From: Pirellulales bacterium
GTDB taxonomy: Bacteria > Planctomycetota > Planctomycetia > Pirellulales > Lacipirellulaceae
DNA length: 64,000 bases
Direction: 5' to 3'
Assembly (NCBI GenBank): GCA_019636345.1
Contig: JAHBXQ010000010.1
Coordinates: 1-64,000, forward strand
The notes beneath the pieces are model-generated. The model worked only from the letters and a program-made list of their open reading frames with translations. It searched no databases and was not told the origin of the DNA. Numbering within the stretch: the stretch's first letter is position 1; each line of letters begins with the position of its first letter. The position numbers were made by a program, and so were the translations under genes. Positions 1-64,000 of the stretch are shown in pieces.

Positions 1-1098
1 TTGGCCCCGCGATAGAGTCCTCCTAGGATGCGAACGTTCGTACAGTCGTTCGTGCCGGCGATCGTCAGGCAATTGATACTCGTTAGGCGCGGATTGAGGA
101 TGGAGCAATCACGCAGCTCGATGTCGTTTGAGTCGTTGATCTGAGAATCGCGTGCCGGCTGGAGAATCCGCACCCCCGTCAGCTGCAGGCGATCGACGCG
201 CGTCACGATGAGCGGATAGCCGGCGCCGGCAATAGTGGAATTCTGACCGCAATCGAGCGTCACCCCGTCGAGCGCGACATCGGTGAGCAGGCGAGCGCCA
301 GTCGTCTTATCTTGGATGACAATCCCGTTGCTCGACGAGTCGCCGCTTAGCGCGAGGCCGCACTTGCCGACGACGTTGCTGATTCGCACCCGGCTGATTC
401 CGTAGCTCGTCGTTCCCTGTGATTCGACGTGAATTTTGATGATGTTCGCCCGGGCGCTGGTCAGCGCGCAGTTCGAAAGGGCGAAGTCGACGAGCGGCAT
501 CGAAGGCTTGGAATCGGACTGGTTCTCGTGAGCCAGCGACACGCAGTCGTCGCCGCTGCGGATCGTGCAGTTCGTGACGACGATTCGTTCGCCTCCCGAG
601 AAGTGAATACCATCCTCGGTCAACAGATCCTCGGTATCGAGGTCGTCGCCGCAGACGAGGTTGGCGATCCGTACGTCCTGGCAGTCGCGGCAAAAGAGCC
701 GCCAGCCGGTTTGCGTTTTGTCGAGGTGGACCCCGTCGATCTCCAGAAACTTGACCTTGTCGAACCCGATGTGCTTGCCGGTGTAAGTTCCCCCCGTGGC
801 GGCGAGGATCCGGCCGCCGCTGACGCGGATATTCGTGTTGCCGGAGGTTCCCCCCTTGTTGACGATCGTCGCGCCGTTGAGGGCGCCGTTGCTGAATTTG
901 CGGACCAGCACGACGTCCTGGTCCATGAGCAGATGCGTGTTGTCGCCGATCTTCAGCGACTGACCGATGTAGTAGGTTCCGCTGGTGAGCCTAACCACGC
1001 CCCCCCCCCCGAGTTGCGATGCCGTCGAGGGCGGCCTGGATCGTCGCGTCGTCGGTGAGGGCGGCGTCGTTCTTGTTGACGAGGATCGTTTCGGGCAT
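1..1098 (-). pseudogene. GH28-like right-handed beta-helix protein, frameshifted, 3' end beyond window
   Basis: Reading leftward from ATG at 1098, the first about 30 residues (MPETILVNKNDAALTDD...) resemble the start of a pectate-lyase/polygalacturonase beta-helix domain. The frame meets an 11-base G run (C at 1000-1010 on the plus strand) and stops at TAG nine bases later. One base fewer in the run would join it to a long open frame that continues to the window edge and reads GVVRLTSGTYYIG, then TEDGIHFSGG, IRSGDDCVSLAHE and ANIIKIHVES. These match the GH28 order of an N-x-D-like motif, the catalytic DD pair and an R/N-I-K motif. The gene is therefore a polygalacturonase-like carbohydrase broken by a homopolymer indel. 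This could be real phase variation or decay, or a sequencing error. No signal peptide is visible at this start. Confidence 0.7.
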
Positions 1099-1506
1099 GG
1101 GGGCGCTAAGTCGGGGGGAGTGCGGGCCGCCATCTCTCACCCCACCCTACCCGTAAGTCGCCAAGCGGGTCGAGCATTTTGCCGGAAATGAACCCGATCG
1201 CCCCGAATTTCTCCGTCACGAGGATCAAATGCGGGAGGATTTCCCCTCCCGTGCGGGGTTGGCTGACCGACGAGGGTTTGGTCTGCCGCGTTTGGAACGC
1301 CGCAGCGAGCGTTCTCTCAAGGCAGAGTTCGCTGGCAACGCTGGCGCCGGGTTGAATTAAGATGCGTCGAGTTTGCCGATTTTGCCGAGAATTCTCTCGA
1401 CGCAAACTCTCCCGTCGACCGATAGAGCTAGCGAGGATGCCGCGCCGTGGACGGTCGCGGCGCATTGTGTGGGCTAATTGCTGCTCTTGTCGCGGATTGG
1501 GATCAC
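1099..1506. other. Intergenic region between divergent genes
   Basis: These 408 bases separate the leftward beta-helix gene and the rightward TPR gene. The only structure seen is an inverted pair (CGTCGAG near 1367 and CTCGACG near 1396) in a locally AT-richer stretch. It could hold the divergent promoters. No gene is supported here. Confidence 0.4.
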
Positions 1507-3183
1507 ATGGACGTGAAGAACTGGCGGCGCGCAGGACGGGTCTCGGCTGTCGGCGTGACGATGACGCTGGCCGCGCTCGCGGCGCGGGCCGACGAGACGG
1601 CGTACGTCGCCGACCATCAGGGGGCCGCAACCTCGACGCTGGTGATCGCCGACGACGGCGACCGCGACGCATCCTGCCAATCCGATCCGTTCGTCGTCGT
1701 GGGGGACGTCGTGTTCGTCGAGCCGTCGAGCCCGACGCCGCGGAGCGCACCGCCGTTTCCTGCGAGCCGACCGCTTCAATCCGTCACGCGCCAGCCGGCG
1801 TCGCAGATCGCGATCGTCGGATCGTCGGCGCCGGCCGAGCCGCTGCGGGCCGAGCGACCCACGTTCGTCAGCGACGGCGCGGTCACGCCCGCGGGCGCCT
1901 TCGGCTCGCTCGGCGCGTTCAGCGGCGAGCAACAGCCGCTTCGCCGCTCGACCACGCTGCAGGTTCGCAGCCAATCCGGCGGTCGCACGCTGGCCGAGCG
2001 ATTGGGCTCGCGGGGCGACAACGATCATGCGCCGGCTCCGGCCGAGCGGCGCGTCGCTCTCACGGCCGCTCCGACCGGCGCCCCTCGCCCCGCGTCGCAG
2101 CGCCCGACGGCCCGGGCGCCGCGCGAACGTCCCGGCGACGTGCAGTCGGCGATTCACGAAGAGTCCGCCGTCGCGACGGGCGCCCCAAGATCTGGTGCGG
2201 TTTCGCAACCGGCTCATGCGGCGCTCGACCCCACGGCCGCCCGGCTGGTCGAAGCGCATCAGCTCTCGCTTCACGCCGACCAGGAGACCGAATACTCGCA
2301 GATCATCCAGCTCTGCAGCGGCCCCGCCGCCAGCGCCGCGGATCCTGAGCAACGCAAGTTCGCTGCGAAGCTGGCCGCTTGGGCGCTCAACCGCCGCGGC
2401 GAGGTCCGCAGCGACGAAGGGCAAATCGACTTGGCGATGGCCGACTTCCGGGCGTCGCTCGAATTCGATCCCGAGCACTGGCGTACGCTCCACAATCGGG
2501 GCGTCACTCATGCCCAGAACGGACAATTCGCCGAGGCGTTCGACGACGTCTCGCAGGTGATCGAGCTCAACCCCGAGTTTTCCAAGGCCTACGCCAATCG
2601 CGCCACGCTGTACGTGCAAGCCGGGGACCTGAACGCCGCCTGGGACGACTACTCGGCCGCAATCGAGCGCGACGGCGGACTGGTCGCCGCCTTGGTCGGC
2701 CGCGGGCGGATCGGACACTTGCTCGGCGAGCTGGAGCACGCCGAGCAGGACTTCACGGCTGCAATCGCCGCCGGGGCGTGCGATGCGTCGATCTTCTGCA
2801 GTCGGGGCGACTTGTTGGCCGACCTCGGCCGGTACGACGAAGCGATGGCGGACTACGCCCGGGCGATCGAGCAAGACGACGCCTGCGCTCACGCCTATCG
2901 CAACGGGGCATGGCTGCTGGCGACGTGCCCCGATCCGCGTTTCCGCGATGCCGAGAACGCCCTGTTCGGAGCCCGCCAAGCCTTGGAATGCGGCTACGGC
3001 CAGCGGCATGCGGCGCTCGACGCCTTGGCCGCCGCGCTGGCCAATGCGGGGCAGTTCGAGGAGGCGCTCGTCGCCGAACAGCAGGCGATCGACGTCGCTC
3101 CTGCGGAACTCAAAGAAGCGTACGAAGCCCGGTTGCAGATGTATGAAGCACGGGAGCCGTATCGCACGTCGCCGGTACGGTGA
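1507..3183 (+). CDS. Secreted tetratricopeptide-repeat protein
   Basis: The 558-residue protein starts at MDVKNWRR, followed by a hydrophobic stretch ending in LAALAARADE, a plausible Sec signal peptide. An upstream in-frame ATG at 1447 would bury that signal, so 1507 is preferred. Residues about 30-270 are low-complexity and rich in Ala, Pro and Arg. The C-terminal half carries about six TPR units, for example around ALNRRGEVRSDEGQIDLA, LHNRGVTHAQNGQFAEAF and FCSRGDLLADLGRYDEAM. TPR arrays are protein-protein scaffolds; the partner is unknown. It converges on the CAAX-protease gene with a GC-rich hairpin between them. Confidence 0.8.
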   Translation: MDVKNWRRAGRVSAVGVTMTLAALAARADETAYVADHQGAATSTLVIADDGDRDASCQSDPFVVVGDVVFVEPSSPTPRSAPPFPASRPLQSVTRQPASQIAIVGSSAPAEPLRAERPTFVSDGAVTPAGAFGSLGAFSGEQQPLRRSTTLQVRSQSGGRTLAERLGSRGDNDHAPAPAERRVALTAAPTGAPRPASQRPTARAPRERPGDVQSAIHEESAVATGAPRSGAVSQPAHAALDPTAARLVEAHQLSLHADQETEYSQIIQLCSGPAASAADPEQRKFAAKLAAWALNRRGEVRSDEGQIDLAMADFRASLEFDPEHWRTLHNRGVTHAQNGQFAEAFDDVSQVIELNPEFSKAYANRATLYVQAGDLNAAWDDYSAAIERDGGLVAALVGRGRIGHLLGELEHAEQDFTAAIAAGACDASIFCSRGDLLADLGRYDEAMADYARAIEQDDACAHAYRNGAWLLATCPDPRFRDAENALFGARQALECGYGQRHAALDALAAALANAGQFEEALVAEQQAIDVAPAELKEAYEARLQMYEAREPYRTSPVR

Positions 3184-3215
3184 TTGGGCATGCGCCGGGG
3201 GCGGAACGGCGTGTT

Positions 3216-3238
3216 GCCGGGGGCGGGGACGCCCCGGC
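3216..3238. terminator. GC-rich hairpin between convergent genes
   Basis: An imperfect inverted repeat (GCCGGGGGCG with CGCCCCGGC) lies 30 bases after the TPR stop codon and 36 before the convergent stop. There is no T-run, so it is at best a weak or Rho-assisted terminator. Confidence 0.35.
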
Positions 3239-3274
3239 TCGAGAGGAATCCTTTCGCCTTCGTCCGTCCGCCTT

Positions 3275-4144
3275 CTACATCAATTCCCACGAGCCGGTCG
3301 CGACGACGTACGCCCCCAACAAGGCGTTGGTGACGGCGTGCGCCGTGACGCAGTCCCAAATGTTCTTCGTGCGGACCATCAGCCAACTCACCAGGCTGAA
3401 CCACACCAGGGCCGCGACTTTCTCGGGATGGTAGAGCACGGGAAACGCCGTGCCGACGATCAGGGCCAGCCGGTTCGCCTCGCCGAAGGGGACCTGCCAC
3501 CACTTCTCGTGCATCACAAACCGCATCAGAAACCCGCGGAGGAAGAACTCTTCGATCACGGGGACCACCAGCGCCAGCCCCATGAAGCGGATCGCAAGAA
3601 ACCCGTACGCCCAAGCCGGGTCGTCCTTCAGCTCCTCGAGCGGGTTGTACGCACTGCGCGGACCGAGGCCCAACAGGCTCGTCACCGTGTCGGGCAGCGC
3701 GCTCAGGTGCTGCTCCAGGTGGAGCTTCGAAAGGGCGATCCACAACACGGCCCCGACCGCGCCGACGAGGAACGCGAGCCCGCTGACCCGGCCGCGGAAC
3801 GCACGATACCCGGGCGCCACGGCGATCATTGCTAGCACGATCAAGGCAATCTTGGCCGTGTAGACCAGCGGGTAGCGGCGATACGCCAGATTGAGCCAGC
3901 CGCCGTCCGTGTCGAAGGTCGCGTCTGCACCAGCGTCGGCGTCGGCCGCTTGCGCCGTGCCGGCCGGGTCCGGCGCGGGGGGAGTCGGCTCGAGCGACCC
4001 TGCGAGCATGAACAACGCCAACGGCAGCACGAACGTGACCCAGGGCCAGCGGCTGAGCCAGCCGGCCGGCAGCGGGGGGCGGCCGTGGGTCGAGGGATCG
4101 GAGGGATCGGAGGGTTCGGCCGGCAGAGCGGGTTCGGCAGTCAT
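3275..4144 (-). CDS. CAAX prenyl protease-related (CPBP) membrane protein, exosortase-associated type
   Basis: This 289-residue multi-pass membrane protein starts at MTAEPALPAEP. The C-terminal half has the CPBP/Abi motifs: EEFFLRGF (the EExxxR glutamates) and a late His in VTAHAVTNALLG. The ending (WDCVTAHAVTN, then YVVATGSWEL) closely resembles the CAAX-protease-related family found with PEP-CTERM/exosortase systems. Intramembrane CPBP proteases cleave membrane peptides; a role in processing sorted surface proteins is inferred. The upstream 97 in-frame residues are Arg/Pro-rich and look non-coding, so the start at 4144 was chosen. Confidence 0.8.
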   Translation of the reverse strand: MTAEPALPAEPSDPSDPSTHGRPPLPAGWLSRWPWVTFVLPLALFMLAGSLEPTPPAPDPAGTAQAADADAGADATFDTDGGWLNLAYRRYPLVYTAKIALIVLAMIAVAPGYRAFRGRVSGLAFLVGAVGAVLWIALSKLHLEQHLSALPDTVTSLLGLGPRSAYNPLEELKDDPAWAYGFLAIRFMGLALVVPVIEEFFLRGFLMRFVMHEKWWQVPFGEANRLALIVGTAFPVLYHPEKVAALVWFSLVSWLMVRTKNIWDCVTAHAVTNALLGAYVVATGSWELM

Positions 4145-4624
4145 GCGTGGCGGCGGGGGCTGGAGACGAGGGGCGAGCGGTGAGCCCGCTTCGCCCGGGT
4201 TTTCCCCGAGTCTAATCAAAATCGCTCTAGGACGAATCGCGACTGACGGCCTATTCTGTCCGCCACGAGGGGAGGGCCGCCGCAGGGCCCCCGCCCGATC
4301 GCCGCAATCGGCAAAAACCGTCCCCTGGGGGTAGCTTCCCCCGCTGCAAAAGATAAGAATGTAGGATCGTCCCGCCCTCGAGGGAGCCAGCCCCCCTGGC
4401 GTCCTTCGCCCGAACGACGGTCGTCCCGCACGCATCCGCGTCGCCTGCTGAGCCGCGATTCAGCCTGACGAGCCGGTGCGCGGGAGGACGGCGTCGCCGC
4501 CGTCGCGATTCGCGCGTCCGCCTCGTTCGCGGCGGACGCCGCCCGTCGTTCGTCGAGAGTCCCCCGTTCCCGTCGTTCCCCTTTCGCCCTACCGCTTCCC
4601 TCGCTTTCTGGCTTGAGGCCCCTC
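4145..4624. promoter_or_regulatory. Divergent control region upstream of fusA and the CPBP gene
   Basis: These 480 bases have no supported gene. An A-rich patch (GCAAAAGATAAGAATG near 4346) is the only AT-rich segment and could hold promoter elements for either direction. No convincing -35/-10 pair was found. Confidence 0.3.
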
Positions 4625-6724
4625 ATGGACCTGCAAAAAGTTCGCAACATCGGCATCTCGGCCCACATCGACTCGGGCAAGACGACCCTCAGCGAGCGGA
4701 TCCTGTACTACTCGGGCCGCATTCACAAGATCGAGGACGTCCGCGGCGGCGGCGACGGCGCCACCATGGACCACATGGAGCTCGAAAAAGAGCGCGGCAT
4801 CACGATCACCAGCGCCGCCACGAGCCTGGAGTGGCAGGGGTACAAGGTCAACTTGATCGACACCCCGGGCCACGTCGACTTCACCGTCGAGGTCGAGCGC
4901 AGTTTGCGCGTGCTCGACGGGGCGATCCTCGTGTTGTGCGCCGTCGGCGGCGTGCAGTCGCAGTCGATGACCGTCGACCGGCAGATGAAGCGCTACCATG
5001 TCCCCCGCTTGGCGTTCATCAACAAGATGGACCGCACCGGCGCCAATCCCCGCAACGTCGTCAAGCAGATCAAAGAGAAGCTCGGCGCCGACTGCGTCCT
5101 GATGCAGATTCCCATCGGCAAGGAAGACAATTTCAAGGGGGTCGTCGACCTGGTGACGATGAAGGCCGTCTACAACGACGGCGAAAAGGGCGAGACGATC
5201 CGCCTGGACGACATCCCCGCCGACCTGCAGGCCGAGGCCGCCAAGGCCCGCACCGAAATGCTTGAAGCGCTGTCGATGTACAGCGACGAGCTGATGGAAA
5301 AGCTGCTCGGCGAAGAAGAGATCAGCGAGAAACTGATTCACGAAATCTGCCGGCACGCGGTCATCGAACAGGAGTTCACTCCGGTGTTCCTGGGCTCGGC
5401 GTTCAAGAACAAGTCGGTGCAGCCGCTCTTGGACGCGATCACGCGCTATCTCCCCTCGCCGACCGAGGTGAAGAATTTCGGCAACGACCCGAAGGAAGAG
5501 GGGAAGAAGATCGAGCTGAAATCCGACCCCAAGGTCCCGTTCGTCGGCATGGCGTTCAAGATCGTCGACGACGAGTACGGTCAGCTCACTTACACCCGCA
5601 TCTACCAGGGGACGATCAAGAAGGGCGAAACGTATTTCAACCAGCGGACGGGCAAGAAGGAACGGTTCAGTCGGATCGTGCGGATGCATGCCGACAAGCG
5701 CGAGGAAATCGACTCGGCCTCGGCGGGCGACATCGTGGCGATCATGGGCATCGACTGCGCGAGCGGCGACACGTATTGCTCGGAGGCGAACTACGTCTCG
5801 CTCGAGAACATCTACGTCGCCGATCCGGTCATCAAGATGTCGGTGCAGGCCCTGTCGCGCGACAACGCCGACAAGCTCAGCAAGGCCCTCCAGCGGTTCC
5901 GCAAGGAGGACCCGACCTTCCACGTCATGACCGACGAAGAGACCAACGAAACGATCATCGCCGGCATGGGCGAGCTGCATCTGGAAATCTACGTCGAACG
6001 GATCCGTCGCGAGTACGGCGTCGAGGTCGAAGTGGGCGCCCCCAAGGTCAGCTACCGCGAAAGCGGCACCATGCCGTTCGACTTTGACCACAAACGCAAG
6101 AAGCAAACCGGCGGCTCCGGTCAGTATGGTCACATCAAGGGGACTATGGCCCCGATGACCGACGAGGATCGCGAGGAGGCCGCCGGCGACGAGTTCCTGT
6201 TCGTCGACAAGATCGTCCAGGGGAGGATTCCCAAGAACTTCATCCCCGCGATCGAAAAGGGTTTTCGCAACATGATGGGCAAGGGGCCGGTCGCCGGATA
6301 CCCGGTCGTGGGACTCAAGGTCGAGGTGAACGACGGCTCGTACCACGACGTCGACTCGAGCGACATGGCGTTCATGCTGACCGCCCAGGAGTGCTTCCGC
6401 GAGCACTTCAACCGGATGAAGCCGGTGCTGCTTGAGCCGATCATGCTCATGGAAATCGAGTGCCCCGAGAACTTCCAGGGCCCGGTCGTGGGGCAGATCA
6501 GCGCGAAGCGCGGCATGGTCGTCAGCACCGAGACCGAAAACAAGTCGTGCAAGATCATCGCCGAGGTGCCCCTGGCCGAAACGTTCGGCTACTCGACCGA
6601 TCTCCGCAGCCAGACGCAGGGTCAAGGCACGTTCACGATGGAACTGTGCAAATACGCCCCCGTGCCGGGCAACATCCAAGCCGAGATCGTCGAGGAGCGC
6701 AAACGCGAACTGCAGCCGGCGTAG
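4625..6724 (+). CDS. fusA: Elongation factor G, spdEFG1/mitochondrial EFG1-like type
   Basis: This 699-residue translational GTPase drives ribosomal translocation. The P-loop reads AHIDSGKTT (residues 13-21), G3 is DTPGHVDF, G4 is NKMD, and domains II-V follow to the end with no truncation. The signature IHKIEDVRGGGDGATMDHMELEKERGITI-type switch region and the DSGKTT P-loop (instead of DAGKTT) match the spirochaete, planctomycete and mitochondrial EFG1 subfamily more than classic EF-G. The gene stands alone rather than in a str operon. An in-frame ATG four codons upstream is less likely because alignable residues begin at MDLQKVRNIG. Confidence 0.95.
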   Translation: MDLQKVRNIGISAHIDSGKTTLSERILYYSGRIHKIEDVRGGGDGATMDHMELEKERGITITSAATSLEWQGYKVNLIDTPGHVDFTVEVERSLRVLDGAILVLCAVGGVQSQSMTVDRQMKRYHVPRLAFINKMDRTGANPRNVVKQIKEKLGADCVLMQIPIGKEDNFKGVVDLVTMKAVYNDGEKGETIRLDDIPADLQAEAAKARTEMLEALSMYSDELMEKLLGEEEISEKLIHEICRHAVIEQEFTPVFLGSAFKNKSVQPLLDAITRYLPSPTEVKNFGNDPKEEGKKIELKSDPKVPFVGMAFKIVDDEYGQLTYTRIYQGTIKKGETYFNQRTGKKERFSRIVRMHADKREEIDSASAGDIVAIMGIDCASGDTYCSEANYVSLENIYVADPVIKMSVQALSRDNADKLSKALQRFRKEDPTFHVMTDEETNETIIAGMGELHLEIYVERIRREYGVEVEVGAPKVSYRESGTMPFDFDHKRKKQTGGSGQYGHIKGTMAPMTDEDREEAAGDEFLFVDKIVQGRIPKNFIPAIEKGFRNMMGKGPVAGYPVVGLKVEVNDGSYHDVDSSDMAFMLTAQECFREHFNRMKPVLLEPIMLMEIECPENFQGPVVGQISAKRGMVVSTETENKSCKIIAEVPLAETFGYSTDLRSQTQGQGTFTMELCKYAPVPGNIQAEIVEERKRELQPA

Positions 6725-6799
6725 TGCAGGCCATTCGCCGGAACGGGCGACGGAATAAACCGTCGCAATTCGTCTCCACGCCGTTCGGCGGAATTTGCA

Positions 6800-6830
6800 T
6801 TGAGCCCCCGGTCAATAGCCGGGGGCTCAA
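6800..6830. terminator. Bidirectional hairpin between fusA and the carboxylase gene
   Basis: A perfect 12-bp inverted repeat (TTGAGCCCCCGG and CCGGGGGCTCAA, 7-base loop) sits directly after the convergent genes and abuts the carboxylase stop codon. It lacks a clear T-run, so it may act as a stabilising or Rho-assisted terminator for both directions. Confidence 0.6.
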
Positions 6831-8837
6831 TCACGTCGCGTACTCCAGAATCGGCTGGTCGACCGCCAGCGTGTCGCCGACTTCGGCCAGCAGCTTGGCC
6901 ACGACGCCGCGGCGCGTCGCGTGGACCACGTTCTGCATCTTCATCGCCTCGATTACCGCCAAGTCGCTGCCGACGGCGACCTCGTCTCCCAGTTTCACGC
7001 GGTACTCGATCAGCAGCCCCGGCATGGGGGCGAGAACCTGCTGCGAGGTGTCGGCCGCTTCCTTTTGCGGCATCGTGGCGAGCATTTCAGCGGCCCGTTT
7101 CGACAGCACCCGCACGTCGACCACGGCCCCCCAGTGCTGCAGGCGGTAGATCATGTTGCGACGTTCGATCTGGACGCACGTCTCGCGGCTGTTGATCGTA
7201 CCGCGGAACAACGGCTGGCCGAACTGCCACAAACTTTGCACGTCGTACGAGACTTGCCCTTGACCGGAGTCGACGGTCACTTCGCACACTCCCTGCGAGG
7301 CGCCCGAGCGAGCCGTCGCTGAATAGTGTTTGCCGCCCATGACGACAACCCACTCGTCGCTCACCCGGCGTTCGTACCCGGGGATCTGATCAGTGATCCG
7401 CGCCGACCGGTCCATGTATCGCCGATGGATCGTCGCCGCGACCGCCGCCAGCAGGGCGGGATCGTCGTGCACCACGTCCTCGGCGCGGAAGCCCTCGGGG
7501 TACAACTCGCCGATAAAGTCGGTCGACAGGTCGCCCGCCTCGAAGCGGGGCTGATCGACCAGCGCCGAGAGGAAGCTCAGGTTGTTGGCCACCCCGCGGA
7601 TGTAGAACTCGTTGAGCGCCCGGCGGAGGTGAGCCGTCGCTTCGATCCGCGTCCCGCCGCTGGCGATCACCTTGGCGATCATGGGGTCGTAGTGCATCGA
7701 CACGTCGCCCCCCTCGTACGCGCCCGAGTCGACCCGCACATGGGGGCCTTCGGCCGGGGGCAGGTAGCGCACCAGCCGGCCAATCGAGGGAAGGAACCCT
7801 CGCAGCGGATCCTCGGCGTAGACGCGGGCCTCGATCGCCCAGCCGCGCGGCTTGACCTCGTCCTGCGACAGCGGCAACGGCTCGCCGGCGGCGATGCGAA
7901 TCATCAGTTCCACCAGATCGAGCCCCGTCACGAGTTCGGTGACCGGATGCTCGACCTGCAAGCGGGTGTTCATCTCCAGGAAGTAAAAGTTCCGCTTCTG
8001 GTCGACGATGAACTCGACCGTGCCGGCCGACTGGTACCCGACGGCGCGAGCCAGCGCGACCGCCTGCTCGCCCATGGCGCGGCGGGTCGCCTCGTCCAAA
8101 AACGGCGAAGGCGCCTCCTCGATCACCTTCTGGTGCCGTCGTTGCAGCGAGCACTCGCGCTCGCCGAGCCACAGGGCGTTGCCATGGGCGTCGGCGATGA
8201 CCTGGATCTCGATGTGCCGGGGACGCTCGATGAACTTCTCAATGAAGATCCGCTCGTCGCCGAAGCTGTTTCTGGCCTCGCTGGCGGCGCGGACGAACCC
8301 TTCGCGACACTCGACGTCGTCGCGAGCGATCCGCATTCCTTTGCCGCCGCCGCCGGCGGTCGCTTTGAGCATGACCGGGTAGCCGATCTTGCGGGCGATT
8401 TCGACCGCATGGTCGGCGTGCTCGACGACCCCGTCGAACCCGGGAACCGTGTTCACCCCCGCTTTGGCCGCAAGTCGCTTCGAGGCGATCTTGTCCCCCA
8501 TCTGCGTGATCGCCTCGGGCGGGGGGCCGATGAACGTCAGCCCCGCGTCGCGCACCCGCTGGGCGAACGTCGCGTTCTCGGACAGAAATCCGTATCCGGG
8601 GTGAATCGCCTCGGCGCCTGCGTCGTGACATGCCTGCAGAATGCGTTCGGCGGCTAGGTAGCTTTCGCCGGCCGGGGCCGGTCCGATCCGCACCGCCCGG
8701 CCGGCCTGCTGCACGTGCAGGGCGTCGGCGTCGGCGTCCGAGTAGACCGCCACCGTTTCAATCCCCATCTGCTGCGCCGTGCGGATCACCCGGCACGCAA
8801 TCTCGCCGCGATTGGCTATGAGGATGCGGGAGAACAT
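6831..8837 (-). CDS. Acyl-CoA (acetyl/propionyl-CoA) carboxylase alpha subunit: biotin carboxylase plus biotin carrier
   Basis: This 668-residue protein carboxylates biotin with ATP and bicarbonate, then presents carboxybiotin to the carboxyltransferase. The N-terminus FSRILIANRGEIACRVIRT is diagnostic for biotin carboxylase. The ATP-grasp region includes the glycine-rich KATAGGGGKGMRIA and FLEMNTRLQVEHPVTE. A linker domain follows, and the C-terminal biotinyl domain has the lysine motif EAMKMQ. The length fits propionyl/methylcrotonyl-type alpha subunits. It lies 145 bases downstream of the beta subunit in the same direction, so a two-subunit propionyl-CoA carboxylase is likely; the exact substrate cannot be fixed from sequence. 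Confidence 0.93.
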   Translation of the reverse strand: MFSRILIANRGEIACRVIRTAQQMGIETVAVYSDADADALHVQQAGRAVRIGPAPAGESYLAAERILQACHDAGAEAIHPGYGFLSENATFAQRVRDAGLTFIGPPPEAITQMGDKIASKRLAAKAGVNTVPGFDGVVEHADHAVEIARKIGYPVMLKATAGGGGKGMRIARDDVECREGFVRAASEARNSFGDERIFIEKFIERPRHIEIQVIADAHGNALWLGERECSLQRRHQKVIEEAPSPFLDEATRRAMGEQAVALARAVGYQSAGTVEFIVDQKRNFYFLEMNTRLQVEHPVTELVTGLDLVELMIRIAAGEPLPLSQDEVKPRGWAIEARVYAEDPLRGFLPSIGRLVRYLPPAEGPHVRVDSGAYEGGDVSMHYDPMIAKVIASGGTRIEATAHLRRALNEFYIRGVANNLSFLSALVDQPRFEAGDLSTDFIGELYPEGFRAEDVVHDDPALLAAVAATIHRRYMDRSARITDQIPGYERRVSDEWVVVMGGKHYSATARSGASQGVCEVTVDSGQGQVSYDVQSLWQFGQPLFRGTINSRETCVQIERRNMIYRLQHWGAVVDVRVLSKRAAEMLATMPQKEAADTSQQVLAPMPGLLIEYRVKLGDEVAVGSDLAVIEAMKMQNVVHATRRGVVAKLLAEVGDTLAVDQPILEYAT

Positions 8838-8982
8838 TGGGGAGGAGTCGGTCGGGGGTTGGAGGCTGCGGGTCGTCAGGATGAGTAGGCTGCTGAGTCG
8901 GTTCTAGTTCCTTGGCGACAAGGGGGGGCGGAGAGGTCGCTGGCTCCAGGCGCTGCTGACTTGTCCTCGACCGACCGCCGAC

Positions 8983-10515
8983 TCACAACGGAATGTTACC
9001 ATGCTTGCGCCACGGATTCTCCAGTCGTTTATTGCGCAGCATCGCCAGCGAGCGACAAATCCGCTTGCGAGTTTCCCGGGGCATGATCACGTCGTCGATG
9101 TATCCGCGGTGACCCGCAATGAACGGGTTGGCGAACTTCGTGCGGTACTCTTCCGTCAATTCGGCCAGCCGCGCCGGGTCGTCGCGGTCTTTGCGGAAGA
9201 TGATCTCGACGGCCCCCTTGGGCCCCATCACCGCGATCTCGGCCGTCGGCCACGCCAAATTCACGTCCCCCCGCAGGTGCTTCGACGACATGACGTCGTA
9301 CGCCCCGCCGTAGGCCTTGCGCGTGATGACGGTGACCTTGGGGACGGTCGCCTCGGCGTAGGCGTACAGCAGCTTGGCCCCGTGTTTGATGATGCCGCCG
9401 TACTCCTGGGCCGTGCCCGGCATGAACCCCGGCACGTCGACGAACGTGAGGAGCGGGATGTTGAATGCGTCGCAAAACCGGACGAACCGAGCCGCCTTGG
9501 TCGACGACTTGATGTCCAGACACCCCGCGAGCACCAGCGGCTGGTTGGCCACGATTCCCACCGGGTGCCCCGCCATGCGGGCGAAGCCGACCACGATGTT
9601 CTTGGCGAACTCGGGCTGGATTTCGAAAAAGTCGGTGTCGTCGACCGTCTTGAGGATCAACTCCTTGATGTCGTACGGCTTGGTCGGCTCGGTCGGCACG
9701 AGCGAATCGAGCGACGGCTCGACCCGGTCAGGCCCGTCGGGCGAGGGGCGATAGGGGGGCTGTTGCCGATTGCTCGCCGGCAAATAATTCATCAACCGCC
9801 GCACCATCCCCAACGCTTCGACGTCGTCCTCAAACGCCCGATCGGCGACCCCCGAGCGAATGCTGTGAGTCAGCGCCCCGCCCAACTGCTCGTGGGTCAC
9901 CTCCTCGTGCGTCACCGTTTTGACCACCTCGGGGCCCGTGACGTACATGTAGGAGCTGTCCTTCACCATGAAGATGAAGTCCGTGATGGCCGGCGAATAG
10001 ACGGCCCCGCCGGCGCACGGGCCCATCACCAGCGAAATCTGCGGCACGACTCCCGAGGCGAGGACGTTTCGCTGGAAGACCTCGGCGTAGCCTCCCAGCG
10101 AGGCGACCCCCTCCTGAATCCGCGCCCCCCCGGAGTCGTTGATCCCGATGACCGGCGCCCCCACGCGCAGGGCGTGGTCCATGACCTTGCAGATCTTCTC
10201 GGCGTGAGCCTCGGAGAGCGAGCCGCCGAAGACCGTAAAGTCCTGGCTGAAGACGAACATCGCCCGACCGTTGATCGTGCCGTGACCGGTCACGACGCCG
10301 TCGCCGGGAATCGTCTGCTCCTTCATGCCGAAGTCGCTGCAGCGATGCTCGACGAACATGTCCCATTCTTCGAACGAACCCGGGTCGAGCAACAGTTCGA
10401 TCCGCTCGCGCGCGGTGAGCTTTCCCTTGGCGTGCTGAGCGTCGATGCGGGCGCGTCCGCCGCCCAATTCGGCGCGGACCCGCTTCTCGGCGAGTTGGCG
10501 TACGATTTCCTGCAT
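8983..10515 (-). CDS. pccB: Propionyl-CoA carboxylase beta subunit (carboxyltransferase)
   Basis: This 510-residue protein transfers CO2 from carboxybiotin to propionyl-CoA or a related acyl-CoA, giving methylmalonyl-CoA. It starts at [20 protein letters not shown] and has the two crotonase-fold halves typical of the family, with [34 protein letters not shown] and later [31 protein letters not shown]-type segments. The upstream extension to 10587 is Arg/Pro-rich and unaligned with the family. It is followed by the biotin-carrying subunit and preceded by phasin and reductase genes in one leftward cluster. Confidence 0.93.
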
Positions 10516-10758
10516 CGCGGATGAACTCGGGGGTGACGGAGCGAACCGCCAAGATCGCCAGGGGAGCCGAGGAATCGCGGAACGCAATTCGCAAGGGCGC
10601 GCGCTCCCGCCGGTCGGGTCGTGCGCCGCCGCGCCTGCTCCTCATGAGCAATCGGCGGACTTGGCAATTCCCTCGCTTCACGGGATGCCGCCAGCCTAAC
10701 GGGCGGGCGCCGACCGTGGCAAGGGTCGACGCCCGTGTGCGACTCCCGAAGGGTGCGC

Positions 10759-11196
10759 CTAGCTGCCGGCCTGGGTCGTCAGCTCGGTGAGCCGAGTCAG
10801 CGCGTTCTGGAACTCCTTCACCTGCGCATCGGTCACTTCCTTCACGCAGTCGATCGCCTTGCGGCACAGCTCCTCGGAACGCTTGCGGAACTCGTCGGGG
10901 TTCTTCGCCTCGGCGAATTTCAGCGTCTGCTCAAGCGACTCGAGCGCCGCTTGATACTGCCGATCAAGCGTGTCGCGATGCTTGCGAGCCAGATCCGAGA
11001 CGGCGCTCGTCCAGTTCTTCTGGAAGTCGCGCATCTTGTCCATCCACATCGATTGCGGCGTCGGAATGCCCGGCCACATCGTGGTCCATTGTCGCAACAT
11101 CTCCTGCGAGAGCTTCAAGTTCGTCTCGGCCGCCTTGCGGACTTCGTCGAACACGCCCTCAAAGATTTGGATCCCTTTTTCTGCAGTCGCGGCCAT
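10759..11196 (-). CDS. Phasin-like polyhydroxyalkanoate granule protein
   Basis: This 145-residue protein is almost entirely helical and amphipathic, without membrane segments. It contains a tryptophan-rich segment (RQWTTMWPGIP) followed by heptad-like helices (DFQKNWTSAVSDLARKHRD). Size and pattern match phasins, which coat PHA granules. An RBS-like AAGGAGA precedes the ATG. The neighbouring SDR reductase (possible acetoacetyl-CoA reductase) and the propionyl-CoA carboxylase support a PHA context, although no PHA synthase is in the window. Confidence 0.7.
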   Translation of the reverse strand: MAATAEKGIQIFEGVFDEVRKAAETNLKLSQEMLRQWTTMWPGIPTPQSMWMDKMRDFQKNWTSAVSDLARKHRDTLDRQYQAALESLEQTLKFAEAKNPDEFRKRSEELCRKAIDCVKEVTDAQVKEFQNALTRLTELTTQAGS

Positions 11197-11313
11197 GAGA
11201 ATGTCTCCTTTGGCAAGGTTCGGGGGGTGATGATTGATCGATTCGTGTGCGCGATCCGTCGCCGCAGGGTGCGCGGTCCGCTCCGCGGGGAGCGGGGACG
11301 CGTCCCCTGCTCT

Positions 11314-12129
11314 TCAAGCCGGGGGGTGCCATCCCGCGTCGGCCCACAACTCGCCGCTGACCGCCGAGTTGCTGACCATGAAGCAGATCGCGTCGGCGAT
11401 CTCGCTGGTCGTGATCAGTCGTCGCAACTGGGTGAACGGCAGCACGTTCTTGGCGAGAAACTCCTCGCCCAGAGCCCGCGCCATCGGCGTATCGGTGAAG
11501 CCCGGATGAATCAGGCCGCACCGCACCCCGTGGAACATCGCCTCCTTGCTGAGGGTCGCCGCGGCCCCTTCGAGCCCCGCCTTGGCGACCGCGTAGGAGA
11601 TCTGTCCTTTGTTCCCCTGCGACGACACCGAGCCGATGAAGATGACCGTTCCCTGGATCTCCTCGACCGGCTCCCACCGCTTAAGTCCCTTGGCGGCCCG
11701 ATCCTCGGCGATCCGGGCTACCATCTCGATCGCCCAGTAGATCGGCGCGAGCAGATTGACCTCGGTCACCAGCCGAAAGTGCTCGATCGGGTAAATCTCG
11801 GCCCGACCGGTGTCCTTGTTGAGCTTCACCGCGAGCGAGTCGCGCGTAATGCCGGCCGCGGGGACCAGCACTCGCACCAATCCGTATCGTTCCGCCGCCT
11901 CGTCGAACGTGGCGGCGCGAAAGCCGGGATCGGTCGCGTCGCCGACCATGGCGACCGCCGTGTGACGGTTCGCCGCGCGGTTGATCGCCTCGGCGACTTC
12001 GTGGACGTGGTCGCTGCGATCGACCAAGATGACGTTGCGAACGCCCCGATTGGCCAGCTCGGCAGCCGCCGCCTCGCCGATGCCGCTCGCTGCGCCGGTC
12101 ACCACGGCGACTTTTCCGTGTAGGTTCAT
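11314..12129 (-). CDS. Short-chain dehydrogenase/reductase, 3-oxoacyl- or acetoacetyl-CoA reductase type
   Basis: This 271-residue Rossmann oxidoreductase has the NAD(P) motif TGAASGIG at residues about 11-18, a catalytic Ser in GSVSSQG, and the YxxxK pair in SYAVAKAG. AGGAGG sits 8 bases upstream of ATG 12129, which settles the start; the longer in-frame extension is rejected. Reducing 3-oxoacyl-CoA to 3-hydroxyacyl-CoA for PHA synthesis is inferred from the downstream phasin. A general 3-oxoacyl-ACP reductase role is also possible. The segment between Rossmann strand and active site is slightly longer than in standard FabG/PhaB. Confidence 0.85.
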   Translation of the reverse strand: MNLHGKVAVVTGAASGIGEAAAAELANRGVRNVILVDRSDHVHEVAEAINRAANRHTAVAMVGDATDPGFRAATFDEAAERYGLVRVLVPAAGITRDSLAVKLNKDTGRAEIYPIEHFRLVTEVNLLAPIYWAIEMVARIAEDRAAKGLKRWEPVEEIQGTVIFIGSVSSQGNKGQISYAVAKAGLEGAAATLSKEAMFHGVRCGLIHPGFTDTPMARALGEEFLAKNVLPFTQLRRLITTSEIADAICFMVSNSAVSGELWADAGWHPPA

Positions 12130-12284
12130 GGCCTGGGCCTCCTGTGCGTGAACCACGCCCCGGCGCGTGGTCGGAGGTCCGAAGGCTCGGGTCCGGCGAC
12201 GCGCTAGGTGCACGTGCAGCATCACAGCAGGCAATTCTTGCGCCAGGAACAGAACAGAACATCTAGAAACACAGAATCGCCTCC

Positions 12285-12306
12285 TAATGCTGCATTCGCA
12301 GCATAA
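12285..12306. promoter_or_regulatory. CTGC-N4-GCAG palindrome, possible PhaR-type operator
   Basis: TAATGCTGC-ATTC-GCAGCATAAT lies about 160 bases upstream of the reductase start, at the head of the reductase/phasin/carboxylase cluster. The core CTGC-N4-GCAG (12290-12301) equals the CTGC-N3/4-GCAG consensus known for the PHA regulator PhaR in alphaproteobacteria. The flanking AT bases extend the symmetry to 7 bp arms. Confidence 0.45.
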
Positions 12307-12512
12307 TGGTCGGCGGCGACCGTCCCCTCTCCCTGGCGAGCCCTGTGCGTCAATGCACACTTTGCCGAGCGGCTCGGCCCCAGATTGCACCCAGGACGCG
12401 AACCGAGCCACGCCAGCCGCGGGCGAGACGTCGCGATCGACGGCGACTCAAGAGTCTCGGGCCTTGCCCGCTGGGTTCGTTCGCGCGGTTTGCGGCAATG
12501 CCTGGAAGCCTG
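12307..12512. other. Intergenic, no gene seen
   Basis: Together with 12130-12284, this stretch between the esterase stop and the reductase start shows no supported coding region. Apart from the palindrome listed separately, nothing recognisable was found. Confidence 0.4.
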
Positions 12513-13868
12513 TTACGGCTCCCGCCCCTCGATCAAGGCGTCCAACCACGCCGCCGCGCGCTCGACGTAGGGCCGTTGCTGCTCGGGGGTCGCCTGATGA
12601 TTGTGGGCCGCGTCCACCAGCGCGACGACCTCCTTCTCGCCCGGGATCGCGTTGTACGCCGTCCAGATCCCCGTGGGGGGACAAACCGCGTCGACGAACC
12701 CCATCCCCACGAGCGCCTTCGCCCGAATCCGCGAGGCAAAGTTCACCGCGTCGAAGTACCGGGCCGTGTTCATCGCCGCCGCCTCGTCGCACGGAAAGAA
12801 CGGGTACCCGTTCTGCCGGCCGTGGAGACACCCGTTGAGATCGCAGCCGGCCGGGACGTAGGCGATCAGGTGCGTCGCCCGCGGGTGGAGCCCTGCGACG
12901 CACAGCGTTTGCTGGCCCCCCATGCTGTTCCCCATGACGACCAGCGTCCGGCCGTCCCACTGCGGGTGACTCGCCACGTACTCGACCGCGCGATAGTCCG
13001 CCAGATACATCTTGCGAAAGTAGCACGCCTCGCGACTCTCGCGGCCAATCGCCTCGTACCGTTTCAGGTCCTCAGGCAACGCGGCGTAGTACTCCGCGGG
13101 CTGATCGGGCAGCACGTCGTGGGGCTCGATGTTCAGCACCAGCCAACCCTTCGCGGCGTACGGCTCGACCCACGACGGATAGAGCCGATACGGCGGGCCG
13201 GCCCACTGAAGAATGACGAGTCCCGGGAACGTCCCCTCGCGGCTCGGTTTGGCCGTCTGGCCGTGAACGCGACCGCCGTCGACGTGATCCATCACCAGCG
13301 TCGCGTAGTCGATCCCCGGCACGTCGGTCGGCTTGGGAGTCAGCCGCGGATTGGGCGGCACGCGCGCCAATGTCGCGACTTGATCCTGCCAGAACTCGTC
13401 GAAATCCTCCGGCGGCGGCGCGACCGGCTGCAACTTCGTCGGCGCCACGGCCGCCCCCAATGCGAGGACCTGTTCCTCTGCCGCGGCGCTCGTCCCTGCG
13501 GCGTCGCCGTTGCCGACAGGGCTTGCGGCCGCCGCGCGAATCTCGACGTAGACCATCGCCGGCTCGTCGAGAGTCGCTTCGATCACGCCCGGTCCCGCGG
13601 CCAGATCGAGCTCCCCCGCGGCAATCTCGACGGCGTTGTTCCGCCGCACCGTGTAGGCGAACTTCGCCCGCGAGGGATGAATCCCCGGCGGCGCCGTCAC
13701 CGTCCACCCGACCGGCTCGCCAACTCCGTACATCCCCGTCGGATCGTACGGCACGGCGACCAACCGCTCGACAAGCCCAGGGGTAGGCTTCCCCGCCGCC
13801 GCCGCGGACCAAGCCAGGACGAACCAAGTCCCCAGAAGCCGACCAACCGGCGCAACGGAACGACGCAT
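12513..13868 (-). CDS. Secreted acetyl xylan esterase-like alpha/beta hydrolase (AXE1)
   Basis: This 451-residue protein starts at MRRSVAPVGRLLGTWFVLAWSAAAAG, a typical signal peptide; an upstream in-frame ATG at 13934 would mask it. After an Ig-like N-terminal region (about 30-150), the hydrolase domain contains the nucleophile elbow GNSMGGQQ, a late acid in FVDAVCPPTG and the His in DAAHNHQA. These match the AXE1/cephalosporin-C-deacetylase family, which removes acetyl groups from xylan or oligosaccharides. The predicted location is periplasm or outside. It is a single gene immediately left of the mobile element boundary. Confidence 0.88.
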   Translation of the reverse strand: MRRSVAPVGRLLGTWFVLAWSAAAAGKPTPGLVERLVAVPYDPTGMYGVGEPVGWTVTAPPGIHPSRAKFAYTVRRNNAVEIAAGELDLAAGPGVIEATLDEPAMVYVEIRAAAASPVGNGDAAGTSAAAEEQVLALGAAVAPTKLQPVAPPPEDFDEFWQDQVATLARVPPNPRLTPKPTDVPGIDYATLVMDHVDGGRVHGQTAKPSREGTFPGLVILQWAGPPYRLYPSWVEPYAAKGWLVLNIEPHDVLPDQPAEYYAALPEDLKRYEAIGRESREACYFRKMYLADYRAVEYVASHPQWDGRTLVVMGNSMGGQQTLCVAGLHPRATHLIAYVPAGCDLNGCLHGRQNGYPFFPCDEAAAMNTARYFDAVNFASRIRAKALVGMGFVDAVCPPTGIWTAYNAIPGEKEVVALVDAAHNHQATPEQQRPYVERAAAWLDALIEGREP

Positions 13869-14077
13869 GCGAAGAACCTTCAAGAACGCGCGATGAGAGC
13901 CAGAAGTAGTACGGGGTCCATTTGAATTCCGCACGCCCCTCGGAACAAGGGCGAGAGCCCCGCCGCAAGCTCTCTGCCGATTCTTGCGGCCCTGTGGCGC
14001 TTCTGGGATGATACCCGCAGTGCGGCGTCAATTCGCCACGCCCCGGACCGCATCCCCGCGATCCGACCGGCGTTTTT

Positions 14078-14095
14078 GCTCCCGTAGCTCAGGGG
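14078..14095 (+). pseudogene. Stranded 5' end of tRNA-Arg carrying attL core
   Basis: GCTCCCGTAGCTCAGGGG reads as a tRNA 5' acceptor strand plus the start of the D arm, and then breaks off. Its first seven bases (GCTCCCG) can pair with the acceptor 3' strand CGGGGGC of the intact tRNA-Arg at 28934-29006, with one G-U pair. Bases 14083-14095 are identical to 28939-28951. This fits the original tRNA 5' end, cut off from its 3' part when the element integrated. The original promoter would lie just upstream, where TGATAC occurs near 14012. Confidence 0.7.
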
Positions 14096-14164
14096 CGTGT
14101 CACACGGGTAGCGTATGACGCTGGTTTTCTCAGGTTTTCTCGACTCGAAGCGATCGCCGCGTAT

Positions 14165-14219
14165 CCGTCGTTCACCGTCGTTTCCCGTCGTCATCCAAGT
14201 TTTTACTGCCTTACTGCCA
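14165..14219. repeat. Left-arm repeats: three 10-bp CCGTCGT repeats, then two TTACTGCC
   Basis: CCGTCGT occurs at 14165, 14175 and 14185, exactly one helical turn apart. It is followed by TTACTGCC at 14203 and 14211; a further TTACTGCCA lies at 14289. The same TTTACTGCCA occurs twice near the other end (28858 and 28870). This layout suits arm-type binding sites for the integrase and accessory factors. Confidence 0.5.
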
Positions 14220-14311
14220 AGTTTCAGTGAACGTACAGGCAGTCACTCATATCCTGGATGCTACGAGGGCGTGGTACTGGCCCACAGCTTACTGCCAGGG
14301 CGGTCGCGACA

Positions 14312-15172
14312 ATGGGCAAGCACTACGTTCCACAAGCACACTTGAAGCGGTTCCAGATCGCCGAGGAACCCGGCATGATTTGGATGTACGACAAGCAGAC
14401 GGACAACTTCACGAAGGCAGCAATCTCGAAGGTTGCTCAGCAGGCAGACTTCTACTCGCCCGATGTCGAAGAATCCCTTGCCCAGGTCGTCGAGAAGCCA
14501 GGAAACAAGGGGCTTGCGAAACTCCTGAATCGGGAAGAACTCGACAACAAGGAACGAACAGAAGTTTCGTTCTACCTGCTCAACATGGCCTCGCGAGGGC
14601 CACGCTATCGGGCAATCATCGAACGAATCGCCCAGGAACAGCTTGATGAGGTGGACAAGGAAACCCGCAAGACGATCGAAGATTGGATCAGCGAGGGCGG
14701 ACCCGATCTCGAACTAGCGAAAGCTCGCCTCGCGGAACTCGACGCCGTGCGAGAGAAATTCAGCAAGAACCTCCCGCAGCAATTAGTCGATCAGATTCGC
14801 ACTCCATTCTGGAGTGAACGCACGGTCGAGTGCATTCACAACATGGCGTGGCATATTCTTCCCGCGACACCAGATCAGCACTTCGTCACGTCAGACACGC
14901 CCGCCCACTTCTTTGAGGGCCCAGGACTTTGCACGAAGCAATCGGAGTTCACGTTCCCGATCTCGAAGGACTTCGCCCTGGTCGGGGAGCATCAGCGATC
15001 TTGGGGAACGACCTTTGAGACGCCGCAGTTGCGACTGGTCAAAGAAGTGAACCGTCGCGTACTTAGCTACGTGCAACGGTTTGCGTTCTCGCCACACCCG
15101 CACGACTGGATCAGGACCGTGGTCCAAAAGAAGAAGCCGACGGTCCGTCAGATAGTGTGGATTTCTCGATAG
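14312..15172 (+). CDS. DUF4238 family protein
   Basis: The 286-residue protein starts at MGKHYVPQAHLKRFQ, the hallmark opening of DUF4238 (K-x-H-Y-V-P-x-x-x-L-x-x-F). Later family blocks include the central WSERTVECIHNMAWHI, PDQHFVTSDTPAHFF and the FPISKDFALVGEH segment. The function of the family is not established; members are often found on mobile elements. It is the first gene inside the left boundary and the only rightward gene in that half. ATG 14312 was chosen because the conserved domain begins there. Confidence 0.85.
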   Translation: MGKHYVPQAHLKRFQIAEEPGMIWMYDKQTDNFTKAAISKVAQQADFYSPDVEESLAQVVEKPGNKGLAKLLNREELDNKERTEVSFYLLNMASRGPRYRAIIERIAQEQLDEVDKETRKTIEDWISEGGPDLELAKARLAELDAVREKFSKNLPQQLVDQIRTPFWSERTVECIHNMAWHILPATPDQHFVTSDTPAHFFEGPGLCTKQSEFTFPISKDFALVGEHQRSWGTTFETPQLRLVKEVNRRVLSYVQRFAFSPHPHDWIRTVVQKKKPTVRQIVWISR

Positions 15173-15184
15173 CCTTACCGGGGG

Positions 15185-15538
15185 TCAGGCTTCCCGCCGG
15201 AGTTCGATCGCGCGGCGCTCCTGCGGGGTGTTCGACAACTGCCCCGAGTCAGTCACGATCGCGACAAGCTGGTCCGCGATCTCGTGGTATTGATCCTGCG
15301 GCAGACGGTCCGACAGCAGGACGCAAATACGTTGCACAAGGGCCTGCCCGAAACGGAGCATAGCTGCCCGCGACATGAAACGGTCGCGGGTCACGTCTTC
15401 GCGGGTGGCCTCACGGCAAGCCCGCACGTGGCTATCGACCAAAGCCTTCACCAAGCCGACGTTACCGCTGGCCTCGGCAGCTTCGATCAGGCGTTCGAGT
15501 CGATCAATCTGTGGTTTAATTCTATTGTCGTCGTTCAT
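15185..15538 (-). CDS. Small helical protein of unknown function
   Basis: This 117-residue protein (MNDDNRIKPQIDRLERLIEAAEASGN...) is predicted nearly all-helical with an N-terminal coiled-coil-like stretch. No domain was recognised. It is the last gene of a leftward run of small element genes and converges on the DUF4238 gene, their stop codons 12 bases apart. A structural or DNA-packaging accessory role is conceivable from position only. Confidence 0.6.
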   Translation of the reverse strand: MNDDNRIKPQIDRLERLIEAAEASGNVGLVKALVDSHVRACREATREDVTRDRFMSRAAMLRFGQALVQRICVLLSDRLPQDQYHEIADQLVAIVTDSGQLSNTPQERRAIELRREA

Positions 15539-15584
15539 CTTTAAGAAGGCCGCTGCCGCCGAAGCGGCGAGCGGCGAAAAGGGT

Positions 15585-15896
15585 TTATCTGAAGTAACTC
15601 GCGCTCAGTTTGCATCCGGTGTTGGGCGGCGCGACTACGCGAATCTTGCGGATGTCGTCTAGCGTCAACTCCAAACGATGCGACTCATAGAGCCGCACGC
15701 CACGGTCAACGGCAGCGTCCTCGCCGTCCATCGACACCCAAACGGCCGAGCCGAGCGAATCAATGTTCGCCAACAAGACCATGCGAGCGCCAGCAGCGTG
15801 CGCATTGTCAACGTCCGGTAGCTGCTGCGAAGTGTCCGTAATCGTTGCCGTCGAATGCCCAAGGCAGACCACGGTCGCGGGTTTCACTTGTTCCAC
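15585..15896 (-). CDS. Small beta-rich protein, phage-accessory-like
   Basis: The 103-residue product begins at a GTG codon preceded by GAGGTGA, an RBS that overlaps the stop of the upstream gene (15901), so translational coupling is likely. The sequence has alternating beta strands and phrases such as AARMVLLANIDSLGSAVWVSMDG and RGVRLYESHRLELTLDDI. These recall small phage head/tail accessory proteins that describe a value with a reference surface. The resemblance is weak and by eye only. The function is unknown. Confidence 0.55.
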   Translation of the reverse strand: MEQVKPATVVCLGHSTATITDTSQQLPDVDNAHAAGARMVLLANIDSLGSAVWVSMDGEDAAVDRGVRLYESHRLELTLDDIRKIRVVAPPNTGCKLSASYFR

Positions 15897-15900
15897 TGTG

Positions 15901-16161
15901 TCACCTCGCGAGGATATGAAGGTAGTTGGCGGCGTCGTCATCGCTCGCCGTGGCGAACAACGTGACATGCGGCCCGATGCCCTTGGTATCAAGCCGCAAC
16001 TCGCGGCCGACGGGAAGGCCGGGCGACACTTGATTTGGGGCCACGAAGAACTCGGCTTCAGAATCGGGAGCCGGTCGCAAGACGATTTCGGTGAAGGCAG
16101 TCAAGTTAATGACGGCGGGGACCGTGCCGCATAAGACACGATCGGTCACAAAGGGAGCCAT
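15901..16161 (-). CDS. Small protein of unknown function, coupled upstream
   Basis: This 86-residue protein from ATG 16161 (MAPFVTDRVLCGTVPAVINLT...) shows a beta-rich pattern similar in style to its downstream neighbour. Its start lies 16 bases inside the end of the preceding gene, and its stop is 5 bases from the next start. A GTG at 16173 is an alternative start. No family was recognised. Confidence 0.55.
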   Translation of the reverse strand: MAPFVTDRVLCGTVPAVINLTAFTEIVLRPAPDSEAEFFVAPNQVSPGLPVGRELRLDTKGIGPHVTLFATASDDDAANYLHILAR

Positions 16162-16421
16162 CGGAGATACCACGCGCGCTTATTAGGCTGCCGTGGCGAA
16201 GGGGTGCAGTGGATCGAAGGCGGGACGAGCGCTGCACCGTCAGCAGCGACGGCACGGCGGGTAACGGGCGGCAGGTCGGGGACGGGATGCAATCCGATAC
16301 CTGCGGCGAACAGGGCGCGACGGTCCCCAACCTGCCCGCGACAGAGAATGTCTTGCCGCCGACAAAGCTCTGCATAGAGTGGCGAGCTTTCGTTGGGAAA
16401 CTCGCTGATATGTTGGGTCAT
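16146..16421 (-). CDS. Small protein of unknown function, ATGA-coupled
   Basis: ATG 16421 overlaps the TGA of the upstream gene (ATGA), so it is probably translated by termination-reinitiation. The 91-residue product (MTQHISEFPNESSPLYAELCRR...) has no recognised domain and contains two CxR-type Cys. The upper part looks coding; the tail after about residue 55 is Pro-rich and less certain. Confidence 0.5.
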   Translation of the reverse strand: MTQHISEFPNESSPLYAELCRRQDILCRGQVGDRRALFAAGIGLHPVPDLPPVTRRAVAADGAALVPPSIHCTPSPRQPNKRAWYLRWLPL

Positions 16422-17245
16422 TGGTCCCCCCACGCAGGAGCAAGGGCCGCGACTTCTTCGGGAGCTTCATCGGCGGGCCAGGAGTGCATAACGCGGTTGC
16501 CCTTGTCACCAGGGCGAAGAACCTCGATCGTCTCGCCGTTGAGTCCACGCGAACGTGAAACTTTGTCGCCGGGCTTGACGAATAGACTGCCCTCGAACGA
16601 GGCGTCGGGCTTCAGGACTTGGAGTCGTTGCAAGGCGCGATCGTATTCGGATTGCGCGGCCTTAACGCGCTCGTCTTGCTGCGCGTCGAGCGAGGCAGTC
16701 GCGGCCTCGCTCATTTCGCGGAACCTTCCAAGATCGCCTTCTTTGGCTTGCCGCAACATTTGCTCGGCCGCCAGCACGGCACTCTGCGGCTGGCTTGGAT
16801 CGAACATCACCCGTTCAAGATGGGCCTCGGCCCATTCGATAGCAGCATCGCGCTTGGGATCGGCCGGAGCCGGCTCCCGATCGGCCCAGTCCTTCTTCGC
16901 CTGCTTGTAGATGCGCTTCCGAGCGTTCCGCGCCATGTCGAGATCGCGATCGCCGACGCTGGATTCCGGCACGTCGTCGAAGGGGTTGACCTCGCGTTTC
17001 GTCTCGACGACGAACGGACGCCAGTTGCTCGCGGCGGCCCGTGCTCGCGCGTCCATATCGTTCGGGTGTTCGACGCCACGGCGCATGGTCAGTTCGTCAA
17101 GCTCGCGACCTGCTAACTGCTCCCGCCGTTTGACTGTTGCATCGGCGAACTTAACGGCCTCGTCGCGCGTGCCGAAGCGCCGACCGAAGACACTGAAATA
17201 GGTCTTGCCGTTTGTGTGAGCTTGTGTGATTTCAAACTTTCTCAT
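16418..17245 (-). CDS. Charged helical protein of unknown function
   Basis: This 275-residue protein (MRKFEITQAHTNGKTYFSVFGRRF...) opens with a beta motif resembling an arm-type DNA-binding or AP2-like fold in phage recombinases. A long helical, strongly charged middle (about 70-210) and a KOW-like loop (FVKPGDKVSRSRG) follow near the C-terminus. The family was not recognised. It heads the coupled set of small genes, with the next gene starting inside its stop codon. Confidence 0.6.
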   Translation of the reverse strand: MRKFEITQAHTNGKTYFSVFGRRFGTRDEAVKFADATVKRREQLAGRELDELTMRRGVEHPNDMDARARAAASNWRPFVVETKREVNPFDDVPESSVGDRDLDMARNARKRIYKQAKKDWADREPAPADPKRDAAIEWAEAHLERVMFDPSQPQSAVLAAEQMLRQAKEGDLGRFREMSEAATASLDAQQDERVKAAQSEYDRALQRLQVLKPDASFEGSLFVKPGDKVSRSRGLNGETIEVLRPGDKGNRVMHSWPADEAPEEVAALAPAWGDQ

Positions 17246-17264
17246 TGATTGCTTTCATTCGTGC

Positions 17265-17534
17265 CTAATCAGTAGCCGTCGCGACCGGGCACGTACCGGC
17301 GCGAAGCTCTCTTAAAACGCCCCGGATGTAACCAGGACCGAAGTCGCGGAAGAGAGTGATTGACCTACCGTTCTGCGATAAAACGATGCAATCGCCGCTG
17401 GCGTCAACGTCCGCATCGACCACGATGCCGCGCTTGCGGCACCAGTCGAGAAAATCGCAGTGACGACAGAAGACTCGCTTCGCCTCGCGGCGAGCGTCAC
17501 CAGGGCGCATGCGCCAAAACGGTATGGGAATCAT
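17265..17534 (-). CDS. Small basic protein with Cys/His cluster
   Basis: This 89-residue product (MIPIPFWRMRPGDARREAKRVFCRHC...) has C-R-H-C followed by WC and a later C, a possible small metal site. No family was recognised. It ends 19 bases before the next gene, so co-transcription with the downstream small genes is likely. Confidence 0.5.
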   Translation of the reverse strand: MIPIPFWRMRPGDARREAKRVFCRHCDFLDWCRKRGIVVDADVDASGDCIVLSQNGRSITLFRDFGPGYIRGVLRELRAGTCPVATATD

Positions 17535-17548
17535 GGTGTCTCCATTAA

Positions 17549-17730
17549 GGCCCGATCATCGGGGGCCAGCCCGCATCGCGCAGGTATGGACCGCGACAAC
17601 GAGTAGCGGTCCTATGCTTGATTCGTGCGAGCCGGGGTGCGGGAGGATGAACACCCCGGCTCGCTGCTCAACGCCGCGTGAACTCGGCGGAGCAAGGTGA
17701 TAAGGTGCCCGCTCTGTTACCAGAGCGGGC
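17549..17730. other. Cluster of inverted repeats in an intergenic gap
   Basis: Within the 221-base gap between two leftward genes are several consecutive palindromes. They are CCCGATCATCGGG at 17551-17563, GGACCGC/GCGGTCC at 17588-17612 (11-base loop), a perfect 13-bp pair GCGAGCCGGGGTG/CACCCCGGCTCGC at 17627-17664 (12-base loop), and a perfect 10-bp pair GCCCGCTCTG/CAGAGCGGGC at 17707-17730 (4-base loop). None has a T-run. They could be terminators, a structured small RNA or a DNA-processing site. Confidence 0.6.
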
Positions 17731-17755
17731 CGGCATTGTGCCGCTGGCGCAAGTA

Positions 17756-18082
17756 TCAGTTGGCGTCGATGTACGCCTTGACCCGTGCGATCGCGTGGCC
17801 CGCTTCGATGAACAGCGGCACGACGGCCTCGCTGAGGCCGAACAGGTGAACCAGGTCGATCTCGATGTCGCTCTGCAAAAGGTTGCGATCGCCGCCGAGG
17901 TAGTACCAAGTGTCCGTCGCCTGGTCGTACCACGGCAGACCTTGCTGGTCGATCAGTAGAAGTCTCTCATACTCAGCGTGCTCCGCAGGAGTAGCGCGTC
18001 GCTCGGCCTCGCGGCCGTGGTGCCAATGTCCGGCGTCGCATAGCGTCATTTCGCGTTGTTTGTTGTAGCTAACGAGTCTCAT
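17756..18082 (-). CDS. Small acidic protein coupled to the primase-helicase
   Basis: The 108-residue product starts with ATG overlapping the TGA of the upstream primase-helicase gene (ATGA). It contains PWYDQATDTWYYLGGDRN and a C-terminal helix. No family was recognised; coupling suggests a partner in element replication. Confidence 0.55.
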   Translation of the reverse strand: MRLVSYNKQREMTLCDAGHWHHGREAERRATPAEHAEYERLLLIDQQGLPWYDQATDTWYYLGGDRNLLQSDIEIDLVHLFGLSEAVVPLFIEAGHAIARVKAYIDAN

Positions 18083-19503
18083 GCAGCCCTCTCAAGCTGG
18101 ATCATTTTTCCGCGCTTAGTGCGCTCCTCGGGATACGTTGCCGAGACGCCGTGCAGTCGCAAGTAAGGCTCGACACGATCGACCGCCGCGCGGACCTGCG
18201 CGATATTCGGCGTCGCCACGCCAAACTTCGTGGCGAACTCAGCGGCCGTGCCCTTCCAGGTCTTCCGACCGCCCATGAACTCGATGATCTGGTGAGCGAG
18301 GGCCGGCGTGCTGTCGGCCTGGATGCGCTGCTTGCCCGCTGTATCCACGACGGGGATGCGAAGACGGCCCGTGATCGGCGGCAGTTCCAGGTGAAGCATC
18401 GCGTGCAGGAACGCGGGCGCTTCAGCCTTCAGCCGTTCGAGAAGAGCGGGCTTGGCGATGTCTTCCGCCGGCCGCTTCACTTCCAGCACCGTGAACCGCG
18501 TATCTTCGATCGGAACGATGCAGGCCCCGTGATCGTTCGCGGTCTGAACCCAGTGCGTGTAGTTTGGCACTTGGTACGTGTCCGTGTGCATCCGTCGGAT
18601 CGACAGCACGGGGCTCGTCACCGCGTCTTTGATCTTGGCCAGCACGCCGCCGTAGTTGCTGATGTTCTTCTCTTCCACTATCGCCAGGACGGTTCCTTCA
18701 AGCTCACCGTTGAAGTCAGACTGACTCGTCAGAGCGCGGTCGGCCTTGAAGACGCCGGTCATCAGCAGTTCGAGCGACTCCCAGAATACCGATTTTCCGC
18801 TGTTCTCGGGACCGTACAGGAACAAGTACGGGAGTCGGCACGTCGGGTCTTGCAGCATCGCGGCAATCCACTGCTGCATGTACGCGCGCCCGCCGACGCT
18901 ACGGCCGATATGGTCGTGGATCATGTTCCACGTCGAGTAGTCGCCCTCGACTGGCTCGCACAAGAAGCGAGCCGCCCCGAAGTTCCACTCACGGACGCCG
19001 GGATACTCGCGACCGAACGGAATGCAAACCTGCGTCCAGGGGTGAAGCTCAAGATGCCCCATCGCCACTTCGGCGTCCGGCTTTCGGAGTCCACGGGATT
19101 GCAGGATGGTCTTGATCGCGCTCGGCGACTTGTAGGACCAGGTGCCATCGTTCTCTTGCGCCAACCAGCAGCCAAGCTCACCGGTGCCGTTCGGGGTGAT
19201 TCGCCGCAGGCGGCGGATGTAGTCGAGATCAAACGCGGCTGAAAGCAGCAGCGTCCACCAGCCGGATCGCGTCGTAGAAGACCAGTTGCAGTCCGTGTCC
19301 GACTTGCGGGCGCGGGCGCTCAGGTGAAGTCCGCTGACGATGTACTCGGCAACGATGCCCCGGCCGTGAAGAACAGGCGGGACTTTGATGCCGTGGCCGT
19401 ACTTCGCGGCCAGTTGTTCGATGGCTTCAGGCTTCGAGAACTCGAAGCCGGTTTTCGTTTCGGTGCCGCCGAGATCGCGGCACACCTCGGAGAAGGTGAA
19501 CAT
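18079..19503 (-). CDS. Primase-helicase of the SF3 / P4-D5 type (DUF5906-like)
   Basis: This 474-residue replication protein has a Walker A at residues 231-238 (GPENSGKS), an acidic Walker B-like segment (TVLAIVEEKNI), and a sensor region (THWVQTANDHGACIVP) with the SF3 Asn. These match the helicase domain of phage P4/D5-type replication proteins. The N-terminal 200 residues contain aromatic-rich segments but no recognisable catalytic primase triad, so it may be helicase-only. GAGGAA sits just upstream of the ATG. Together with the iteron-like repeats immediately upstream, it is probably the element's own initiator. Confidence 0.75.
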   Translation of the reverse strand: MFTFSEVCRDLGGTETKTGFEFSKPEAIEQLAAKYGHGIKVPPVLHGRGIVAEYIVSGLHLSARARKSDTDCNWSSTTRSGWWTLLLSAAFDLDYIRRLRRITPNGTGELGCWLAQENDGTWSYKSPSAIKTILQSRGLRKPDAEVAMGHLELHPWTQVCIPFGREYPGVREWNFGAARFLCEPVEGDYSTWNMIHDHIGRSVGGRAYMQQWIAAMLQDPTCRLPYLFLYGPENSGKSVFWESLELLMTGVFKADRALTSQSDFNGELEGTVLAIVEEKNISNYGGVLAKIKDAVTSPVLSIRRMHTDTYQVPNYTHWVQTANDHGACIVPIEDTRFTVLEVKRPAEDIAKPALLERLKAEAPAFLHAMLHLELPPITGRLRIPVVDTAGKQRIQADSTPALAHQIIEFMGGRKTWKGTAAEFATKFGVATPNIAQVRAAVDRVEPYLRLHGVSATYPEERTKRGKMIQLERAA

Positions 19504-20048
19504 GGTTCCTCACGGGTGACTGAGTTGACATAGGGTGGTCCCCTGGTGAATGAGGATGAGGGATGAGGGATGCAGGATGAACAGGGGCCGCCCGGCCGAT
19601 GCCGACCGGGCGGCCGAGTGCGGGGACCAGCCACACCCTTGAGGATCAGTGACGCGAAGTTAAGGGTTTTCGGTCGATTAACTCCGACTTCCAAAACAGC
19701 ACCCTTCGTAAGCCATTGTCACGTCGGGCGTTAGGTGGTCGCGGGTGCTAAAGGTGCTGTTGGTGCTGTTTTTGGACCCCTTTGGTCTCTTATATGGTGT
19801 TTTCTCAGGAAAAATGCTTGAAGAGCAAAGTAGGTGTCTAAAACAGCACCTTTAGCACCCCATTTGCAGTTTTCCTCGGGAAATACGTAGTTCTGAGGGG
19901 TGCGGATCGGCTCCAAAACAGCACCCTACCGTTAACTTTGAGGCCCGATCGTTAACTGACATCAGAACCGTGGACTTTAGGCGGGACATACCCACCCTGG
20001 TCACAAGCTCTGAGGGACACGAACGGCTGAATCACAACATTCGTCGCG
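19504..20048. other. AT-richer intergenic region holding iteron-like repeats
   Basis: These 545 bases separate the sigma-like gene from the primase-helicase. The segment 19690-19930 is AT-rich by local standards and holds the repeats listed separately, plus two TTTTC-TC/GGGAAA-like imperfect palindromes near 19803 and 19871 and two GTTAACT copies near 19930 and 19950. It looks like a replication origin or promoter/operator region. Confidence 0.5.
19691..19927. repeat. Iteron-like repeats with core AACAGCACC
   Basis: CCAAAACAGCACCCT occurs at 19691-19705 and 19913-19927. A variant (TAAAACAGCACCTTTAG) occurs at 19838-19854. Two inverted copies (GGTGCTGTT at 19753 and GGTGCTGTTTTTGG at 19762-19775) are head-to-tail. 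Five copies in about 240 bases directly upstream of a helicase gene suggest initiator binding sites. Confidence 0.6.
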
Positions 20049-20864
20049 TCACGCCGCCGCTTTCACGCCCGGCACCGTCCAGTGCTCCCGCAAGTAGATC
20101 AGTCCGGCCCGGTGAACCCACGGCGGGGCCGTCCGGTAGACAACCTCGGCCAGCCGATCCAGTCGATACCGCAACGTCGATCTCGCCATACCGACCGATC
20201 GCGCGATCGCAGCGATGTCCGGCTCGTTGTCGTCGGACTGCTTGATACGGGCGAACGCCAAGCGCATCCGAGGATCGTTGCCGACGTACTTCCACGCCTG
20301 TTGCTCGACCCACGCCTTAAAGTTGTCGTATTCTTCGTTTCGGCGGCCCCTTTGATACGGCCGGGCAACGAAGTTGTCGCCGATGCTGGTCGTCCGATAG
20401 TGCGAGTCCGAGTCCAACTCGAACGGGAAGTCCGCGTCCTGCGGCGGCATGACCGGGTTGTACACCCCGTCCTCGGCATCACCGTGCTCGTAATGATAGT
20501 AGACGCGCTTGTGGAGGCTCTCAAAACTACGGTTGCGCCTTCGCGTTCTGGCACACGGGCCGAGTCCGCATGGACGCAGGAGATCATCCACGCTTTCGGT
20601 GACGACGCGCTTCGCCATCACGTACAGGAAGCCGCCGATGTTCTCGATGTCGCCGTGAAGAAGCCGAGCGACCGTCTTACCGACCAAGGCCGCCACGTCG
20701 CTCGCCACGTCATCCGCGAGCCACTGATGCGCGCGCAGATTCCGACGTTTCAGCAGACTGAAGACCGTGTACCGAACAAAGTCCTTCGCGCCACGAAGGA
20801 AGTCTTCGATGTCGCGATCGTTGCGAGTCGCGATGGCTCGCCTGTGCAGTTCGTCCAAGTCCAT
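20049..20864 (-). CDS. Sigma-factor-like DNA-binding regulator
   Basis: This 271-residue protein starts at MDLDELHRRA. The segment WLADDVASDVAALVGKTVARLL with GGFLYVMAKRVVTES resembles sigma-70 region 2 helices, and the C-terminal DIAAIARSVGMARSTLRYRLDRL is a helix-turn-helix like region 4. The frame is open upstream to 21077, so an earlier start is possible; no strong RBS decides. A regulator of element genes, or an anti-host transcription factor, is inferred. The family was not firmly identified. Confidence 0.55.
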   Translation of the reverse strand: MDLDELHRRAIATRNDRDIEDFLRGAKDFVRYTVFSLLKRRNLRAHQWLADDVASDVAALVGKTVARLLHGDIENIGGFLYVMAKRVVTESVDDLLRPCGLGPCARTRRRNRSFESLHKRVYYHYEHGDAEDGVYNPVMPPQDADFPFELDSDSHYRTTSIGDNFVARPYQRGRRNEEYDNFKAWVEQQAWKYVGNDPRMRLAFARIKQSDDNEPDIAAIARSVGMARSTLRYRLDRLAEVVYRTAPPWVHRAGLIYLREHWTVPGVKAAA

Positions 20865-21208
20865 GATGTGGTGGATCTCAGGTGCTTCGTGGTGGATAAG
20901 TCCGCAGTAAGGTGACACCGCTTTTTCGATTTGTTGCGTCGCGTTTCGCAGATTCTTGGGCGCGTAGTGTCTCCCTATGGACGTGACACGTACCAATCCC
21001 CGAATGCTGCGTCTCGTTTCACAGATTCGACGCGGCCCCACTTCTGCGACCTCGACGTTTGAGCCAGGAGGAAACACCCCTGTTCCGGTCGCATCACCGT
21101 CACAGACATCGCCAGCGGGCCTCGTGGGGGCTCACGATCGACGCTAGGGCAGTCCGCTGGCTCGCGCGGTTGTCATATCTAACGCGGCGATGCCATTTGT
21201 AGCCACGG
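20865..21208. other. Intergenic region upstream of the sigma-like gene
   Basis: If the sigma-like gene starts at 20864, this stretch is non-coding, although its frame stays open to 21077. It ends with a perfect inverted repeat TTGTAGCC-AC-GGCTACAA (about 21197-21214), which overlaps the end of the next leftward gene and could be a terminator. Confidence 0.35.
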
Positions 21209-21628
21209 CTACAACTCACTGAGGCGGCCTAGGTGATACAACCGCCACAACCGGAATCTCCCGATCCCAAGCTCCCGCGCGGCCGAGCGCAGCGACCTGA
21301 ACTTCCGACCGCCGATCTCGACGGCCACGATGGGCTTCGATCCTCGGTAAGCGCGACCCATCAACACTGTGCAGCCCTGGTCGCGACGTAGGCGACGGAC
21401 CAGGCGAGCCGTCTGCGCTGCGGTTGATCGCTCGAACGGAATCCCAGGAACCAGGGACCAGTCAAGCTCTGGCCGTTGATCGGCGAGCGCTGAAGCGAGC
21501 TTGCTGCCTGGTGCTGCCTGGTACGTCGCCCACGGCTCGTGACCGTCGCCGTAGAGCACCGCGCACCGACCGTCCGGCCATCGCCACTCCCATAGTCGGT
21601 GCGAGGGAGTACATCCATCTCGACCCAT
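21209..21628 (-). CDS. Unknown protein with C-terminal NUMOD1-like helix
   Basis: This 139-residue product starts MGRDGCTPSHRLWEWRWPDG. The C-terminal FRSLRSAARELGIGRFRLWRLYHLG resembles the NUMOD1-type DNA-binding helix found in homing endonucleases and phage proteins. No nuclease motif was seen. It diverges from the recombinase gene, 115 bases between their starts. Confidence 0.5.
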   Translation of the reverse strand: MGRDGCTPSHRLWEWRWPDGRCAVLYGDGHEPWATYQAAPGSKLASALADQRPELDWSLVPGIPFERSTAAQTARLVRRLRRDQGCTVLMGRAYRGSKPIVAVEIGGRKFRSLRSAARELGIGRFRLWRLYHLGRLSEL

Positions 21629-21743
21629 ATAATAAGACCTTTGTATCTCGAAATTGTTACGCTTTCCGGCAACTCACCGGATCGCGGCGTGATATGCTTG
21701 AATAAACGGCAACTTTGTCTCGACTTTGCTGGAACTCGCAACA

Positions 21744-22259
21744 ATGACTCCCGACGACGTGAAAGCCTTGATTTCGGCGACCAGGACCACAGCAACACAG
21801 GATCGGGCGATCCTGGACCTGCTGCTGCACAGCGGCCTTCGCTGTGCTGAACTGTGTGACCTGCGCGTCTCAGACGTGCAGGGCGACACGCTCACCGTGC
21901 GCAAGGGCAAGGGCGGCAGACGCCGAGTGATCCGGCTCGCCCGAACCTACGGCCACTGGGAGCTTCACCTTCGCGCTTGCAGCGCTGGTCCTGATGACTT
22001 CGTGTTCAGGACCAGGACGGGAGAGAAGTTAGCCACGTCGCATATAAGGCGCATGGTGGGCCGCTTGGCACGCAAGGCTGGCGTGGCAGGTGCGCATCCT
22101 CACGCTTTCCGCCACGCTCACGCCTGCTGCGTTTACGATGGCATTGGCGATCTCGCGACCGTGAGCCGCCAGCTTGGCCATGCGAGACTCAGTACGACGG
22201 ACACGTATCTTCGCGGCCTCGGCGTGAGCCTGGACGCCGTGGCTTCGCTAGCGTTCTAA
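21744..22259 (+). CDS. Xer-like tyrosine recombinase, catalytic domain only
   Basis: The 171-residue protein starts at MTPDDVKALISA and covers only the catalytic domain. All active-site features are present: Arg in GLRCAELC, a Lys-rich beta hairpin (VRKGKGGRR), H-A-F-R in HPHAFRHAHA, His in QLGHARLS and the Tyr in TDTYLR. The N-terminal SAM-like core-binding domain of XerC/D is absent (usual length about 300). It may work with a partner, control integration, or be a remnant. It lies in the middle of the element, away from both ends. Confidence 0.8.
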   Translation: MTPDDVKALISATRTTATQDRAILDLLLHSGLRCAELCDLRVSDVQGDTLTVRKGKGGRRRVIRLARTYGHWELHLRACSAGPDDFVFRTRTGEKLATSHIRRMVGRLARKAGVAGAHPHAFRHAHACCVYDGIGDLATVSRQLGHARLSTTDTYLRGLGVSLDAVASLAF

Positions 22260-22388
22260 ACGAGAGAATGAGCGGTGCGGTAGGGGGGGGGTCTATTGAT
22301 GAGTTGACAATCCGATTTACACGGCACGCAATGTGCAGCCCTATTGTGGGTATTCTCGGGGAAACGCCAGCTTGAGACGCGGCGAATC

Positions 22389-23069
22389 TCAAGTGGCCTC
22401 AGCGTCAGTGCGAGGGGGCAGGTATCGCTTCGTAAGGCGCTCGTGTACCTCGGTGAGACTCCATTCCTTGATCTCACTGGACGTGCTCGACTTGCCGCCC
22501 TGGCGCAGGTGAACCGTCATGGTCCCGACGCTGATCCGACCGCGATTGTAACCGAGGGGCGGCAGGACGCTGGCCAGCCGTTCGGCATCGTTGTCCCGTT
22601 TGTTCAACGATCCCCACGAGAAGTGCGCCGCCACCTTATCCCTGAACGCGCCCACGTCCGGGATAATCCGTTCCGCATAGTCCTTCGGCAAGGGCCGCGA
22701 GTCGTCCAGCCGCTTCGCGATCGCGCCAACCAGGCGAACGAACTGAACGGCCGAGATCGCATACCAGTGGAACGCCATCGTCAGCAGGGGCGTTGCACCC
22801 CGGATCGCTTGCGGCAACCGTCCGAACGAGAACAGGCCCTCGACCTTGATCTTCATGTCGGGAGCGAATGAGAAGATTTCTTCGCTCCCAGATTCGACGG
22901 ATTCCTTCGCAGTCTTCTCGCAACTCGCGACTTGCGAGTTCAAGTATTCCAAGCCATGCCACAGGCATTGAAGCGCCCAGTATTCGTTCGTCGGCTCCCG
23001 GAACACGTCGCCGGGGACCACGATCTTGTCGGTGTACTCCAGCGTCGTCGTCGTCGGTTCGTCGGTCAT
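22389..23069 (-). CDS. Unknown helical protein with RX5H (HEPN-like) motif
   Basis: This 226-residue protein starts at MTDEPTTTTLEYTDK. It is mostly helical and carries R143-D-K-V-A-A-H149 in PDVGAFRDKVAAHFSW, matching the Rx4-6H motif of HEPN-fold ribonuclease-like proteins, which are frequent in defence and toxin systems. The preceding helix (HWYAISAVQFVRLVGAI) fits the four-helix bundle. The assignment is by motif only. The gene faces away from the zinc-ribbon gene at 23174. Confidence 0.5.
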   Translation of the reverse strand: MTDEPTTTTLEYTDKIVVPGDVFREPTNEYWALQCLWHGLEYLNSQVASCEKTAKESVESGSEEIFSFAPDMKIKVEGLFSFGRLPQAIRGATPLLTMAFHWYAISAVQFVRLVGAIAKRLDDSRPLPKDYAERIIPDVGAFRDKVAAHFSWGSLNKRDNDAERLASVLPPLGYNRGRISVGTMTVHLRQGGKSSTSSEIKEWSLTEVHERLTKRYLPPRTDAEAT

Positions 23070-23173
23070 AGCGGTAGGACGCGGGTGATCGACCAGTAGG
23101 TTCACGCCTTGAGGCCGGCTACGGTGTCCTGGATAATACGGCCACGATAACTTCAACTCGATCGGACGGACCT

Positions 23174-23593
23174 ATGCCAACATACTACTGCCATAAGTGC
23201 GGCCTGAGCGAGGGCCATGTCAAGCCGGACGTGCACGCCAACCTCACCGGCGAACAGTACCAGCTAGAAAAGTTCATCAAGCACACGGCTCCGACCGGCC
23301 AATACAAGGTCAACTCGATATTTGCCGATCCGAGCTACAAGAAGTACGCCGATTACATCGTGACCACGACTGCTTCGGGCTACGTGGAGATCGACGATAA
23401 TCAGCGCACGAACATTGTCTGGTTCGCATCAGAGAAGGCCGGAACGAAGTACGTCAAAGGCGCTTTCAAGTGCGACCAGAGCGGCGTCAAGGTTGTTTTC
23501 CATGACGACAGCACGAAGATTCATGCTTTCGCCGCCGAAGTGAATTTCGGCACGAAGACTTGCGCCAAGTGCGGCGCGTCGATCCCCTACTGA
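23174..23593 (+). CDS. Small double zinc-ribbon-like protein
   Basis: This 139-residue product starts MPTYYCHKCGLSEGH and ends with CAKCGASIPY. The two CxxC knuckles at the termini probably bind one or two zinc ions around a beta-rich middle (about residues 40-125). No family was recognised. It is a single rightward gene between leftward genes. Confidence 0.6.
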   Translation: MPTYYCHKCGLSEGHVKPDVHANLTGEQYQLEKFIKHTAPTGQYKVNSIFADPSYKKYADYIVTTTASGYVEIDDNQRTNIVWFASEKAGTKYVKGAFKCDQSGVKVVFHDDSTKIHAFAAEVNFGTKTCAKCGASIPY

Positions 23594-23642
23594 AGAGTGC
23601 GATGCGCGTGGTCGAGAACTTGAAACAAATTCTCTTGTACTG

Positions 23643-25031
23643 CTAATCAGCAGGTTTGGCGTTCTTCCCCTCCACGTGAGCGAGAATCTGGCCCTTCAAT
23701 TCTTCAAGTGCTAGCTCCTTCGTCTCGTGCCAGTTCTCGGGCAATAGATAATCGCCACGCTTATCTGCACCGTGAAAGTCCGCTAACGTCCGGTGCGAAC
23801 CAAGTACGGCTTGCGCCGCCCAATCATTGTCGATCGTGTCCCTGGCGACACAGATAGTCCACCCACGAAAATGGGCAAGGTGATTGTCGGTGAACACCGA
23901 CACCGTGCCACCGACGAAGTGCAACTCGCCTTCGGCCCAAGGCTCGAACTCTACGGCCTTGTACGTTTCGGTCGGAACCGCAGCCAAGTGCGAATACTTG
24001 CCTTCGGCGGTGAAGCTAACGCAGCCACGCTGTATCAAGAAGCCGTCGGGCGACTCGACGTAGTATTGCTTCTCATCCGAATCGTACCAGTGTCCTGTAG
24101 TTTCGCCGGTATCGAAGCGTTTAGCGTCGAGCGGATGAGTGGCGAACGGATTGAGGCAGATATGCAATCCGTCGAGCAACGATTCCTCGTATGATTCTCT
24201 AGCCGTCGAGATCATATGCGGTTCGGTGCCGTGTTCGTTGTATCTAACCGCCATCATCGTTACTGGAAACGGACCGGTTTTCGCCAGTGCGCGAAGTTTG
24301 CCGAAGGTCGCGGTATTCGAGAAAATAACAGCGCTTACTTCGGCCATGTCGGGACGTGTGAAAAACCCAAGCGGGATCGTGGCACCACTGTCCTTCTTCA
24401 CGTCATTCATTACAGCTTCGCCGACGACCAGCCGCTCTTGACCATCTTCTCCCGGCAGCCAAAGTGGCTGATCGAAGCCGTAAAGCACACGACGAAGTGC
24501 ATGATCGTTCTGCACGAAAAACAGCGGCTGCTCGAACGGCGCAACGCAGATTACAAAAGGCAGTCCCTCGACGTGCGGCAGCTTTGAGTAGGACTCCAGA
24601 TACTTGCAATGCTTCGCCCAGATCGCGTTCGCGAGCCGTATTGTCGCGAGGTGTAGCACAGCATCTCGATCGAAGGTTTCAAAATCTTCGCGAGACTTGT
24701 ACCACTCCGGCTTGTATCCCTCAGCGTGTCCAGCAATTACCGCCTCGGCACAGATACGCTGCTCAGGGGATTGCAGAAGAAAGTCCGGTGCAGGATGCGA
24801 AAAATCGCAAGTGAATCCAAGCTCACGGAATGCAGCGTGAAGGTACAACTCCCAGAACGAGGAATTGAATGTCGTCTGAAACTCAGTGACGAACTTGCCG
24901 TCGCGATCCACAAAGCCGTTGGCCCAATCTGCCAGGACCGCTTGTTCCCGCTCTGCGAATCCGGGCGCAATGACTGCGCGGAAATTTGGGTGCAGCCGGT
25001 CGTCGGCAACTACTGGTTCAAAAAGTTTCAT
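23643..25031 (-). CDS. Unknown protein with possible PD-(D/E)XK nuclease core
   Basis: In this 462-residue protein, residues 55-100 read SSFWELYLHAAFRELGF, then PAPDFLLQ and ICAEAV. This is the spacing of the PD-(D/E)XK fold: helix Glu61, Asp83, Glu96. The usual Lys is replaced (E-A-V), so it could be inactive or use a variant site. Residues 140-462 form a mixed alpha/beta C-terminal region of unknown type. It is the last gene of a leftward four-gene run (winged-helix-like, RHH, 2TM, this protein). A role in DNA defence is inferred from fold and context only. Confidence 0.5.
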   Translation of the reverse strand: MKLFEPVVADDRLHPNFRAVIAPGFAEREQAVLADWANGFVDRDGKFVTEFQTTFNSSFWELYLHAAFRELGFTCDFSHPAPDFLLQSPEQRICAEAVIAGHAEGYKPEWYKSREDFETFDRDAVLHLATIRLANAIWAKHCKYLESYSKLPHVEGLPFVICVAPFEQPLFFVQNDHALRRVLYGFDQPLWLPGEDGQERLVVGEAVMNDVKKDSGATIPLGFFTRPDMAEVSAVIFSNTATFGKLRALAKTGPFPVTMMAVRYNEHGTEPHMISTARESYEESLLDGLHICLNPFATHPLDAKRFDTGETTGHWYDSDEKQYYVESPDGFLIQRGCVSFTAEGKYSHLAAVPTETYKAVEFEPWAEGELHFVGGTVSVFTDNHLAHFRGWTICVARDTIDNDWAAQAVLGSHRTLADFHGADKRGDYLLPENWHETKELALEELKGQILAHVEGKNAKPAD

Positions 25032-25105
25032 TCCGTGATCCCGGTCGGAAGGGATGCCGTTCCTCAGACAGACGCTGGGGGACCGCGGATGGTTCGCAAT
25101 CCGGC

Positions 25106-25417
25106 CTAACCGGTGTTGCGGTCGCCAAGATAGTAGCCGATTGCGAGCGTGATGAGCGGCAGAATTGACGACAGCATGAACTTCACCAGTTCCACGCCGC
25201 CGTCAAACGTCGCATCCTTCATGCGCATCAGACAGAAGACAATCACGAAGCATAGAAGGTAGACACAACCGAAGATGCTGAGTACCCACCTAGCCATGTG
25301 CAGCGACGCTGCCTGATCGAAGCTCGGTTCCGTCACGACGGGGAGGCGCTCCCATACCTCTTCGTCGTCGATGTCTACTTTCGGGAGCTTCTGCGGATCG
25401 GTTCCACCGTTCATCAA
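25106..25417 (-). CDS. Small two-transmembrane protein
   Basis: This 103-residue protein has an acidic cytosolic N-terminus and two predicted membrane helices (about residues 44-64 and 78-97), ending in IGYYLGDRNTG. It starts 5 bases after the stop of the RHH gene with AGGAG upstream, so the two are co-translated. Small 2TM proteins are common as effectors or sensors in defence cassettes. No family was identified. Confidence 0.6.
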   Translation of the reverse strand: MMNGGTDPQKLPKVDIDDEEVWERLPVVTEPSFDQAASLHMARWVLSIFGCVYLLCFVIVFCLMRMKDATFDGGVELVKFMLSSILPLITLAIGYYLGDRNTG

Positions 25418-25422
25418 GTCTC

Positions 25423-25635
25423 CTATTCGTCGAGAATCCCGACGATCTCTTTGACAACCTGCCCGTCCTTCACGACGGCAATCTGATTCTTCTGCTCGCG
25501 CTCACGCAGCGCAACCTTCAGCAACGACAGCGCGGCCTTCAGCACGCCGGCCTTCGTCGTTCCCAGTTCTTCGGCCATTTCCTCCAAAGATTGATTCTGT
25601 CGTTCCGTGAACTGCACGTTCAGTCGCGTCGCCAT
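25423..25635 (-). CDS. Ribbon-helix-helix (CopG/Arc-like) regulator
   Basis: This 70-residue protein begins with an N-terminal strand (TRLNVQFTERQNQSL) followed by two helices, the layout of RHH DNA-binding proteins. It probably represses its own operon. It lies 35 bases after the upstream 393-residue gene and 5 bases before the 2TM gene. Confidence 0.75.
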   Translation of the reverse strand: MATRLNVQFTERQNQSLEEMAEELGTTKAGVLKAALSLLKVALREREQKNQIAVVKDGQVVKEIVGILDE

Positions 25636-25670
25636 TGTCCACTCCCTTGTTATTGCTTAGTTCACACGGA

Positions 25671-26852
25671 CTAAATTAGGAATCCGAACTTCGCAATGAT
25701 CCTGTCCCGTTGCTGAACGAGTTGGTCCAGGTCGAAGTCTTCGCTTCCAACGCTGGTAAACTTCGCCAAGCAATACTGATACCGAGCGATGCCACGCATC
25801 GACACGTAGTACTGCGTGCCATGCTTTCTGAAGAATCCTTGCTGCACAAGACGATCGTCGAGATCGTGGCGCAGCTTGTCTCGTTGGACCTTGTAGCCGA
25901 ACTCTTTAGCGAGGGAGTGCGTGAAGTCTTTGCACTCCCAAAGCTCCAGCGTCTCAGACTGAAGCTGGCGCGACGCCGCAAGAGCGAGCATGATGAGCGT
26001 TCGGCCGCCACGGCACGGAGGTACGCCCTTGAAGAGTGCGTTGTCGATCTGGCCCGGCAGCGTGAATAGGGAGTCTTGGTTTTCCCTCAGTTGATCTGCG
26101 TAGTCGATCGAGTTTTTGCGGATTCGCTCTTCCGTCAGCATCAGTTTCCCATGCGACTTCTGGTTAAGTTCGACGTGATACAACTCGAAGTCCGGCAACT
26201 GGGGATGAACGACCAGGACCATCGTGACGACATCGGTGGTCGGGAACGCAGCGCGCATCTGCTTTTCGGCCGCAATCAGGCCCGACAAGTCTTTGTCGTC
26301 GATAGCGATGTCGCGGTAGACGACGCTGCGAAAAAGACTGCCGCTCTTGCGGCCCACACGATTCAGCGCGGAGTCGTGGACGTTCTTGCTGGTAACGACC
26401 TGAGTTAACCAGATTGCATCTTCTTTGACGCCCACAACGTCGATCATCGCCAATGGCTCGCCGAGCTTCTGAATCTGCTCATGCGACAACTGCGACGGTT
26501 TCCCAGTCGCGCGCGCGATCTGATCGAGAATCGGTGCGGAGTACTTCTTCTTAACTTTATGCCAAACGAGTGTATGAACTCCGTGGACCTGTAAGTCTTC
26601 GATGTTCGCCAGCAACCACGCGGCGCGACCGCACTCGCGATCGTTGGTCTCCATATTGTGACCCGTGATGCTGGTGATCTCTTCGTAGCTCGGTGGTTCC
26701 TGGAGCGCTCGACGATACAGGTGCTCCATTTCCTTGAACGGCACGTCCATGTCGCCACGGGCGTAAGTCGCGAGCGTGGCTAGCGACGTGGCGAGTTCCT
26801 CGAACACCATCGGATTCGTGTTAGCTACCGCGATTCCTAGCTCGGACATCAT
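25671..26852 (-). CDS. Unknown protein with C-terminal winged-helix-like segment
   Basis: This 393-residue protein starts with two Met codons (26852, 26849) behind AAGGGAG. The N-terminal 130 residues are helical. The middle (about 135-270) has strand-helix alternation with VVTSKNVHDSALNR and VVTMVLVVHPQLPDFE. The C-terminal DDRLVQQGFFRKHGTQYYVSMRG looks like a winged-helix wing. No family was recognised. It heads the four-gene leftward operon and faces a promoter region rich in inverted repeats. Confidence 0.55.
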   Translation of the reverse strand: MMSELGIAVANTNPMVFEELATSLATLATYARGDMDVPFKEMEHLYRRALQEPPSYEEITSITGHNMETNDRECGRAAWLLANIEDLQVHGVHTLVWHKVKKKYSAPILDQIARATGKPSQLSHEQIQKLGEPLAMIDVVGVKEDAIWLTQVVTSKNVHDSALNRVGRKSGSLFRSVVYRDIAIDDKDLSGLIAAEKQMRAAFPTTDVVTMVLVVHPQLPDFELYHVELNQKSHGKLMLTEERIRKNSIDYADQLRENQDSLFTLPGQIDNALFKGVPPCRGGRTLIMLALAASRQLQSETLELWECKDFTHSLAKEFGYKVQRDKLRHDLDDRLVQQGFFRKHGTQYYVSMRGIARYQYCLAKFTSVGSEDFDLDQLVQQRDRIIAKFGFLI

Positions 26853-27048
26853 CTACTCCCTTCAAAGATCGGCCGTGATGGCCTTGGGTGATGTCCCTAA
26901 ATTACACCTTTTTGGTGAATTGCACAACATGCAAAATGTGCGCGAACTGCCCGGCCAATCCGTAAGTCCTTACCGTTAATAGGAATGCGTCAAGCCATTT
27001 TCTGCTTATCGGCCTTGATTCCATGGACCTGTGCTTCATGCTTCAGGT
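26853..27048. promoter_or_regulatory. Divergent promoter region with inverted repeats
   Basis: This AT-rich gap contains CACCTTTTTGGTG at about 26907-26919 and GCACA-N10-TGTGC at about 26922-26941. Both are close to the start of the leftward operon, which encodes an RHH protein. These are candidate operators. Between them, AATTTAGGG-type A/T-rich sequence may hold a -10 element. Confidence 0.4.
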
Positions 27049-27273
27049 ATGGACCACGAACGATACAAGCGAATCGAAGCCGGGATGATTCACCGGGTAG
27101 GCGTCGTCGAAACGGCCATCGTTGCCGGCCAGCCGATACCGCCGCAGGACGGCAACTGGCGCATCGGCGACTTGATGATCCTCGTTACCGTCGCCTGTAA
27201 GGTGATGCGCGACTACAAGGGCGATCCCGACGAATATGGCATCGAAGGGTTCATCCGAGGGCTGGCCGAATGA
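27049..27273 (+). CDS. Small protein of unknown function upstream of the excisionase-like gene
   Basis: This 74-residue product starts MDHERYKRIEAGMIHRVGV. It has no recognised domain and an acidic C-terminus (YKGDPDEYGIEGF). Its TGA overlaps the ATG of the next gene (ATGA), so translation is coupled. An upstream ATG at 27031 is possible. Confidence 0.5.
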   Translation: MDHERYKRIEAGMIHRVGVVETAIVAGQPIPPQDGNWRIGDLMILVTVACKVMRDYKGDPDEYGIEGFIRGLAE

Positions 27274-27716
27274 ACTTCCAGAAGCTCCTACGTGATCTCG
27301 AACAGGCTCCCGACGATGTCGCGGACGAGTACGTCGCCGGCATCGTCAACCAGGTGTCCGAGTGGGCGGCCGCCAATGGTCACGCCGCCCTGGTCCGCGA
27401 ATGGACGCCTGCGGCGACCCGCCTTGAAGCTCGCCGCTATCTCGCGGAAGCGATCGCGGCGACCAAGACGGCTCCCAACGATGAACTGCTGACGCTGGAT
27501 CAAGCCGCCGACATTCTCGGCTACAGCGCGAGCGGCTTGCGAAAGATCATCACTCAAACGAAGGCCGGCAAGCCAGGCATTCAGTTCTCGCAGATTGGCA
27601 ATGGCCCGATCAAGTTCAAGCGTGAATGGCTTGACGAGTTTGCCGTCGCCAACTCGACCATGCCACGCCAACCGCGCCCGCGTGTCGAGCCGCAGCATTT
27701 AAAGCCGCCGCGCTAG
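27270..27716 (+). CDS. Excisionase-like helix-turn-helix protein
   Basis: In this 148-residue protein, LLTLDQAADILGYSASGLRKII in the middle is a MerR/excisionase-type HTH, followed by a wing-like strand (GPIKFKREWLDEF) typical of recombination directionality factors. It sits tail-to-tail with the integrase near the element's right end, the usual place of such a factor. The N-terminal 80 residues are helical and of unknown role. Confidence 0.65.
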   Translation: MNFQKLLRDLEQAPDDVADEYVAGIVNQVSEWAAANGHAALVREWTPAATRLEARRYLAEAIAATKTAPNDELLTLDQAADILGYSASGLRKIITQTKAGKPGIQFSQIGNGPIKFKREWLDEFAVANSTMPRQPRPRVEPQHLKPPR

Positions 27717-28837
27717 ACTGCTTCCCATAGCGGTTCGCTGTAGTGGTCGCACCATTGCAGATAGTGGTCGCGGCAGACTTCTGGCGTATTGCCCATGAGC
27801 TTCGCCAGTGTTTCGATGTTGGTCGCCTTACCCGACCAGTACCCTTGCAAGATGCGCTTGGCGTAGGTGTGCCGGCAACTGTACATGACGCAGTCGGCAT
27901 CAAACTCGATACCTTGATTGCTGACGCGCGCCTTCAATTTGCGAAACTTCTCGCCCAATAGCTCACGTGTCCACGGTCTGCCTTCCGCGTTGCGGAAGAT
28001 TGGGCCGCTTCGGTGGCGCTGGGCTTGCTTCCGAACGATCTTGATTATCTCGGGATCGGTAATCCGAATCGTGCGCAGGTTTCGCGTCTTGCTTTCGTCG
28101 CTCTTGAACACCCACTCCATACGCTTGCCTTGGTCGCGCACATGTGCGGCCGTGAGCTTGGCAAACTCGCAACCAGGTCGCGCGCCGGTGCGGATGCAAA
28201 CTTTAATTGCTTCGCCTAGCGCGGCATTTGCTTCCGCGATTAGCGCCTTCTCCTGCTCCGGCGTGATGTAGGTCACGCGAGCGCGCTGCTTCGGTGTCTT
28301 GTAGCCCTTGATCGGGTTCAAGGGAATCAAGCCCGCCTCAACCCCGTAGTTGAACGCTCGTTTGACCGCCTGAATCTTGGTGCGTCGCGCTCCCTTCCAC
28401 CTAGGGTGAGCTTGTAGCCAGCGATCCAGGTGGATCGGCTTCAACTCGGAGACGGGGAACTGCCCATAGCCCTTGTGGATATAGTCCTTCGCCGTTGGCG
28501 TCCCCTTGCGGCGGAACCGTCCGGGCAGCCCGTAGCAAAGATCGTAGAGAGTGTCGCCGCGACCGGCGTAGGTTGCGGGCGCGCCTTCCGCCTTCACCTT
28601 GGCAAGGTAGGCATCACACACGTCCAGCACGGTCACGCCGTCCCCGGGCTCGGGCTCTTCTGGTGCCTTGGCTCGCTCTAGCGCGGCCTTCAGCACGGCC
28701 GCCGGCGTCGTCTTGCTCTTGAGGGCCTGGCCGTCATCATCGACCAGCCTTTTCATCCGGCCTTCAACTTGCGCGTACCATCCCCGCCCGGTACGATAGA
28801 AGTAGCCACGATTCCGGCTGCCGGAGTTGCGACCCAT
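27713..28837 (-). CDS. Tyrosine integrase of the element
   Basis: This 374-residue site-specific recombinase has an N-terminal arm-binding domain opening with YFYRTGRGWYAQVEGR, a core-binding domain and a catalytic domain. The catalytic part has Arg in RTGARPGCEF, R-H-T in MYSCRHTYAK, the His-position variant LMGNTPEV and the Tyr in CRDHYLQ. Two active-site positions differ from the textbook H-x-x-R and H/W (Tyr and Asn), a variation often seen in planctomycete integrases. It lies next to attR, and its start codon faces two TTTACTGCCA arm-like sites. Its stop codon overlaps that of the excisionase-like gene. Confidence 0.88.
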   Translation of the reverse strand: MGRNSGSRNRGYFYRTGRGWYAQVEGRMKRLVDDDGQALKSKTTPAAVLKAALERAKAPEEPEPGDGVTVLDVCDAYLAKVKAEGAPATYAGRGDTLYDLCYGLPGRFRRKGTPTAKDYIHKGYGQFPVSELKPIHLDRWLQAHPRWKGARRTKIQAVKRAFNYGVEAGLIPLNPIKGYKTPKQRARVTYITPEQEKALIAEANAALGEAIKVCIRTGARPGCEFAKLTAAHVRDQGKRMEWVFKSDESKTRNLRTIRITDPEIIKIVRKQAQRHRSGPIFRNAEGRPWTRELLGEKFRKLKARVSNQGIEFDADCVMYSCRHTYAKRILQGYWSGKATNIETLAKLMGNTPEVCRDHYLQWCDHYSEPLWEAV

Positions 28838-28857
28838 GAGAAAGCCTACGTCGAAGA

Positions 28858-28879
28858 TTTACTGCCATATTTACTGCCA
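28858..28879. repeat. Right-arm direct repeats TTTACTGCCA
   Basis: Two copies 12 bases apart (28858-28867, 28870-28879) lie between the integrase start and the tRNA core. The same core occurs at the left arm (14203, 14211, 14289), suggesting integrase arm-type sites. Confidence 0.5.
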
Positions 28880-28933
28880 CAGGCTCCATTTTACCTTGAA
28901 AAACGCCCATAACTAAGCGAAAAGTTACACGTG

Positions 28934-29006
28934 GCCCTCGTAGCTCAGGGGATAGAGCAGCGGTTTCCTAAACCGCGTGTCGCAGGTTCGATTCCTGCCG
29001 GGGGCG
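28934..29006 (+). tRNA. tRNA-Arg (anticodon CCT)
   Basis: This 73-base cloverleaf has a 7-bp acceptor stem (GCCCTCG with CGGGGGC, one G-U), a D arm, the anticodon stem GCGGT/ACCGC with loop TTCCTAA (anticodon CCT at 28967-28969), and T arm GCAGG-TTCGATT-CCTGC. The discriminator is G and CCA is not encoded. Its 5' 18 bases differ from the stranded host copy at 14078 in three positions. They therefore appear to have been supplied by the integrated element while the 3' part is original host sequence. Confidence 0.95.
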
Positions 29007-29044
29007 CTTTGTCGAGGGACCGCGCCGATGTGACGCGACCCTCG

Positions 29045-30106
29045 CTACGGCAACGGCAGTACGCGCAGCGTCCCCGCGTCCGCGTCGATTTCCACCTCGC
29101 TCCCCAGGGGCAGCGTGCAGTTCTGCGGGTGGTGGCCCAGGGGGAAGTTCATCAGCACCGGGACGCCCGCGTTCTGGAAGTACTGTCGCAACACCCCCTC
29201 GACCGTGTAGCGCTCGTCGTCGGTCTTTTCGTCTCCCTCGCGGGCGAAGCTGTCGGTGAATTGGCCGAGGATCGCGCCGCGGAACCGGCGCAGCTTGCCC
29301 GACAGTTCGAGCTGCTTCAACATGCGGTCGATCCGGTAGGGGGCTTCGTGGGTGTCCTCGACCAGCAGGATGGCGCCCTCGGGGTCGAGGCCATAGGGCG
29401 TTCCCTCCAAGGCGGCGATGAGCGACAGGTTTCCCCCCGTGAGCCGGCCGCGGGCCTTGCCGGCGCCCAGCGCGATCGGCTGCGGCACGTCGGCGGGGAT
29501 CTCGACGACGTAGCTGCCGTCGGTCCCCGCAACGGCCCGATGCGCCGCTTCCTCGACCGCCGCGAAGAAGCAGCGGGCCGGGAACGGGGCGAGATTGTCG
29601 GGGCTCCCCAGCCCCCACATCGGATTGGGGCTGTGGAACGTGACCAGCCCCGCACGGCGATTGAGCGCGGCGTGCAACGCCGTAATGTCGCTGAACCCGA
29701 TGAAGACCTTGGGGTTGGCGCGAATGACGTCGAAGTCCAACAGGTCGAGCATCCGCATCGTGCCGTAGCCGCCGGTGCCGGGAAACACGCCCCGCACCTC
29801 GGGATCGCGGAAGGCTTGCATGAATTCCTCGGCCCGGCGCTCGTCGCTGCCGGCCAGATAGCCGTCGACGGCGAACAAGTCGTCGCGCAGCTTCACCTTG
29901 TAGCCGCGCTCTTCGAGCCGCTCCTTGGCGAGCATCATCCGCTCGCGATCAAGTTCCCCCGCGGGGGCGACGAACATGATCGTGTCGCCGGGCTGCAGGC
30001 GCGGCGGCGAGATCATCGGCCGCGCCCTCTCCTCGGCGATCGTCGTCGCGACGCAGACCCCCGTGAAAAGAACGGCGCAGCACTGAGAGCGGATCGCGGC
30101 GAGCAT
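29045..30106 (-). CDS. LD-carboxypeptidase (muramoyltetrapeptide carboxypeptidase, S66)
   Basis: This 353-residue enzyme removes the terminal D-Ala from L,D-linked muropeptides in cell-wall recycling. The start at MLAAIRSQCC was chosen because the following hydrophobic stretch is a plausible signal peptide and the S66 domain begins at LQPGDTIMFVAPAG. The nucleophile Ser is in GFSDITALH, the Glu in LLVEDTHEAP, and the His region in GQFTD...GHHPQNC. The frame stays open far upstream, but that part is Arg-rich shadow sequence. It lies just outside the right boundary of the element. Confidence 0.85.
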   Translation of the reverse strand: MLAAIRSQCCAVLFTGVCVATTIAEERARPMISPPRLQPGDTIMFVAPAGELDRERMMLAKERLEERGYKVKLRDDLFAVDGYLAGSDERRAEEFMQAFRDPEVRGVFPGTGGYGTMRMLDLLDFDVIRANPKVFIGFSDITALHAALNRRAGLVTFHSPNPMWGLGSPDNLAPFPARCFFAAVEEAAHRAVAGTDGSYVVEIPADVPQPIALGAGKARGRLTGGNLSLIAALEGTPYGLDPEGAILLVEDTHEAPYRIDRMLKQLELSGKLRRFRGAILGQFTDSFAREGDEKTDDERYTVEGVLRQYFQNAGVPVLMNFPLGHHPQNCTLPLGSEVEIDADAGTLRVLPLP

Positions 30107-30363
30107 ATCGGACCTGGCAGGGGCGTCGGAGGGAGAAGTCTGTCGATTGCAAATAGCCGGCCGGCCACGCCGTCCCGACTGCGAGTCGCGGGAAGTTCGC
30201 ACGGCGTCCCTCCCCCGCGACGGTTCTTCGAATCGCGCGGCGATCCGGCTCAGGCGGTGCGTGGCGGCGCACTTATGTGAGCCTACGCAACGCGGTGCGG
30301 GCGTCGCAAGCTGCCGAGGGGACTCCTTGCGCGAACGGCAGCGAATTGTGCGCCGCGGCGAGA

Positions 30364-32223
30364 CTACCGGAGCTCCGGCGGCAACGGGGCATCGAGCGTC
30401 AAGCGGCGATTTCGCGGATCGTCGCGGCGCGACGGCGCCCCGCCCCCGGGGCTCGTCGTGAGCGCGGCCGTGATCGCGTCGGCCAGTCGGCGCGCCGCGG
30501 CAGGGGTCGGAATCTCGCTCAGCAGCGTTTGGGACGTCTTCCCCGGCGCATTCTTGTTCTTGGCGCGCAGGACGACCTTCTGGTACGGCCGGCCGTTGTA
30601 GGTCGTCCCCGACGCCTCGACCGCCACGTCGGCGATCTCGTCGGCGGGGAACTCGCGCTCGCGCCCGAAGACCAGCCAGCGGCGCTGAACTACGACCCGC
30701 TGCGGGCCGAAGCGCAGCCGCGTCGCGCTGAAGCACATCGACAGCGCCATCGGCAGGATCAGCGCGTCGAACGCCGTGAACACGTAGAAGAACACGCGCG
30801 GCGCCGGGGAGAAATACAATCCGACGCACGCCCCGCTCCACGCGACGGCGAACAGCAGCAGAAACAACGACATTCCCCAGTTGCGCGTCATGGGGAAATA
30901 GAGCGTCGTTTCGTCGGGCCCCTCGTACTCGATCCGGCCGTGAAGATCGGCGACAAGCGATGCGAGCGTCGGGGGCGCCTCGTAAGCGGCCAGCGGGTCC
31001 TCGTCGGCCGCCGTGGGCGGCTCGGGGGAACTGGCCTCGGTTTCGAATACGGGAATCTCGAACTGGGCGTGATAGTCGACGCCGGGGGTCTTTGCCTCGG
31101 CCGTCAATCGCCACAGCACCTGGTCCTCCTCGCTCGACGGGGGGAGGTGATACGGAACATGAAACCGGACCGGGATCGCCGTTTCCAGCGGGCCGGCCGA
31201 CAACGTGCGGCCGAGCCGACGCTCGTCGCTCCACAACGTGCGCTCCTCGGTGCGGCGATGTTTGCCGCTGCCGGTGGTCACCTTGCGGATGCAGGCGAGG
31301 GTGAGGCGAATCCCCTCGGGGGCTTCGATGCGGGGCGGGGCGTGGATGACCCCCGCCACCGGTCCCCCCAGCACGCCGGGGAGCGTCGCCAATTCAAACT
31401 CCGAGGTTCCCCACCGCCACGCCACGAGCCACAACCGCCACGCCCAAATCGCCATCCCCGTCCCGATCAGCGGGAACAACCCCACGATCAGCGGCAGCCA
31501 CCACTCGTGGTCCTTGCGATTGACCGTGGCCCCGAGAAACCCCGGCCAACTGATAAGATTCCAGAACAGGGCGATCCCCGTGACCCCGATCGCCGCGGTG
31601 CGGGCCTGAGACTTGATCCGCCCTGCGGCCCAGTCCGCGCGCCACAACCACGGCTGTTCGGGATGGAGTTGCTGCTGGGCGGCCCTTTCCTTCGCTTTGC
31701 GACTGCCGAACCACGCCATTCCCAGCAGTCCGTAACCCGCCAGGCAGAACACGGACGCGAACGCCGCTTTGAACGCCAGCATGCCGGCGCGCAGCTCGCG
31801 GTACAGCAGCGCGCGCTCCGGTGCGGCGGGATCGACGTAACAGACCGTCCGCCCCCCCGCGGCAAGCAGGCGCTCGAGCTCGCGCCCCTTGGACTCCTGA
31901 TACGCGCCGATGTTGTCCGACCCGCCCGAGACGGCGACGCGCTCCGACTCGTACTGCCGGCCGGCGAACTCGTATTCGTAGCGGGCGGTCGCCTTGTAGG
32001 TCGTGCCGTCGCCGCGTTTCACAACGAGCTCCGCGGCGAGGAGTCTGGCGGGCGTCTCGACCCACTCGCTCGCCTCCGCCCAGTGCCAGAACTGCGCGAG
32101 CGCCAGCCACAGCACGAACGTCCCGCCGCCCGCAAAGGGCAACGCGAACAACGTCAGGCACCCGACGCCGACGGCGGTCGAGACCTTCGAGGGTTTGGCA
32201 GACGCGTCGGCGGGCTCGGCCAT
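30364..32223 (-). CDS. DUF3592 membrane protein
   Basis: This 619-residue protein has several membrane helices (about residues 20-45, 155-175, 200-240 and 430-490). The DUF3592-like extracytoplasmic domain comes after the first helix (WVETPARLLAAELVV..., with YEYEFAGRQYESERV and TVCYVDPAAPERALL). The function of DUF3592 proteins is unknown. ATG 32223 was chosen because the preceding residues are Arg-rich. It is followed on the same strand by the LD-carboxypeptidase after 257 bases with no gene. Confidence 0.75.
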   Translation of the reverse strand: MAEPADASAKPSKVSTAVGVGCLTLFALPFAGGGTFVLWLALAQFWHWAEASEWVETPARLLAAELVVKRGDGTTYKATARYEYEFAGRQYESERVAVSGGSDNIGAYQESKGRELERLLAAGGRTVCYVDPAAPERALLYRELRAGMLAFKAAFASVFCLAGYGLLGMAWFGSRKAKERAAQQQLHPEQPWLWRADWAAGRIKSQARTAAIGVTGIALFWNLISWPGFLGATVNRKDHEWWLPLIVGLFPLIGTGMAIWAWRLWLVAWRWGTSEFELATLPGVLGGPVAGVIHAPPRIEAPEGIRLTLACIRKVTTGSGKHRRTEERTLWSDERRLGRTLSAGPLETAIPVRFHVPYHLPPSSEEDQVLWRLTAEAKTPGVDYHAQFEIPVFETEASSPEPPTAADEDPLAAYEAPPTLASLVADLHGRIEYEGPDETTLYFPMTRNWGMSLFLLLFAVAWSGACVGLYFSPAPRVFFYVFTAFDALILPMALSMCFSATRLRFGPQRVVVQRRWLVFGREREFPADEIADVAVEASGTTYNGRPYQKVVLRAKNKNAPGKTSQTLLSEIPTPAAARRLADAITAALTTSPGGGAPSRRDDPRNRRLTLDAPLPPELR

Positions 32224-32323
32224 CGGCGAACGTTGCGAGGAAGGAAGCGCACGTCGGCGCACGACTGCGAAATCTGTGCACCGCTTCGTCGAGCGAGCGG
32301 TCTACGTACTTCGCCGCGGCGCG

Positions 32324-33415
<1,092 letters not shown>

Positions 33416-33648
33416 GACGGGAGAACTCTGCAGCAGGGGGGCGAAGGGGGAGCCGCGCTCCCTGCCGAAGCGGGCCAGCGGCGGCGAATCGCGGATTCTA
33501 GCCCACTTTCCCCCCGCAATACAGCCGCCCCGCAGTCTGGTCGCGATGCCTTTGCGCCCAGGTCCGGGGATTGCGCAGTTCCGCAAAGCGCGCAGCCCGT
33601 GCCGAGAAGACTTGCTCCGATTCACGGGCCCGTCTTGCCCACGCTTCG

Positions 33649-33685
33649 AAAAAAAAAGGCGAAGCGTCCCGGAGGACGCTTCGCC
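33649..33685 (-). terminator. Rho-independent terminator of the DUF1559 gene
   Basis: A perfect 12-bp stem (GGCGAAGCGTCC/GGACGCTTCGCC, 4-base loop) is followed on the minus strand by nine T. It lies 35 bases after the DUF1559 stop codon. Confidence 0.9.
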
Positions 33686-33719
33686 TGAAGAATCTCAATT
33701 GGCGAGAACCGAATGCGGC

Positions 33720-34868
33720 TTAGTAGGCGCCGTCGCCCGGAGGAGGCAGGTCCTTGTCGGCGACCGAACCGGCGCGCAGGTCGGACACTTTGCTGTTGGA
33801 CGTGCACAATTGGGCGTAGACGACCGGATCGATCTGATCGCCCAGGAACTGCACAGAGCCCCCCATGAACGCCACGTTCACCCCGCCGGGGTGGTTGCTG
33901 GTGGGGAAGGCGTCGTAGATCTGATCAGCGCTGGTCGCGGAGGTGACGCTGTCGTCGGCGTTGCGGCGACGCCCCATTTCTTCGGTGACGTCGTCAACCC
34001 CCTGTTTGATATCGCCGTTGATGCGTTGCCAACTCTGACTGGCGACCTGCAGCGGTTGCTGCCAGCAAAAACCGTACTGCCACTTCTCGTCCGGCGTGGC
34101 GTCCCCGGGGTTGGCGAGGGTCCACGTCCCCGAGTGGATGTTCTCGGACAACATCAGCGTGGCCGAGAGCCCGTCCCCCTTCGAGCCGATGTAGGCGTTC
34201 GTCATGACGATCGGCGGCACGTCGTCGCGGGGATCGTTCGGGTCGCTGCCGTCGTTGTAGTCGGGCGGGCCGTTCAAGAGGCCGACGGTGTTGACGTTGC
34301 CGGTGCGCATCGCTCGCCGGTTGCGGTCGAAAAACACCCCGTTGCCGGCGTTCTCGAAGCGCTCAAATCCCGACGGAGTGCTGGAGATGAATCGGTTGGA
34401 TTTCTGAATCCACCCGGCGTTCGCCACGTACGAATTGCTCGGGATCGAGGGGGACGCCGGCGGATCGCTCGGGCAGATCAACACCTCGAGCGCGACGGCG
34501 TCCGTCGTGACGTTCAAGCCGCCGACCAGACCCTGCGACCATCGATCCCACAGCGCTCTCTGCTCGATGTACGGGAACGTCATGACGACCCAACTCGCCC
34601 GGACCCGGATGTCGCTGCCGGTGATGCCGAGCGAATTGACGTACCCCGGGTAGTCGCGAAGCGACGTCTCGCGGTTCGCGATTGCCTTCTGCAGCTGCGA
34701 GAGATAGTTGCGGCACGTGTTGCTGCGAGCGGCTTCGCGGGCCGCCTGGACCGCCGGCAGCAGCAGGCCGACCAGCGTGCCGATGATCGCGATGACCACC
34801 AGCAGCTCGACCAGCGTGAACGCCAAGCGGCTCGGCCGGACGCCGGCCCTGCGGGAATCTTGCCTCAT
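33720..34868 (-). CDS. DUF1559 pilin-like secreted protein
   Basis: In this 382-residue protein, the N-terminus after a short basic leader reads [33 protein letters not shown], the type IV pilin/pseudopilin methylation and membrane segment typical of planctomycete DUF1559 proteins. The C-terminus has the conserved NHPGGVNVAFMGGSVQFL element. GGGAG at the proper distance supports ATG 34868 over the upstream ATG at 34889. A role in the cell envelope or a pseudopilin complex is inferred. Confidence 0.9.
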   Translation of the reverse strand: MRQDSRRAGVRPSRLAFTLVELLVVIAIIGTLVGLLLPAVQAAREAARSNTCRNYLSQLQKAIANRETSLRDYPGYVNSLGITGSDIRVRASWVVMTFPYIEQRALWDRWSQGLVGGLNVTTDAVALEVLICPSDPPASPSIPSNSYVANAGWIQKSNRFISSTPSGFERFENAGNGVFFDRNRRAMRTGNVNTVGLLNGPPDYNDGSDPNDPRDDVPPIVMTNAYIGSKGDGLSATLMLSENIHSGTWTLANPGDATPDEKWQYGFCWQQPLQVASQSWQRINGDIKQGVDDVTEEMGRRRNADDSVTSATSADQIYDAFPTSNHPGGVNVAFMGGSVQFLGDQIDPVVYAQLCTSNSKVSDLRAGSVADKDLPPPGDGAY

Positions 34869-35198
34869 CTCGATCGTCTCCCTGTTCATGGAGAAAAGTG
34901 GCGGCGGCGTTCCTCTGTTCCGACTTCGCTCGTCGCCTTGGTCTGCCCCTGCTCGGCACGGGTCATTCGGTGCGACGCGGCTGCGCGCGGAGAGCCCCCG
35001 CGCTCGCCCCGTCGCCGACCCGGCCGACACGTACGCACAATTGATTCTCGCAAAAGACCCCGGAGGTGTCCAGCAAACCACTGACCGGGGGCGGCTGAGG
35101 CGAAGGAAATGCCGAAAATGCCGGCCTCACGCAGAGCCGCAGGGGGGCGCAGAGGAAGACGCCGAGCAGATCGCGAGCAGCCCCCGCGGGCCATCGAC
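34869..35198. other. Intergenic, no gene seen
   Basis: These 330 bases lie between the ribosomal-protein terminator and the DUF1559 start. Only the DUF1559 leader and promoter are expected here. No motif was clear. Confidence 0.4.
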
Positions 35199-35235
35199 AA
35201 AAAAACCGCCGGCCCCGCGAGGGGGGCCGACGGTT
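35199..35235 (-). terminator. Rho-independent terminator of rplM-rpsI
   Basis: The stem AACCG(C/T)CGGCCCC with GGGGCCG(G/A)CGGTT is followed on the minus strand by seven T. It lies about 40 bases after rpsI. Confidence 0.88.
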
Positions 35236-35275
35236 GGGAGTGACTTTGGAGTCGCGTTCGCCGGGGAAGCGAACT

Positions 35276-35674
35276 TTACCGCTTCGAGAACTGCGTCCCG
35301 CGGCGGGCGCCGTGAAGGCCGTACTTCTTGCGTTCCTTCATCCGCGAGTCGCGGGTGAGGAAGTGCCCCTCGCGGAGCTTGTCGGCCAGGTCGCTGTCGT
35401 GCTTCAGGAGGGCGCGGGCGATGCCTTGCCGGCAGGCGCCCGACTGGCCCGTGGTGCCGCCGCCATGGACGCGAATCGCCACATCGACGTTGCCCAGGAC
35501 TTCGCACGCCACGAGCGGGGCGAGCAGCGCCTTGCGATCCTGCTCGATGCAGAAGAACTCATCCAACGCGCGATCGTTGACGGTGACCTTGCCCGACCCG
35601 GCGCGAATCCGCACCCGTGCGACCGAGGTCTTGCGGCGACCGGTTCCCAAGGCTTCTTGAACGGCAGTGGGCAT
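35276..35674 (-). CDS. rpsI: 30S ribosomal protein S9
   Basis: This 132-residue protein has the family signatures ALGTGRRKTSVARVRIR, the GGGTTGQSGACRQGIARAL loop and the basic tail RRGTQFSKR that reaches the P-site tRNA. It follows rplM by 62 bases, the near-universal L13-S9 operon order. Confidence 0.96.
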   Translation of the reverse strand: MPTAVQEALGTGRRKTSVARVRIRAGSGKVTVNDRALDEFFCIEQDRKALLAPLVACEVLGNVDVAIRVHGGGTTGQSGACRQGIARALLKHDSDLADKLREGHFLTRDSRMKERKKYGLHGARRGTQFSKR

Positions 35675-35736
35675 ACGACACAAGTCCTGAAGTAGTGACT
35701 GAACTGTTGGCGGGGCGGTGAGACCCGAGTCGCGAA

Positions 35737-36189
35737 CTACTTGCTCGCCAACTCGGTCGGTTCGGGCTGCTGGGCCTGATGCGGATGGCTGGGGCCGACG
35801 TACAGCTTCAGCTTCGACAGCATCGCCCGGCCGAGCTTGTTCTTGGGGAGCATCCGGCGGACCGCTTCGCGGAGGATCAAGTCCGGGTGCTTCTCGAGCC
35901 GGTCCTGGGCGTTGATCGTCCGCTGCCGGGTGTAGCCGGTGTACCAGGCGTAGGTCTTTTGCTCCCACTTCTTGCCGGTAAAGCGGACCTTCTCGCTATT
36001 GACGACGACGACGAAATCGCCCGTGTCGACATGCGGGGTGTACGTGGGGCGGTGTTTGCCCATCAGGATCACGGCGATCTCGCTGGCTAGGCGGCCGACC
36101 ACCTTGTCGGTGGCGTCCACCAGCAGCCACTTCGGCTCGACCGTGGCGGGGGCCTTCTTGCTGGCCGGTTTGGCCATGAACGTCTTCAT
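35737..36189 (-). CDS. rplM: 50S ribosomal protein L13
   Basis: The 150-residue protein has the L13 core WLLVDATDKVVGRLASEIAVILMGK, VVVNSEKVRFTGKKWEQKTY and AVRRMLPKNKLGRAML. A short Lys/Ala-rich N-terminal extension (residues 1-18) precedes it; a second Met at residue 5 is an alternative start. First gene of the L13-S9 operon. Confidence 0.96.
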   Translation of the reverse strand: MKTFMAKPASKKAPATVEPKWLLVDATDKVVGRLASEIAVILMGKHRPTYTPHVDTGDFVVVVNSEKVRFTGKKWEQKTYAWYTGYTRQRTINAQDRLEKHPDLILREAVRRMLPKNKLGRAMLSKLKLYVGPSHPHQAQQPEPTELASK

Positions 36190-36302
36190 CGCGCGACTCG
36201 CAAACGCGTGCGGGCTGACACTGCCGGGGACTGCCGCGCGGGGACCAAGGGGTCGCCGACCGGCACAAGCCCGGGGGGGGAACGGACCAGCCCGCGGTGA
36301 AT

Positions 36303-36353
36303 AAAAACGCCGGAGGCAGCCGCATGCACAAAATGCGGAGGCCGCCTCCGGCG
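36303..36353 (-). terminator. Terminator-like hairpin in the leader of rplM
   Basis: A long two-part stem (CGCCGGAGGC/GCCTCCGGCG with an inner CCGCAT/ATGCGG) is followed on the minus strand by TTTTT. It lies about 115 bases upstream of the rplM start in the same direction, with no minus-strand gene before it. It may be an attenuator of the L13-S9 operon. Confidence 0.6.
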
Positions 36354-36450
36354 AGACGGGGCGTATCTTGCCCTACAGCCGGGCGCCGCCGGCGTAGGAA
36401 TCGCGTAATGTACCACTGCCGCCGGGGGGCAACAAGGCCCCGGCGGCCGG

Positions 36451-36547
36451 AGTCGTGATACCAATTGCCAAATTGATGGGTGGCTGGGGTCGCAGCGCAG
36501 CGGAGCCCCCAGGAGCCCTTCCAAGGGCCGCAAATGGTATCGCGACC
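36451..36547. repeat. Palindromic dispersed repeat, copy A
   Basis: The copy starts near GTGATACCAATTGCC and ends near GCAAATGGTATCGCGACC, which are imperfect inverted ends. The inner block TGATGGGTGGCTGGGGTCG...AGCCCCCAGG is shared with copies B and C. Confidence 0.65.
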
Positions 36548-37001
36548 GCGGCCGGAGTCGGCAAGTTGTCCGTCGCCTTGCGAGCAGCTCCTCGCCCCTG
36601 GTTCGTTTTCCTGACGGGCCAAGGAATCCCTGCTGGAAATTCCCCAGAAATCCCTCGGCGATTCCTCCGAAACTGCCGCGGGGGGGCGGGGTTTGGTAGG
36701 TTAACTGACGGTCTGCGCCCGGCGACTCGGTTATGCTGCTCTCAGCGATCCCGCCGAGCCGGGGTCGACTCGTCTGCCGCGGCAGATCGGCTCCTCGGCG
36801 CTCGGAGCACTCATCTGCCTGTTGGCAAAGGAGACAGGCGCCCTCGCCGGAACGCGACTTTCAGCGGGGTTTGGGATTCGTCCGCGAGCCAGCCCCTTTT
36901 TCACAAGGCTGTCAGCCCTCAAATCGGGCACGGCGTCCCCCCGGTTGGGATTGTTCCGCCGGAGGTTTTTTGGCGCTCGCCCCGCTTATGGAGAACGAAC
37001 G

Positions 37002-37973
37002 ATGAAACGTGCATTCGCGGCGCTGGCCGCTGTGACGATCCTGGCCGGCCAGGTCGTCGCCCAACAGGACGATGGCGGCGGTCGCGGTCGGGGCCGAGGC
37101 GCCCAGGGTCAGGGACAGGGTGAAGAAGGAGGCCGCGGCGGCTTCGGTCGCGGCGAAGGCGGGGGTCGGGGCGAATTCGGCGGTCAGGGAGAAGGCGGAG
37201 GACGAGGCGGCTTCGGCGGCCGCGGGGGCCGCGGTTTCGCCAACCCCATGTTCGATGCCATCGATGCCGACGGCGACGGCGTGATCACCAAAGCGGAACT
37301 TCGCAGGGCCGCCGCGGCGCTCGCCAAGCTCGACGTCGACAACGACGGCGTCATCACTCGCGAAGAGGCGACGCCCCAACGCGGCCCCGGCGGGTTCGGG
37401 GGAGGTCCTGGCGGCGGCGGGTTCAATGTCGAGGACTTCGCGAATCGCTTCATGGAACGTGACGCCAACGGCGACGGAGTCCTGTCGCCCGACGAGATCC
37501 AAGGCCCGATGGCCGGCATGCTGCAAAACGCCGACACGAACGGCGACGGCGTTATCGATCGCGATGAATTGGTGAAGGCTGGCGAGCAGATGGCCGCTCG
37601 CTTCGGCGGGGGCGGCGGTCCCGGAGGCGGGCCCGGCGGATTCGGCGGCGGTCAGGGAGGGTTCGGCGGCGGCGGGTTCGATCCCCAGCAGATGACTCGG
37701 CAAATGATGGCCAACGACCGTAACGGCGACGGCGTGCTCACCCCGGACGAGGTCCCTGAGCAAGCTCGACGAATGCTTGCCGGCGCCGACGCGAACGGCG
37801 ACGGACAGATCGACGCCCGCGAAATGGCCGCCTACGCCGAGCAGATGCGCCAGCGCATGGGCGCCGGCGGTTTCGGTCGCGGCCAGGGAGGACGCTTCGG
37901 CGGCCAAGGGGGGCAGGAGGGCCAAGGGGGCCGCGGCAACCGCCCCGAGCGCCCGCAACGTCCCCAAAACTGA
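37002..37973 (+). CDS. Secreted Gly-rich EF-hand protein
   Basis: This 323-residue protein opens with a signal peptide (MKRAFAALAAVTILAGQVVAQ). Gly/Arg/Phe-rich low-complexity blocks follow, with six EF-hand loops in three pairs: DADGDGVITKAE, DVDNDGVITREE, DANGDGVLSPDE, DTNGDGVIDRDE, DRNGDGVLTPDE and DANGDGQIDARE. All have the canonical D-x-D/N-x-D/N-G pattern and should bind calcium outside the cytoplasm. Such proteins are common in Pirellulales, with roles unproven. Confidence 0.88.
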   Translation: MKRAFAALAAVTILAGQVVAQQDDGGGRGRGRGAQGQGQGEEGGRGGFGRGEGGGRGEFGGQGEGGGRGGFGGRGGRGFANPMFDAIDADGDGVITKAELRRAAAALAKLDVDNDGVITREEATPQRGPGGFGGGPGGGGFNVEDFANRFMERDANGDGVLSPDEIQGPMAGMLQNADTNGDGVIDRDELVKAGEQMAARFGGGGGPGGGPGGFGGGQGGFGGGGFDPQQMTRQMMANDRNGDGVLTPDEVPEQARRMLAGADANGDGQIDAREMAAYAEQMRQRMGAGGFGRGQGGRFGGQGGQEGQGGRGNRPERPQRPQN

Positions 37974-38004
37974 CCCGCGGTTCGACCCGCGCTTGAACCG
38001 ACTC

Positions 38005-38046
38005 ACGGCGCCCCGGCCCCCTCGCCGGGGCGCCGTCGTTTTTTTT
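38005..38046 (+). terminator. Rho-independent terminator of the EF-hand gene
   Basis: A perfect stem (CGGCGCCCCGGC/GCCGGGGCGCCG, 6-base loop) is followed by TCG and eight T. It lies 32 bases after the stop codon. Confidence 0.9.
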
Positions 38047-38184
38047 GGGCGCCGTTTGCAGGGGGGCGAAACATGCCCCCCTGCTCTCGCCCCGCCCGCT
38101 GTTCGCCGTACACTGACGCGATCGTCGTCCCACGACGTGATTGTTCGCCCTGAACTATTTGCACTGAACGCGAGGACCCCTGCC

Positions 38185-39144
38185 ATGCAACGGCGAGACT
38201 TCTTGAAACAGGGAACCGCCGCCGCGGGCATTGCGTCGGCCGCGGCGCTGGCCGCCCGCGCTGCGGACGACGACTCCAACAAGGCCGACGAGGGCGGGAA
38301 GCCCGAGGCCGAGCGGGCGAAGTTCAAGTTGAAGTACGCCCCCCACTTCGGCATGTTCGAGAATCTCGCCGGGCGGGACCCGATCGATCAGCTCAAGTTC
38401 GCCGCCGCTCAGGGCTTCACCGCCTGGGAAGACAACGGCATGAAGGGGAAACCCCCGGAACTGCAGGAGCGGATCGGCGCGACTCTTGCCGAACTCAACA
38501 TGACGATGGGCGTGTTCGTCGCCCACGGCAGCTTCGGCGAGGTCACCTTCGCGGGCCGCAACAAGGACGCCCGCGAGAAAGTGCTAGGCGACCTCCAGGA
38601 CAGCGTCGAGGTCGCCAAGCGATGCGGGGCCAAGTGGCTCACGGTCGTCCCTGATGCGTACGACGTGCGGACCGAGTGGGGCTATCAGACCGCCAACTGC
38701 GTCGAGCTGTTGCGTCGCGGGGCCGAGATCTTCGAACCGCACGGGTTGGTGATGGTGCTGGAGCCCTTGAACTGGTGGACGAATCATCCGGGTCTGTTTC
38801 TGCACAAGATCCCTCAGGCGTACGAAATCTGCCGCGCGGTCGACAGCCCGGCGTGCAAGATCTTGTTCGACATCTACCACCAACAGATTCAGGAAGGAAA
38901 CCTCATCCCCAACATCGACATGGCGTGGGACGAGATCGGGTACTTCCAGTGCGGCGACAACCCGGGCCGCAACGAGCCGGGGACGGGGGAAATCAACTAC
39001 CGCAACGTCTTCGCCCACATCCACGGCAAGGGGTACGCGGGCGTGATGGGGATGGAGCACGGCAAATCGCTCCCCGACGTCGAGGGGGAGCTGAAACTGA
39101 TCGAGGCGTACCACGCGGCGGATGACTTCCAGGCGGCCAAGTGA
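38185..39144 (+). CDS. Hydroxypyruvate isomerase-like TIM-barrel protein with Tat-like leader
   Basis: This 319-residue protein begins MQRRDFLKQGTAAAGIASAAAL, a twin-arginine-type signal (RRDFLK). The barrel has the sugar-isomerase metal-site pattern: LEPLNWWTNHPG, then ILFDIYHQQIQEG, with a later Glu in GMEHGK. This places it in the Xylose-isomerase-like TIM barrel (AP endonuclease 2) family, close to hydroxypyruvate isomerase. It is probably a secreted sugar or sugar-acid isomerase; the substrate is unknown. Confidence 0.85.
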   Translation: MQRRDFLKQGTAAAGIASAAALAARAADDDSNKADEGGKPEAERAKFKLKYAPHFGMFENLAGRDPIDQLKFAAAQGFTAWEDNGMKGKPPELQERIGATLAELNMTMGVFVAHGSFGEVTFAGRNKDAREKVLGDLQDSVEVAKRCGAKWLTVVPDAYDVRTEWGYQTANCVELLRRGAEIFEPHGLVMVLEPLNWWTNHPGLFLHKIPQAYEICRAVDSPACKILFDIYHQQIQEGNLIPNIDMAWDEIGYFQCGDNPGRNEPGTGEINYRNVFAHIHGKGYAGVMGMEHGKSLPDVEGELKLIEAYHAADDFQAAK

Positions 39145-39266
39145 CGCGACGGAGCGATCGAAGATTGCGGTTGACGTGGATGCGCGGTGTTCACGGATCG
39201 CAGAATGGGCGGTGTGTCAAAGCGGACAGTCGTCCTGGCGTTGGCGGCAAACGCTGTGCGATTCCG

Positions 39267-39896
39267 TCACTTCGTTGCGTTCGCGATGCGCTCGATGGCG
39301 CGGAAGACTTTGTCGGGGTCCTTGGCGGCGTCGACTTGCATGTCCTTGTAAGCGATTCGCTTGTCGAGTCCGATGACGAACGTCCAGCGAGCCGCGGTGA
39401 CGCCGCGGGCGAGTTCGACCCCCTGTCCCTCGAATTCCCGCGAGATCGCCCCGCCGGGGCCCAGCTTCACGCCGAACGCTCGGGCGATCGTCCCCTCGGG
39501 ATCGGCCAGCAGCGTGAAGTTCAACTTGTGCAGCGCCTTGAACATGCGATGGCTCTCGACCGTATCGCCGCTGACGCCCACGACGACGACGTCGTCGCGC
39601 TTCAACTCGGTCAACTTGTCGCGATACGCACATGCCTGGGCGGTGCAACCGCCAGTCATGTCGGCGGGGTAGAAGTAGACGACCACGATCTGCTTGCCGA
39701 CGTGGTCGGCCGACTTCCACGGCTTGTCCTCGTCGGTCCGCCCGGAGAATATGGGAGCAGGGTCGCCGACCTTCACGACCTGGGGTTTGTTCGCTGACGC
39801 GGCCGGCGGTTCGGCCGTCGCTTGCGCCGCGGCCGAGCGGGGCACGAGCGCGAGAGCGCAGACTGTCGCGAGCGTCACTTGCAGCGAGGCGATCAT
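39267..39896 (-). CDS. Secreted thioredoxin-dependent peroxiredoxin (Bcp/PrxQ-like)
   Basis: This 209-residue protein has a signal peptide (MIASLQVTLATVCALALVPRSAAAQ). The peroxidase domain has TGGCTAQACAYRD with a peroxidatic Cys and a second Cys five residues on, the PrxQ arrangement, and F-Y-P-A-D-M-T before it. It reduces peroxides with a thiol partner. The opposite-strand neighbour at 40001 is a ferritin-like protein, and oxidative-stress roles may be shared. Confidence 0.85.
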   Translation of the reverse strand: MIASLQVTLATVCALALVPRSAAAQATAEPPAASANKPQVVKVGDPAPIFSGRTDEDKPWKSADHVGKQIVVVYFYPADMTGGCTAQACAYRDKLTELKRDDVVVVGVSGDTVESHRMFKALHKLNFTLLADPEGTIARAFGVKLGPGGAISREFEGQGVELARGVTAARWTFVIGLDKRIAYKDMQVDAAKDPDKVFRAIERIANATK

Positions 39897-40000
39897 GGTC
39901 GACGACTCCTGTTGAAAGCGGTTTATTCTGGCTCTTTGCGACGGTTCGTTCCAAGAGAATGAGCCAGCGAAGTGCGCGACAGCGTAAGGAGAATCACACG

Positions 40001-40426
40001 ATGGACAAGAAGCGACTCATCGACGGGCTGAACAGCGATCTGGCCGGCGAGTTGGGGGCGATCGTCCAGTACATCACCTACGCCGCCAAAGCGAGCGGAC
40101 CGTACCGACCGCAACTGGCTCAATTCTTCCTGGCCGAGGTGGCCGACGAGCAACTTCATGCTCAGTATCTGGCGAACAAGATCGTCGCCTTGGGGGGCGA
40201 ACCGACGACGATCCCCCGGCCGGTTCCTGCCGCCAATACCAATCGCGAGATGCTCGTCGCGGTGCTTGCCGCCGAGGCGCAGGCCGAGGCCGATTACATC
40301 GCCCGGGCGAAGCTCGCCGACGAACTGGGCGACAAGGGTCTCGCCGTGCAGTTGGAAGACATGGTCCGCGACGAAAGCGGGCACAAGGAAGAGACCCAGC
40401 GGATCTTGCGCGACTGGCCGTTGTAG
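40001..40426 (+). CDS. Ferritin-like protein (bacterioferritin/DUF-type)
   Basis: This 141-residue four-helix protein starts at MDKKRLIDGLNSDLAGELGAIVQYITYAA. The Glu/His metal positions are visible: E in GELGAIVQY, EVADEQLHA, EAQAEADYI and DESGHKEE. AAGGAG precedes the ATG at 10 bases. It probably stores or oxidises iron, or protects DNA like the Dps group. The exact subfamily was not fixed. Confidence 0.85.
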   Translation: MDKKRLIDGLNSDLAGELGAIVQYITYAAKASGPYRPQLAQFFLAEVADEQLHAQYLANKIVALGGEPTTIPRPVPAANTNREMLVAVLAAEAQAEADYIARAKLADELGDKGLAVQLEDMVRDESGHKEETQRILRDWPL

Positions 40427-40453
40427 GGACTCGACCAGAGGCGAGTCCTGAGG

Positions 40454-40990
40454 TCACGCCCCTTGCTGGTCGGGCATTCGATCGCCGTCGAGCCACTGTC
40501 GCTTCTTGCGCTCGTACTCGTCGCGGGTCAGAATGCCGTCCTCGTAAAGGGCGTGCAGGCGCCGGAGTTTCTCGTCGAACGGGAGTTCCGCGTCGCTTCC
40601 GTGGGCGAACGTCGCGGCCTGACGCTCGTCGACCGTGGGCAGCGTGAATTCCTGCCGGGCTTCGTCGATCGCGTCGGCGATCATCCCTCCAGTCATCCGA
40701 TTCCAGGGCTCCGTATCGCGGCGCGCCTGCTCGGGGTCGAGCACGATCCCGGACCCCGCGAGCCCCGTCCGGCCGATTCCTTGCATGGCGCCGCCGACGA
40801 TTATGGCGATCATCCCCAGGACGGCGCGGAGGGCCATGCTGCGGCCCCGGGCTTCAAAATCGGCGAAGTCGCCGAAGTGAAGGGCCCCCGAAACGAACAC
40901 CGACAAGAACGACAAGAGCCCGACGCCGGCGACGATCATGCCGGCGGTGTGCAGGGCGCGACGTTCCGGCGGGATTTCCCGGCGGGGCAT
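40454..40990 (-). CDS. Membrane protein with C-terminal SHOCT domain
   Basis: This 178-residue protein has two hydrophobic helices (about residues 16-38 and 52-72). The C-terminal SHOCT motif is FDEKLRRLHALYEDGILTRDEYERKKRQWL. SHOCT domains are short oligomerisation modules, often at the end of membrane proteins. The function is unknown. Tail-to-tail with the ferritin-like gene. Confidence 0.78.
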   Translation of the reverse strand: MPRREIPPERRALHTAGMIVAGVGLLSFLSVFVSGALHFGDFADFEARGRSMALRAVLGMIAIIVGGAMQGIGRTGLAGSGIVLDPEQARRDTEPWNRMTGGMIADAIDEARQEFTLPTVDERQAATFAHGSDAELPFDEKLRRLHALYEDGILTRDEYERKKRQWLDGDRMPDQQGA

Positions 40991-41029
40991 GGCGGGCCTC
41001 AGGGAGGGGGCGCGGGAGACATTGCCCGC

Positions 41030-41926
41030 TCACCGCGGGCGCGTCGGACCATTATCGGCCCGCTGCTGGCGGGCTGCAAATCGTTGCGAGGGCAATTCGC
41101 CCTTGATCCGAATTGCTTGGGAGAAATCCGAGGACTCTCCCGCCGCGATTGCCCGGGCGTTGAGGTACGCCGCCGCCTTCGTCTCGGCGAACGTGCCGTG
41201 GCGAACGATCAGCCCTTCCTTGTACGCCAGCTCGTCGGAATAGCCCGGCAGCAGCACCCGGTAATCGTACTTGATTCGGTTCGGCTCGATTCGATTGATG
41301 TGCCGGACGATGTTCGTCGTGCAGTTGTTGCCGACCGTGTCGTAGAACTCGGGCCGAGCGGCCAGTTCGTTCGTGCGACCCAGCACGTCTACCAACAGCC
41401 GCCGGGCCGCCTCGGGCGTGGCGGTCGTCTCGTACAGGTACACGTCTTCGCCCCGGTGGTTGGTTCGCAGCTCGATCACGTCGCGTTCGTCGGCCAGCAC
41501 GTACATCAGTTCGTATTGCCGGGCGCTCCCCTTCCAGGCGGCGTAGGTTTCGCCCAGCTCTTTGCGGATTTCGACGCTCGCAGCGAGATGTTCCGGCGGG
41601 CCGTCGGGGGGGTGAAACTCGAAGCTGAGCATCGTGTGGGCCAACGCCGGCATGCCCTTGAACGGCGCCATCAGAAAATCGACCCGCTTGAGCTCCGACA
41701 ACTTATAGCGCCGATTCTCGTAGCGGACGACGAACGTGTCCTCGTCGAAGTACCGGCAGTTACGGACATTGTGGACCAGAATCTCGTCGTCGTTCACGTA
41801 CTCGGCGTACGACAACTCGGCCTGATCAGGCTCCCAGGTGCGCACGTTGGACGGCGCAATCATCTTGGCCACGGGGCTGCACCCGAGCGCCGCCAGCAGC
41901 GTCGATATCCAACAGAAGCGATTCAT
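41030..41926 (-). CDS. DUF4105 (Lnb N-terminal-like) lipoprotein
   Basis: In this 298-residue protein, MNRFCWISTLLAALGCSPVAK has a lipobox (LGC) after a short hydrophobic stretch. The body has the DUF4105 blocks: FEFHPPDGPPEHLAASVEIR, YLYETTATPEAARRLL and YDTVGNNCTTNIVRHINR, the last with the conserved NNCTTN Cys. DUF4105 is homologous to the lnb/NCEH-type cysteine-hydrolase region, so an amidase role is possible. A membrane-anchored envelope protein. Confidence 0.8.
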   Translation of the reverse strand: MNRFCWISTLLAALGCSPVAKMIAPSNVRTWEPDQAELSYAEYVNDDEILVHNVRNCRYFDEDTFVVRYENRRYKLSELKRVDFLMAPFKGMPALAHTMLSFEFHPPDGPPEHLAASVEIRKELGETYAAWKGSARQYELMYVLADERDVIELRTNHRGEDVYLYETTATPEAARRLLVDVLGRTNELAARPEFYDTVGNNCTTNIVRHINRIEPNRIKYDYRVLLPGYSDELAYKEGLIVRHGTFAETKAAAYLNARAIAAGESSDFSQAIRIKGELPSQRFAARQQRADNGPTRPR

Positions 41927-42208
41927 CAGCTCGCCGTGCAGGCGGCACGAGGCTCGAACAATCCTGGGTGTTCCCGTTGCGACCGGAGAGGGGCAAGAGT
42001 CTACGGTTCTCGCAGGTTCGGGGGCAGAGCGATTTGTGCGACCTGAAGCAGTGCTAGCGGAAAAGTCCTGGGCATGCCACGGCAGCGTGCTTGGCAAAGG
42101 AGATTCCAAGTGGTCGAATGAAACCGGGCGGCCGCTTCAGCAGGCGAGGGAGTTGCGATTGCTGCGCATACCTCGCTGCTCGCGTCGCCTGTGCGCAAGG
42201 GGGAGACG

Positions 42209-43447
42209 ATGTTCCGGTTGAAGAAGACGATCCTCGCGACGGCGCTTCTGACGTCGATGGCGCCCACGGCCAGTCGCCTCGCCGTTGCGGCGCCGACGGG
42301 GGAAGAACTCGAGCGATTGTTGTTGGCCGGCAATTTGGCCGACAGCGAACAGAAGCTCGCCGCCATGCTGGCCAGCGAGCAGGCCGACGACAACGTCCGT
42401 TTGGCGTTGGGGTCCGCTAAGTTTCTCCGTGGTCTGGAACGGTTGATGCAGTCGCTCTACCGGTACGGCCTGAAGCCGGTCCAGCCGATGGGGATGCCGA
42501 TTGTCCGGCTTCCCGTCCCCAACAATCCGACGCCCGTACCGCTGACCAACGACGCGTTCCGGCGAATCATCGTGGAATTCGTTCAAGACCTCGACGCCGC
42601 GGAGAAGACGCTTGCCGAGATCGATTCAGCCGACGTGCGACTGCCGCTGCATATCGGACTGGTGCGTTTGGACGTCGACGCCGACGGTCAGGCCTCGGTC
42701 GACGAAGCGTTGTGGAAGGTCCTCGCCCGAATCATGGGCCCGCGCATCGACCAGGGGACCGCCGAAGGATTCGTTGTCGCGCTCGACCTGGGGGACGTCC
42801 ACTGGCTGCGCGGGTATTGTCACCTGCTGCAAGCGGCGTGCAACGCCTTTCTGGCCTACGACACGCAAGAACTCCACGACCTGACGGCGCAATTGTTCTT
42901 TCCCACGGCGACCGTGCGGTATGAATTCCTGAAAGACGATACGGGAAGAATTTGGGGGAATATCGGCGACATATTGGCGTTTATTCATCTCCAGCGACTG
43001 CCCGTCGTCGAGCCCGCGCGGATGAGTCGGGCGCGAGAGCACTTGCTCGCGACGATCGAGCAAAGCCGACAGAGCTGGCAGGCGATCCTCGCCGAAACCG
43101 ACGACGAGCACGAGTGGATTCCCAACCCCAGGCAGAAGAATGCGGCCGTGCCGTTTGTCCAGATCGACGACGAAATCGTCGCCCAATGGGGGAAGGTGAC
43201 CGACGAACTCGAGCTCATTCTCAAGGGGGAGCGGTTGGCGCCATTTTGGCGCGGCTCGAAGAAACAAGGGGTGAACATCCGCCGCGTGTTCGAGGAACCG
43301 CGGACGTTCGACTTGGTGCTCTGGATCCAAGGCAGCGCGGCCGGACCCTATTTGGAAGAGGGCGAGCAAACCAGCCCCCAACTCTGGCGCGAAACGATGC
43401 AACTGTTCCGCGGGCAGTTCTTCATGTTCGCCCTGTGGGTCAACTGA
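42209..43447 (+). CDS. Secreted protein of unknown function
   Basis: This 412-residue protein has a signal peptide (MFRLKKTILATALLTSMAPTASRLAVAA). The mature part is helical with a DxDxDG-like site (VDADGQASVDEA) and a C-terminus with WIQGSAAGPYLEEG. No family was named with certainty. A GGGGGAG sequence precedes the ATG. Convergent with hisG, 25 bases between the stop codons. Confidence 0.6.
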   Translation: MFRLKKTILATALLTSMAPTASRLAVAAPTGEELERLLLAGNLADSEQKLAAMLASEQADDNVRLALGSAKFLRGLERLMQSLYRYGLKPVQPMGMPIVRLPVPNNPTPVPLTNDAFRRIIVEFVQDLDAAEKTLAEIDSADVRLPLHIGLVRLDVDADGQASVDEALWKVLARIMGPRIDQGTAEGFVVALDLGDVHWLRGYCHLLQAACNAFLAYDTQELHDLTAQLFFPTATVRYEFLKDDTGRIWGNIGDILAFIHLQRLPVVEPARMSRAREHLLATIEQSRQSWQAILAETDDEHEWIPNPRQKNAAVPFVQIDDEIVAQWGKVTDELELILKGERLAPFWRGSKKQGVNIRRVFEEPRTFDLVLWIQGSAAGPYLEEGEQTSPQLWRETMQLFRGQFFMFALWVN

Positions 43448-43472
43448 GCCCGCGGCGAACTCGCGGAGAACG

Positions 43473-44327
43473 TTACAGCCGGCAGTTGCTGATCGCCGTT
43501 TCCAGGATCGCCGTGGCGCCGAGGTGCTCCAGGCGTTCCATGATGCCGATCACCTCGCCGCGGCGAACCATCGCCCGAACGGCGAACCAGCCCGGCTCCT
43601 CCAGACGATTGACGGTCGGCGATTTGAAGCCCGGGGTGATCGTCTCGGCCTCGGCGAGCTTCGCCTCGGGGATGTTGTACTCCAGCAGCGAGTACGCCCG
43701 GGCGATCACCACCCCTTCCAGGCGGCGGGTGATCCGGTCGGCCATCGCGCCGTGCGGGGTCGCGGGGTTCTGCACGAGCACCGTTTCGTACCGGCCGATC
43801 TCGGCGAGGATCCGCAACCGGTTCGCAGCCAGGGTGCTGCCGGTCTCGACCAAGTCGACGATCGCGTCGGCGACCCCCAGAGCGATCATCACCTCGACCG
43901 AACCGGTCAGCTCGACGACGCGCGGCTCGGCCCCGTGGTCGGCCAGATAAGTGCGCGTGACGTGGGGAAAGCTGGTGGCGATCCGCGCCCCGGCCAAGTC
44001 GGCGGGCTTGTGAACGCGACTGTCCTCGGGGACGCAGATGGCGAGCCGGCAGTTGCCGACCCCCAGTTTGAGCCGTTCGACGAGGGTCGCCCCGCTCTCG
44101 GCCACCAGATCGCTGCCGGTAATTCCCAGGTCGATCGCCCCCTCGGCGCACAGCGTGGGGATGTCGTCGGTGCGGAGGAACGTGACGTCGATCGGCATGT
44201 CGCGCACCCGCGCAAACAAGCTCCGCTCCTGCCGGCGGAAGCTGAGGCCCGCTTCCTTGAGCAGTTCGGTCGAAAGCTCGGCGAGACGCCCCTTGCTGGG
44301 GACCCCGATGCGAAGGTGTTCGGTCAT
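43473..44327 (-). CDS. hisG: ATP phosphoribosyltransferase, long form
   Basis: This 284-residue protein catalyses the first step of histidine synthesis, PRPP plus ATP. It starts at MTEHLRIGVPSKGRL. The catalytic region includes DIPTLCAEGAIDLGITGSDLVAESG and the PRPP loop near ELTGSVEVMIALGVADAIVD. The C-terminal about 80 residues form the regulatory ACT-like domain of the long HisG form, so no HisZ is needed. It follows hisE on the same strand. Confidence 0.95.
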   Translation of the reverse strand: MTEHLRIGVPSKGRLAELSTELLKEAGLSFRRQERSLFARVRDMPIDVTFLRTDDIPTLCAEGAIDLGITGSDLVAESGATLVERLKLGVGNCRLAICVPEDSRVHKPADLAGARIATSFPHVTRTYLADHGAEPRVVELTGSVEVMIALGVADAIVDLVETGSTLAANRLRILAEIGRYETVLVQNPATPHGAMADRITRRLEGVVIARAYSLLEYNIPEAKLAEAETITPGFKSPTVNRLEEPGWFAVRAMVRRGEVIGIMERLEHLGATAILETAISNCRL

Positions 44328-44445
44328 AGGGTTTGGCCTCAAGGCAACCGCAAAGGCACAAAGGACTCGCGTCAGCGGAGTACGCCGATCCCCCGAGCGT
44401 TTGCGACGCAGTTGCGTTCCCTTGCGGGCTTGGGTGTCTTTGTGA

Positions 44446-44781
44446 TTAATCGGGGCTTCGCGTGCGCGAGGCCTTTTCCTCGAGGCCTGACATGCCGAAG
44501 CGACGGGCGATTTCGGCTTCGACCTCGGCGAGCGTGACGTCGCGCACGGCCAGCAGCACGAGCAGGTGATACAGCACGTCCCCCGCCTCGGCGATCGTAT
44601 GGGCGCGGCCCGCTTCGCCCGGCTCGGCGGCCGCTTCGACCACTTCGGCCGCTTCTTCGGCGACTTTGGCCCCAATCTTCGGAACGCCGCCGGCCAGCAG
44701 CCGGGCTGTATACGACGTGCCGGCGTCGGCCGCGGCCTTGCGCTCGGCGATCGTCGCTTCGAGTTGATCGAGAGGGCGCAT
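44446..44781 (-). CDS. hisE: Phosphoribosyl-ATP pyrophosphohydrolase
   Basis: This 111-residue all-helical enzyme acts in the second step of histidine synthesis. The MazG-like metal motif is EEAAEVVEAA followed by EAGDVLYHLLVLLA. It is stand-alone, not fused to HisI. It lies 118 bases upstream of hisG. The start at MRPLDQLEATIAERK fits the family. Confidence 0.93.
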   Translation of the reverse strand: MRPLDQLEATIAERKAAADAGTSYTARLLAGGVPKIGAKVAEEAAEVVEAAAEPGEAGRAHTIAEAGDVLYHLLVLLAVRDVTLAEVEAEIARRFGMSGLEEKASRTRSPD

Positions 44782-44976
44782 GGGCGGTTGAACAACCGGG
44801 GGGTCGGCTTGCTGGCCGCCCCGGGGAGCGACACAATGGGACCCCCGCAGGTTCGGCAATCCCGTAGTTTAGGCTGCCGGAAATGACGGGGCAATCGGCC
44901 AGATCGCGAGGGAACGAGACCGTTTGCCCCAGTCGCGGGCGGCTGGGGGCGAACAAAGAGCGCTTCCCGAGCAGGT

Positions 44977-45014
44977 TTCCTGGGGGCTCCGCTGCGCGAC
45001 GACCCCAGTCCCCC
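44977..45014. repeat. Partial copy of the dispersed repeat
   Basis: GGTTTCCTGGGGGCTCCGCTGCGCGACGACCCCAGTCCCC is the inverted complement of the inner block of copies A-C (CTGGGGTCG...GCAGCGGAGCCCCCAGG). The ends are missing. Confidence 0.5.
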
Positions 45015-45066
45015 TCCTCCCTCAGCGCAGAATTGCATCACTCCTGGAGAGGCACGGCGAACACGC

Positions 45067-46014
45067 GTGACCGCTGACAACCCCTTCACCGATTGCTGGT
45101 ACCTGACCGGCGCGACTGCGACCGGCAAGACGAGGATTGCGCTCGCCCTGGCTCGGGCCCTCGACGCCGAAATCGTCTCGCTCGACTCGATGGCGTTGTA
45201 CCGCGGCATGGACGTCGGCACGGCCAAGCCGACCCTCGAGCAGCAGGCCGTCGTGCCGCACCACCTGATCGACGTCGTCGACCCCCAGGACGAGTTCAGC
45301 GTCGCCCAGTACCTCGACCGAGCGCGCGAGGCGGTCGCGTCGATCCGCGCACGAGGCCGGCAGCCGCTGTTCGTGGGGGGGACGCCGCTGTACCTCAAGG
45401 CGCTGTTGCGGGGCCTGTTCGAGGGGCCGCCGGCCAACTGGCAGCTTCGTCGCGAAGTCGAGGCGGAGGTCGCCCGCGTCGGCGCCGCGGCGCTGCATCG
45501 TCATTTGCAAGAGGTCGACCCGGTGGCCGCTTCGGCGATTCACCCCAACGACACGCGGCGGTTGATCCGGGCGCTCGAGGTGTTCCGCGCCACGGGTCAG
45601 CCGATCAGCCATCAGCAGATGGAGTTCGACGACGGCGCCCCCGCCGCGCGCCGCCGGGTGTTCGTGCTGCAGCGTTCCCGGGAAGAACAGCATGAGCGAA
45701 TCAACGCGCGGGTCGAGGAGATGCTCGCCCGCGGGTTGGTCGACGAGGTCAGCCGCCTGACCGCCGACGGTCGTCAGTTGGGCCGCACCGCAAGTCAGGC
45801 GGTCGGCTATCGCGAGGTGATCGCCCATCTGCGGGGCGAGTGGGATTACCCCACGATGGTTGCGAAGATCAAGACCCGCACCCGCCAGTTCGCCAAACGA
45901 CAAGGGACTTGGTTCCGCAGCCTCAGCGAATGCCGCTTCATCGAGATCGCCGGCGAACCGGACGAACAAGCCCTCGCCGCTGAAATCATTGCCGCGGGTT
46001 GCGAGGCAATCTAG
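45067..46014 (+). CDS. miaA: tRNA dimethylallyltransferase
   Basis: This 315-residue enzyme adds the isopentenyl group to A37 of tRNAs reading UNN codons. The P-loop is GATATGKTRIALALA; DSMALYRGMDVGTAKP and DVVDPQDEFSVAQYLD follow, then FVGGTPLYLKALL and the C-terminal DTRRLIRALEV and RTRQFAKRQGTWFR segments. It begins with GTG at 45067, the only start that keeps the P-loop at the right distance. Upstream lies the repeat fragment at 44977-45014. Confidence 0.95.
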   Translation: MTADNPFTDCWYLTGATATGKTRIALALARALDAEIVSLDSMALYRGMDVGTAKPTLEQQAVVPHHLIDVVDPQDEFSVAQYLDRAREAVASIRARGRQPLFVGGTPLYLKALLRGLFEGPPANWQLRREVEAEVARVGAAALHRHLQEVDPVAASAIHPNDTRRLIRALEVFRATGQPISHQQMEFDDGAPAARRRVFVLQRSREEQHERINARVEEMLARGLVDEVSRLTADGRQLGRTASQAVGYREVIAHLRGEWDYPTMVAKIKTRTRQFAKRQGTWFRSLSECRFIEIAGEPDEQALAAEIIAAGCEAI

Positions 46015-46029
46015 CCGACGTCGCGGCGC

Positions 46030-46575
46030 TCACGCCTGTTCGTCCGCCGCCAGCGCCTGCCACAACTCTTCCAGCGACTGCGGGATGACGCGGGTGGCGG
46101 CGGTGACGCCCATGAAGTTGCTGTCGCCCGACCAGCGGGGAACGAGGTGCCAGTGGAGGTGCCCCGGAACGCCCGCCCCCGCGATGCGGCCCAGGTTCAG
46201 GCCGATGTTGAACCCCTCGGCCTTGAGCAACTCGCGGTAGCGACCGACGTACTCGGTCAGCAGGTCCATCGCCGCCAAACGCTCGGCGGGGGTCAGGTCG
46301 GCCAACTCGGCGACGTGCCGCGGCGGGCAGACGAGCAGGTGCCCGTTGTTGTACGGGTAGAGATTGAGCAGTGCGAGCGCGTCGTCGCGTCGCGCGACGA
46401 CCAAGTGCCGGTGGTCCGCACCGGCTGGGTCGGCGAAGCTCGCCGCGGCTCGGCAGACGAAGCAATCGCGCTTCGCCCCGGTGCGCCACGAGGTCGGTTC
46501 CAGCGGCGGCGGCGGGGCGGCGTCCCCGACGATGTAGCCCAGTCGCCACGGCGCCCACAGTCGTTCCAGATCCAC
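46030..46575 (-). CDS. HIT-family nucleotide hydrolase (Ap4A phosphorylase-like)
   Basis: This 181-residue protein begins with GTG (46575), preceded by GGGGGA, and DLERLWAPWRLGYI, as in related HIT proteins. A CxxC zinc-like pair (DCFVCRAAA) precedes the HIT body. The catalytic histidine triad reads HLHWHLVPRWSG. It hydrolyses or phosphorolyses nucleoside phosphates. Its 5' end faces scpA. Convergent with miaA, 15 bases between the stop codons. Confidence 0.88.
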   Translation of the reverse strand: MDLERLWAPWRLGYIVGDAAPPPPLEPTSWRTGAKRDCFVCRAAASFADPAGADHRHLVVARRDDALALLNLYPYNNGHLLVCPPRHVAELADLTPAERLAAMDLLTEYVGRYRELLKAEGFNIGLNLGRIAGAGVPGHLHWHLVPRWSGDSNFMGVTAATRVIPQSLEELWQALAADEQA

Positions 46576-46724
46576 GGCGAATTCCCCCGAGTCTTTGCGT
46601 GCCGAGCGGCGAGTGTAGGCGTGCTGGCGCCGGGGGGCAAGGTTCCTCTGGCCGGGGCCGGGACGGAACGCCATAATCCCGCCCCCTCTGCGCCCGAACG
46701 GTTTGCTAGCACCGGCCTTTCGCC

Positions 46725-47462
46725 ATGCGATTTCGCGTTCAACTCGACGCCTACGCCGGGCCGCTTGATCTGTTGCTCTATCTCGTGCGGCGCAACGAAC
46801 TCGACGTGCTCGACGTCCCGATCGCCGTCGTGGCCGACCAGTTTCTCGAGATCCTCGCCGTCGTCGAGCAGGTCGACGTCGACGCGGTGGGGGACTTCCT
46901 CGACATGGCCACCCGGCTCATGGAACTGAAGTCGCGGATGATGCTTCCCCGGCAGGACGAAGCGGCCGAGGAGCAACTGGTTGAGGACCCGCGACAAGAC
47001 CTGGTGAAGCGGCTGCTCGAATATCGCCGGTTCAAAGAGGCGGCCGACGCGCTCGACGAGCGGGCCCGACAGTGGCGGCAGCGCTATAGCCGCCGCGTGA
47101 ACGACCTCGACGAGGACCCTCGCCCGGCCGCCGACCAGCCGCTGGTCGAGATCGAGCTGTGGGACCTGGTCAGCGCCTTCGCCCGGGTGATGCGCGACAA
47201 GTCGCCCGCCAAAGCGACGAAGATTCGCTACGACGACACCCCGATTGAAGCGCACATGGACCGCATCTTCGCCCGGCTGGAGCAGGAGCCGCGGCTGGCG
47301 TTCACCGAGCTGTTCGACGCGGAACACGATCGGTCGTATTTGGTGGGGACGTTCCTGGCAGTCTTGGAACTGATTCGCCGCCGCGGGGTGCGCGTCGAGC
47401 AGGACGACCTGTTCGGCGAGATCTGGGTTCTCGCCCCCCTGGCCGCCGCGGCGGCCGCTTGA
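46725..47462 (+). CDS. scpA: Segregation and condensation protein A
   Basis: This 245-residue kleisin links SMC heads in the condensin complex. The N-terminal block VQLDAYAGPLDLLLYLVRRNELDVLDVPI is the ScpA signature, with the C-terminal winged-helix region ending AVLELIRRRGVRVEQDDLFGEIWVL. The C-terminus ends in an Ala run. ScpB is not next to it in the window. Confidence 0.95.
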   Translation: MRFRVQLDAYAGPLDLLLYLVRRNELDVLDVPIAVVADQFLEILAVVEQVDVDAVGDFLDMATRLMELKSRMMLPRQDEAAEEQLVEDPRQDLVKRLLEYRRFKEAADALDERARQWRQRYSRRVNDLDEDPRPAADQPLVEIELWDLVSAFARVMRDKSPAKATKIRYDDTPIEAHMDRIFARLEQEPRLAFTELFDAEHDRSYLVGTFLAVLELIRRRGVRVEQDDLFGEIWVLAPLAAAAAA

Positions 47463-47571
47463 GACGGCGGGCTCGCCGCGGAGCGCGGAGGCGGTGCGAT
47501 CGCGGCGGCGTCCTGTTGCATCGTCGCTCGGGCTCGTAGACTAAGGGCTCCGCTCCCCCGACGATTGCATC

Positions 47572-48411
47572 ATGATTGAAAACGCCCCCGTCATCACTCA
47601 CCAGCACGGCGATCTGACGATCGAGGGCTACTCGCGCGCCGCCGTGCAGAGCTATTGGCGGTTTCCTGAACTGTCGATCGGCTTCGACCTGGGGGGGCAG
47701 CCGTGGTCGTTCATGGGGACCGAGACGTGGTTCGTCTCGCACGGCCATCTCGACCACGTCGCGGCGTTGCCGCTCTACGTGTCGCGGCGGCGGATGATGA
47801 AGATGGAGCCCCCGGTGATCTACCTCCCCGGCGCCGCGCTGGAGCCGGTCCGCGAGATCCTGCGGCAGTTCACGCGGCTTGATCGGGGCCGTATGCCGTG
47901 CGAATTGCGCGTCGCCGAGCCGGGCCAGGAAATCGAGCTGTCGCGCGAGCTGGCGGTCACGGTCGCCCCGATGCAGCACAGCGTTCCCGCGCTGGGATAC
48001 GTCGTGTGGGATCGGCGGAAGAAGCTCAAGCCCGAGTACGCCGAATTATCCGGCGAGCAGATTCGCGACCTGCGACTCGCCGGGACCGACGTGACGCACG
48101 AGATGCGACATCCGCTGGTGGCGTACGCCGGCGACACGGCGCCGGGGGGGCTCGACGGCTGCCCGGCGATGTTCGAGGCGAAGATCCTCGTGTGCGAGAT
48201 GACGTTCGTCGCCCCGGACCACCGCCGCGAGAAGATTCACAAATTCGGGCACATGCACCTCGACGACTTCGTCGAGCGCCGCGACCGATTTCGCAACGAG
48301 CTGGTGATCGCCTCGCATCTCAGCACGCGCTATCACGCGTCGCGGGTGCGGAAGCTCGTCGAAAAGAAGCTCCCCGACATGCTCGACGGGCGGCTTCTGC
48401 TGTGGCTGTAA
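47572..48411 (+). CDS. RNase Z-like metallo-beta-lactamase-fold hydrolase
   Basis: In this 279-residue protein, the zinc motif is FVSHGHLDHVAALPLY, later PMQHSVPALGY, YAGDTAPGG and a His in IASHLSTRYH. The layout fits the ElaC/RNase Z group but is shorter and has a compact exosite region, so tRNA 3'-processing is likely yet unproven. Start ATG 47572 is close to the family N-terminus. Confidence 0.8.
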   Translation: MIENAPVITHQHGDLTIEGYSRAAVQSYWRFPELSIGFDLGGQPWSFMGTETWFVSHGHLDHVAALPLYVSRRRMMKMEPPVIYLPGAALEPVREILRQFTRLDRGRMPCELRVAEPGQEIELSRELAVTVAPMQHSVPALGYVVWDRRKKLKPEYAELSGEQIRDLRLAGTDVTHEMRHPLVAYAGDTAPGGLDGCPAMFEAKILVCEMTFVAPDHRREKIHKFGHMHLDDFVERRDRFRNELVIASHLSTRYHASRVRKLVEKKLPDMLDGRLLLWL

Positions 48412-48562
48412 CCCGCGGCGCTGAAACCCGCGGCGGGGTCCGCCACGGCGCGAAGAGCACGACGGGAACAGGACGCTGACGCGTCGCGGGGGCGCACATC
48501 CGCGACGGCCTCTTCGCTTGTTCCGACGTTCGTGCTCTTCGCAACCGAGAGTCGGGGCGGAC

Positions 48563-49510
48563 CTACAGCGCATCGCCCGGGATGAGCCCGTCGTCTCCGA
48601 TGGCGCCGAGCATGTTCAGCACGGTGGCTTCGATGCTCGTCTGAAGCGTCTTGACGTGGCCGTCCAGAAACACGAACTGCACGATCCCCGGATGCTCGCT
48701 GCCGAACTTCACGCGATCGTCGTCGGCCGAACTGCCCGCCAGTCCGTGGCGCGTCTCGGCGAAGATCGTGTGGGGGGTGTCGCCGGCGAGGAACGCGGTG
48801 TCCCCTTGCTCGTAGTGAAGCTGCTCAGGGTTGGACAGCTCCAACTGCGACGGCTTGTTCTTGTCGCCGATGACGATCGTGTTTGACAGGCCGTCGGTCA
48901 CCTCGCGGGCGGAAATCTTCGAGAAACTGTAGATGGCCCCGGAACTGGCGGGCTCGGGCCGAGTGTCGAACTGAACCCCGTCGTCACGCCCCGAGGTCGA
49001 GTTGAGCATCCCCATCATGTAGTTCGTGCCGGCGCAGACGGCGTAGTCGCCCAAGGCGGCCACGCCCCGCTTGTCGGCTGCGGGGGGAGCGTCGTTGTTG
49101 TCGAAGTCGCGATCGGCCGCGGCGACGCGCCGACTGGGGCAGGCGAAGGTCTCGATCGGATTCCGCATCGCCGGGGCGTTGACCATCTCGTCGACCCGCT
49201 GAGTCGGAACGAAGGAGCGGAACACGCTGTCCGCCTCCATGAACGGCAGCAGCAGGAACGACCACGACACAGCTTGCTGGTCGGTGCGATTGCGGCCCGT
49301 GGGGTACGTCTTCTTGACGTCGTGGTGAGTCTGGACCGCAAGGCCCATCTGCTTGAGATTGTTCGAGCAACTGTTGCGGCGGGCCGCCTCGCGCGCGGCC
49401 TGAATGGCCGGCAACAACAGCCCCACCAGCACGCCGATAATGGCGATCACCACCAGCAATTCTACCAGAGTGAAACCACGAGACGTCGCCGCTTGTTTGA
49501 CGCGAACCAT
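48563..49510 (-). CDS. DUF1559 pilin-like secreted protein
   Basis: The 315-residue protein has the pilin-like N-terminus [36 protein letters not shown] and the C-terminal DUF1559 block [23 protein letters not shown] precedes the ATG. It is shorter than its paralogue at 33720-34868 but has the same architecture. Confidence 0.9.
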
Positions 49511-49993
49511 AACGAAACCCTCGGGGGTGAATCAGCGGCGCGCAAAGCTCGCCGAACGACTCGACGAACAGCGCCGCGCACAACGCGAACACTATGTTAC
49601 CGGATCAGTTCGTCCGGCCGGTCGGGCCTTTCGCGCAGCAGAATCGCGCGAGGGCGCAAGACAATCGAGGCGGGGTCAATCCAGGTGGGAAAGGGGCCAT
49701 CGTCGCTGTCGACGACCTCGCCCCAACCTACGCCAAGCGTTCCGTGGGCGGCAAGGCGAAATTCGCGTCGCAACCGTGCGATCGGGCACACTACGGCGCA
49801 TCGCGTCGTCGGCCGGTGCGCAATTCGCCGCTCGTCGGCAAAGGCTTGTTCCAGCAACGGGAGGGCGAGGCTCTGCCCAGAGCGCGACGCTCGAGCCCCC
49901 CCTTCGGCGGAGCCTGCCGCTCCCGCGTTCGCCGGACGGATGCGAACGTGCGGATCCCCTCGACGAGCGTGAGCTAATCCGCGGGTGCGAGCG
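49511..49993. other. Intergenic region with a possible small leftward frame
   Basis: A frame from 49857 (TTG) to 49597 on the minus strand encodes about 86 residues of balanced composition (LEQAFADERRIAHRPTTRC..., ending RERPDRPDELIR). It is open further upstream and may be a small gene or a decayed one. No domain was recognised and no RBS is clear. The rest shows nothing. Confidence 0.3.
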
Positions 49994-52060
49994 TCACTTC
50001 ACGACGACGAAGCTGTTGCCGTAATCCCCCGAGCGCCCGGCGCAACTGGGGTCGTTCTTCCAGTGCGTGCCGTCGAGGACGAACTTGTACTCATGCCGAC
50101 CGGGGGGCAGCGTGAGCGCCAGCGAGTAGTACCCGTCGGCGTCGGGGCCTTCCATCGCTTGCCCGGCAGGTTGCCAGTCGTTGAAGAACCCCGCCAAGTA
50201 CACCTTCTCCGCGGGTTCCGTCGGGCGATAGCGGAACGTCACGCGACTTTTGCCGTCGGGCTGCGGTTCGATCTTCGGCGGACTTAACCGGAGATCCTGA
50301 TCGGCTGCGGCGACGTTCATCGTCCCCAGCATCATCTCCTCCCACGTCTGGTCGCCCCAGTAGACGACCGCCGTCGGATCGGGATTGAGCGGGTTCTCGG
50401 CCGAGTTGTCGAAATGCCCCTCCATGTCGACCACGGTCCCCTGCGGCAATCGCGGCGGCGTCTCGAACATGTAGACGTTCTGCCAATTGAAGTCGTAGCG
50501 CGGCACGTCGAGCAAGATTTCGTTCCGACCGTCGGGATACCGCGCCGTCACACGGAAACTCTTCCCGCGGTAGTGCATGTGCGGGGTCAGGCAATACACC
50601 AGCAAGTCGCGCGGCGCCTCGTACTTCGCCTTGACGACGTAGTCCGGGTCGCCCGGCGGGATGAGGAACTTGGGGTTGATCGCCGCGGCGGTCGTCACCT
50701 CGCGCACGACCTCCTTCGGATCGGCAAAGAACACCCCTGCCTCGCTGACGTCGGTCTGCGGCGAGCCGTTGGGGGTGTAGTGAACCTGGAACACGAACTT
50801 CGACCCCGCGGGAACGCGGACCGCTTGCGTCGGCGGGCCGACGATCGGCGGCATCCCCGGGGCGAACGCCGCGACCGCGCGGAACAGCGCATCCTCGCCG
50901 CGCCACTTTCCCTTGCGCTCCGGCGGCAGCGAGAACATGATGATGTGGTGCACGACCTCGCGATTGCCGGGACGCGCCTCGGCCCCGCGAATCCAGACGT
51001 CCTCGGCGAACCCCGGATCGACGACGAAGTACTTGTACTCGACCGTTCCCTGGGCCGGCACTTCGAACGGTTCGGGCATCTTGTAGATCGCGTCGGGCTG
51101 GCCCATTTGCCAGCCGTCGGTGAATTCCGGCAGCGGCGGCGCCTTCGCCAGATCGCCGCTGGGGGTTCCCGCCTCGACCCACTGTCGGAACAACTCCTTC
51201 TGTTCGTCCGCCATGCGGGCGTCGTTATGGAATTTGCCGTACGCCGGGTTGGCGTGCCAGGGGGGCATGCGGCTCTGATCGATCGTCTCGAGCGCCGTCT
51301 CGGCCCACGCCGCCGCGTCGTCGTAGTTGGTCAGCGCGAACGGGGCGATTTCGCCCGGGCGGTGGCACTTCACGCAGTGCTCGTTAAGGATCGGCGCCAC
51401 GTGCTCGGCGTACGTCACGGCGCCGGTCGCGACCGCCTCGCGCGGCGGGCTGATCAGGCAGCCCACGGCATCGGTGCGCGGCAAGTCGATCGGCGCGCCG
51501 GTCATCAACGCATCGATCGCCGAGCGGAGATGCTCAGTGGTCGCCTTGAGCCGCGCGGAGCCGACGCCGTACTGGTCGTCGATGCGGCCCCGATAGCGAA
51601 CCACCCGGTCGGCGTCGAGCACGAACGCCTCGGGAGTGCGCGTGGCGCCGAACTGGGCGGCGATCTTTCCGCCCGGATCCTTGAGCACGGGGAACTTGAT
51701 GCCGTGCTTGTTCGCATAGACGGCGATCTCCTGAAGCGAGTCCTGCTGATTGGCGTTGACGCCGACGATTTGCACCCCTTGGTCGCGGTAGGCGACGTCG
51801 AATTCGGCGAGCCGGGCCCCGTAGAGCTTCGCCAGCGGGCACTCAGTCCCCAGAAACACGACGACCACGACCGGCTTGTCATGCCAATCGGCGAGCGACC
51901 GCTTGGCGCCCAGGTGGTCGTGCAGCGTGAAGTCGGCGATTCGCTGTTCGAGCGCGACCGTCGCGTCAGCCCCTCGGCCGCTCGTCACGACGAATACGAT
52001 GCTCGCGCCGACCGCCAGCGACAACAATCCACACCGCAAGGAACTTCGCATCCGTCGCAT
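49994..52060 (-). CDS. Multi-domain redox protein: peroxiredoxin-like, cytochrome c, copper-monooxygenase-like, CBM48-like
   Basis: This 688-residue secreted protein has a signal peptide (about residues 1-30). An AhpC/TSA thioredoxin-fold domain covers about 33-195, with a single Cys at residue 74 (GTECPL). A class I cytochrome c segment carries one heme site C229-V-K-C-H233. A dopamine-beta-hydroxylase-like copper domain covers about 340-590, with EVVHHIIMF and LTPHMHYRG His clusters. The C-terminal CBM48/AMPK-glycogen-binding-like domain starts at about 610. Such fusions occur in Planctomycetes, with roles unknown. Confidence 0.85.
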   Translation of the reverse strand: MRRMRSSLRCGLLSLAVGASIVFVVTSGRGADATVALEQRIADFTLHDHLGAKRSLADWHDKPVVVVVFLGTECPLAKLYGARLAEFDVAYRDQGVQIVGVNANQQDSLQEIAVYANKHGIKFPVLKDPGGKIAAQFGATRTPEAFVLDADRVVRYRGRIDDQYGVGSARLKATTEHLRSAIDALMTGAPIDLPRTDAVGCLISPPREAVATGAVTYAEHVAPILNEHCVKCHRPGEIAPFALTNYDDAAAWAETALETIDQSRMPPWHANPAYGKFHNDARMADEQKELFRQWVEAGTPSGDLAKAPPLPEFTDGWQMGQPDAIYKMPEPFEVPAQGTVEYKYFVVDPGFAEDVWIRGAEARPGNREVVHHIIMFSLPPERKGKWRGEDALFRAVAAFAPGMPPIVGPPTQAVRVPAGSKFVFQVHYTPNGSPQTDVSEAGVFFADPKEVVREVTTAAAINPKFLIPPGDPDYVVKAKYEAPRDLLVYCLTPHMHYRGKSFRVTARYPDGRNEILLDVPRYDFNWQNVYMFETPPRLPQGTVVDMEGHFDNSAENPLNPDPTAVVYWGDQTWEEMMLGTMNVAAADQDLRLSPPKIEPQPDGKSRVTFRYRPTEPAEKVYLAGFFNDWQPAGQAMEGPDADGYYSLALTLPPGRHEYKFVLDGTHWKNDPSCAGRSGDYGNSFVVVK

Positions 52061-52234
52061 CGCGTCACGCTCCGCACAGGTTCAATCGATGGGCCCGACG
52101 AGGATTGCATCCTACCGCAAGCCAGCGCCCCGGGGCAAACGCGGCAGCAGGCGAGTGCCTGAGCGATTGCGTACGAATTCCCGGCATTTTGCGTTCGCTC
52201 CGGCGCCGGTCGTTCACGCCTGAGCGCGAACTTC

Positions 52235-52353
52235 GATCGTGGTACCAATCGCCCAATTGATGGGTGGCTGGGGTCGAACGAAGCGAGCCCCCAGGGGCTC
52301 CGCTGCGCTGCGACTCCAGGCGCCCTTTCAAGGGCGCAAACGGCATGGCTACC
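52235..52353. repeat. Palindromic dispersed repeat, copy B
   Basis: The copy starts near GTGGTACCAATCGCCC and ends near GCAAACGGCATGGCTACC. The inner part TTGATGGGTGGCTGGGGTCG...AGCCCCCAGG matches copy A. It lies between a leftward and a rightward gene. The right end can fold back on itself (GGCGCCC/GGGCGC). Confidence 0.65.
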
Positions 52354-52390
52354 CGAACTTCCCCCCGCTCGCCAGCGGGGCGAGAGGCTC

Positions 52391-52396
52391 TATAAT
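52391..52396 (+). promoter_or_regulatory. TATAAT -10 element upstream of dcm
   Basis: A perfect -10 hexamer lies 45 bases before ATG 52441. No good -35 was found; a CCCCGCT/AGCGGGG hairpin covers that spot. Transcription start near 52403 would make the upstream ATG 52399 unusable, which supports 52441. Confidence 0.5.
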
Positions 52397-52440
52397 CGAT
52401 GCGTTGCGCCCCGCGGTTTGTTTCTGGATTGGTTCGAACA

Positions 52441-53673
52441 ATGCTTGCTTTGCCGGAAAAAACCGTCTGCGAGTTCTTCGCCGGCATCGGATTGGTTCAC
52501 GAGGGCCTGCGCCCCGGCGGGTGGCGGTGCGTGTACGCCGGCGACATTGATCCCAAGAAGCACGACATGCACCGCGGCCACTACGGCGCCAGCGACCTGT
52601 TTCACGAAGGAGACATCTGGAACACCGCGGAGGTCCTCGAGCGAATCGCCGTGCCGCCGGCGTTGGCGACCGCGTCGTTCCCCTGCACCGATATGTCGCT
52701 GGCCGGCAAGCGCCGCGGGCTGGCCGGCGCGCAAAGCGGCGCCCTGTTCGGGTTTCTCCAAGTGCTCGAAGCCTTGGCCGAGGAACGCCCCCGAATGGTC
52801 CTCCTGGAAAACGTGCCGGGGTTTCTCACTTCGCATGGGGGCGAGGATTTCGCCGTTGCGGTTCACGAACTCGCCGACTTAGGATACTGGCTCGACGCGT
52901 TCCTGGTCGACGCACGTTGGTTCGTCCCGCAGAGCCGGCCGCGCATGTTCGTCGTCGGCTACCACGAATCGATCCTTGGCCCGCCGCTGGCGATTCGCCG
53001 CGAGAGCCCCGAATGGTTCGCCGTCGACGACGCTTGGCAGCAGGCCGTGCGCCGCAGCGGCAAGATGCGGCCCGTAAACCTGTTGCGGGCGATCCAGCGG
53101 ACCGAACTGCCGACCGGGTGGGCGACCGTCGACGCCGGATGCCCTCCCCAGCGACAGTACGAGCTGGCCGACTTTCTCGACGCCGACGACGCCCAGCCTT
53201 GGTGGGACGCCGTCGAGACCGATCGGCATGTCGCGATGATGTCGCCTCGGCATGCCCGAGAGGTCGAGTCGCTGGTGGATGATCCGCGGCGGGTGACGCT
53301 GCTCACGGCGTTTCGGCGGGTGCGCGAGGGACAGCAGCGGATGGAGGTCCGCTTCGACGGAGTCGCGGGTTGCCTGCGCACTCCCCGCGGCGGCAGCGCC
53401 AAGCAAATCGTGCTGGCTGCGGGGCGCGGTCAATTGCGGCTCCGCTGGATGACTCCCCGCGAATACGCCCGCCTGCAAGGGGCGCCCGACTACACCCTGC
53501 CCGGCAACACGATCCAGGCGCTGTTCGGCTTCGGCGACGCGGTTTGCGTTCCGGCGATCCGCTGGATCGACGAGCACATGCTCACCCCGGTTTGGGATGG
53601 AGCGGTCGAGCGCGCCGCACAACCGCCCGTCAGCCGGCGACCAACCGTCGTCGCAGTCGGGGGGAGTTGTTAG
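52441..53673 (+). CDS. DNA (cytosine-5)-methyltransferase
   Basis: The 410-residue protein has the C5-MTase motifs in order: motif I EFFAGIGLVHEGL, motif IV ASFPCTDMSLAGKR with the catalytic PC, motif VI VLLENVPGF, motif VIII QSRPRMFVVGY, and motifs IX/X NTIQALFGFGDAV. No restriction endonuclease gene is adjacent. Next comes vsr, the normal partner of Dcm-type enzymes, so it is probably an orphan or partly decayed system. The target sequence is unknown. Confidence 0.92.
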   Translation: MLALPEKTVCEFFAGIGLVHEGLRPGGWRCVYAGDIDPKKHDMHRGHYGASDLFHEGDIWNTAEVLERIAVPPALATASFPCTDMSLAGKRRGLAGAQSGALFGFLQVLEALAEERPRMVLLENVPGFLTSHGGEDFAVAVHELADLGYWLDAFLVDARWFVPQSRPRMFVVGYHESILGPPLAIRRESPEWFAVDDAWQQAVRRSGKMRPVNLLRAIQRTELPTGWATVDAGCPPQRQYELADFLDADDAQPWWDAVETDRHVAMMSPRHAREVESLVDDPRRVTLLTAFRRVREGQQRMEVRFDGVAGCLRTPRGGSAKQIVLAAGRGQLRLRWMTPREYARLQGAPDYTLPGNTIQALFGFGDAVCVPAIRWIDEHMLTPVWDGAVERAAQPPVSRRPTVVAVGGSC

Positions 53674-53763
53674 CGGTCCGTGACGCTTGGTCCGTTGTCC
53701 GGAGGATTGATTGCGGATTATTCGCTTCTCCTCGAAACTTCCCTCTCGCCTCTCCCCTTCCCC

Positions 53764-54216
53764 ATGGACGTCTTTACTCCCGCTGTGCGGAGTCGCGTGA
53801 TGCGCTCCGTGAAGTCGGCCGACACGACCCCGGAACTCGTCGTGCGGCGGATCGTTCACGGGTTGGGGTATCGTTACCGCCTTCACGGTCGCGACCTGCC
53901 GGGCTCGCCGGACTTGGTGCTGCCGCGGCACAAGAAGGCGATTTTCGTCCACGGCTGCTTTTGGCATCGCCACCGCTGCCCGAACGGGCAATCGACCCCC
54001 GCGACGCGCGTCGAGTATTGGCAAGCCAAATTCGCCAAGAACACGGCTCGCGACGCCGCCAACCTCCGCCGCCTCCGCCGCGCCGGCTGGAGCGTGTTGG
54101 TCGTTTGGGAATGTCAAACGAAGGCCTCCAAGTCCGCTGCGCTGGTCCGTCGCTTGGAACGGTTCTTGTCTCAGCCCGAGGCGCCGAGACTGCAGAGGAA
54201 ACGCAGTTCACGCTGA
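53764..54216 (+). CDS. vsr: Very short patch repair endonuclease Vsr
   Basis: This 150-residue protein nicks next to T:G mismatches that arise when 5-methylcytosine is deaminated. The family pattern is visible: TPAVRSRVMRSVKSADTTPEL, then GSPDLVLPRHKKAIFVHGCFWHRHRCP with the catalytic Asp and the HGCFWHxH zinc/active-site stretch. It lies 90 bases after the methyltransferase on the same strand. The C-terminus is basic. Confidence 0.93.
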   Translation: MDVFTPAVRSRVMRSVKSADTTPELVVRRIVHGLGYRYRLHGRDLPGSPDLVLPRHKKAIFVHGCFWHRHRCPNGQSTPATRVEYWQAKFAKNTARDAANLRRLRRAGWSVLVVWECQTKASKSAALVRRLERFLSQPEAPRLQRKRSSR

Positions 54217-54316
54217 AACGCGACGGCACGACGAGCACGACGAATCACTCAGGCACACGCCTCCGCCCTTCCTCCGCGATCTCCGCACAGTTGCGTGAGA
54301 TGACGTTGTTTGCCGC

Positions 54317-55459
54317 ATGAACGACCCGCTCTCCCTTTCCGCTCGCCAGCGAACCGCGTTTCGCAAAAAGCTGCTGGCATGGTTCGCAGAGCACGCTCGC
54401 GATTTGCCGTGGCGGCGCTCGCGCGATCCGTATCGCGTGTGGCTCAGCGAGGTGATGCTGCAGCAGACGACCGTCGCGGCGGTGAAGCCGTACTTCGAAC
54501 GGTTCATCGCCGCGTTTCCGCAGGTTCAGGACCTGGCCGCGGCGGACGAACAACAGGTGCTGCGGATGTGGGAGGGGCTGGGGTACTATCGCCGGGCCCG
54601 GGGGCTGTTGGCCGCGGCGAAGAAGATCGTCGCCGAATTCGACGCGGCGTTTCCCCGCGACGTGCCGACGCTGATGACGCTGCCCGGCGTGGGGCGCTAC
54701 ACGGCCGGAGCCGTCGCGTCGATCGCGTTTGACGCCAAGGCCCCGATCGTCGAGGCGAACACGATCCGTGTATTAAGCCGGCTCGTCGGCTATCGCGAGG
54801 ACCCCTTGCGCACCGCGGGGCAGAAGCTGCTGTGGCGCGTCGCCGAGGATCTGCTTCCCGACAGCGACGTCGCCCGGTTCAATCAAGCGATGATGGAACT
54901 GGGCTCGCTCGTCTGCACGCCCCAGGCGCCGAAGTGCCGCGCGTGCCCCGTCGCGACGTACTGCGCGGCGAACCGCCTGAGTTTGCAGGATCAAATTCCC
55001 GCGGCGACGCGCAGATTGGAGTTCACCGCCGTCCGCGAGGCGGCGGTCGTCGTTCGCTCCAACGGCAGCGTGCTCATGCGCCAATGTCCTGCGGGCGAAC
55101 GGTGGGAGGGCCTGTGGGATTTCCCGCGGTTTCCGATCGACGCCGAGGGGCCGCTGTTCGTCGCCGAGGAGTTGGCGAAAAAAGTGCGCGAACAGACCGG
55201 CGTCGCCGTTGCGGCGGGGCCGCTGGTGAAGACGCTCAAGCACGGCGTGACGCGCTATCGGATCACGCTGGAATGCTACGAAGCGACTCGATCCGGGGGC
55301 CGGGTGCGCTCGACCGCGGAACGCCCCGTACGCTGGACGCCGCTGGCGGAACTCGCCGATCTGCCGCTGAGCGTCACCGGCCGCAAGCTGGCGGCGTTCG
55401 TTGCCGAGAAGGTCTCGCGCAGCGGCGCCGAGGGACCGGAGAAGAAACGCCGAGTTTGA
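54317..55459 (+). CDS. mutY: A/G-specific adenine DNA glycosylase
   Basis: This 380-residue protein removes adenine opposite 8-oxoguanine. The HhH-GPD core has WLSEVMLQQTTVAAV with the catalytic Glu, LPGVGRYTAGAVAS, and the [4Fe-4S] loop C-T-P-Q-A-P-K-C-R-A-C-P-V-A-T-Y-C. The usual catalytic Asp of the LDGN motif is replaced by Glu in IVEANTIRVL. The C-terminal NUDIX-like domain (about 240-370) recognises oxoG. It lies downstream of vsr on the same strand, about 100 bases away. Confidence 0.92.
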   Translation: MNDPLSLSARQRTAFRKKLLAWFAEHARDLPWRRSRDPYRVWLSEVMLQQTTVAAVKPYFERFIAAFPQVQDLAAADEQQVLRMWEGLGYYRRARGLLAAAKKIVAEFDAAFPRDVPTLMTLPGVGRYTAGAVASIAFDAKAPIVEANTIRVLSRLVGYREDPLRTAGQKLLWRVAEDLLPDSDVARFNQAMMELGSLVCTPQAPKCRACPVATYCAANRLSLQDQIPAATRRLEFTAVREAAVVVRSNGSVLMRQCPAGERWEGLWDFPRFPIDAEGPLFVAEELAKKVREQTGVAVAAGPLVKTLKHGVTRYRITLECYEATRSGGRVRSTAERPVRWTPLAELADLPLSVTGRKLAAFVAEKVSRSGAEGPEKKRRV

Positions 55460-55528
55460 GTTCGATCATGCCGGCGTACTCGATCCCACATCCTCGCCGA
55501 TTGCTGCGCGAGGCGAAGGCGGCGAAGT

Positions 55529-56680
55529 TCAATACGCCACGTCGACCCACCGCCGCTCGCGGCTGCTGGCGAGCATGGCGTCGCAGATGGCGATCTCGTT
55601 GTGGCCGTCGACGAACGTCGCAAAGTCTCCCCCGGGGCGCGTCCCCGCGATGTGCCCGTACACGTTGCGGAACAGGTTCTTGGGGCCGTCGGGGTACGCC
55701 TCGTTGTGTCCGCCCGGGTAGTGGGCGTACTCGCGGACGCTTTCGTGCAGCAGGCTCGGATCCTTGAGCATGACCTGGTTCGGTCCGCTACGGCGGCCGA
55801 TCCATAGCTCGTTGGGCGTTTCCTGATCCCATGCCAGCGCGCACTCGGCGCCGTCGATCTCGAACGACAGCCGATTCTTCCGCCCCGCGGCGCATTGGTT
55901 CACCGTCATCACGCCGTGGGCGCCCGAGTCGAACTCCAGCAGCACCGACGCGTAATCCTCGGTGTGAATCGGCACGTCCTCCAACTGCTCGGGCGTGAGA
56001 ACCTTGCCCGCGTATGTCTCGACCTCGACCTTGGGCCGTTTCCGCACTGGGTGAATCGTCACCAGATCGGCCATGACGCGAACGATCTTCAGCCCCGTGA
56101 CGAACTGCACGAGATCGCACCAGTGGCTGCCGATATCGGCGATCGCGCGGCTGTCGCCCGACATCTCCGGCACGAGCCGCCAGTTCCAGTCGGTTTCCTG
56201 GTGGAGCCAGTCTTGCAGGTAGCTGCCGTGGATCGCCAGCACCCGGCCCACTTCGCCGGTGGTTTGGCACATCGCCCGGGCCTGCTGCACCAGCGGCATA
56301 TAGCGGTAATTGAAGTCGATCGCGTTCACGACGCCGGCCGCTTCGGCGAGCCGCACCAGCTCGCGCGATTCGTCGCTGTTCATCGCCAGCGGTTTCTCGC
56401 TCACCACATGCTTGCCCGCGGCGAGAATGTCGCGATTGACCTCGAAATGAAGGTGGTTGGGCGTGCAGTTGTGAACGACCTGAATGGCGGGGTCGGCGAG
56501 CAACGCTTTGTAATCGCCGTACGCCTTGGGGATGTTCAACTCGTGCGCCTTGCGCTCGGCAAGGTCTTGCCCCCGCTCGGCGACCGCCGCAACCTCGACG
56601 CATCCCAGCCGGCGCAGCGCCTCGACATGCGCGGGGCCGATGAAACCAGTGCCGATGACGCCAGCTTGGATGAGGGGCAT
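55529..56680 (-). CDS. Gfo/Idh/MocA family oxidoreductase
   Basis: This 383-residue NAD(P)-dependent sugar/inositol-type dehydrogenase has the Rossmann motif GVIGTGFIGPAHVEAL and the catalytic E-K-P-L of HVVSEKPLAMNS. The C-terminal beta-sheet domain includes DIGSHWCDLVQFVTG. No signal peptide. The substrate is not predictable. The paralogue at 57679-58842 is on the same strand. Confidence 0.92.
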   Translation of the reverse strand: MPLIQAGVIGTGFIGPAHVEALRRLGCVEVAAVAERGQDLAERKAHELNIPKAYGDYKALLADPAIQVVHNCTPNHLHFEVNRDILAAGKHVVSEKPLAMNSDESRELVRLAEAAGVVNAIDFNYRYMPLVQQARAMCQTTGEVGRVLAIHGSYLQDWLHQETDWNWRLVPEMSGDSRAIADIGSHWCDLVQFVTGLKIVRVMADLVTIHPVRKRPKVEVETYAGKVLTPEQLEDVPIHTEDYASVLLEFDSGAHGVMTVNQCAAGRKNRLSFEIDGAECALAWDQETPNELWIGRRSGPNQVMLKDPSLLHESVREYAHYPGGHNEAYPDGPKNLFRNVYGHIAGTRPGGDFATFVDGHNEIAICDAMLASSRERRWVDVAY

Positions 56681-56849
56681 GAGCGGGGGAAGAAGTCGGA
56701 GGATAGGGGCAAAAAAGTACGACGACGAAATAGCCAATTGTCCGTGGCCTGCGCCGAGTTGCAAGGAGCGCCCGCGGGGCGGTCGTCCGCTTGAGAGAAG
56801 CAAAAAGCCGCGGCCTCCCTCAGGTCGCTGGCAGCGACGCGGCTGGCGT

Positions 56850-57542
56850 TTAATCCCGTGGCCGGTGGTGCAGGTCGTACTTCCACCGCCCCAGCCGATC
56901 CCGCTCGCGGGTCAAACGGAACTCGCGCTCGAACACGGGCGAATACGCCCAGCCGTCGACGAGCGGGGCCCCTTGATAACCGCCGTCGGCCCGCACCAGC
57001 AATTGAAAGTCGATCGCCTCGCCGCGGGCGTCGATCAGCCAGTATTCGCGAATACCGGCCTTGTGATAGGCTGCGCGAAGGTGCTTTGTGTCTTTCTCGA
57101 CGGACGAATCGCTGACGATCTCGCAAACCCAATCGGGGGCGCCGACGAGTTCCATGTAGCGATCGTCGTTGACGCTCCCCGCCGGAGGCGCAAGGGCTCC
57201 AGACTCCAATGTCTCCCAAGTTGCAAACAATGCGTCGGGTTCGTTGGATACGCCTGCCGTCGCGTTGGTGATCAATCCGCCGTCGGGATAATACCGGCCC
57301 CGGTCAAATTGCCGTACCAGCGGTCCTAATGTCGAATTCAGGGACTCCTTGATCGCCACATGCAAGTCGTAACGCTCCGGGCTCATGTCAATAATTACTC
57401 TTCCGTTGACGAACGTGACTCGTCCTCTCTCGGGAAAATCGTCGGAGTACACCCAGGCCCGATAGTCGTCGAGCGTCATTTTCGTCGCGGGAACGACGAT
57501 GACCGGCGGGGCGTGCAAGTTGGCGAGATCGACGGAAGCCAT
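56850..57542 (-). CDS. Uma2-family (DUF820) endonuclease-like protein
   Basis: This 230-residue protein has a restriction-endonuclease-like fold: NATAGVSNEPDALFATWE (PD), then APDWVCEIVSDSSVEKDTKHLRAAYHKAGIREYWLID (E-x-V/S and YW-x-D). Uma2 proteins are abundant in planctomycetes and cyanobacteria, with function unproven. It starts at MASVDLANLHAPP; the longer frame upstream has no support. Confidence 0.88.
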   Translation of the reverse strand: MASVDLANLHAPPVIVVPATKMTLDDYRAWVYSDDFPERGRVTFVNGRVIIDMSPERYDLHVAIKESLNSTLGPLVRQFDRGRYYPDGGLITNATAGVSNEPDALFATWETLESGALAPPAGSVNDDRYMELVGAPDWVCEIVSDSSVEKDTKHLRAAYHKAGIREYWLIDARGEAIDFQLLVRADGGYQGAPLVDGWAYSPVFEREFRLTRERDRLGRWKYDLHHRPRD

Positions 57543-57606
57543 GATTGCAGTATAACCGATGAGGAGAATCCAGGAGCACAATCTCATTCGACTCGGCACG
57601 ATTGCA

Positions 57607-57674
57607 GCGAGCGGCGGGGGGCGTAAGCATCCTGTTTAAGCGACACAACAGGGGGCTTACGCTCCCCCGCTCGC
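57607..57674. repeat. Long imperfect hairpin between two leftward genes
   Basis: The left arm GCGAGCGGCGGGGGGCGTAAGC pairs with the right arm GCTTACGCTCCCCCGCTCGC, with an inner CCTGTT/AACAGG. It lies just after the downstream Gfo/Idh stop codon. It has no T-run; it may be a terminator-like repeat or structured RNA. Confidence 0.6.
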
Positions 57675-57678
57675 CACG

Positions 57679-58842
57679 CTATTCAATTCTCTCCACGCTC
57701 GCCCATGCGCCGGTTTCGATCGACTTGTCGACCGCCTCGAGCACCGCGACGCATTTGGCCCCGGCGAGGAAGCAGGGACTGGCGCTTTTGTCGTTGGCGA
57801 TTGCTTGCACCAAGTCGGCCGCCGCGTTGGCGAACGTGTGGTCGTAACCCATCATATGCCCCGGCGGCCACCAAGCGCCGGCGTACGGATGGCACCCCTC
57901 GGTGGCGATGATTCGTCTGAATCCGCGGGCGTGCTCGGGGTCGCTCGTGCTGTAATACTCCAGCGTGTTGAGATCCTCGAAGCACCAGGCAAGCGTCCCC
58001 TTGCTGCCGTTGATCTCCCACCGGTTGAAGTTCTTCCGCCCCGGCGCCATGCGGGTCGCCTCGAAGCTGCCGATCGCCCCGCCGGCGAACTTGGCCAGAA
58101 ACAGCGACGCGTCGTCCACCGTCACCCGCTCGGTCCCTTCGCCGGCCGTTGCGGTAAGGCCCGAGGAAGTCCCCTCGGCGGGGCGTTCGGTGACGAAGGT
58201 CTTTTTCATGCCGACCGCCTCGGCAATGTCGCCGACCAGGTAGCGAGCGAGGTCGATCGAGTGGGCCCCCAGGTCGCCGTGGGCCCCGCTGCCGGCCGCA
58301 TCGGCACGCAGGCGCCAGTTCATCGGAAACTGGGGATCGACGAGCCAGTCCTGCAGGTAGGTGAACCGCGCGTGGCGAATCTCGCCAATCTCCCCCGCGG
58401 CGATCATCTGCTTGGCGAGCGACACCGCGGGCGTCTTGCGGTAATTGAAGTTGACCATGTGCTTCACCCCCGCGGCCCGCACGGCGGCAAGCATCTCGCG
58501 AGCCTCGGCCACGGTGAAGGTCAGCGGCTTTTCGCAGAAGACGTGCTTGCCCGCCTTCGCCGCCGCAACGGCGATCTCGCAGTGCGTGCTCCCCGGGGTC
58601 GAGATGTCGACGACGTCGACGTCGGGACGGGCGACGACCTCGCGCCAGTCGGTCGCCGAGTCCTCCCAACCCCACCGGTCGGCGAACTCGCCGACCGCGG
58701 CGGCGTCGCGACCGCAAACGACCTTCATCACCGGTTGGGCGGCGAGATCGAAAAACCGGCTCGCCGTCCGCCACGCCTGACTGTGGGCCCGGCCCATGAA
58801 CTTGTAACCGATCAGGGCGACATTCAACGTTTTCGCAGGCAT
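57679..58842 (-). CDS. Gfo/Idh/MocA family oxidoreductase
   Basis: This 387-residue NAD(P)-dependent dehydrogenase has NVALIGYKFMGRAHSQAW (Rossmann), HVFCEKPLTFTVAE with the E-K-P motif, and DLGAHSIDLARYLVGDI in the C-terminal domain. About 30% of visible blocks match the paralogue at 55529. The cytoplasmic enzyme's substrate is unknown. Confidence 0.92.
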   Translation of the reverse strand: MPAKTLNVALIGYKFMGRAHSQAWRTASRFFDLAAQPVMKVVCGRDAAAVGEFADRWGWEDSATDWREVVARPDVDVVDISTPGSTHCEIAVAAAKAGKHVFCEKPLTFTVAEAREMLAAVRAAGVKHMVNFNYRKTPAVSLAKQMIAAGEIGEIRHARFTYLQDWLVDPQFPMNWRLRADAAGSGAHGDLGAHSIDLARYLVGDIAEAVGMKKTFVTERPAEGTSSGLTATAGEGTERVTVDDASLFLAKFAGGAIGSFEATRMAPGRKNFNRWEINGSKGTLAWCFEDLNTLEYYSTSDPEHARGFRRIIATEGCHPYAGAWWPPGHMMGYDHTFANAAADLVQAIANDKSASPCFLAGAKCVAVLEAVDKSIETGAWASVERIE

Positions 58843-58949
58843 CGCGGGGCTCCGGCGGAATCGCTACGGGGGGACAATCGCGGCATCGTGCACGACAAGA
58901 GCGGCCCATTTTAGCGGTTCCCGCGGCCCCGTGCAGCGGGGCCGCCGGG

Positions 58950-59080
58950 GGTAGTAATGCCATTTGCGGCCGTGGAAGGGTGGCTGGGGTCGCAGCGCAG
59001 CGAAGCCCCCAGGGAATCCGCTGGGGGCTCACTTCGTTCGACCCCAGCCACCCATCAATTTGGCAAATGGCATCACTACC
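58950..59080. repeat. Palindromic dispersed repeat, copy C (near-complete palindrome)
   Basis: It starts GGTAGTAATGCCATTTGC and ends GCAAATGGCATCACTACC, inverted ends matching at 17 of 18 positions. Two inverted copies of GGTGGCTGGGGTCG...GAAGCCCCCAG (the second reading TGGGGGCTCACTTCGTTCGACCCCAGCCACC) fold into a hairpin of about 60-bp arms. Confidence 0.8.
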
Positions 59081-59435
59081 CCGCCGGGCCCTCCGTGCAA
59101 CGGCAATGTCCTTCAGTTTGAACCGCCAACGACGCCAACAGCCTCAAGGGGAGGTTCGGCTTCCGCGTCAATCGGCGTTTCTCCGCGGTTCGCTGGGGGA
59201 AGCATTTCGGGTGCTCGAACCCGGCAGGCGCCGCCCGAACTTCGCGCGGAATTTGCTCGGGCTTCACACGATCTCCATACGGCGGAGCTAAAACGTCGTC
59301 GCACCCGGAGGGGACATCCTGAGATCCGCCGGCCGGGGCCGAGTTCGTCGCGACGCGATGCCCGCCTCAGTGCCTTGACCACGTCGCGCGGCTCGGCCCC
59401 GGTTTTACTGCCAGCCAACAGGAGCTGCCACGCCC
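59081..59435. other. Intergenic, no gene seen
   Basis: These 355 bases follow the palindromic repeat. No frame with convincing composition or RBS was found before the small gene at 59436. Confidence 0.4.
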
Positions 59436-59654
59436 ATGCAACGACGTCTGCGGCCCGAGTACTTGCCGACGCCGCGGGAGATCGCCCGCCTGTGCGCCGT
59501 GATCCGCGATTCTTGGAGCCCCTCGGAACGTCGCCGACGGACCGTCGACCGCGATTTGCTCATCGCTCACGAGCCCGCCTGGATGCCGCCGACGATCGAC
59601 ACCGCCTCGTGCTTGGCTCGCGTGCGCCACGCGGCGCTGGAACACTCGGCGTAG
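59436..59654 (+). CDS. Small conserved-looking protein of unknown function
   Basis: This 72-residue product (MQRRLRPEYLPTPREIARLCAVIRDSWSPSERRRR...) resembles short planctomycete hypothetical proteins with the P-T-P-R-E-I-A/W-S-P-S-E-R-R pattern. A basic N-terminal half and an aromatic tail (EPAWMPP) are visible. Function unknown. Confidence 0.55.
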   Translation: MQRRLRPEYLPTPREIARLCAVIRDSWSPSERRRRTVDRDLLIAHEPAWMPPTIDTASCLARVRHAALEHSA

Positions 59655-59766
59655 GCGGATGCGCCGGCCCCGTCGGTTCTCAGGCTTTGAGCAAAGGGAC
59701 GGGCACGCAAATCGAAAGCGAAGAGATCGCCCCAGAGGCGACGTTCTGCGCACTTGCCTGTCTCCC

Positions 59767-60879
59767 TTAATCAACCCAACGCCTCATGCCCAACGTCTCG
59801 TACCCTGCGGCGAACTGATCCGCCAGTCGCGCGGGGTCGAACGTCTCGGCCGCCCGTCGCCGGGCCTCGTCGCCGAGTTGCTCGCGCAGTGTTTCGCTCT
59901 GAAACAAATCGTCCGTCGCTCGGGCGACCTCGGCTCGATTTCCCAGCCTCACGATCTTCGCCGCGGTTTGGTCGGGGCCCAGGGCCTCGCGGTGGGGGGG
60001 GGCGGCGGACGCGACGATCGGCAATCCCGCGAGCATCGCCTGCACCATCCCCGCGGGCGCTACGGCCGCCGGGCCAAGCTGCCAGTACGCCTCCGCAGAG
60101 GCCAGCGCTTGAGCCAGGGCTTCGGGCCGTTCGTCGACGACGACGCACCCCGGTTCGCTCACCTGATCGGCGTAGCGCCGCAGGTGTTCCGCGGCGGGAC
60201 CCGTACCGGCGATCACCAGCCGCGCCGCGGGGTGAAGCACGCGCACCAACTCGTAACACCAGATCGCATCGTCGAACCGAGCCCACGGGTGCAGGTCTCC
60301 CGCGGTCGCGAGGACGCGCGCTTCCGCGGGAAATCGCCACGTCGCCAGCAGCTCGCCCCGCTCCCCGACGGGTTGTTGCAGCGGCGCGACGGGCGTCGGG
60401 ACGATCGCGATCTCCGTCCGTTCGACGCCGCAGCTTGCCAGCCAGTTTCGCGTCGCTTCGTCCGCGGCAAACCACCGTTGCACCTGCCCCAGTACCGCCT
60501 TGACCAAGGTCGCTCCCCAGGGCGGCAGCGAATCGCGCATGTCGCACGACGTCGCCAGCGGCACGAGCGGCGAGCGGGGTCGCGTGAGCGTCGCCGCCAT
60601 GAGCGCGGAGATCCCCCAGGCGTGGATCGCCTGCGGCTCGGACCGTCGCAGCAATCGGGCAAGCCGCCCGAGCATGATGGGATCGACATGGCTGCGTCCC
60701 GCGAGCGACGTCGTCGGGACCCCCTGCCGCCGCAGCGCGACGCCGCACGCCGGCTCGCACCCCAGCGGGACGAGCGACGTCCTCCACCGCGCCGCGGGAA
60801 GTTGCCGAGCCAGCTCGCCGACCCCGGCCGCCGCGTCCTCGCGATCGCACACATGCAGCACATGAACGGGGGAGACCAT
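59767..60879 (-). CDS. Glycosyltransferase, GT4-like
   Basis: This 370-residue GT-B protein has an N-terminal acceptor domain (VHVLHVCDREDAAAGVGELARQL) and a C-terminal nucleotide-sugar domain with ARLVIAGTGPAAEHLRRYA and the E-x7-E-like segment GMVQAMLAGLPIVASAAPPHREAL. It is probably involved in envelope glycan or capsule synthesis. ATG 60882 and 60879 are alternative starts. Confidence 0.82.
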   Translation of the reverse strand: MVSPVHVLHVCDREDAAAGVGELARQLPAARWRTSLVPLGCEPACGVALRRQGVPTTSLAGRSHVDPIMLGRLARLLRRSEPQAIHAWGISALMAATLTRPRSPLVPLATSCDMRDSLPPWGATLVKAVLGQVQRWFAADEATRNWLASCGVERTEIAIVPTPVAPLQQPVGERGELLATWRFPAEARVLATAGDLHPWARFDDAIWCYELVRVLHPAARLVIAGTGPAAEHLRRYADQVSEPGCVVVDERPEALAQALASAEAYWQLGPAAVAPAGMVQAMLAGLPIVASAAPPHREALGPDQTAAKIVRLGNRAEVARATDDLFQSETLREQLGDEARRRAAETFDPARLADQFAAGYETLGMRRWVD

Positions 60880-61161
60880 CAAACGCTAACTCCGAATCGC
60901 AATGGCAAATTCAAGTCGACCATTCCTTGTTGAGCTGGTTGCCCCGAAATGCAGAATTCAAACCCGGAGACACGGCGTGCACGGAAAGTTGTTCCACGGC
61001 TCCCGACGACCGGCGCCTGCGACAATCCTCGTGGAGACGCCGACTCGTCGATTCTCGGCGACCTCCGTGTTTTTTGTGAGATCTTCGCTTCCGGAGGCCA
61101 TCGTTGCCCGGGCCGTCTCGCGGGGGCTGACGGGCTCCCGCGGCGACGGTAGTCTGTCGGG

Positions 61162-61926
61162 ATGAACTCCGCAACCGGCGCCTGGACGACGCTCACCCTG
61201 GACGGGCGTCCGTGCCATGCCTACCAGCCCCCCGCTCCCTCGCCGCACGGGTATGCGGTGCTCTACCTGCACGGCGAGCATGTGACGTCGCTGGCGGAAT
61301 TCCCGGCGTTTGGGCGGCTGTTCGACCAGTTCGGACTGCGCTGCCTCTGCCCAGTGGCCGAGCGCAGTTGGTGGAGCGACCGCCTTTGCCCGGATTTCGA
61401 CCCCGCGAAGTCGGCCGAACGGTACCTCCGCGAGGACATACTGGCCTGGCTTGCCGAGCACTGGGGCGTGAAGCCCCCGCAGATCGCCCTGTTGGGGACG
61501 GGCATGGGGGGGCAAGGGGCGTTGCGGCTTGCGTACAAGCATCCCAACACCTTCCCGGTCGTCGCGGCAATCGCCCCGGCGGTCGATTTCCATCGGCGGC
61601 TCGAAGCGGGCGACCCGACCCTCGTTCAGATGTACCGGGACGCCGAGGATGCCCGCCAAGACACGGCCACGCTTCACATCCACCCGCTCAACTGGCCCCG
61701 TCGACAGTGGTTTTGCTGCGACCCGGCGGACGACGCTTGGTACGACGGCGTCGACCGCTTGCGGATGAAGCTCTACTCGCTCGGCGTGCTGCACGCGTGC
61801 GATCTCGACACGTCCGCGGGCGGGCATTCTCCGAGCTACTTCGAGCACATGGCTCCCGCGGCCGTCGAGTTCCTGGTGCAATCACTGGAGAGCGAGCGAC
61901 TGAGAATGCAAACGTCTGCGGAATAG
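61162..61926 (+). CDS. Alpha/beta-hydrolase-fold esterase-like protein lacking the catalytic Ser
   Basis: This 254-residue protein resembles EsteraseD/S-formylglutathione-hydrolase-like folds: VLYLHGEHVTSLAEFPAF and LLGTGMGGQGALRLAYKHP at the nucleophile elbow, then an acid in CCDPADDAW and a His in SAGGHSPSYFEHM. The elbow is G-T-G-M-G instead of G-x-S-x-G, so the nucleophile is missing. Binding or structural function is more likely than hydrolysis, unless a substitute residue acts. Confidence 0.75.
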   Translation: MNSATGAWTTLTLDGRPCHAYQPPAPSPHGYAVLYLHGEHVTSLAEFPAFGRLFDQFGLRCLCPVAERSWWSDRLCPDFDPAKSAERYLREDILAWLAEHWGVKPPQIALLGTGMGGQGALRLAYKHPNTFPVVAAIAPAVDFHRRLEAGDPTLVQMYRDAEDARQDTATLHIHPLNWPRRQWFCCDPADDAWYDGVDRLRMKLYSLGVLHACDLDTSAGGHSPSYFEHMAPAAVEFLVQSLESERLRMQTSAE

Positions 61927-62465
61927 ACTCGTCGCAACACGCGCTCCGCCGCCGCAGAAACCGACATCCCAACTCCCCCGGACCAACGGTCGGCTTGTAA
62001 CGGTTGCACGGCCTCGGCAGCACGGAGGCGGGGTTGCGTTTTCTCGACGGGTCGTGGCGCCGGCGTCTCCTTTTTGCCGCATTGGATGCATGCAAAATCA
62101 CTATTAATGCGTCCATGTGCAGTTGTTGCGTCTCCTAGCTCACGCAGCACTCCTCCAGAGGGGGGCGAAACGCGAGCGAGTGATTTGACTTTGGTCATGG
62201 GCGGCATACGGTTTTTACGCCAAGGTCGACGGGCTTGTTGCGGTTTTCCGCGTGAGCGCGATTCTGCCTGGGCCGAGTCCTGGCGGCCGATCGACGACGA
62301 GGGAGGATGCGCGCACCTCCCCTCCTCGGAGTTGACGGCGCTCGAAGGGCGTCCGACCTGCCGCTGCCCGTCGTCCGCTTCCCTGCGGCGACGATTCACG
62401 ATTCGCGGAGTCCGACTGATCCTGACAGCCGTCCCGACAAATTGCCGCATCCCGAGGCGAGTGCC
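61927..62465. other. Intergenic region upstream of the HPt gene
   Basis: In these 539 bases, an AT-richer patch (GATGCATGCAAAATCACTATTAATG at about 62084-62108) could hold a promoter for the HPt/response-regulator pair. No gene is supported; apparent frames here are Arg/Pro-rich. Confidence 0.4.
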
Positions 62466-62813
62466 ATGAGCACGACCATGGTGGCCGATGCCCACGTGAT
62501 AGAGTTTGACGAGCTCTTGGATCGCTGTTTAGGCAATCTGGAACTCATGGAGCGGGCCATCGAGGCGTTCGTCGCCCAGTTTCCCGCCGAGCTCGATCAG
62601 GTGGAAGACGCGCTGGCCCGAGGCTGCAAGACCGAGGCGGCCGCCGTCGCTCATCGGATGAAAGGGTCCGCCTCGAACATTTCGGCGACTGCGCTGGTGA
62701 CGGAAATCGCGAATCTCGAAACGGCCTCGCTCCGCAGCAGCGGAGACTGTGCGACGCAATCGTGCTCGCGACTCCGCTCGGAATGGGAGCGACTGCTGCA
62801 AGCCATCGGTTGA
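62466..62813 (+). CDS. Histidine phosphotransfer (HPt) domain protein
   Basis: This 115-residue helical HPt module has the phospho-acceptor His in VAHRMKGSASNIS and the helix pairs typical of the fold. It starts at MSTTMVADAHVIEFDELLDR. It lies 55 bases before an HD-GYP response regulator, so it probably relays phosphate to it or to another receiver. The kinase is not in the window. Confidence 0.85.
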   Translation: MSTTMVADAHVIEFDELLDRCLGNLELMERAIEAFVAQFPAELDQVEDALARGCKTEAAAVAHRMKGSASNISATALVTEIANLETASLRSSGDCATQSCSRLRSEWERLLQAIG

Positions 62814-62868
62814 ACGAATCGCGGCCGTCGCCGCGCGTTTGACGACCGACCTCAACGAGACGCCCGTT

Positions 62869-63927
62869 ATGCAAGTTCTGGTCGCAGACGACGATCCCAT
62901 CTCGGTGATGATGCTCGAGGGGGTCCTCACAAACCTCGGGTACTCCGTCGTCGTGGCCAAAGACGGCATCGACGCCTGGGAGAAACTGCGCCGTTGCGAT
63001 TGCCGGATCGTCGTCTCCGATTGGGAGATGCCCGGCATGGACGGCCTGGAGCTGTGCCGCCGAATCCGCAGCCGAGACGTCGGCTCGTACGTTTACGTCA
63101 TCCTGCTGACCTCGCGTCGCGGATCGCAGAATCTGGTCGAAGGGCTCCGCGCCGGCGCCGACGACTTCGCCACCAAGCCGTTCGATTCCGCCGAGCTTCG
63201 GGTGCGCATGTACGTGGGCGAACGGATCGCCTCGATGGAGAGTCGCGATCTCGTGATCTTCACGCTCGCCAAGCTGGCCGAGTCGCGCGATCCGGAAACC
63301 GGGTCTCACCTCGAACGGGTCCGCGAGTACGTCCGCACCCTGGGCGAACGCCTGGCGACCCACGCGAAGTACCAAAGCGAGATCGATCCCGACTTCATCC
63401 GAATGATGTACCTCACCAGCCCGCTGCACGACATCGGCAAGGTGGGGATCCCCGACAACGTGCTGCTCAAGCCGGGCAAGCTCACCCCCGAAGAAATGGA
63501 CTGCATGAAGCAGCACACGATCATCGGGGGAAAAACGCTCGACGCGGCCCTCCGCTCGCATCCGTCGGCGTCGTACCTGCGGATCGCGCGGGACATCGCG
63601 TGGACGCATCACGAGCGGTTCGACGGCACGGGGTATCCCAGCGGACTTGCCGGGAATCAAATCCCCCTGTGCGGCCGGATCATGGCGGTCGCCGACGTGT
63701 ACGATGCGCTCACCACGAAGCGGGTCTACAAAGAGGCGATGCCCCACAGCGAGGCCAAAGAGATCGTCCTCGCCGGCGCCGGCACGCAGTTCGACCCCGT
63801 CGTCGTCGAGGCGTTCCTCGAGAGCGAAATCGAATTCCTCCGCATCAAAGAAATGATGGAGGATTTCTGCAATCCCGACGGCGGCGAGGAGATCGACTCC
63901 CCGACCCTGGCGAACTCGCTCAATTGA
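62869..63927 (+). CDS. Response regulator with HD-GYP phosphodiesterase domain
   Basis: In this 352-residue protein, the receiver (residues 1-120) has MQVLVADDDPISVMM, the phospho-Asp in VVSDWEMPGMDG and the Lys in ATKPFD. The HD-GYP domain has SPLHDIGKVGIPDNVLLKPGKL, HHERFDGTGYPSGLAGNQIPL and MAVADVYDALTTKRVYK. It probably degrades cyclic di-GMP when phosphorylated. It pairs with the HPt gene just upstream; the last bases run to within 73 of the window end. Confidence 0.93.
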   Translation: MQVLVADDDPISVMMLEGVLTNLGYSVVVAKDGIDAWEKLRRCDCRIVVSDWEMPGMDGLELCRRIRSRDVGSYVYVILLTSRRGSQNLVEGLRAGADDFATKPFDSAELRVRMYVGERIASMESRDLVIFTLAKLAESRDPETGSHLERVREYVRTLGERLATHAKYQSEIDPDFIRMMYLTSPLHDIGKVGIPDNVLLKPGKLTPEEMDCMKQHTIIGGKTLDAALRSHPSASYLRIARDIAWTHHERFDGTGYPSGLAGNQIPLCGRIMAVADVYDALTTKRVYKEAMPHSEAKEIVLAGAGTQFDPVVVEAFLESEIEFLRIKEMMEDFCNPDGGEEIDSPTLANSLN

Positions 63928-64000
63928 GCTGACGGGTCTCCGCCGGAGTCGCGACGTCGACGCTCGCCGGGCGCGGCGTCTCGACGTGAGCGGCGTCGAC

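Follow-up and report, generated by a model that had tools for sequence, protein, structure and literature searches.

The 64-kb window analysed here, that is, the whole stretch of Pirellulales DNA, carries a cluster of short repeats in an intergenic region, and it raises the question of whether these repeats form a replication origin and, if so, which replicon would use it. A sequence-only reading had claimed that five repeat copies in both orientations lay in an AT-richer stretch directly upstream of a replication gene. These three points were borne out. The sequence AACAGCACC was found in five exact copies, three on the plus strand (19695, 19842 and 19917) and two on the minus strand (19753 and 19762), which spanned 19695-19925 and occurred nowhere else in the window, where 0.30 copies were expected (sd 0.5, maximum 2, 100 shuffles). 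Genome-wide, its 112 copies in 5.18 Mb correspond to about 0.005 expected per 237 bp, and when the intergenic region was subjected to 5000 dinucleotide shuffles, no 9-mer exceeded three copies. The repeat region also included the 237-bp segments with the lowest GC content in the window (50% versus 64.5% GC for the window as a whole), and the replication gene, encoded on the minus strand, begins at 19503. The TTTTC/GGGAAA palindromes mentioned in the same reading turned out to be merely an imperfect inverted repeat (19797-19817 and 19866-19886, 76%) of no evident importance. The features of the region were the following:

19659-19682, no strand: left outer GTTAAG/ATTAAC boxes; similar boxes lie outside the iterons in the related loci L027 and L028
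19693-19703, plus strand: outer iteron AAAACAGCACC, from the repeat count
19743-19761, minus strand: left dyad arm, AACAGCACC plus a partial AGCACC copy, from the inverted-repeat search
19762-19772, minus strand: inner iteron AAAACAGCACC, in tandem with the iteron of the left arm at a 9-bp step
19771-19840, no strand: AT-rich core, proposed melting site, 40% GC, in the part of the window richest in AT
19842-19860, plus strand: right dyad arm, AACAGCACC plus a partial AGCACC copy, from the inverted-repeat search
19915-19925, plus strand: outer iteron AAAACAGCACC, from the repeat count
19931-19956, no strand: right outer GTTAAC boxes, from the sequence

The copies were ordered, without random scatter. 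The inner iterons, minus (19753 and 19762) and plus (19842), formed a perfect 19-nt gapped dyad whose arms were fully complementary across a gap of 80 nt, while the other copies lay outside it and the GTTAA boxes (at 19659, 19677, 19931 and 19951) were outermost on either side of the repeats. No DnaA box was present in the putative origin of the window; locus L027 has one, TTATTCACA. A search for an antisense RNA against Rfam yielded a tRNA match only. The extreme of the GC skew of the surrounding element fell at 19910, with an ambiguous sign that does not fit a simple G excess on the leading strand.

The replicon in question would be an integrative element. Judging by its end sequences, this element is 14.9 kb long (approximately 14083-28951) and is integrated into a single-copy tRNA-Arg(CCT) gene, within its 5′ part. 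Its main features were:

14078-14095, plus strand: attL, the displaced 5′ end of tRNA-Arg(CCT), GCTCCCGTAGCTCAGGGG, matching 28934-28951
15185-17534, minus strand: small-gene module encoding proteins of 117, 135, 90, 95, 275 and 89 aa, five of which have homologs in the same order in L027 and/or L028
18079-19503, minus strand: 474-aa SF3 ring helicase (DUF5906), proposed origin-binding initiator (Pfam PF19263, 2.8e-14; AlphaFold2; structural matches)
20049-21077, minus strand: 342-aa protein with a C-terminal helix-turn-helix (HTH), by reading a sigma-like regulator (weak HTH_30 match, 2.2e-4, below cut-off)
21726-22259, plus strand: 177-aa tyrosine recombinase (PF00589, 7.3e-28)
23643-25031, minus strand: PD-T7-5 anti-phage protein, cargo (PADLOC, 1.5e-109)
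27270-27716, plus strand: AlpA/excisionase-like HTH protein (weak: phrog_66, 1.4e-5; HTH_17, 0.0066, below cut-off)
27713-28837, minus strand: tyrosine integrase adjoining the tRNA (phrog_1, 8.4e-29), sharing 50% identity with its counterpart in the L050 element
28934-29007, plus strand: tRNA-Arg(CCT), whose first 18 nt are attR (ARAGORN, Rfam)

The tRNA-Arg(CCT) at 28934-29007 was the sole match to its pattern in the genome. The attL sequence shared 13 exact nucleotides with 28934-28951 and agreed with it at 16 of 18 positions overall (two differences), and a relative (G019, L182) has exactly this sequence at the 5′ end of its intact tRNA-Arg(CCT). Because of this identity, it is most likely that the original end was displaced to the left and that a new one came with the element. 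As the integrase targets the 5′ part of the tRNA, the element would replace the promoter side and therefore would have to supply the transcription of tRNA-Arg(CCT). The GC content of the element was 59%, versus 66% in the flanks. No empty attB was seen at this locus; genome G001 has a tRNA-Gly after the flanking carboxypeptidase gene and shows no conservation of the left flank. Just within the left end of the element, 14258-15172 encodes a DUF4238 protein (2.7e-26). L027 and L028 also have the small-gene module following their helicase gene, the 117-aa gene being shared by synteny only. A small-terminase identity was considered for this 117-aa protein (15185-15538), which showed no significant similarity in spite of its synteny; it is helical, occupies the position of an HTH protein in L027 and had no family match. 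The 95-, 90- and 135-aa proteins (within 15185-16433), whose order is kept in L027 and L028, resemble phage decoration proteins, also with no family match.

The 474-aa protein matched PF19263 with 54.2 bits (cut-off 27.6), presented an SF3 AAA+ core at about residues 190-345 with the Walker A motif GPENSGKS and gave an AlphaFold2 model with a pLDDT of 92.8. Its C-terminal 75 residues (400-474) have the secondary structure order H-S-H-H-S-S, and from this order alone they would be winged-helix-like. When the model was compared with solved structures using VIA-align, the CTR of the NrS-1 PrimPol-helicase (PDB 6k9c, 6k9e and 6lrb) ranked first as the closest solved fold (Z 23.6, 4.3 Å, 354 aligned, residues 92-471), followed by the SaPI5 primase-helicase PriRep (Z 17.5). 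A profile search independently matched NrS-1 (1.4e-9). Many homologs are about 900 aa long and carry, by motif reading (GFDFDSITGHA and RRSTGG.G.HLYV), an N-terminal AEP PrimPol domain; the 474 aa align solely with their C-terminal half. Thus, of the SF3 primase-helicase proposed from the sequence, the helicase stands and the primase does not, the 474 aa having no primase domain. No primase gene was found among the element genes scanned either. The short, helicase-only form was also present in five relatives (L027, L028, L029, L050 and L052). Homologs of the helicase occurred in 16 of the 196 genomes searched, including that of the window, and in 136 IMG/VR stretches; the named homolog records were mostly from Planctomycetota, Pirellulales among them. 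A scan of genome contigs with the single helicase protein gave no match, while a scan with the alignment did. In two IMG/VR stretches (L047, 1386-5021; L048, 458-4093), an intein-like, in-frame insertion seems, by eye, to split the PrimPol portion of the PrimPol-helicase gene.

If the repeats served the helicase, a similar layout would be expected at homologous loci. A gapped dyad (score of at least 14) or an iteron cluster (at least four copies of a 9-mer within 400 bp) was found upstream of the helicase gene in 41 of 80 non-redundant loci versus 19 of 887 control segments drawn from the same loci (OR 48, p 3e-35, a nominal value because related sequences are non-independent). These thresholds, at which about half of the homologous loci showed neither feature upstream, were fixed after the first loci had been seen; most of the 80 were obtained later, and all were picked by protein homology. 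Dyads alone lay upstream of the helicase in 34 of 80 loci versus downstream in 3 of 75, and the AT content of their cores exceeded that of the locus by 14.7 points (+0.147) on average, being higher in 32 of 34 (p 1e-9). The layout thus recurred among the loci with such features, with differing iteron sequences. Specifically, L027, which encodes the closest helicase homolog (53% identity), matched the window in its inverted arrays, AT-rich core, outer copies and GTTAA boxes, with AAAACTACAGG as its iteron, and the same arrangement was found in L028 (AAAACTGC, with 57-nt arms), L029 (CAAACCCTCA) and L036 (AACCCCCGA). The origin DNA of the window had no match in the 43 other genomes of the family searched, the layout alone being common. 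Covariation between the C-terminal domain and the iteron was also considered and discarded as non-specific, since pairs of loci with the same iteron were closer in the core as well as in the tail.

Altogether, these results indicate that the region 19650-19960 is very probably the replication origin of the 14.9-kb integrative element, with the 474-aa SF3 helicase as the predicted protein that fires it. This reading was built on the computed repeats, dyad, AT core, conserved layout, protein fold and att sites, and it is best backed by the comparison among loci, which strongly supports it. The earlier proposal of an origin for an excisable element thus gained support from the recurrent layout, the SaPI5/NrS-1-like protein and real att sites. 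The mechanism that we propose is modelled on SaPI Rep and Cch2, which use their C-terminal domain to bind origin repeats (PMC7581432). The integrase and the AlpA-like protein would excise the element as a circle, and the 474-aa helicase would bind the iterons via its C-terminal winged-helix-like domain. Two helicase rings would assemble on the oppositely oriented iteron arrays and melt the AT-rich core between them, at which point theta replication would begin. For the origin of the window, we infer both binding and melting by analogy. Since the helicase is devoid of a PrimPol domain, priming would be carried out by host DnaG or another host enzyme.

Other explanations for the repeats were weighed. 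They could be operators at which HTH proteins encoded by the element (the 342-aa or the AlpA-like protein) control how the helicase operon is transcribed, and their location in a large intergenic region just 5′ of the operon, with an HTH-bearing gene adjoining, agrees with this. However, operators would leave aside that the paired inverted arrays enclose a 70-80 bp AT-rich core, that the layout goes with the helicase even where the remaining genes of the elements are different and that the helicase has a winged-helix-like domain of its own, and we regard this explanation as improbable; the initiator might also regulate its own operon from these iterons, which would be compatible with the origin role. 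Even less plausible is a partition (centromere-like) or dimer-resolution site, which we consider very improbable. Although a small tyrosine recombinase (21726-22259) is encoded close by, and L052 has a serine resolvase, with homologs in L029 and further loci, near the corresponding region, the iterons adjoin the helicase gene and not the recombinase, no ParA or ParB was found among the element proteins scanned and a dyad with an AT core is typical of origins.

The origin could also be real but belong to a decayed element, a non-functional relic that lost its PrimPol domain and tail genes. The long helicase homologs do have the PrimPol domain, and the closest relatives (L027, L028 and L050) do have a tape-measure gene that is absent from the window element. 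Nevertheless, five other elements share the short helicase form, and in the window the helicase frame is intact, the dyad is perfect and both att sites are present, which makes decay unlikely, although it deserves consideration.

The origin as predicted here has counterparts in known satellites. One is the replication module of phage-inducible chromosomal islands (PICIs), as in SaPI5 and the E. coli EcCI elements. PICI origins always consist of two iteron sets on either side of an AT-rich region, 3′ of rep (PMC6092414). The window element is similar in its two iteron sets flanking an AT-rich region, in its tyrosine integrase with a specific att pair, in tRNA-Arg(CCT), and in the structural match of its helicase to PriRep. 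In contrast, its origin is 5′ of the helicase gene instead of immediately 3′ of rep, no primase homolog accompanies the initiator among the element genes scanned and the host is a planctomycete. Because of the 5′ origin and the lack of a detected primase, we did not classify the element as a PICI, although it would work in a PICI-like manner. Neither the HK97-type capsid (PF05065) nor the tape measure (PF10145) had a match in the host genome; therefore, any helper phage would be external or of another type. Phage P4 offers a further parallel in its alpha/ori system, in which an SF3 helicase that carries a DNA-binding domain at its C-terminus replicates the satellite from repeats; P4 alpha differs from the 474-aa protein in having a primase domain. 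NrS-1, in turn, has the N-terminal PrimPol domain that the 474-aa protein lacks, and its genome contains two copies of an 8-nt recognition sequence and no iteron dyad (PMC7102993). PICMI satellites from Vibrionaceae are defined by int, an AlpA-type gene and a primase/DUF5906-type replication gene (PMC10803314). The window element likewise has integrase and DUF5906 genes, together with a putative AlpA-like gene (a weak match); however, PICMIs have six genes and lie near fis, while this element is 14.9 kb long, sits in a tRNA and carries defence cargo.

A layout earlier described as unique to phage-parasitic islands is thus seen in elements of Planctomycetota and in many IMG/VR contigs, here placed 5′ of the helicase gene and built from unrelated iterons. 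It hints at satellite-like elements in this phylum, and the naturally diverged initiator-origin pairs form a set in which iteron specificity could be tested by swaps. We tentatively suggest, at somewhat below even likelihood, that the phage-related integrative elements of Planctomycetota form a large group, so far undescribed, of phage satellites that share their PICI-type origin with planctomycete phages. The proposed group comprises replicons of about 13-17 kb that encode either a helicase alone or a PrimPol-helicase; some of these have a gene for a tape measure but none of capsid size. If this origin, with its fast-diverging iterons 5′ of the helicase, is indeed shared with planctomycete phages, the layout would not be exclusive to PICIs. 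The literature searched yielded no account of phage satellites from planctomycetes. Among the related elements (about 13-17 kb), a tape-measure gene was observed in L050 (2916-6308), L027 (15381-17969) and L028 (755-3544), supported in L027 by PF10145 together with PHROG tail families, in L050 by the latter and in L028 by homology. Apart from this gene, nothing as large as a portal, large-terminase or capsid gene was recognised in these three elements from ORF lengths and a partial PHROG scan, and it is possible that they are tail-modifying satellites.
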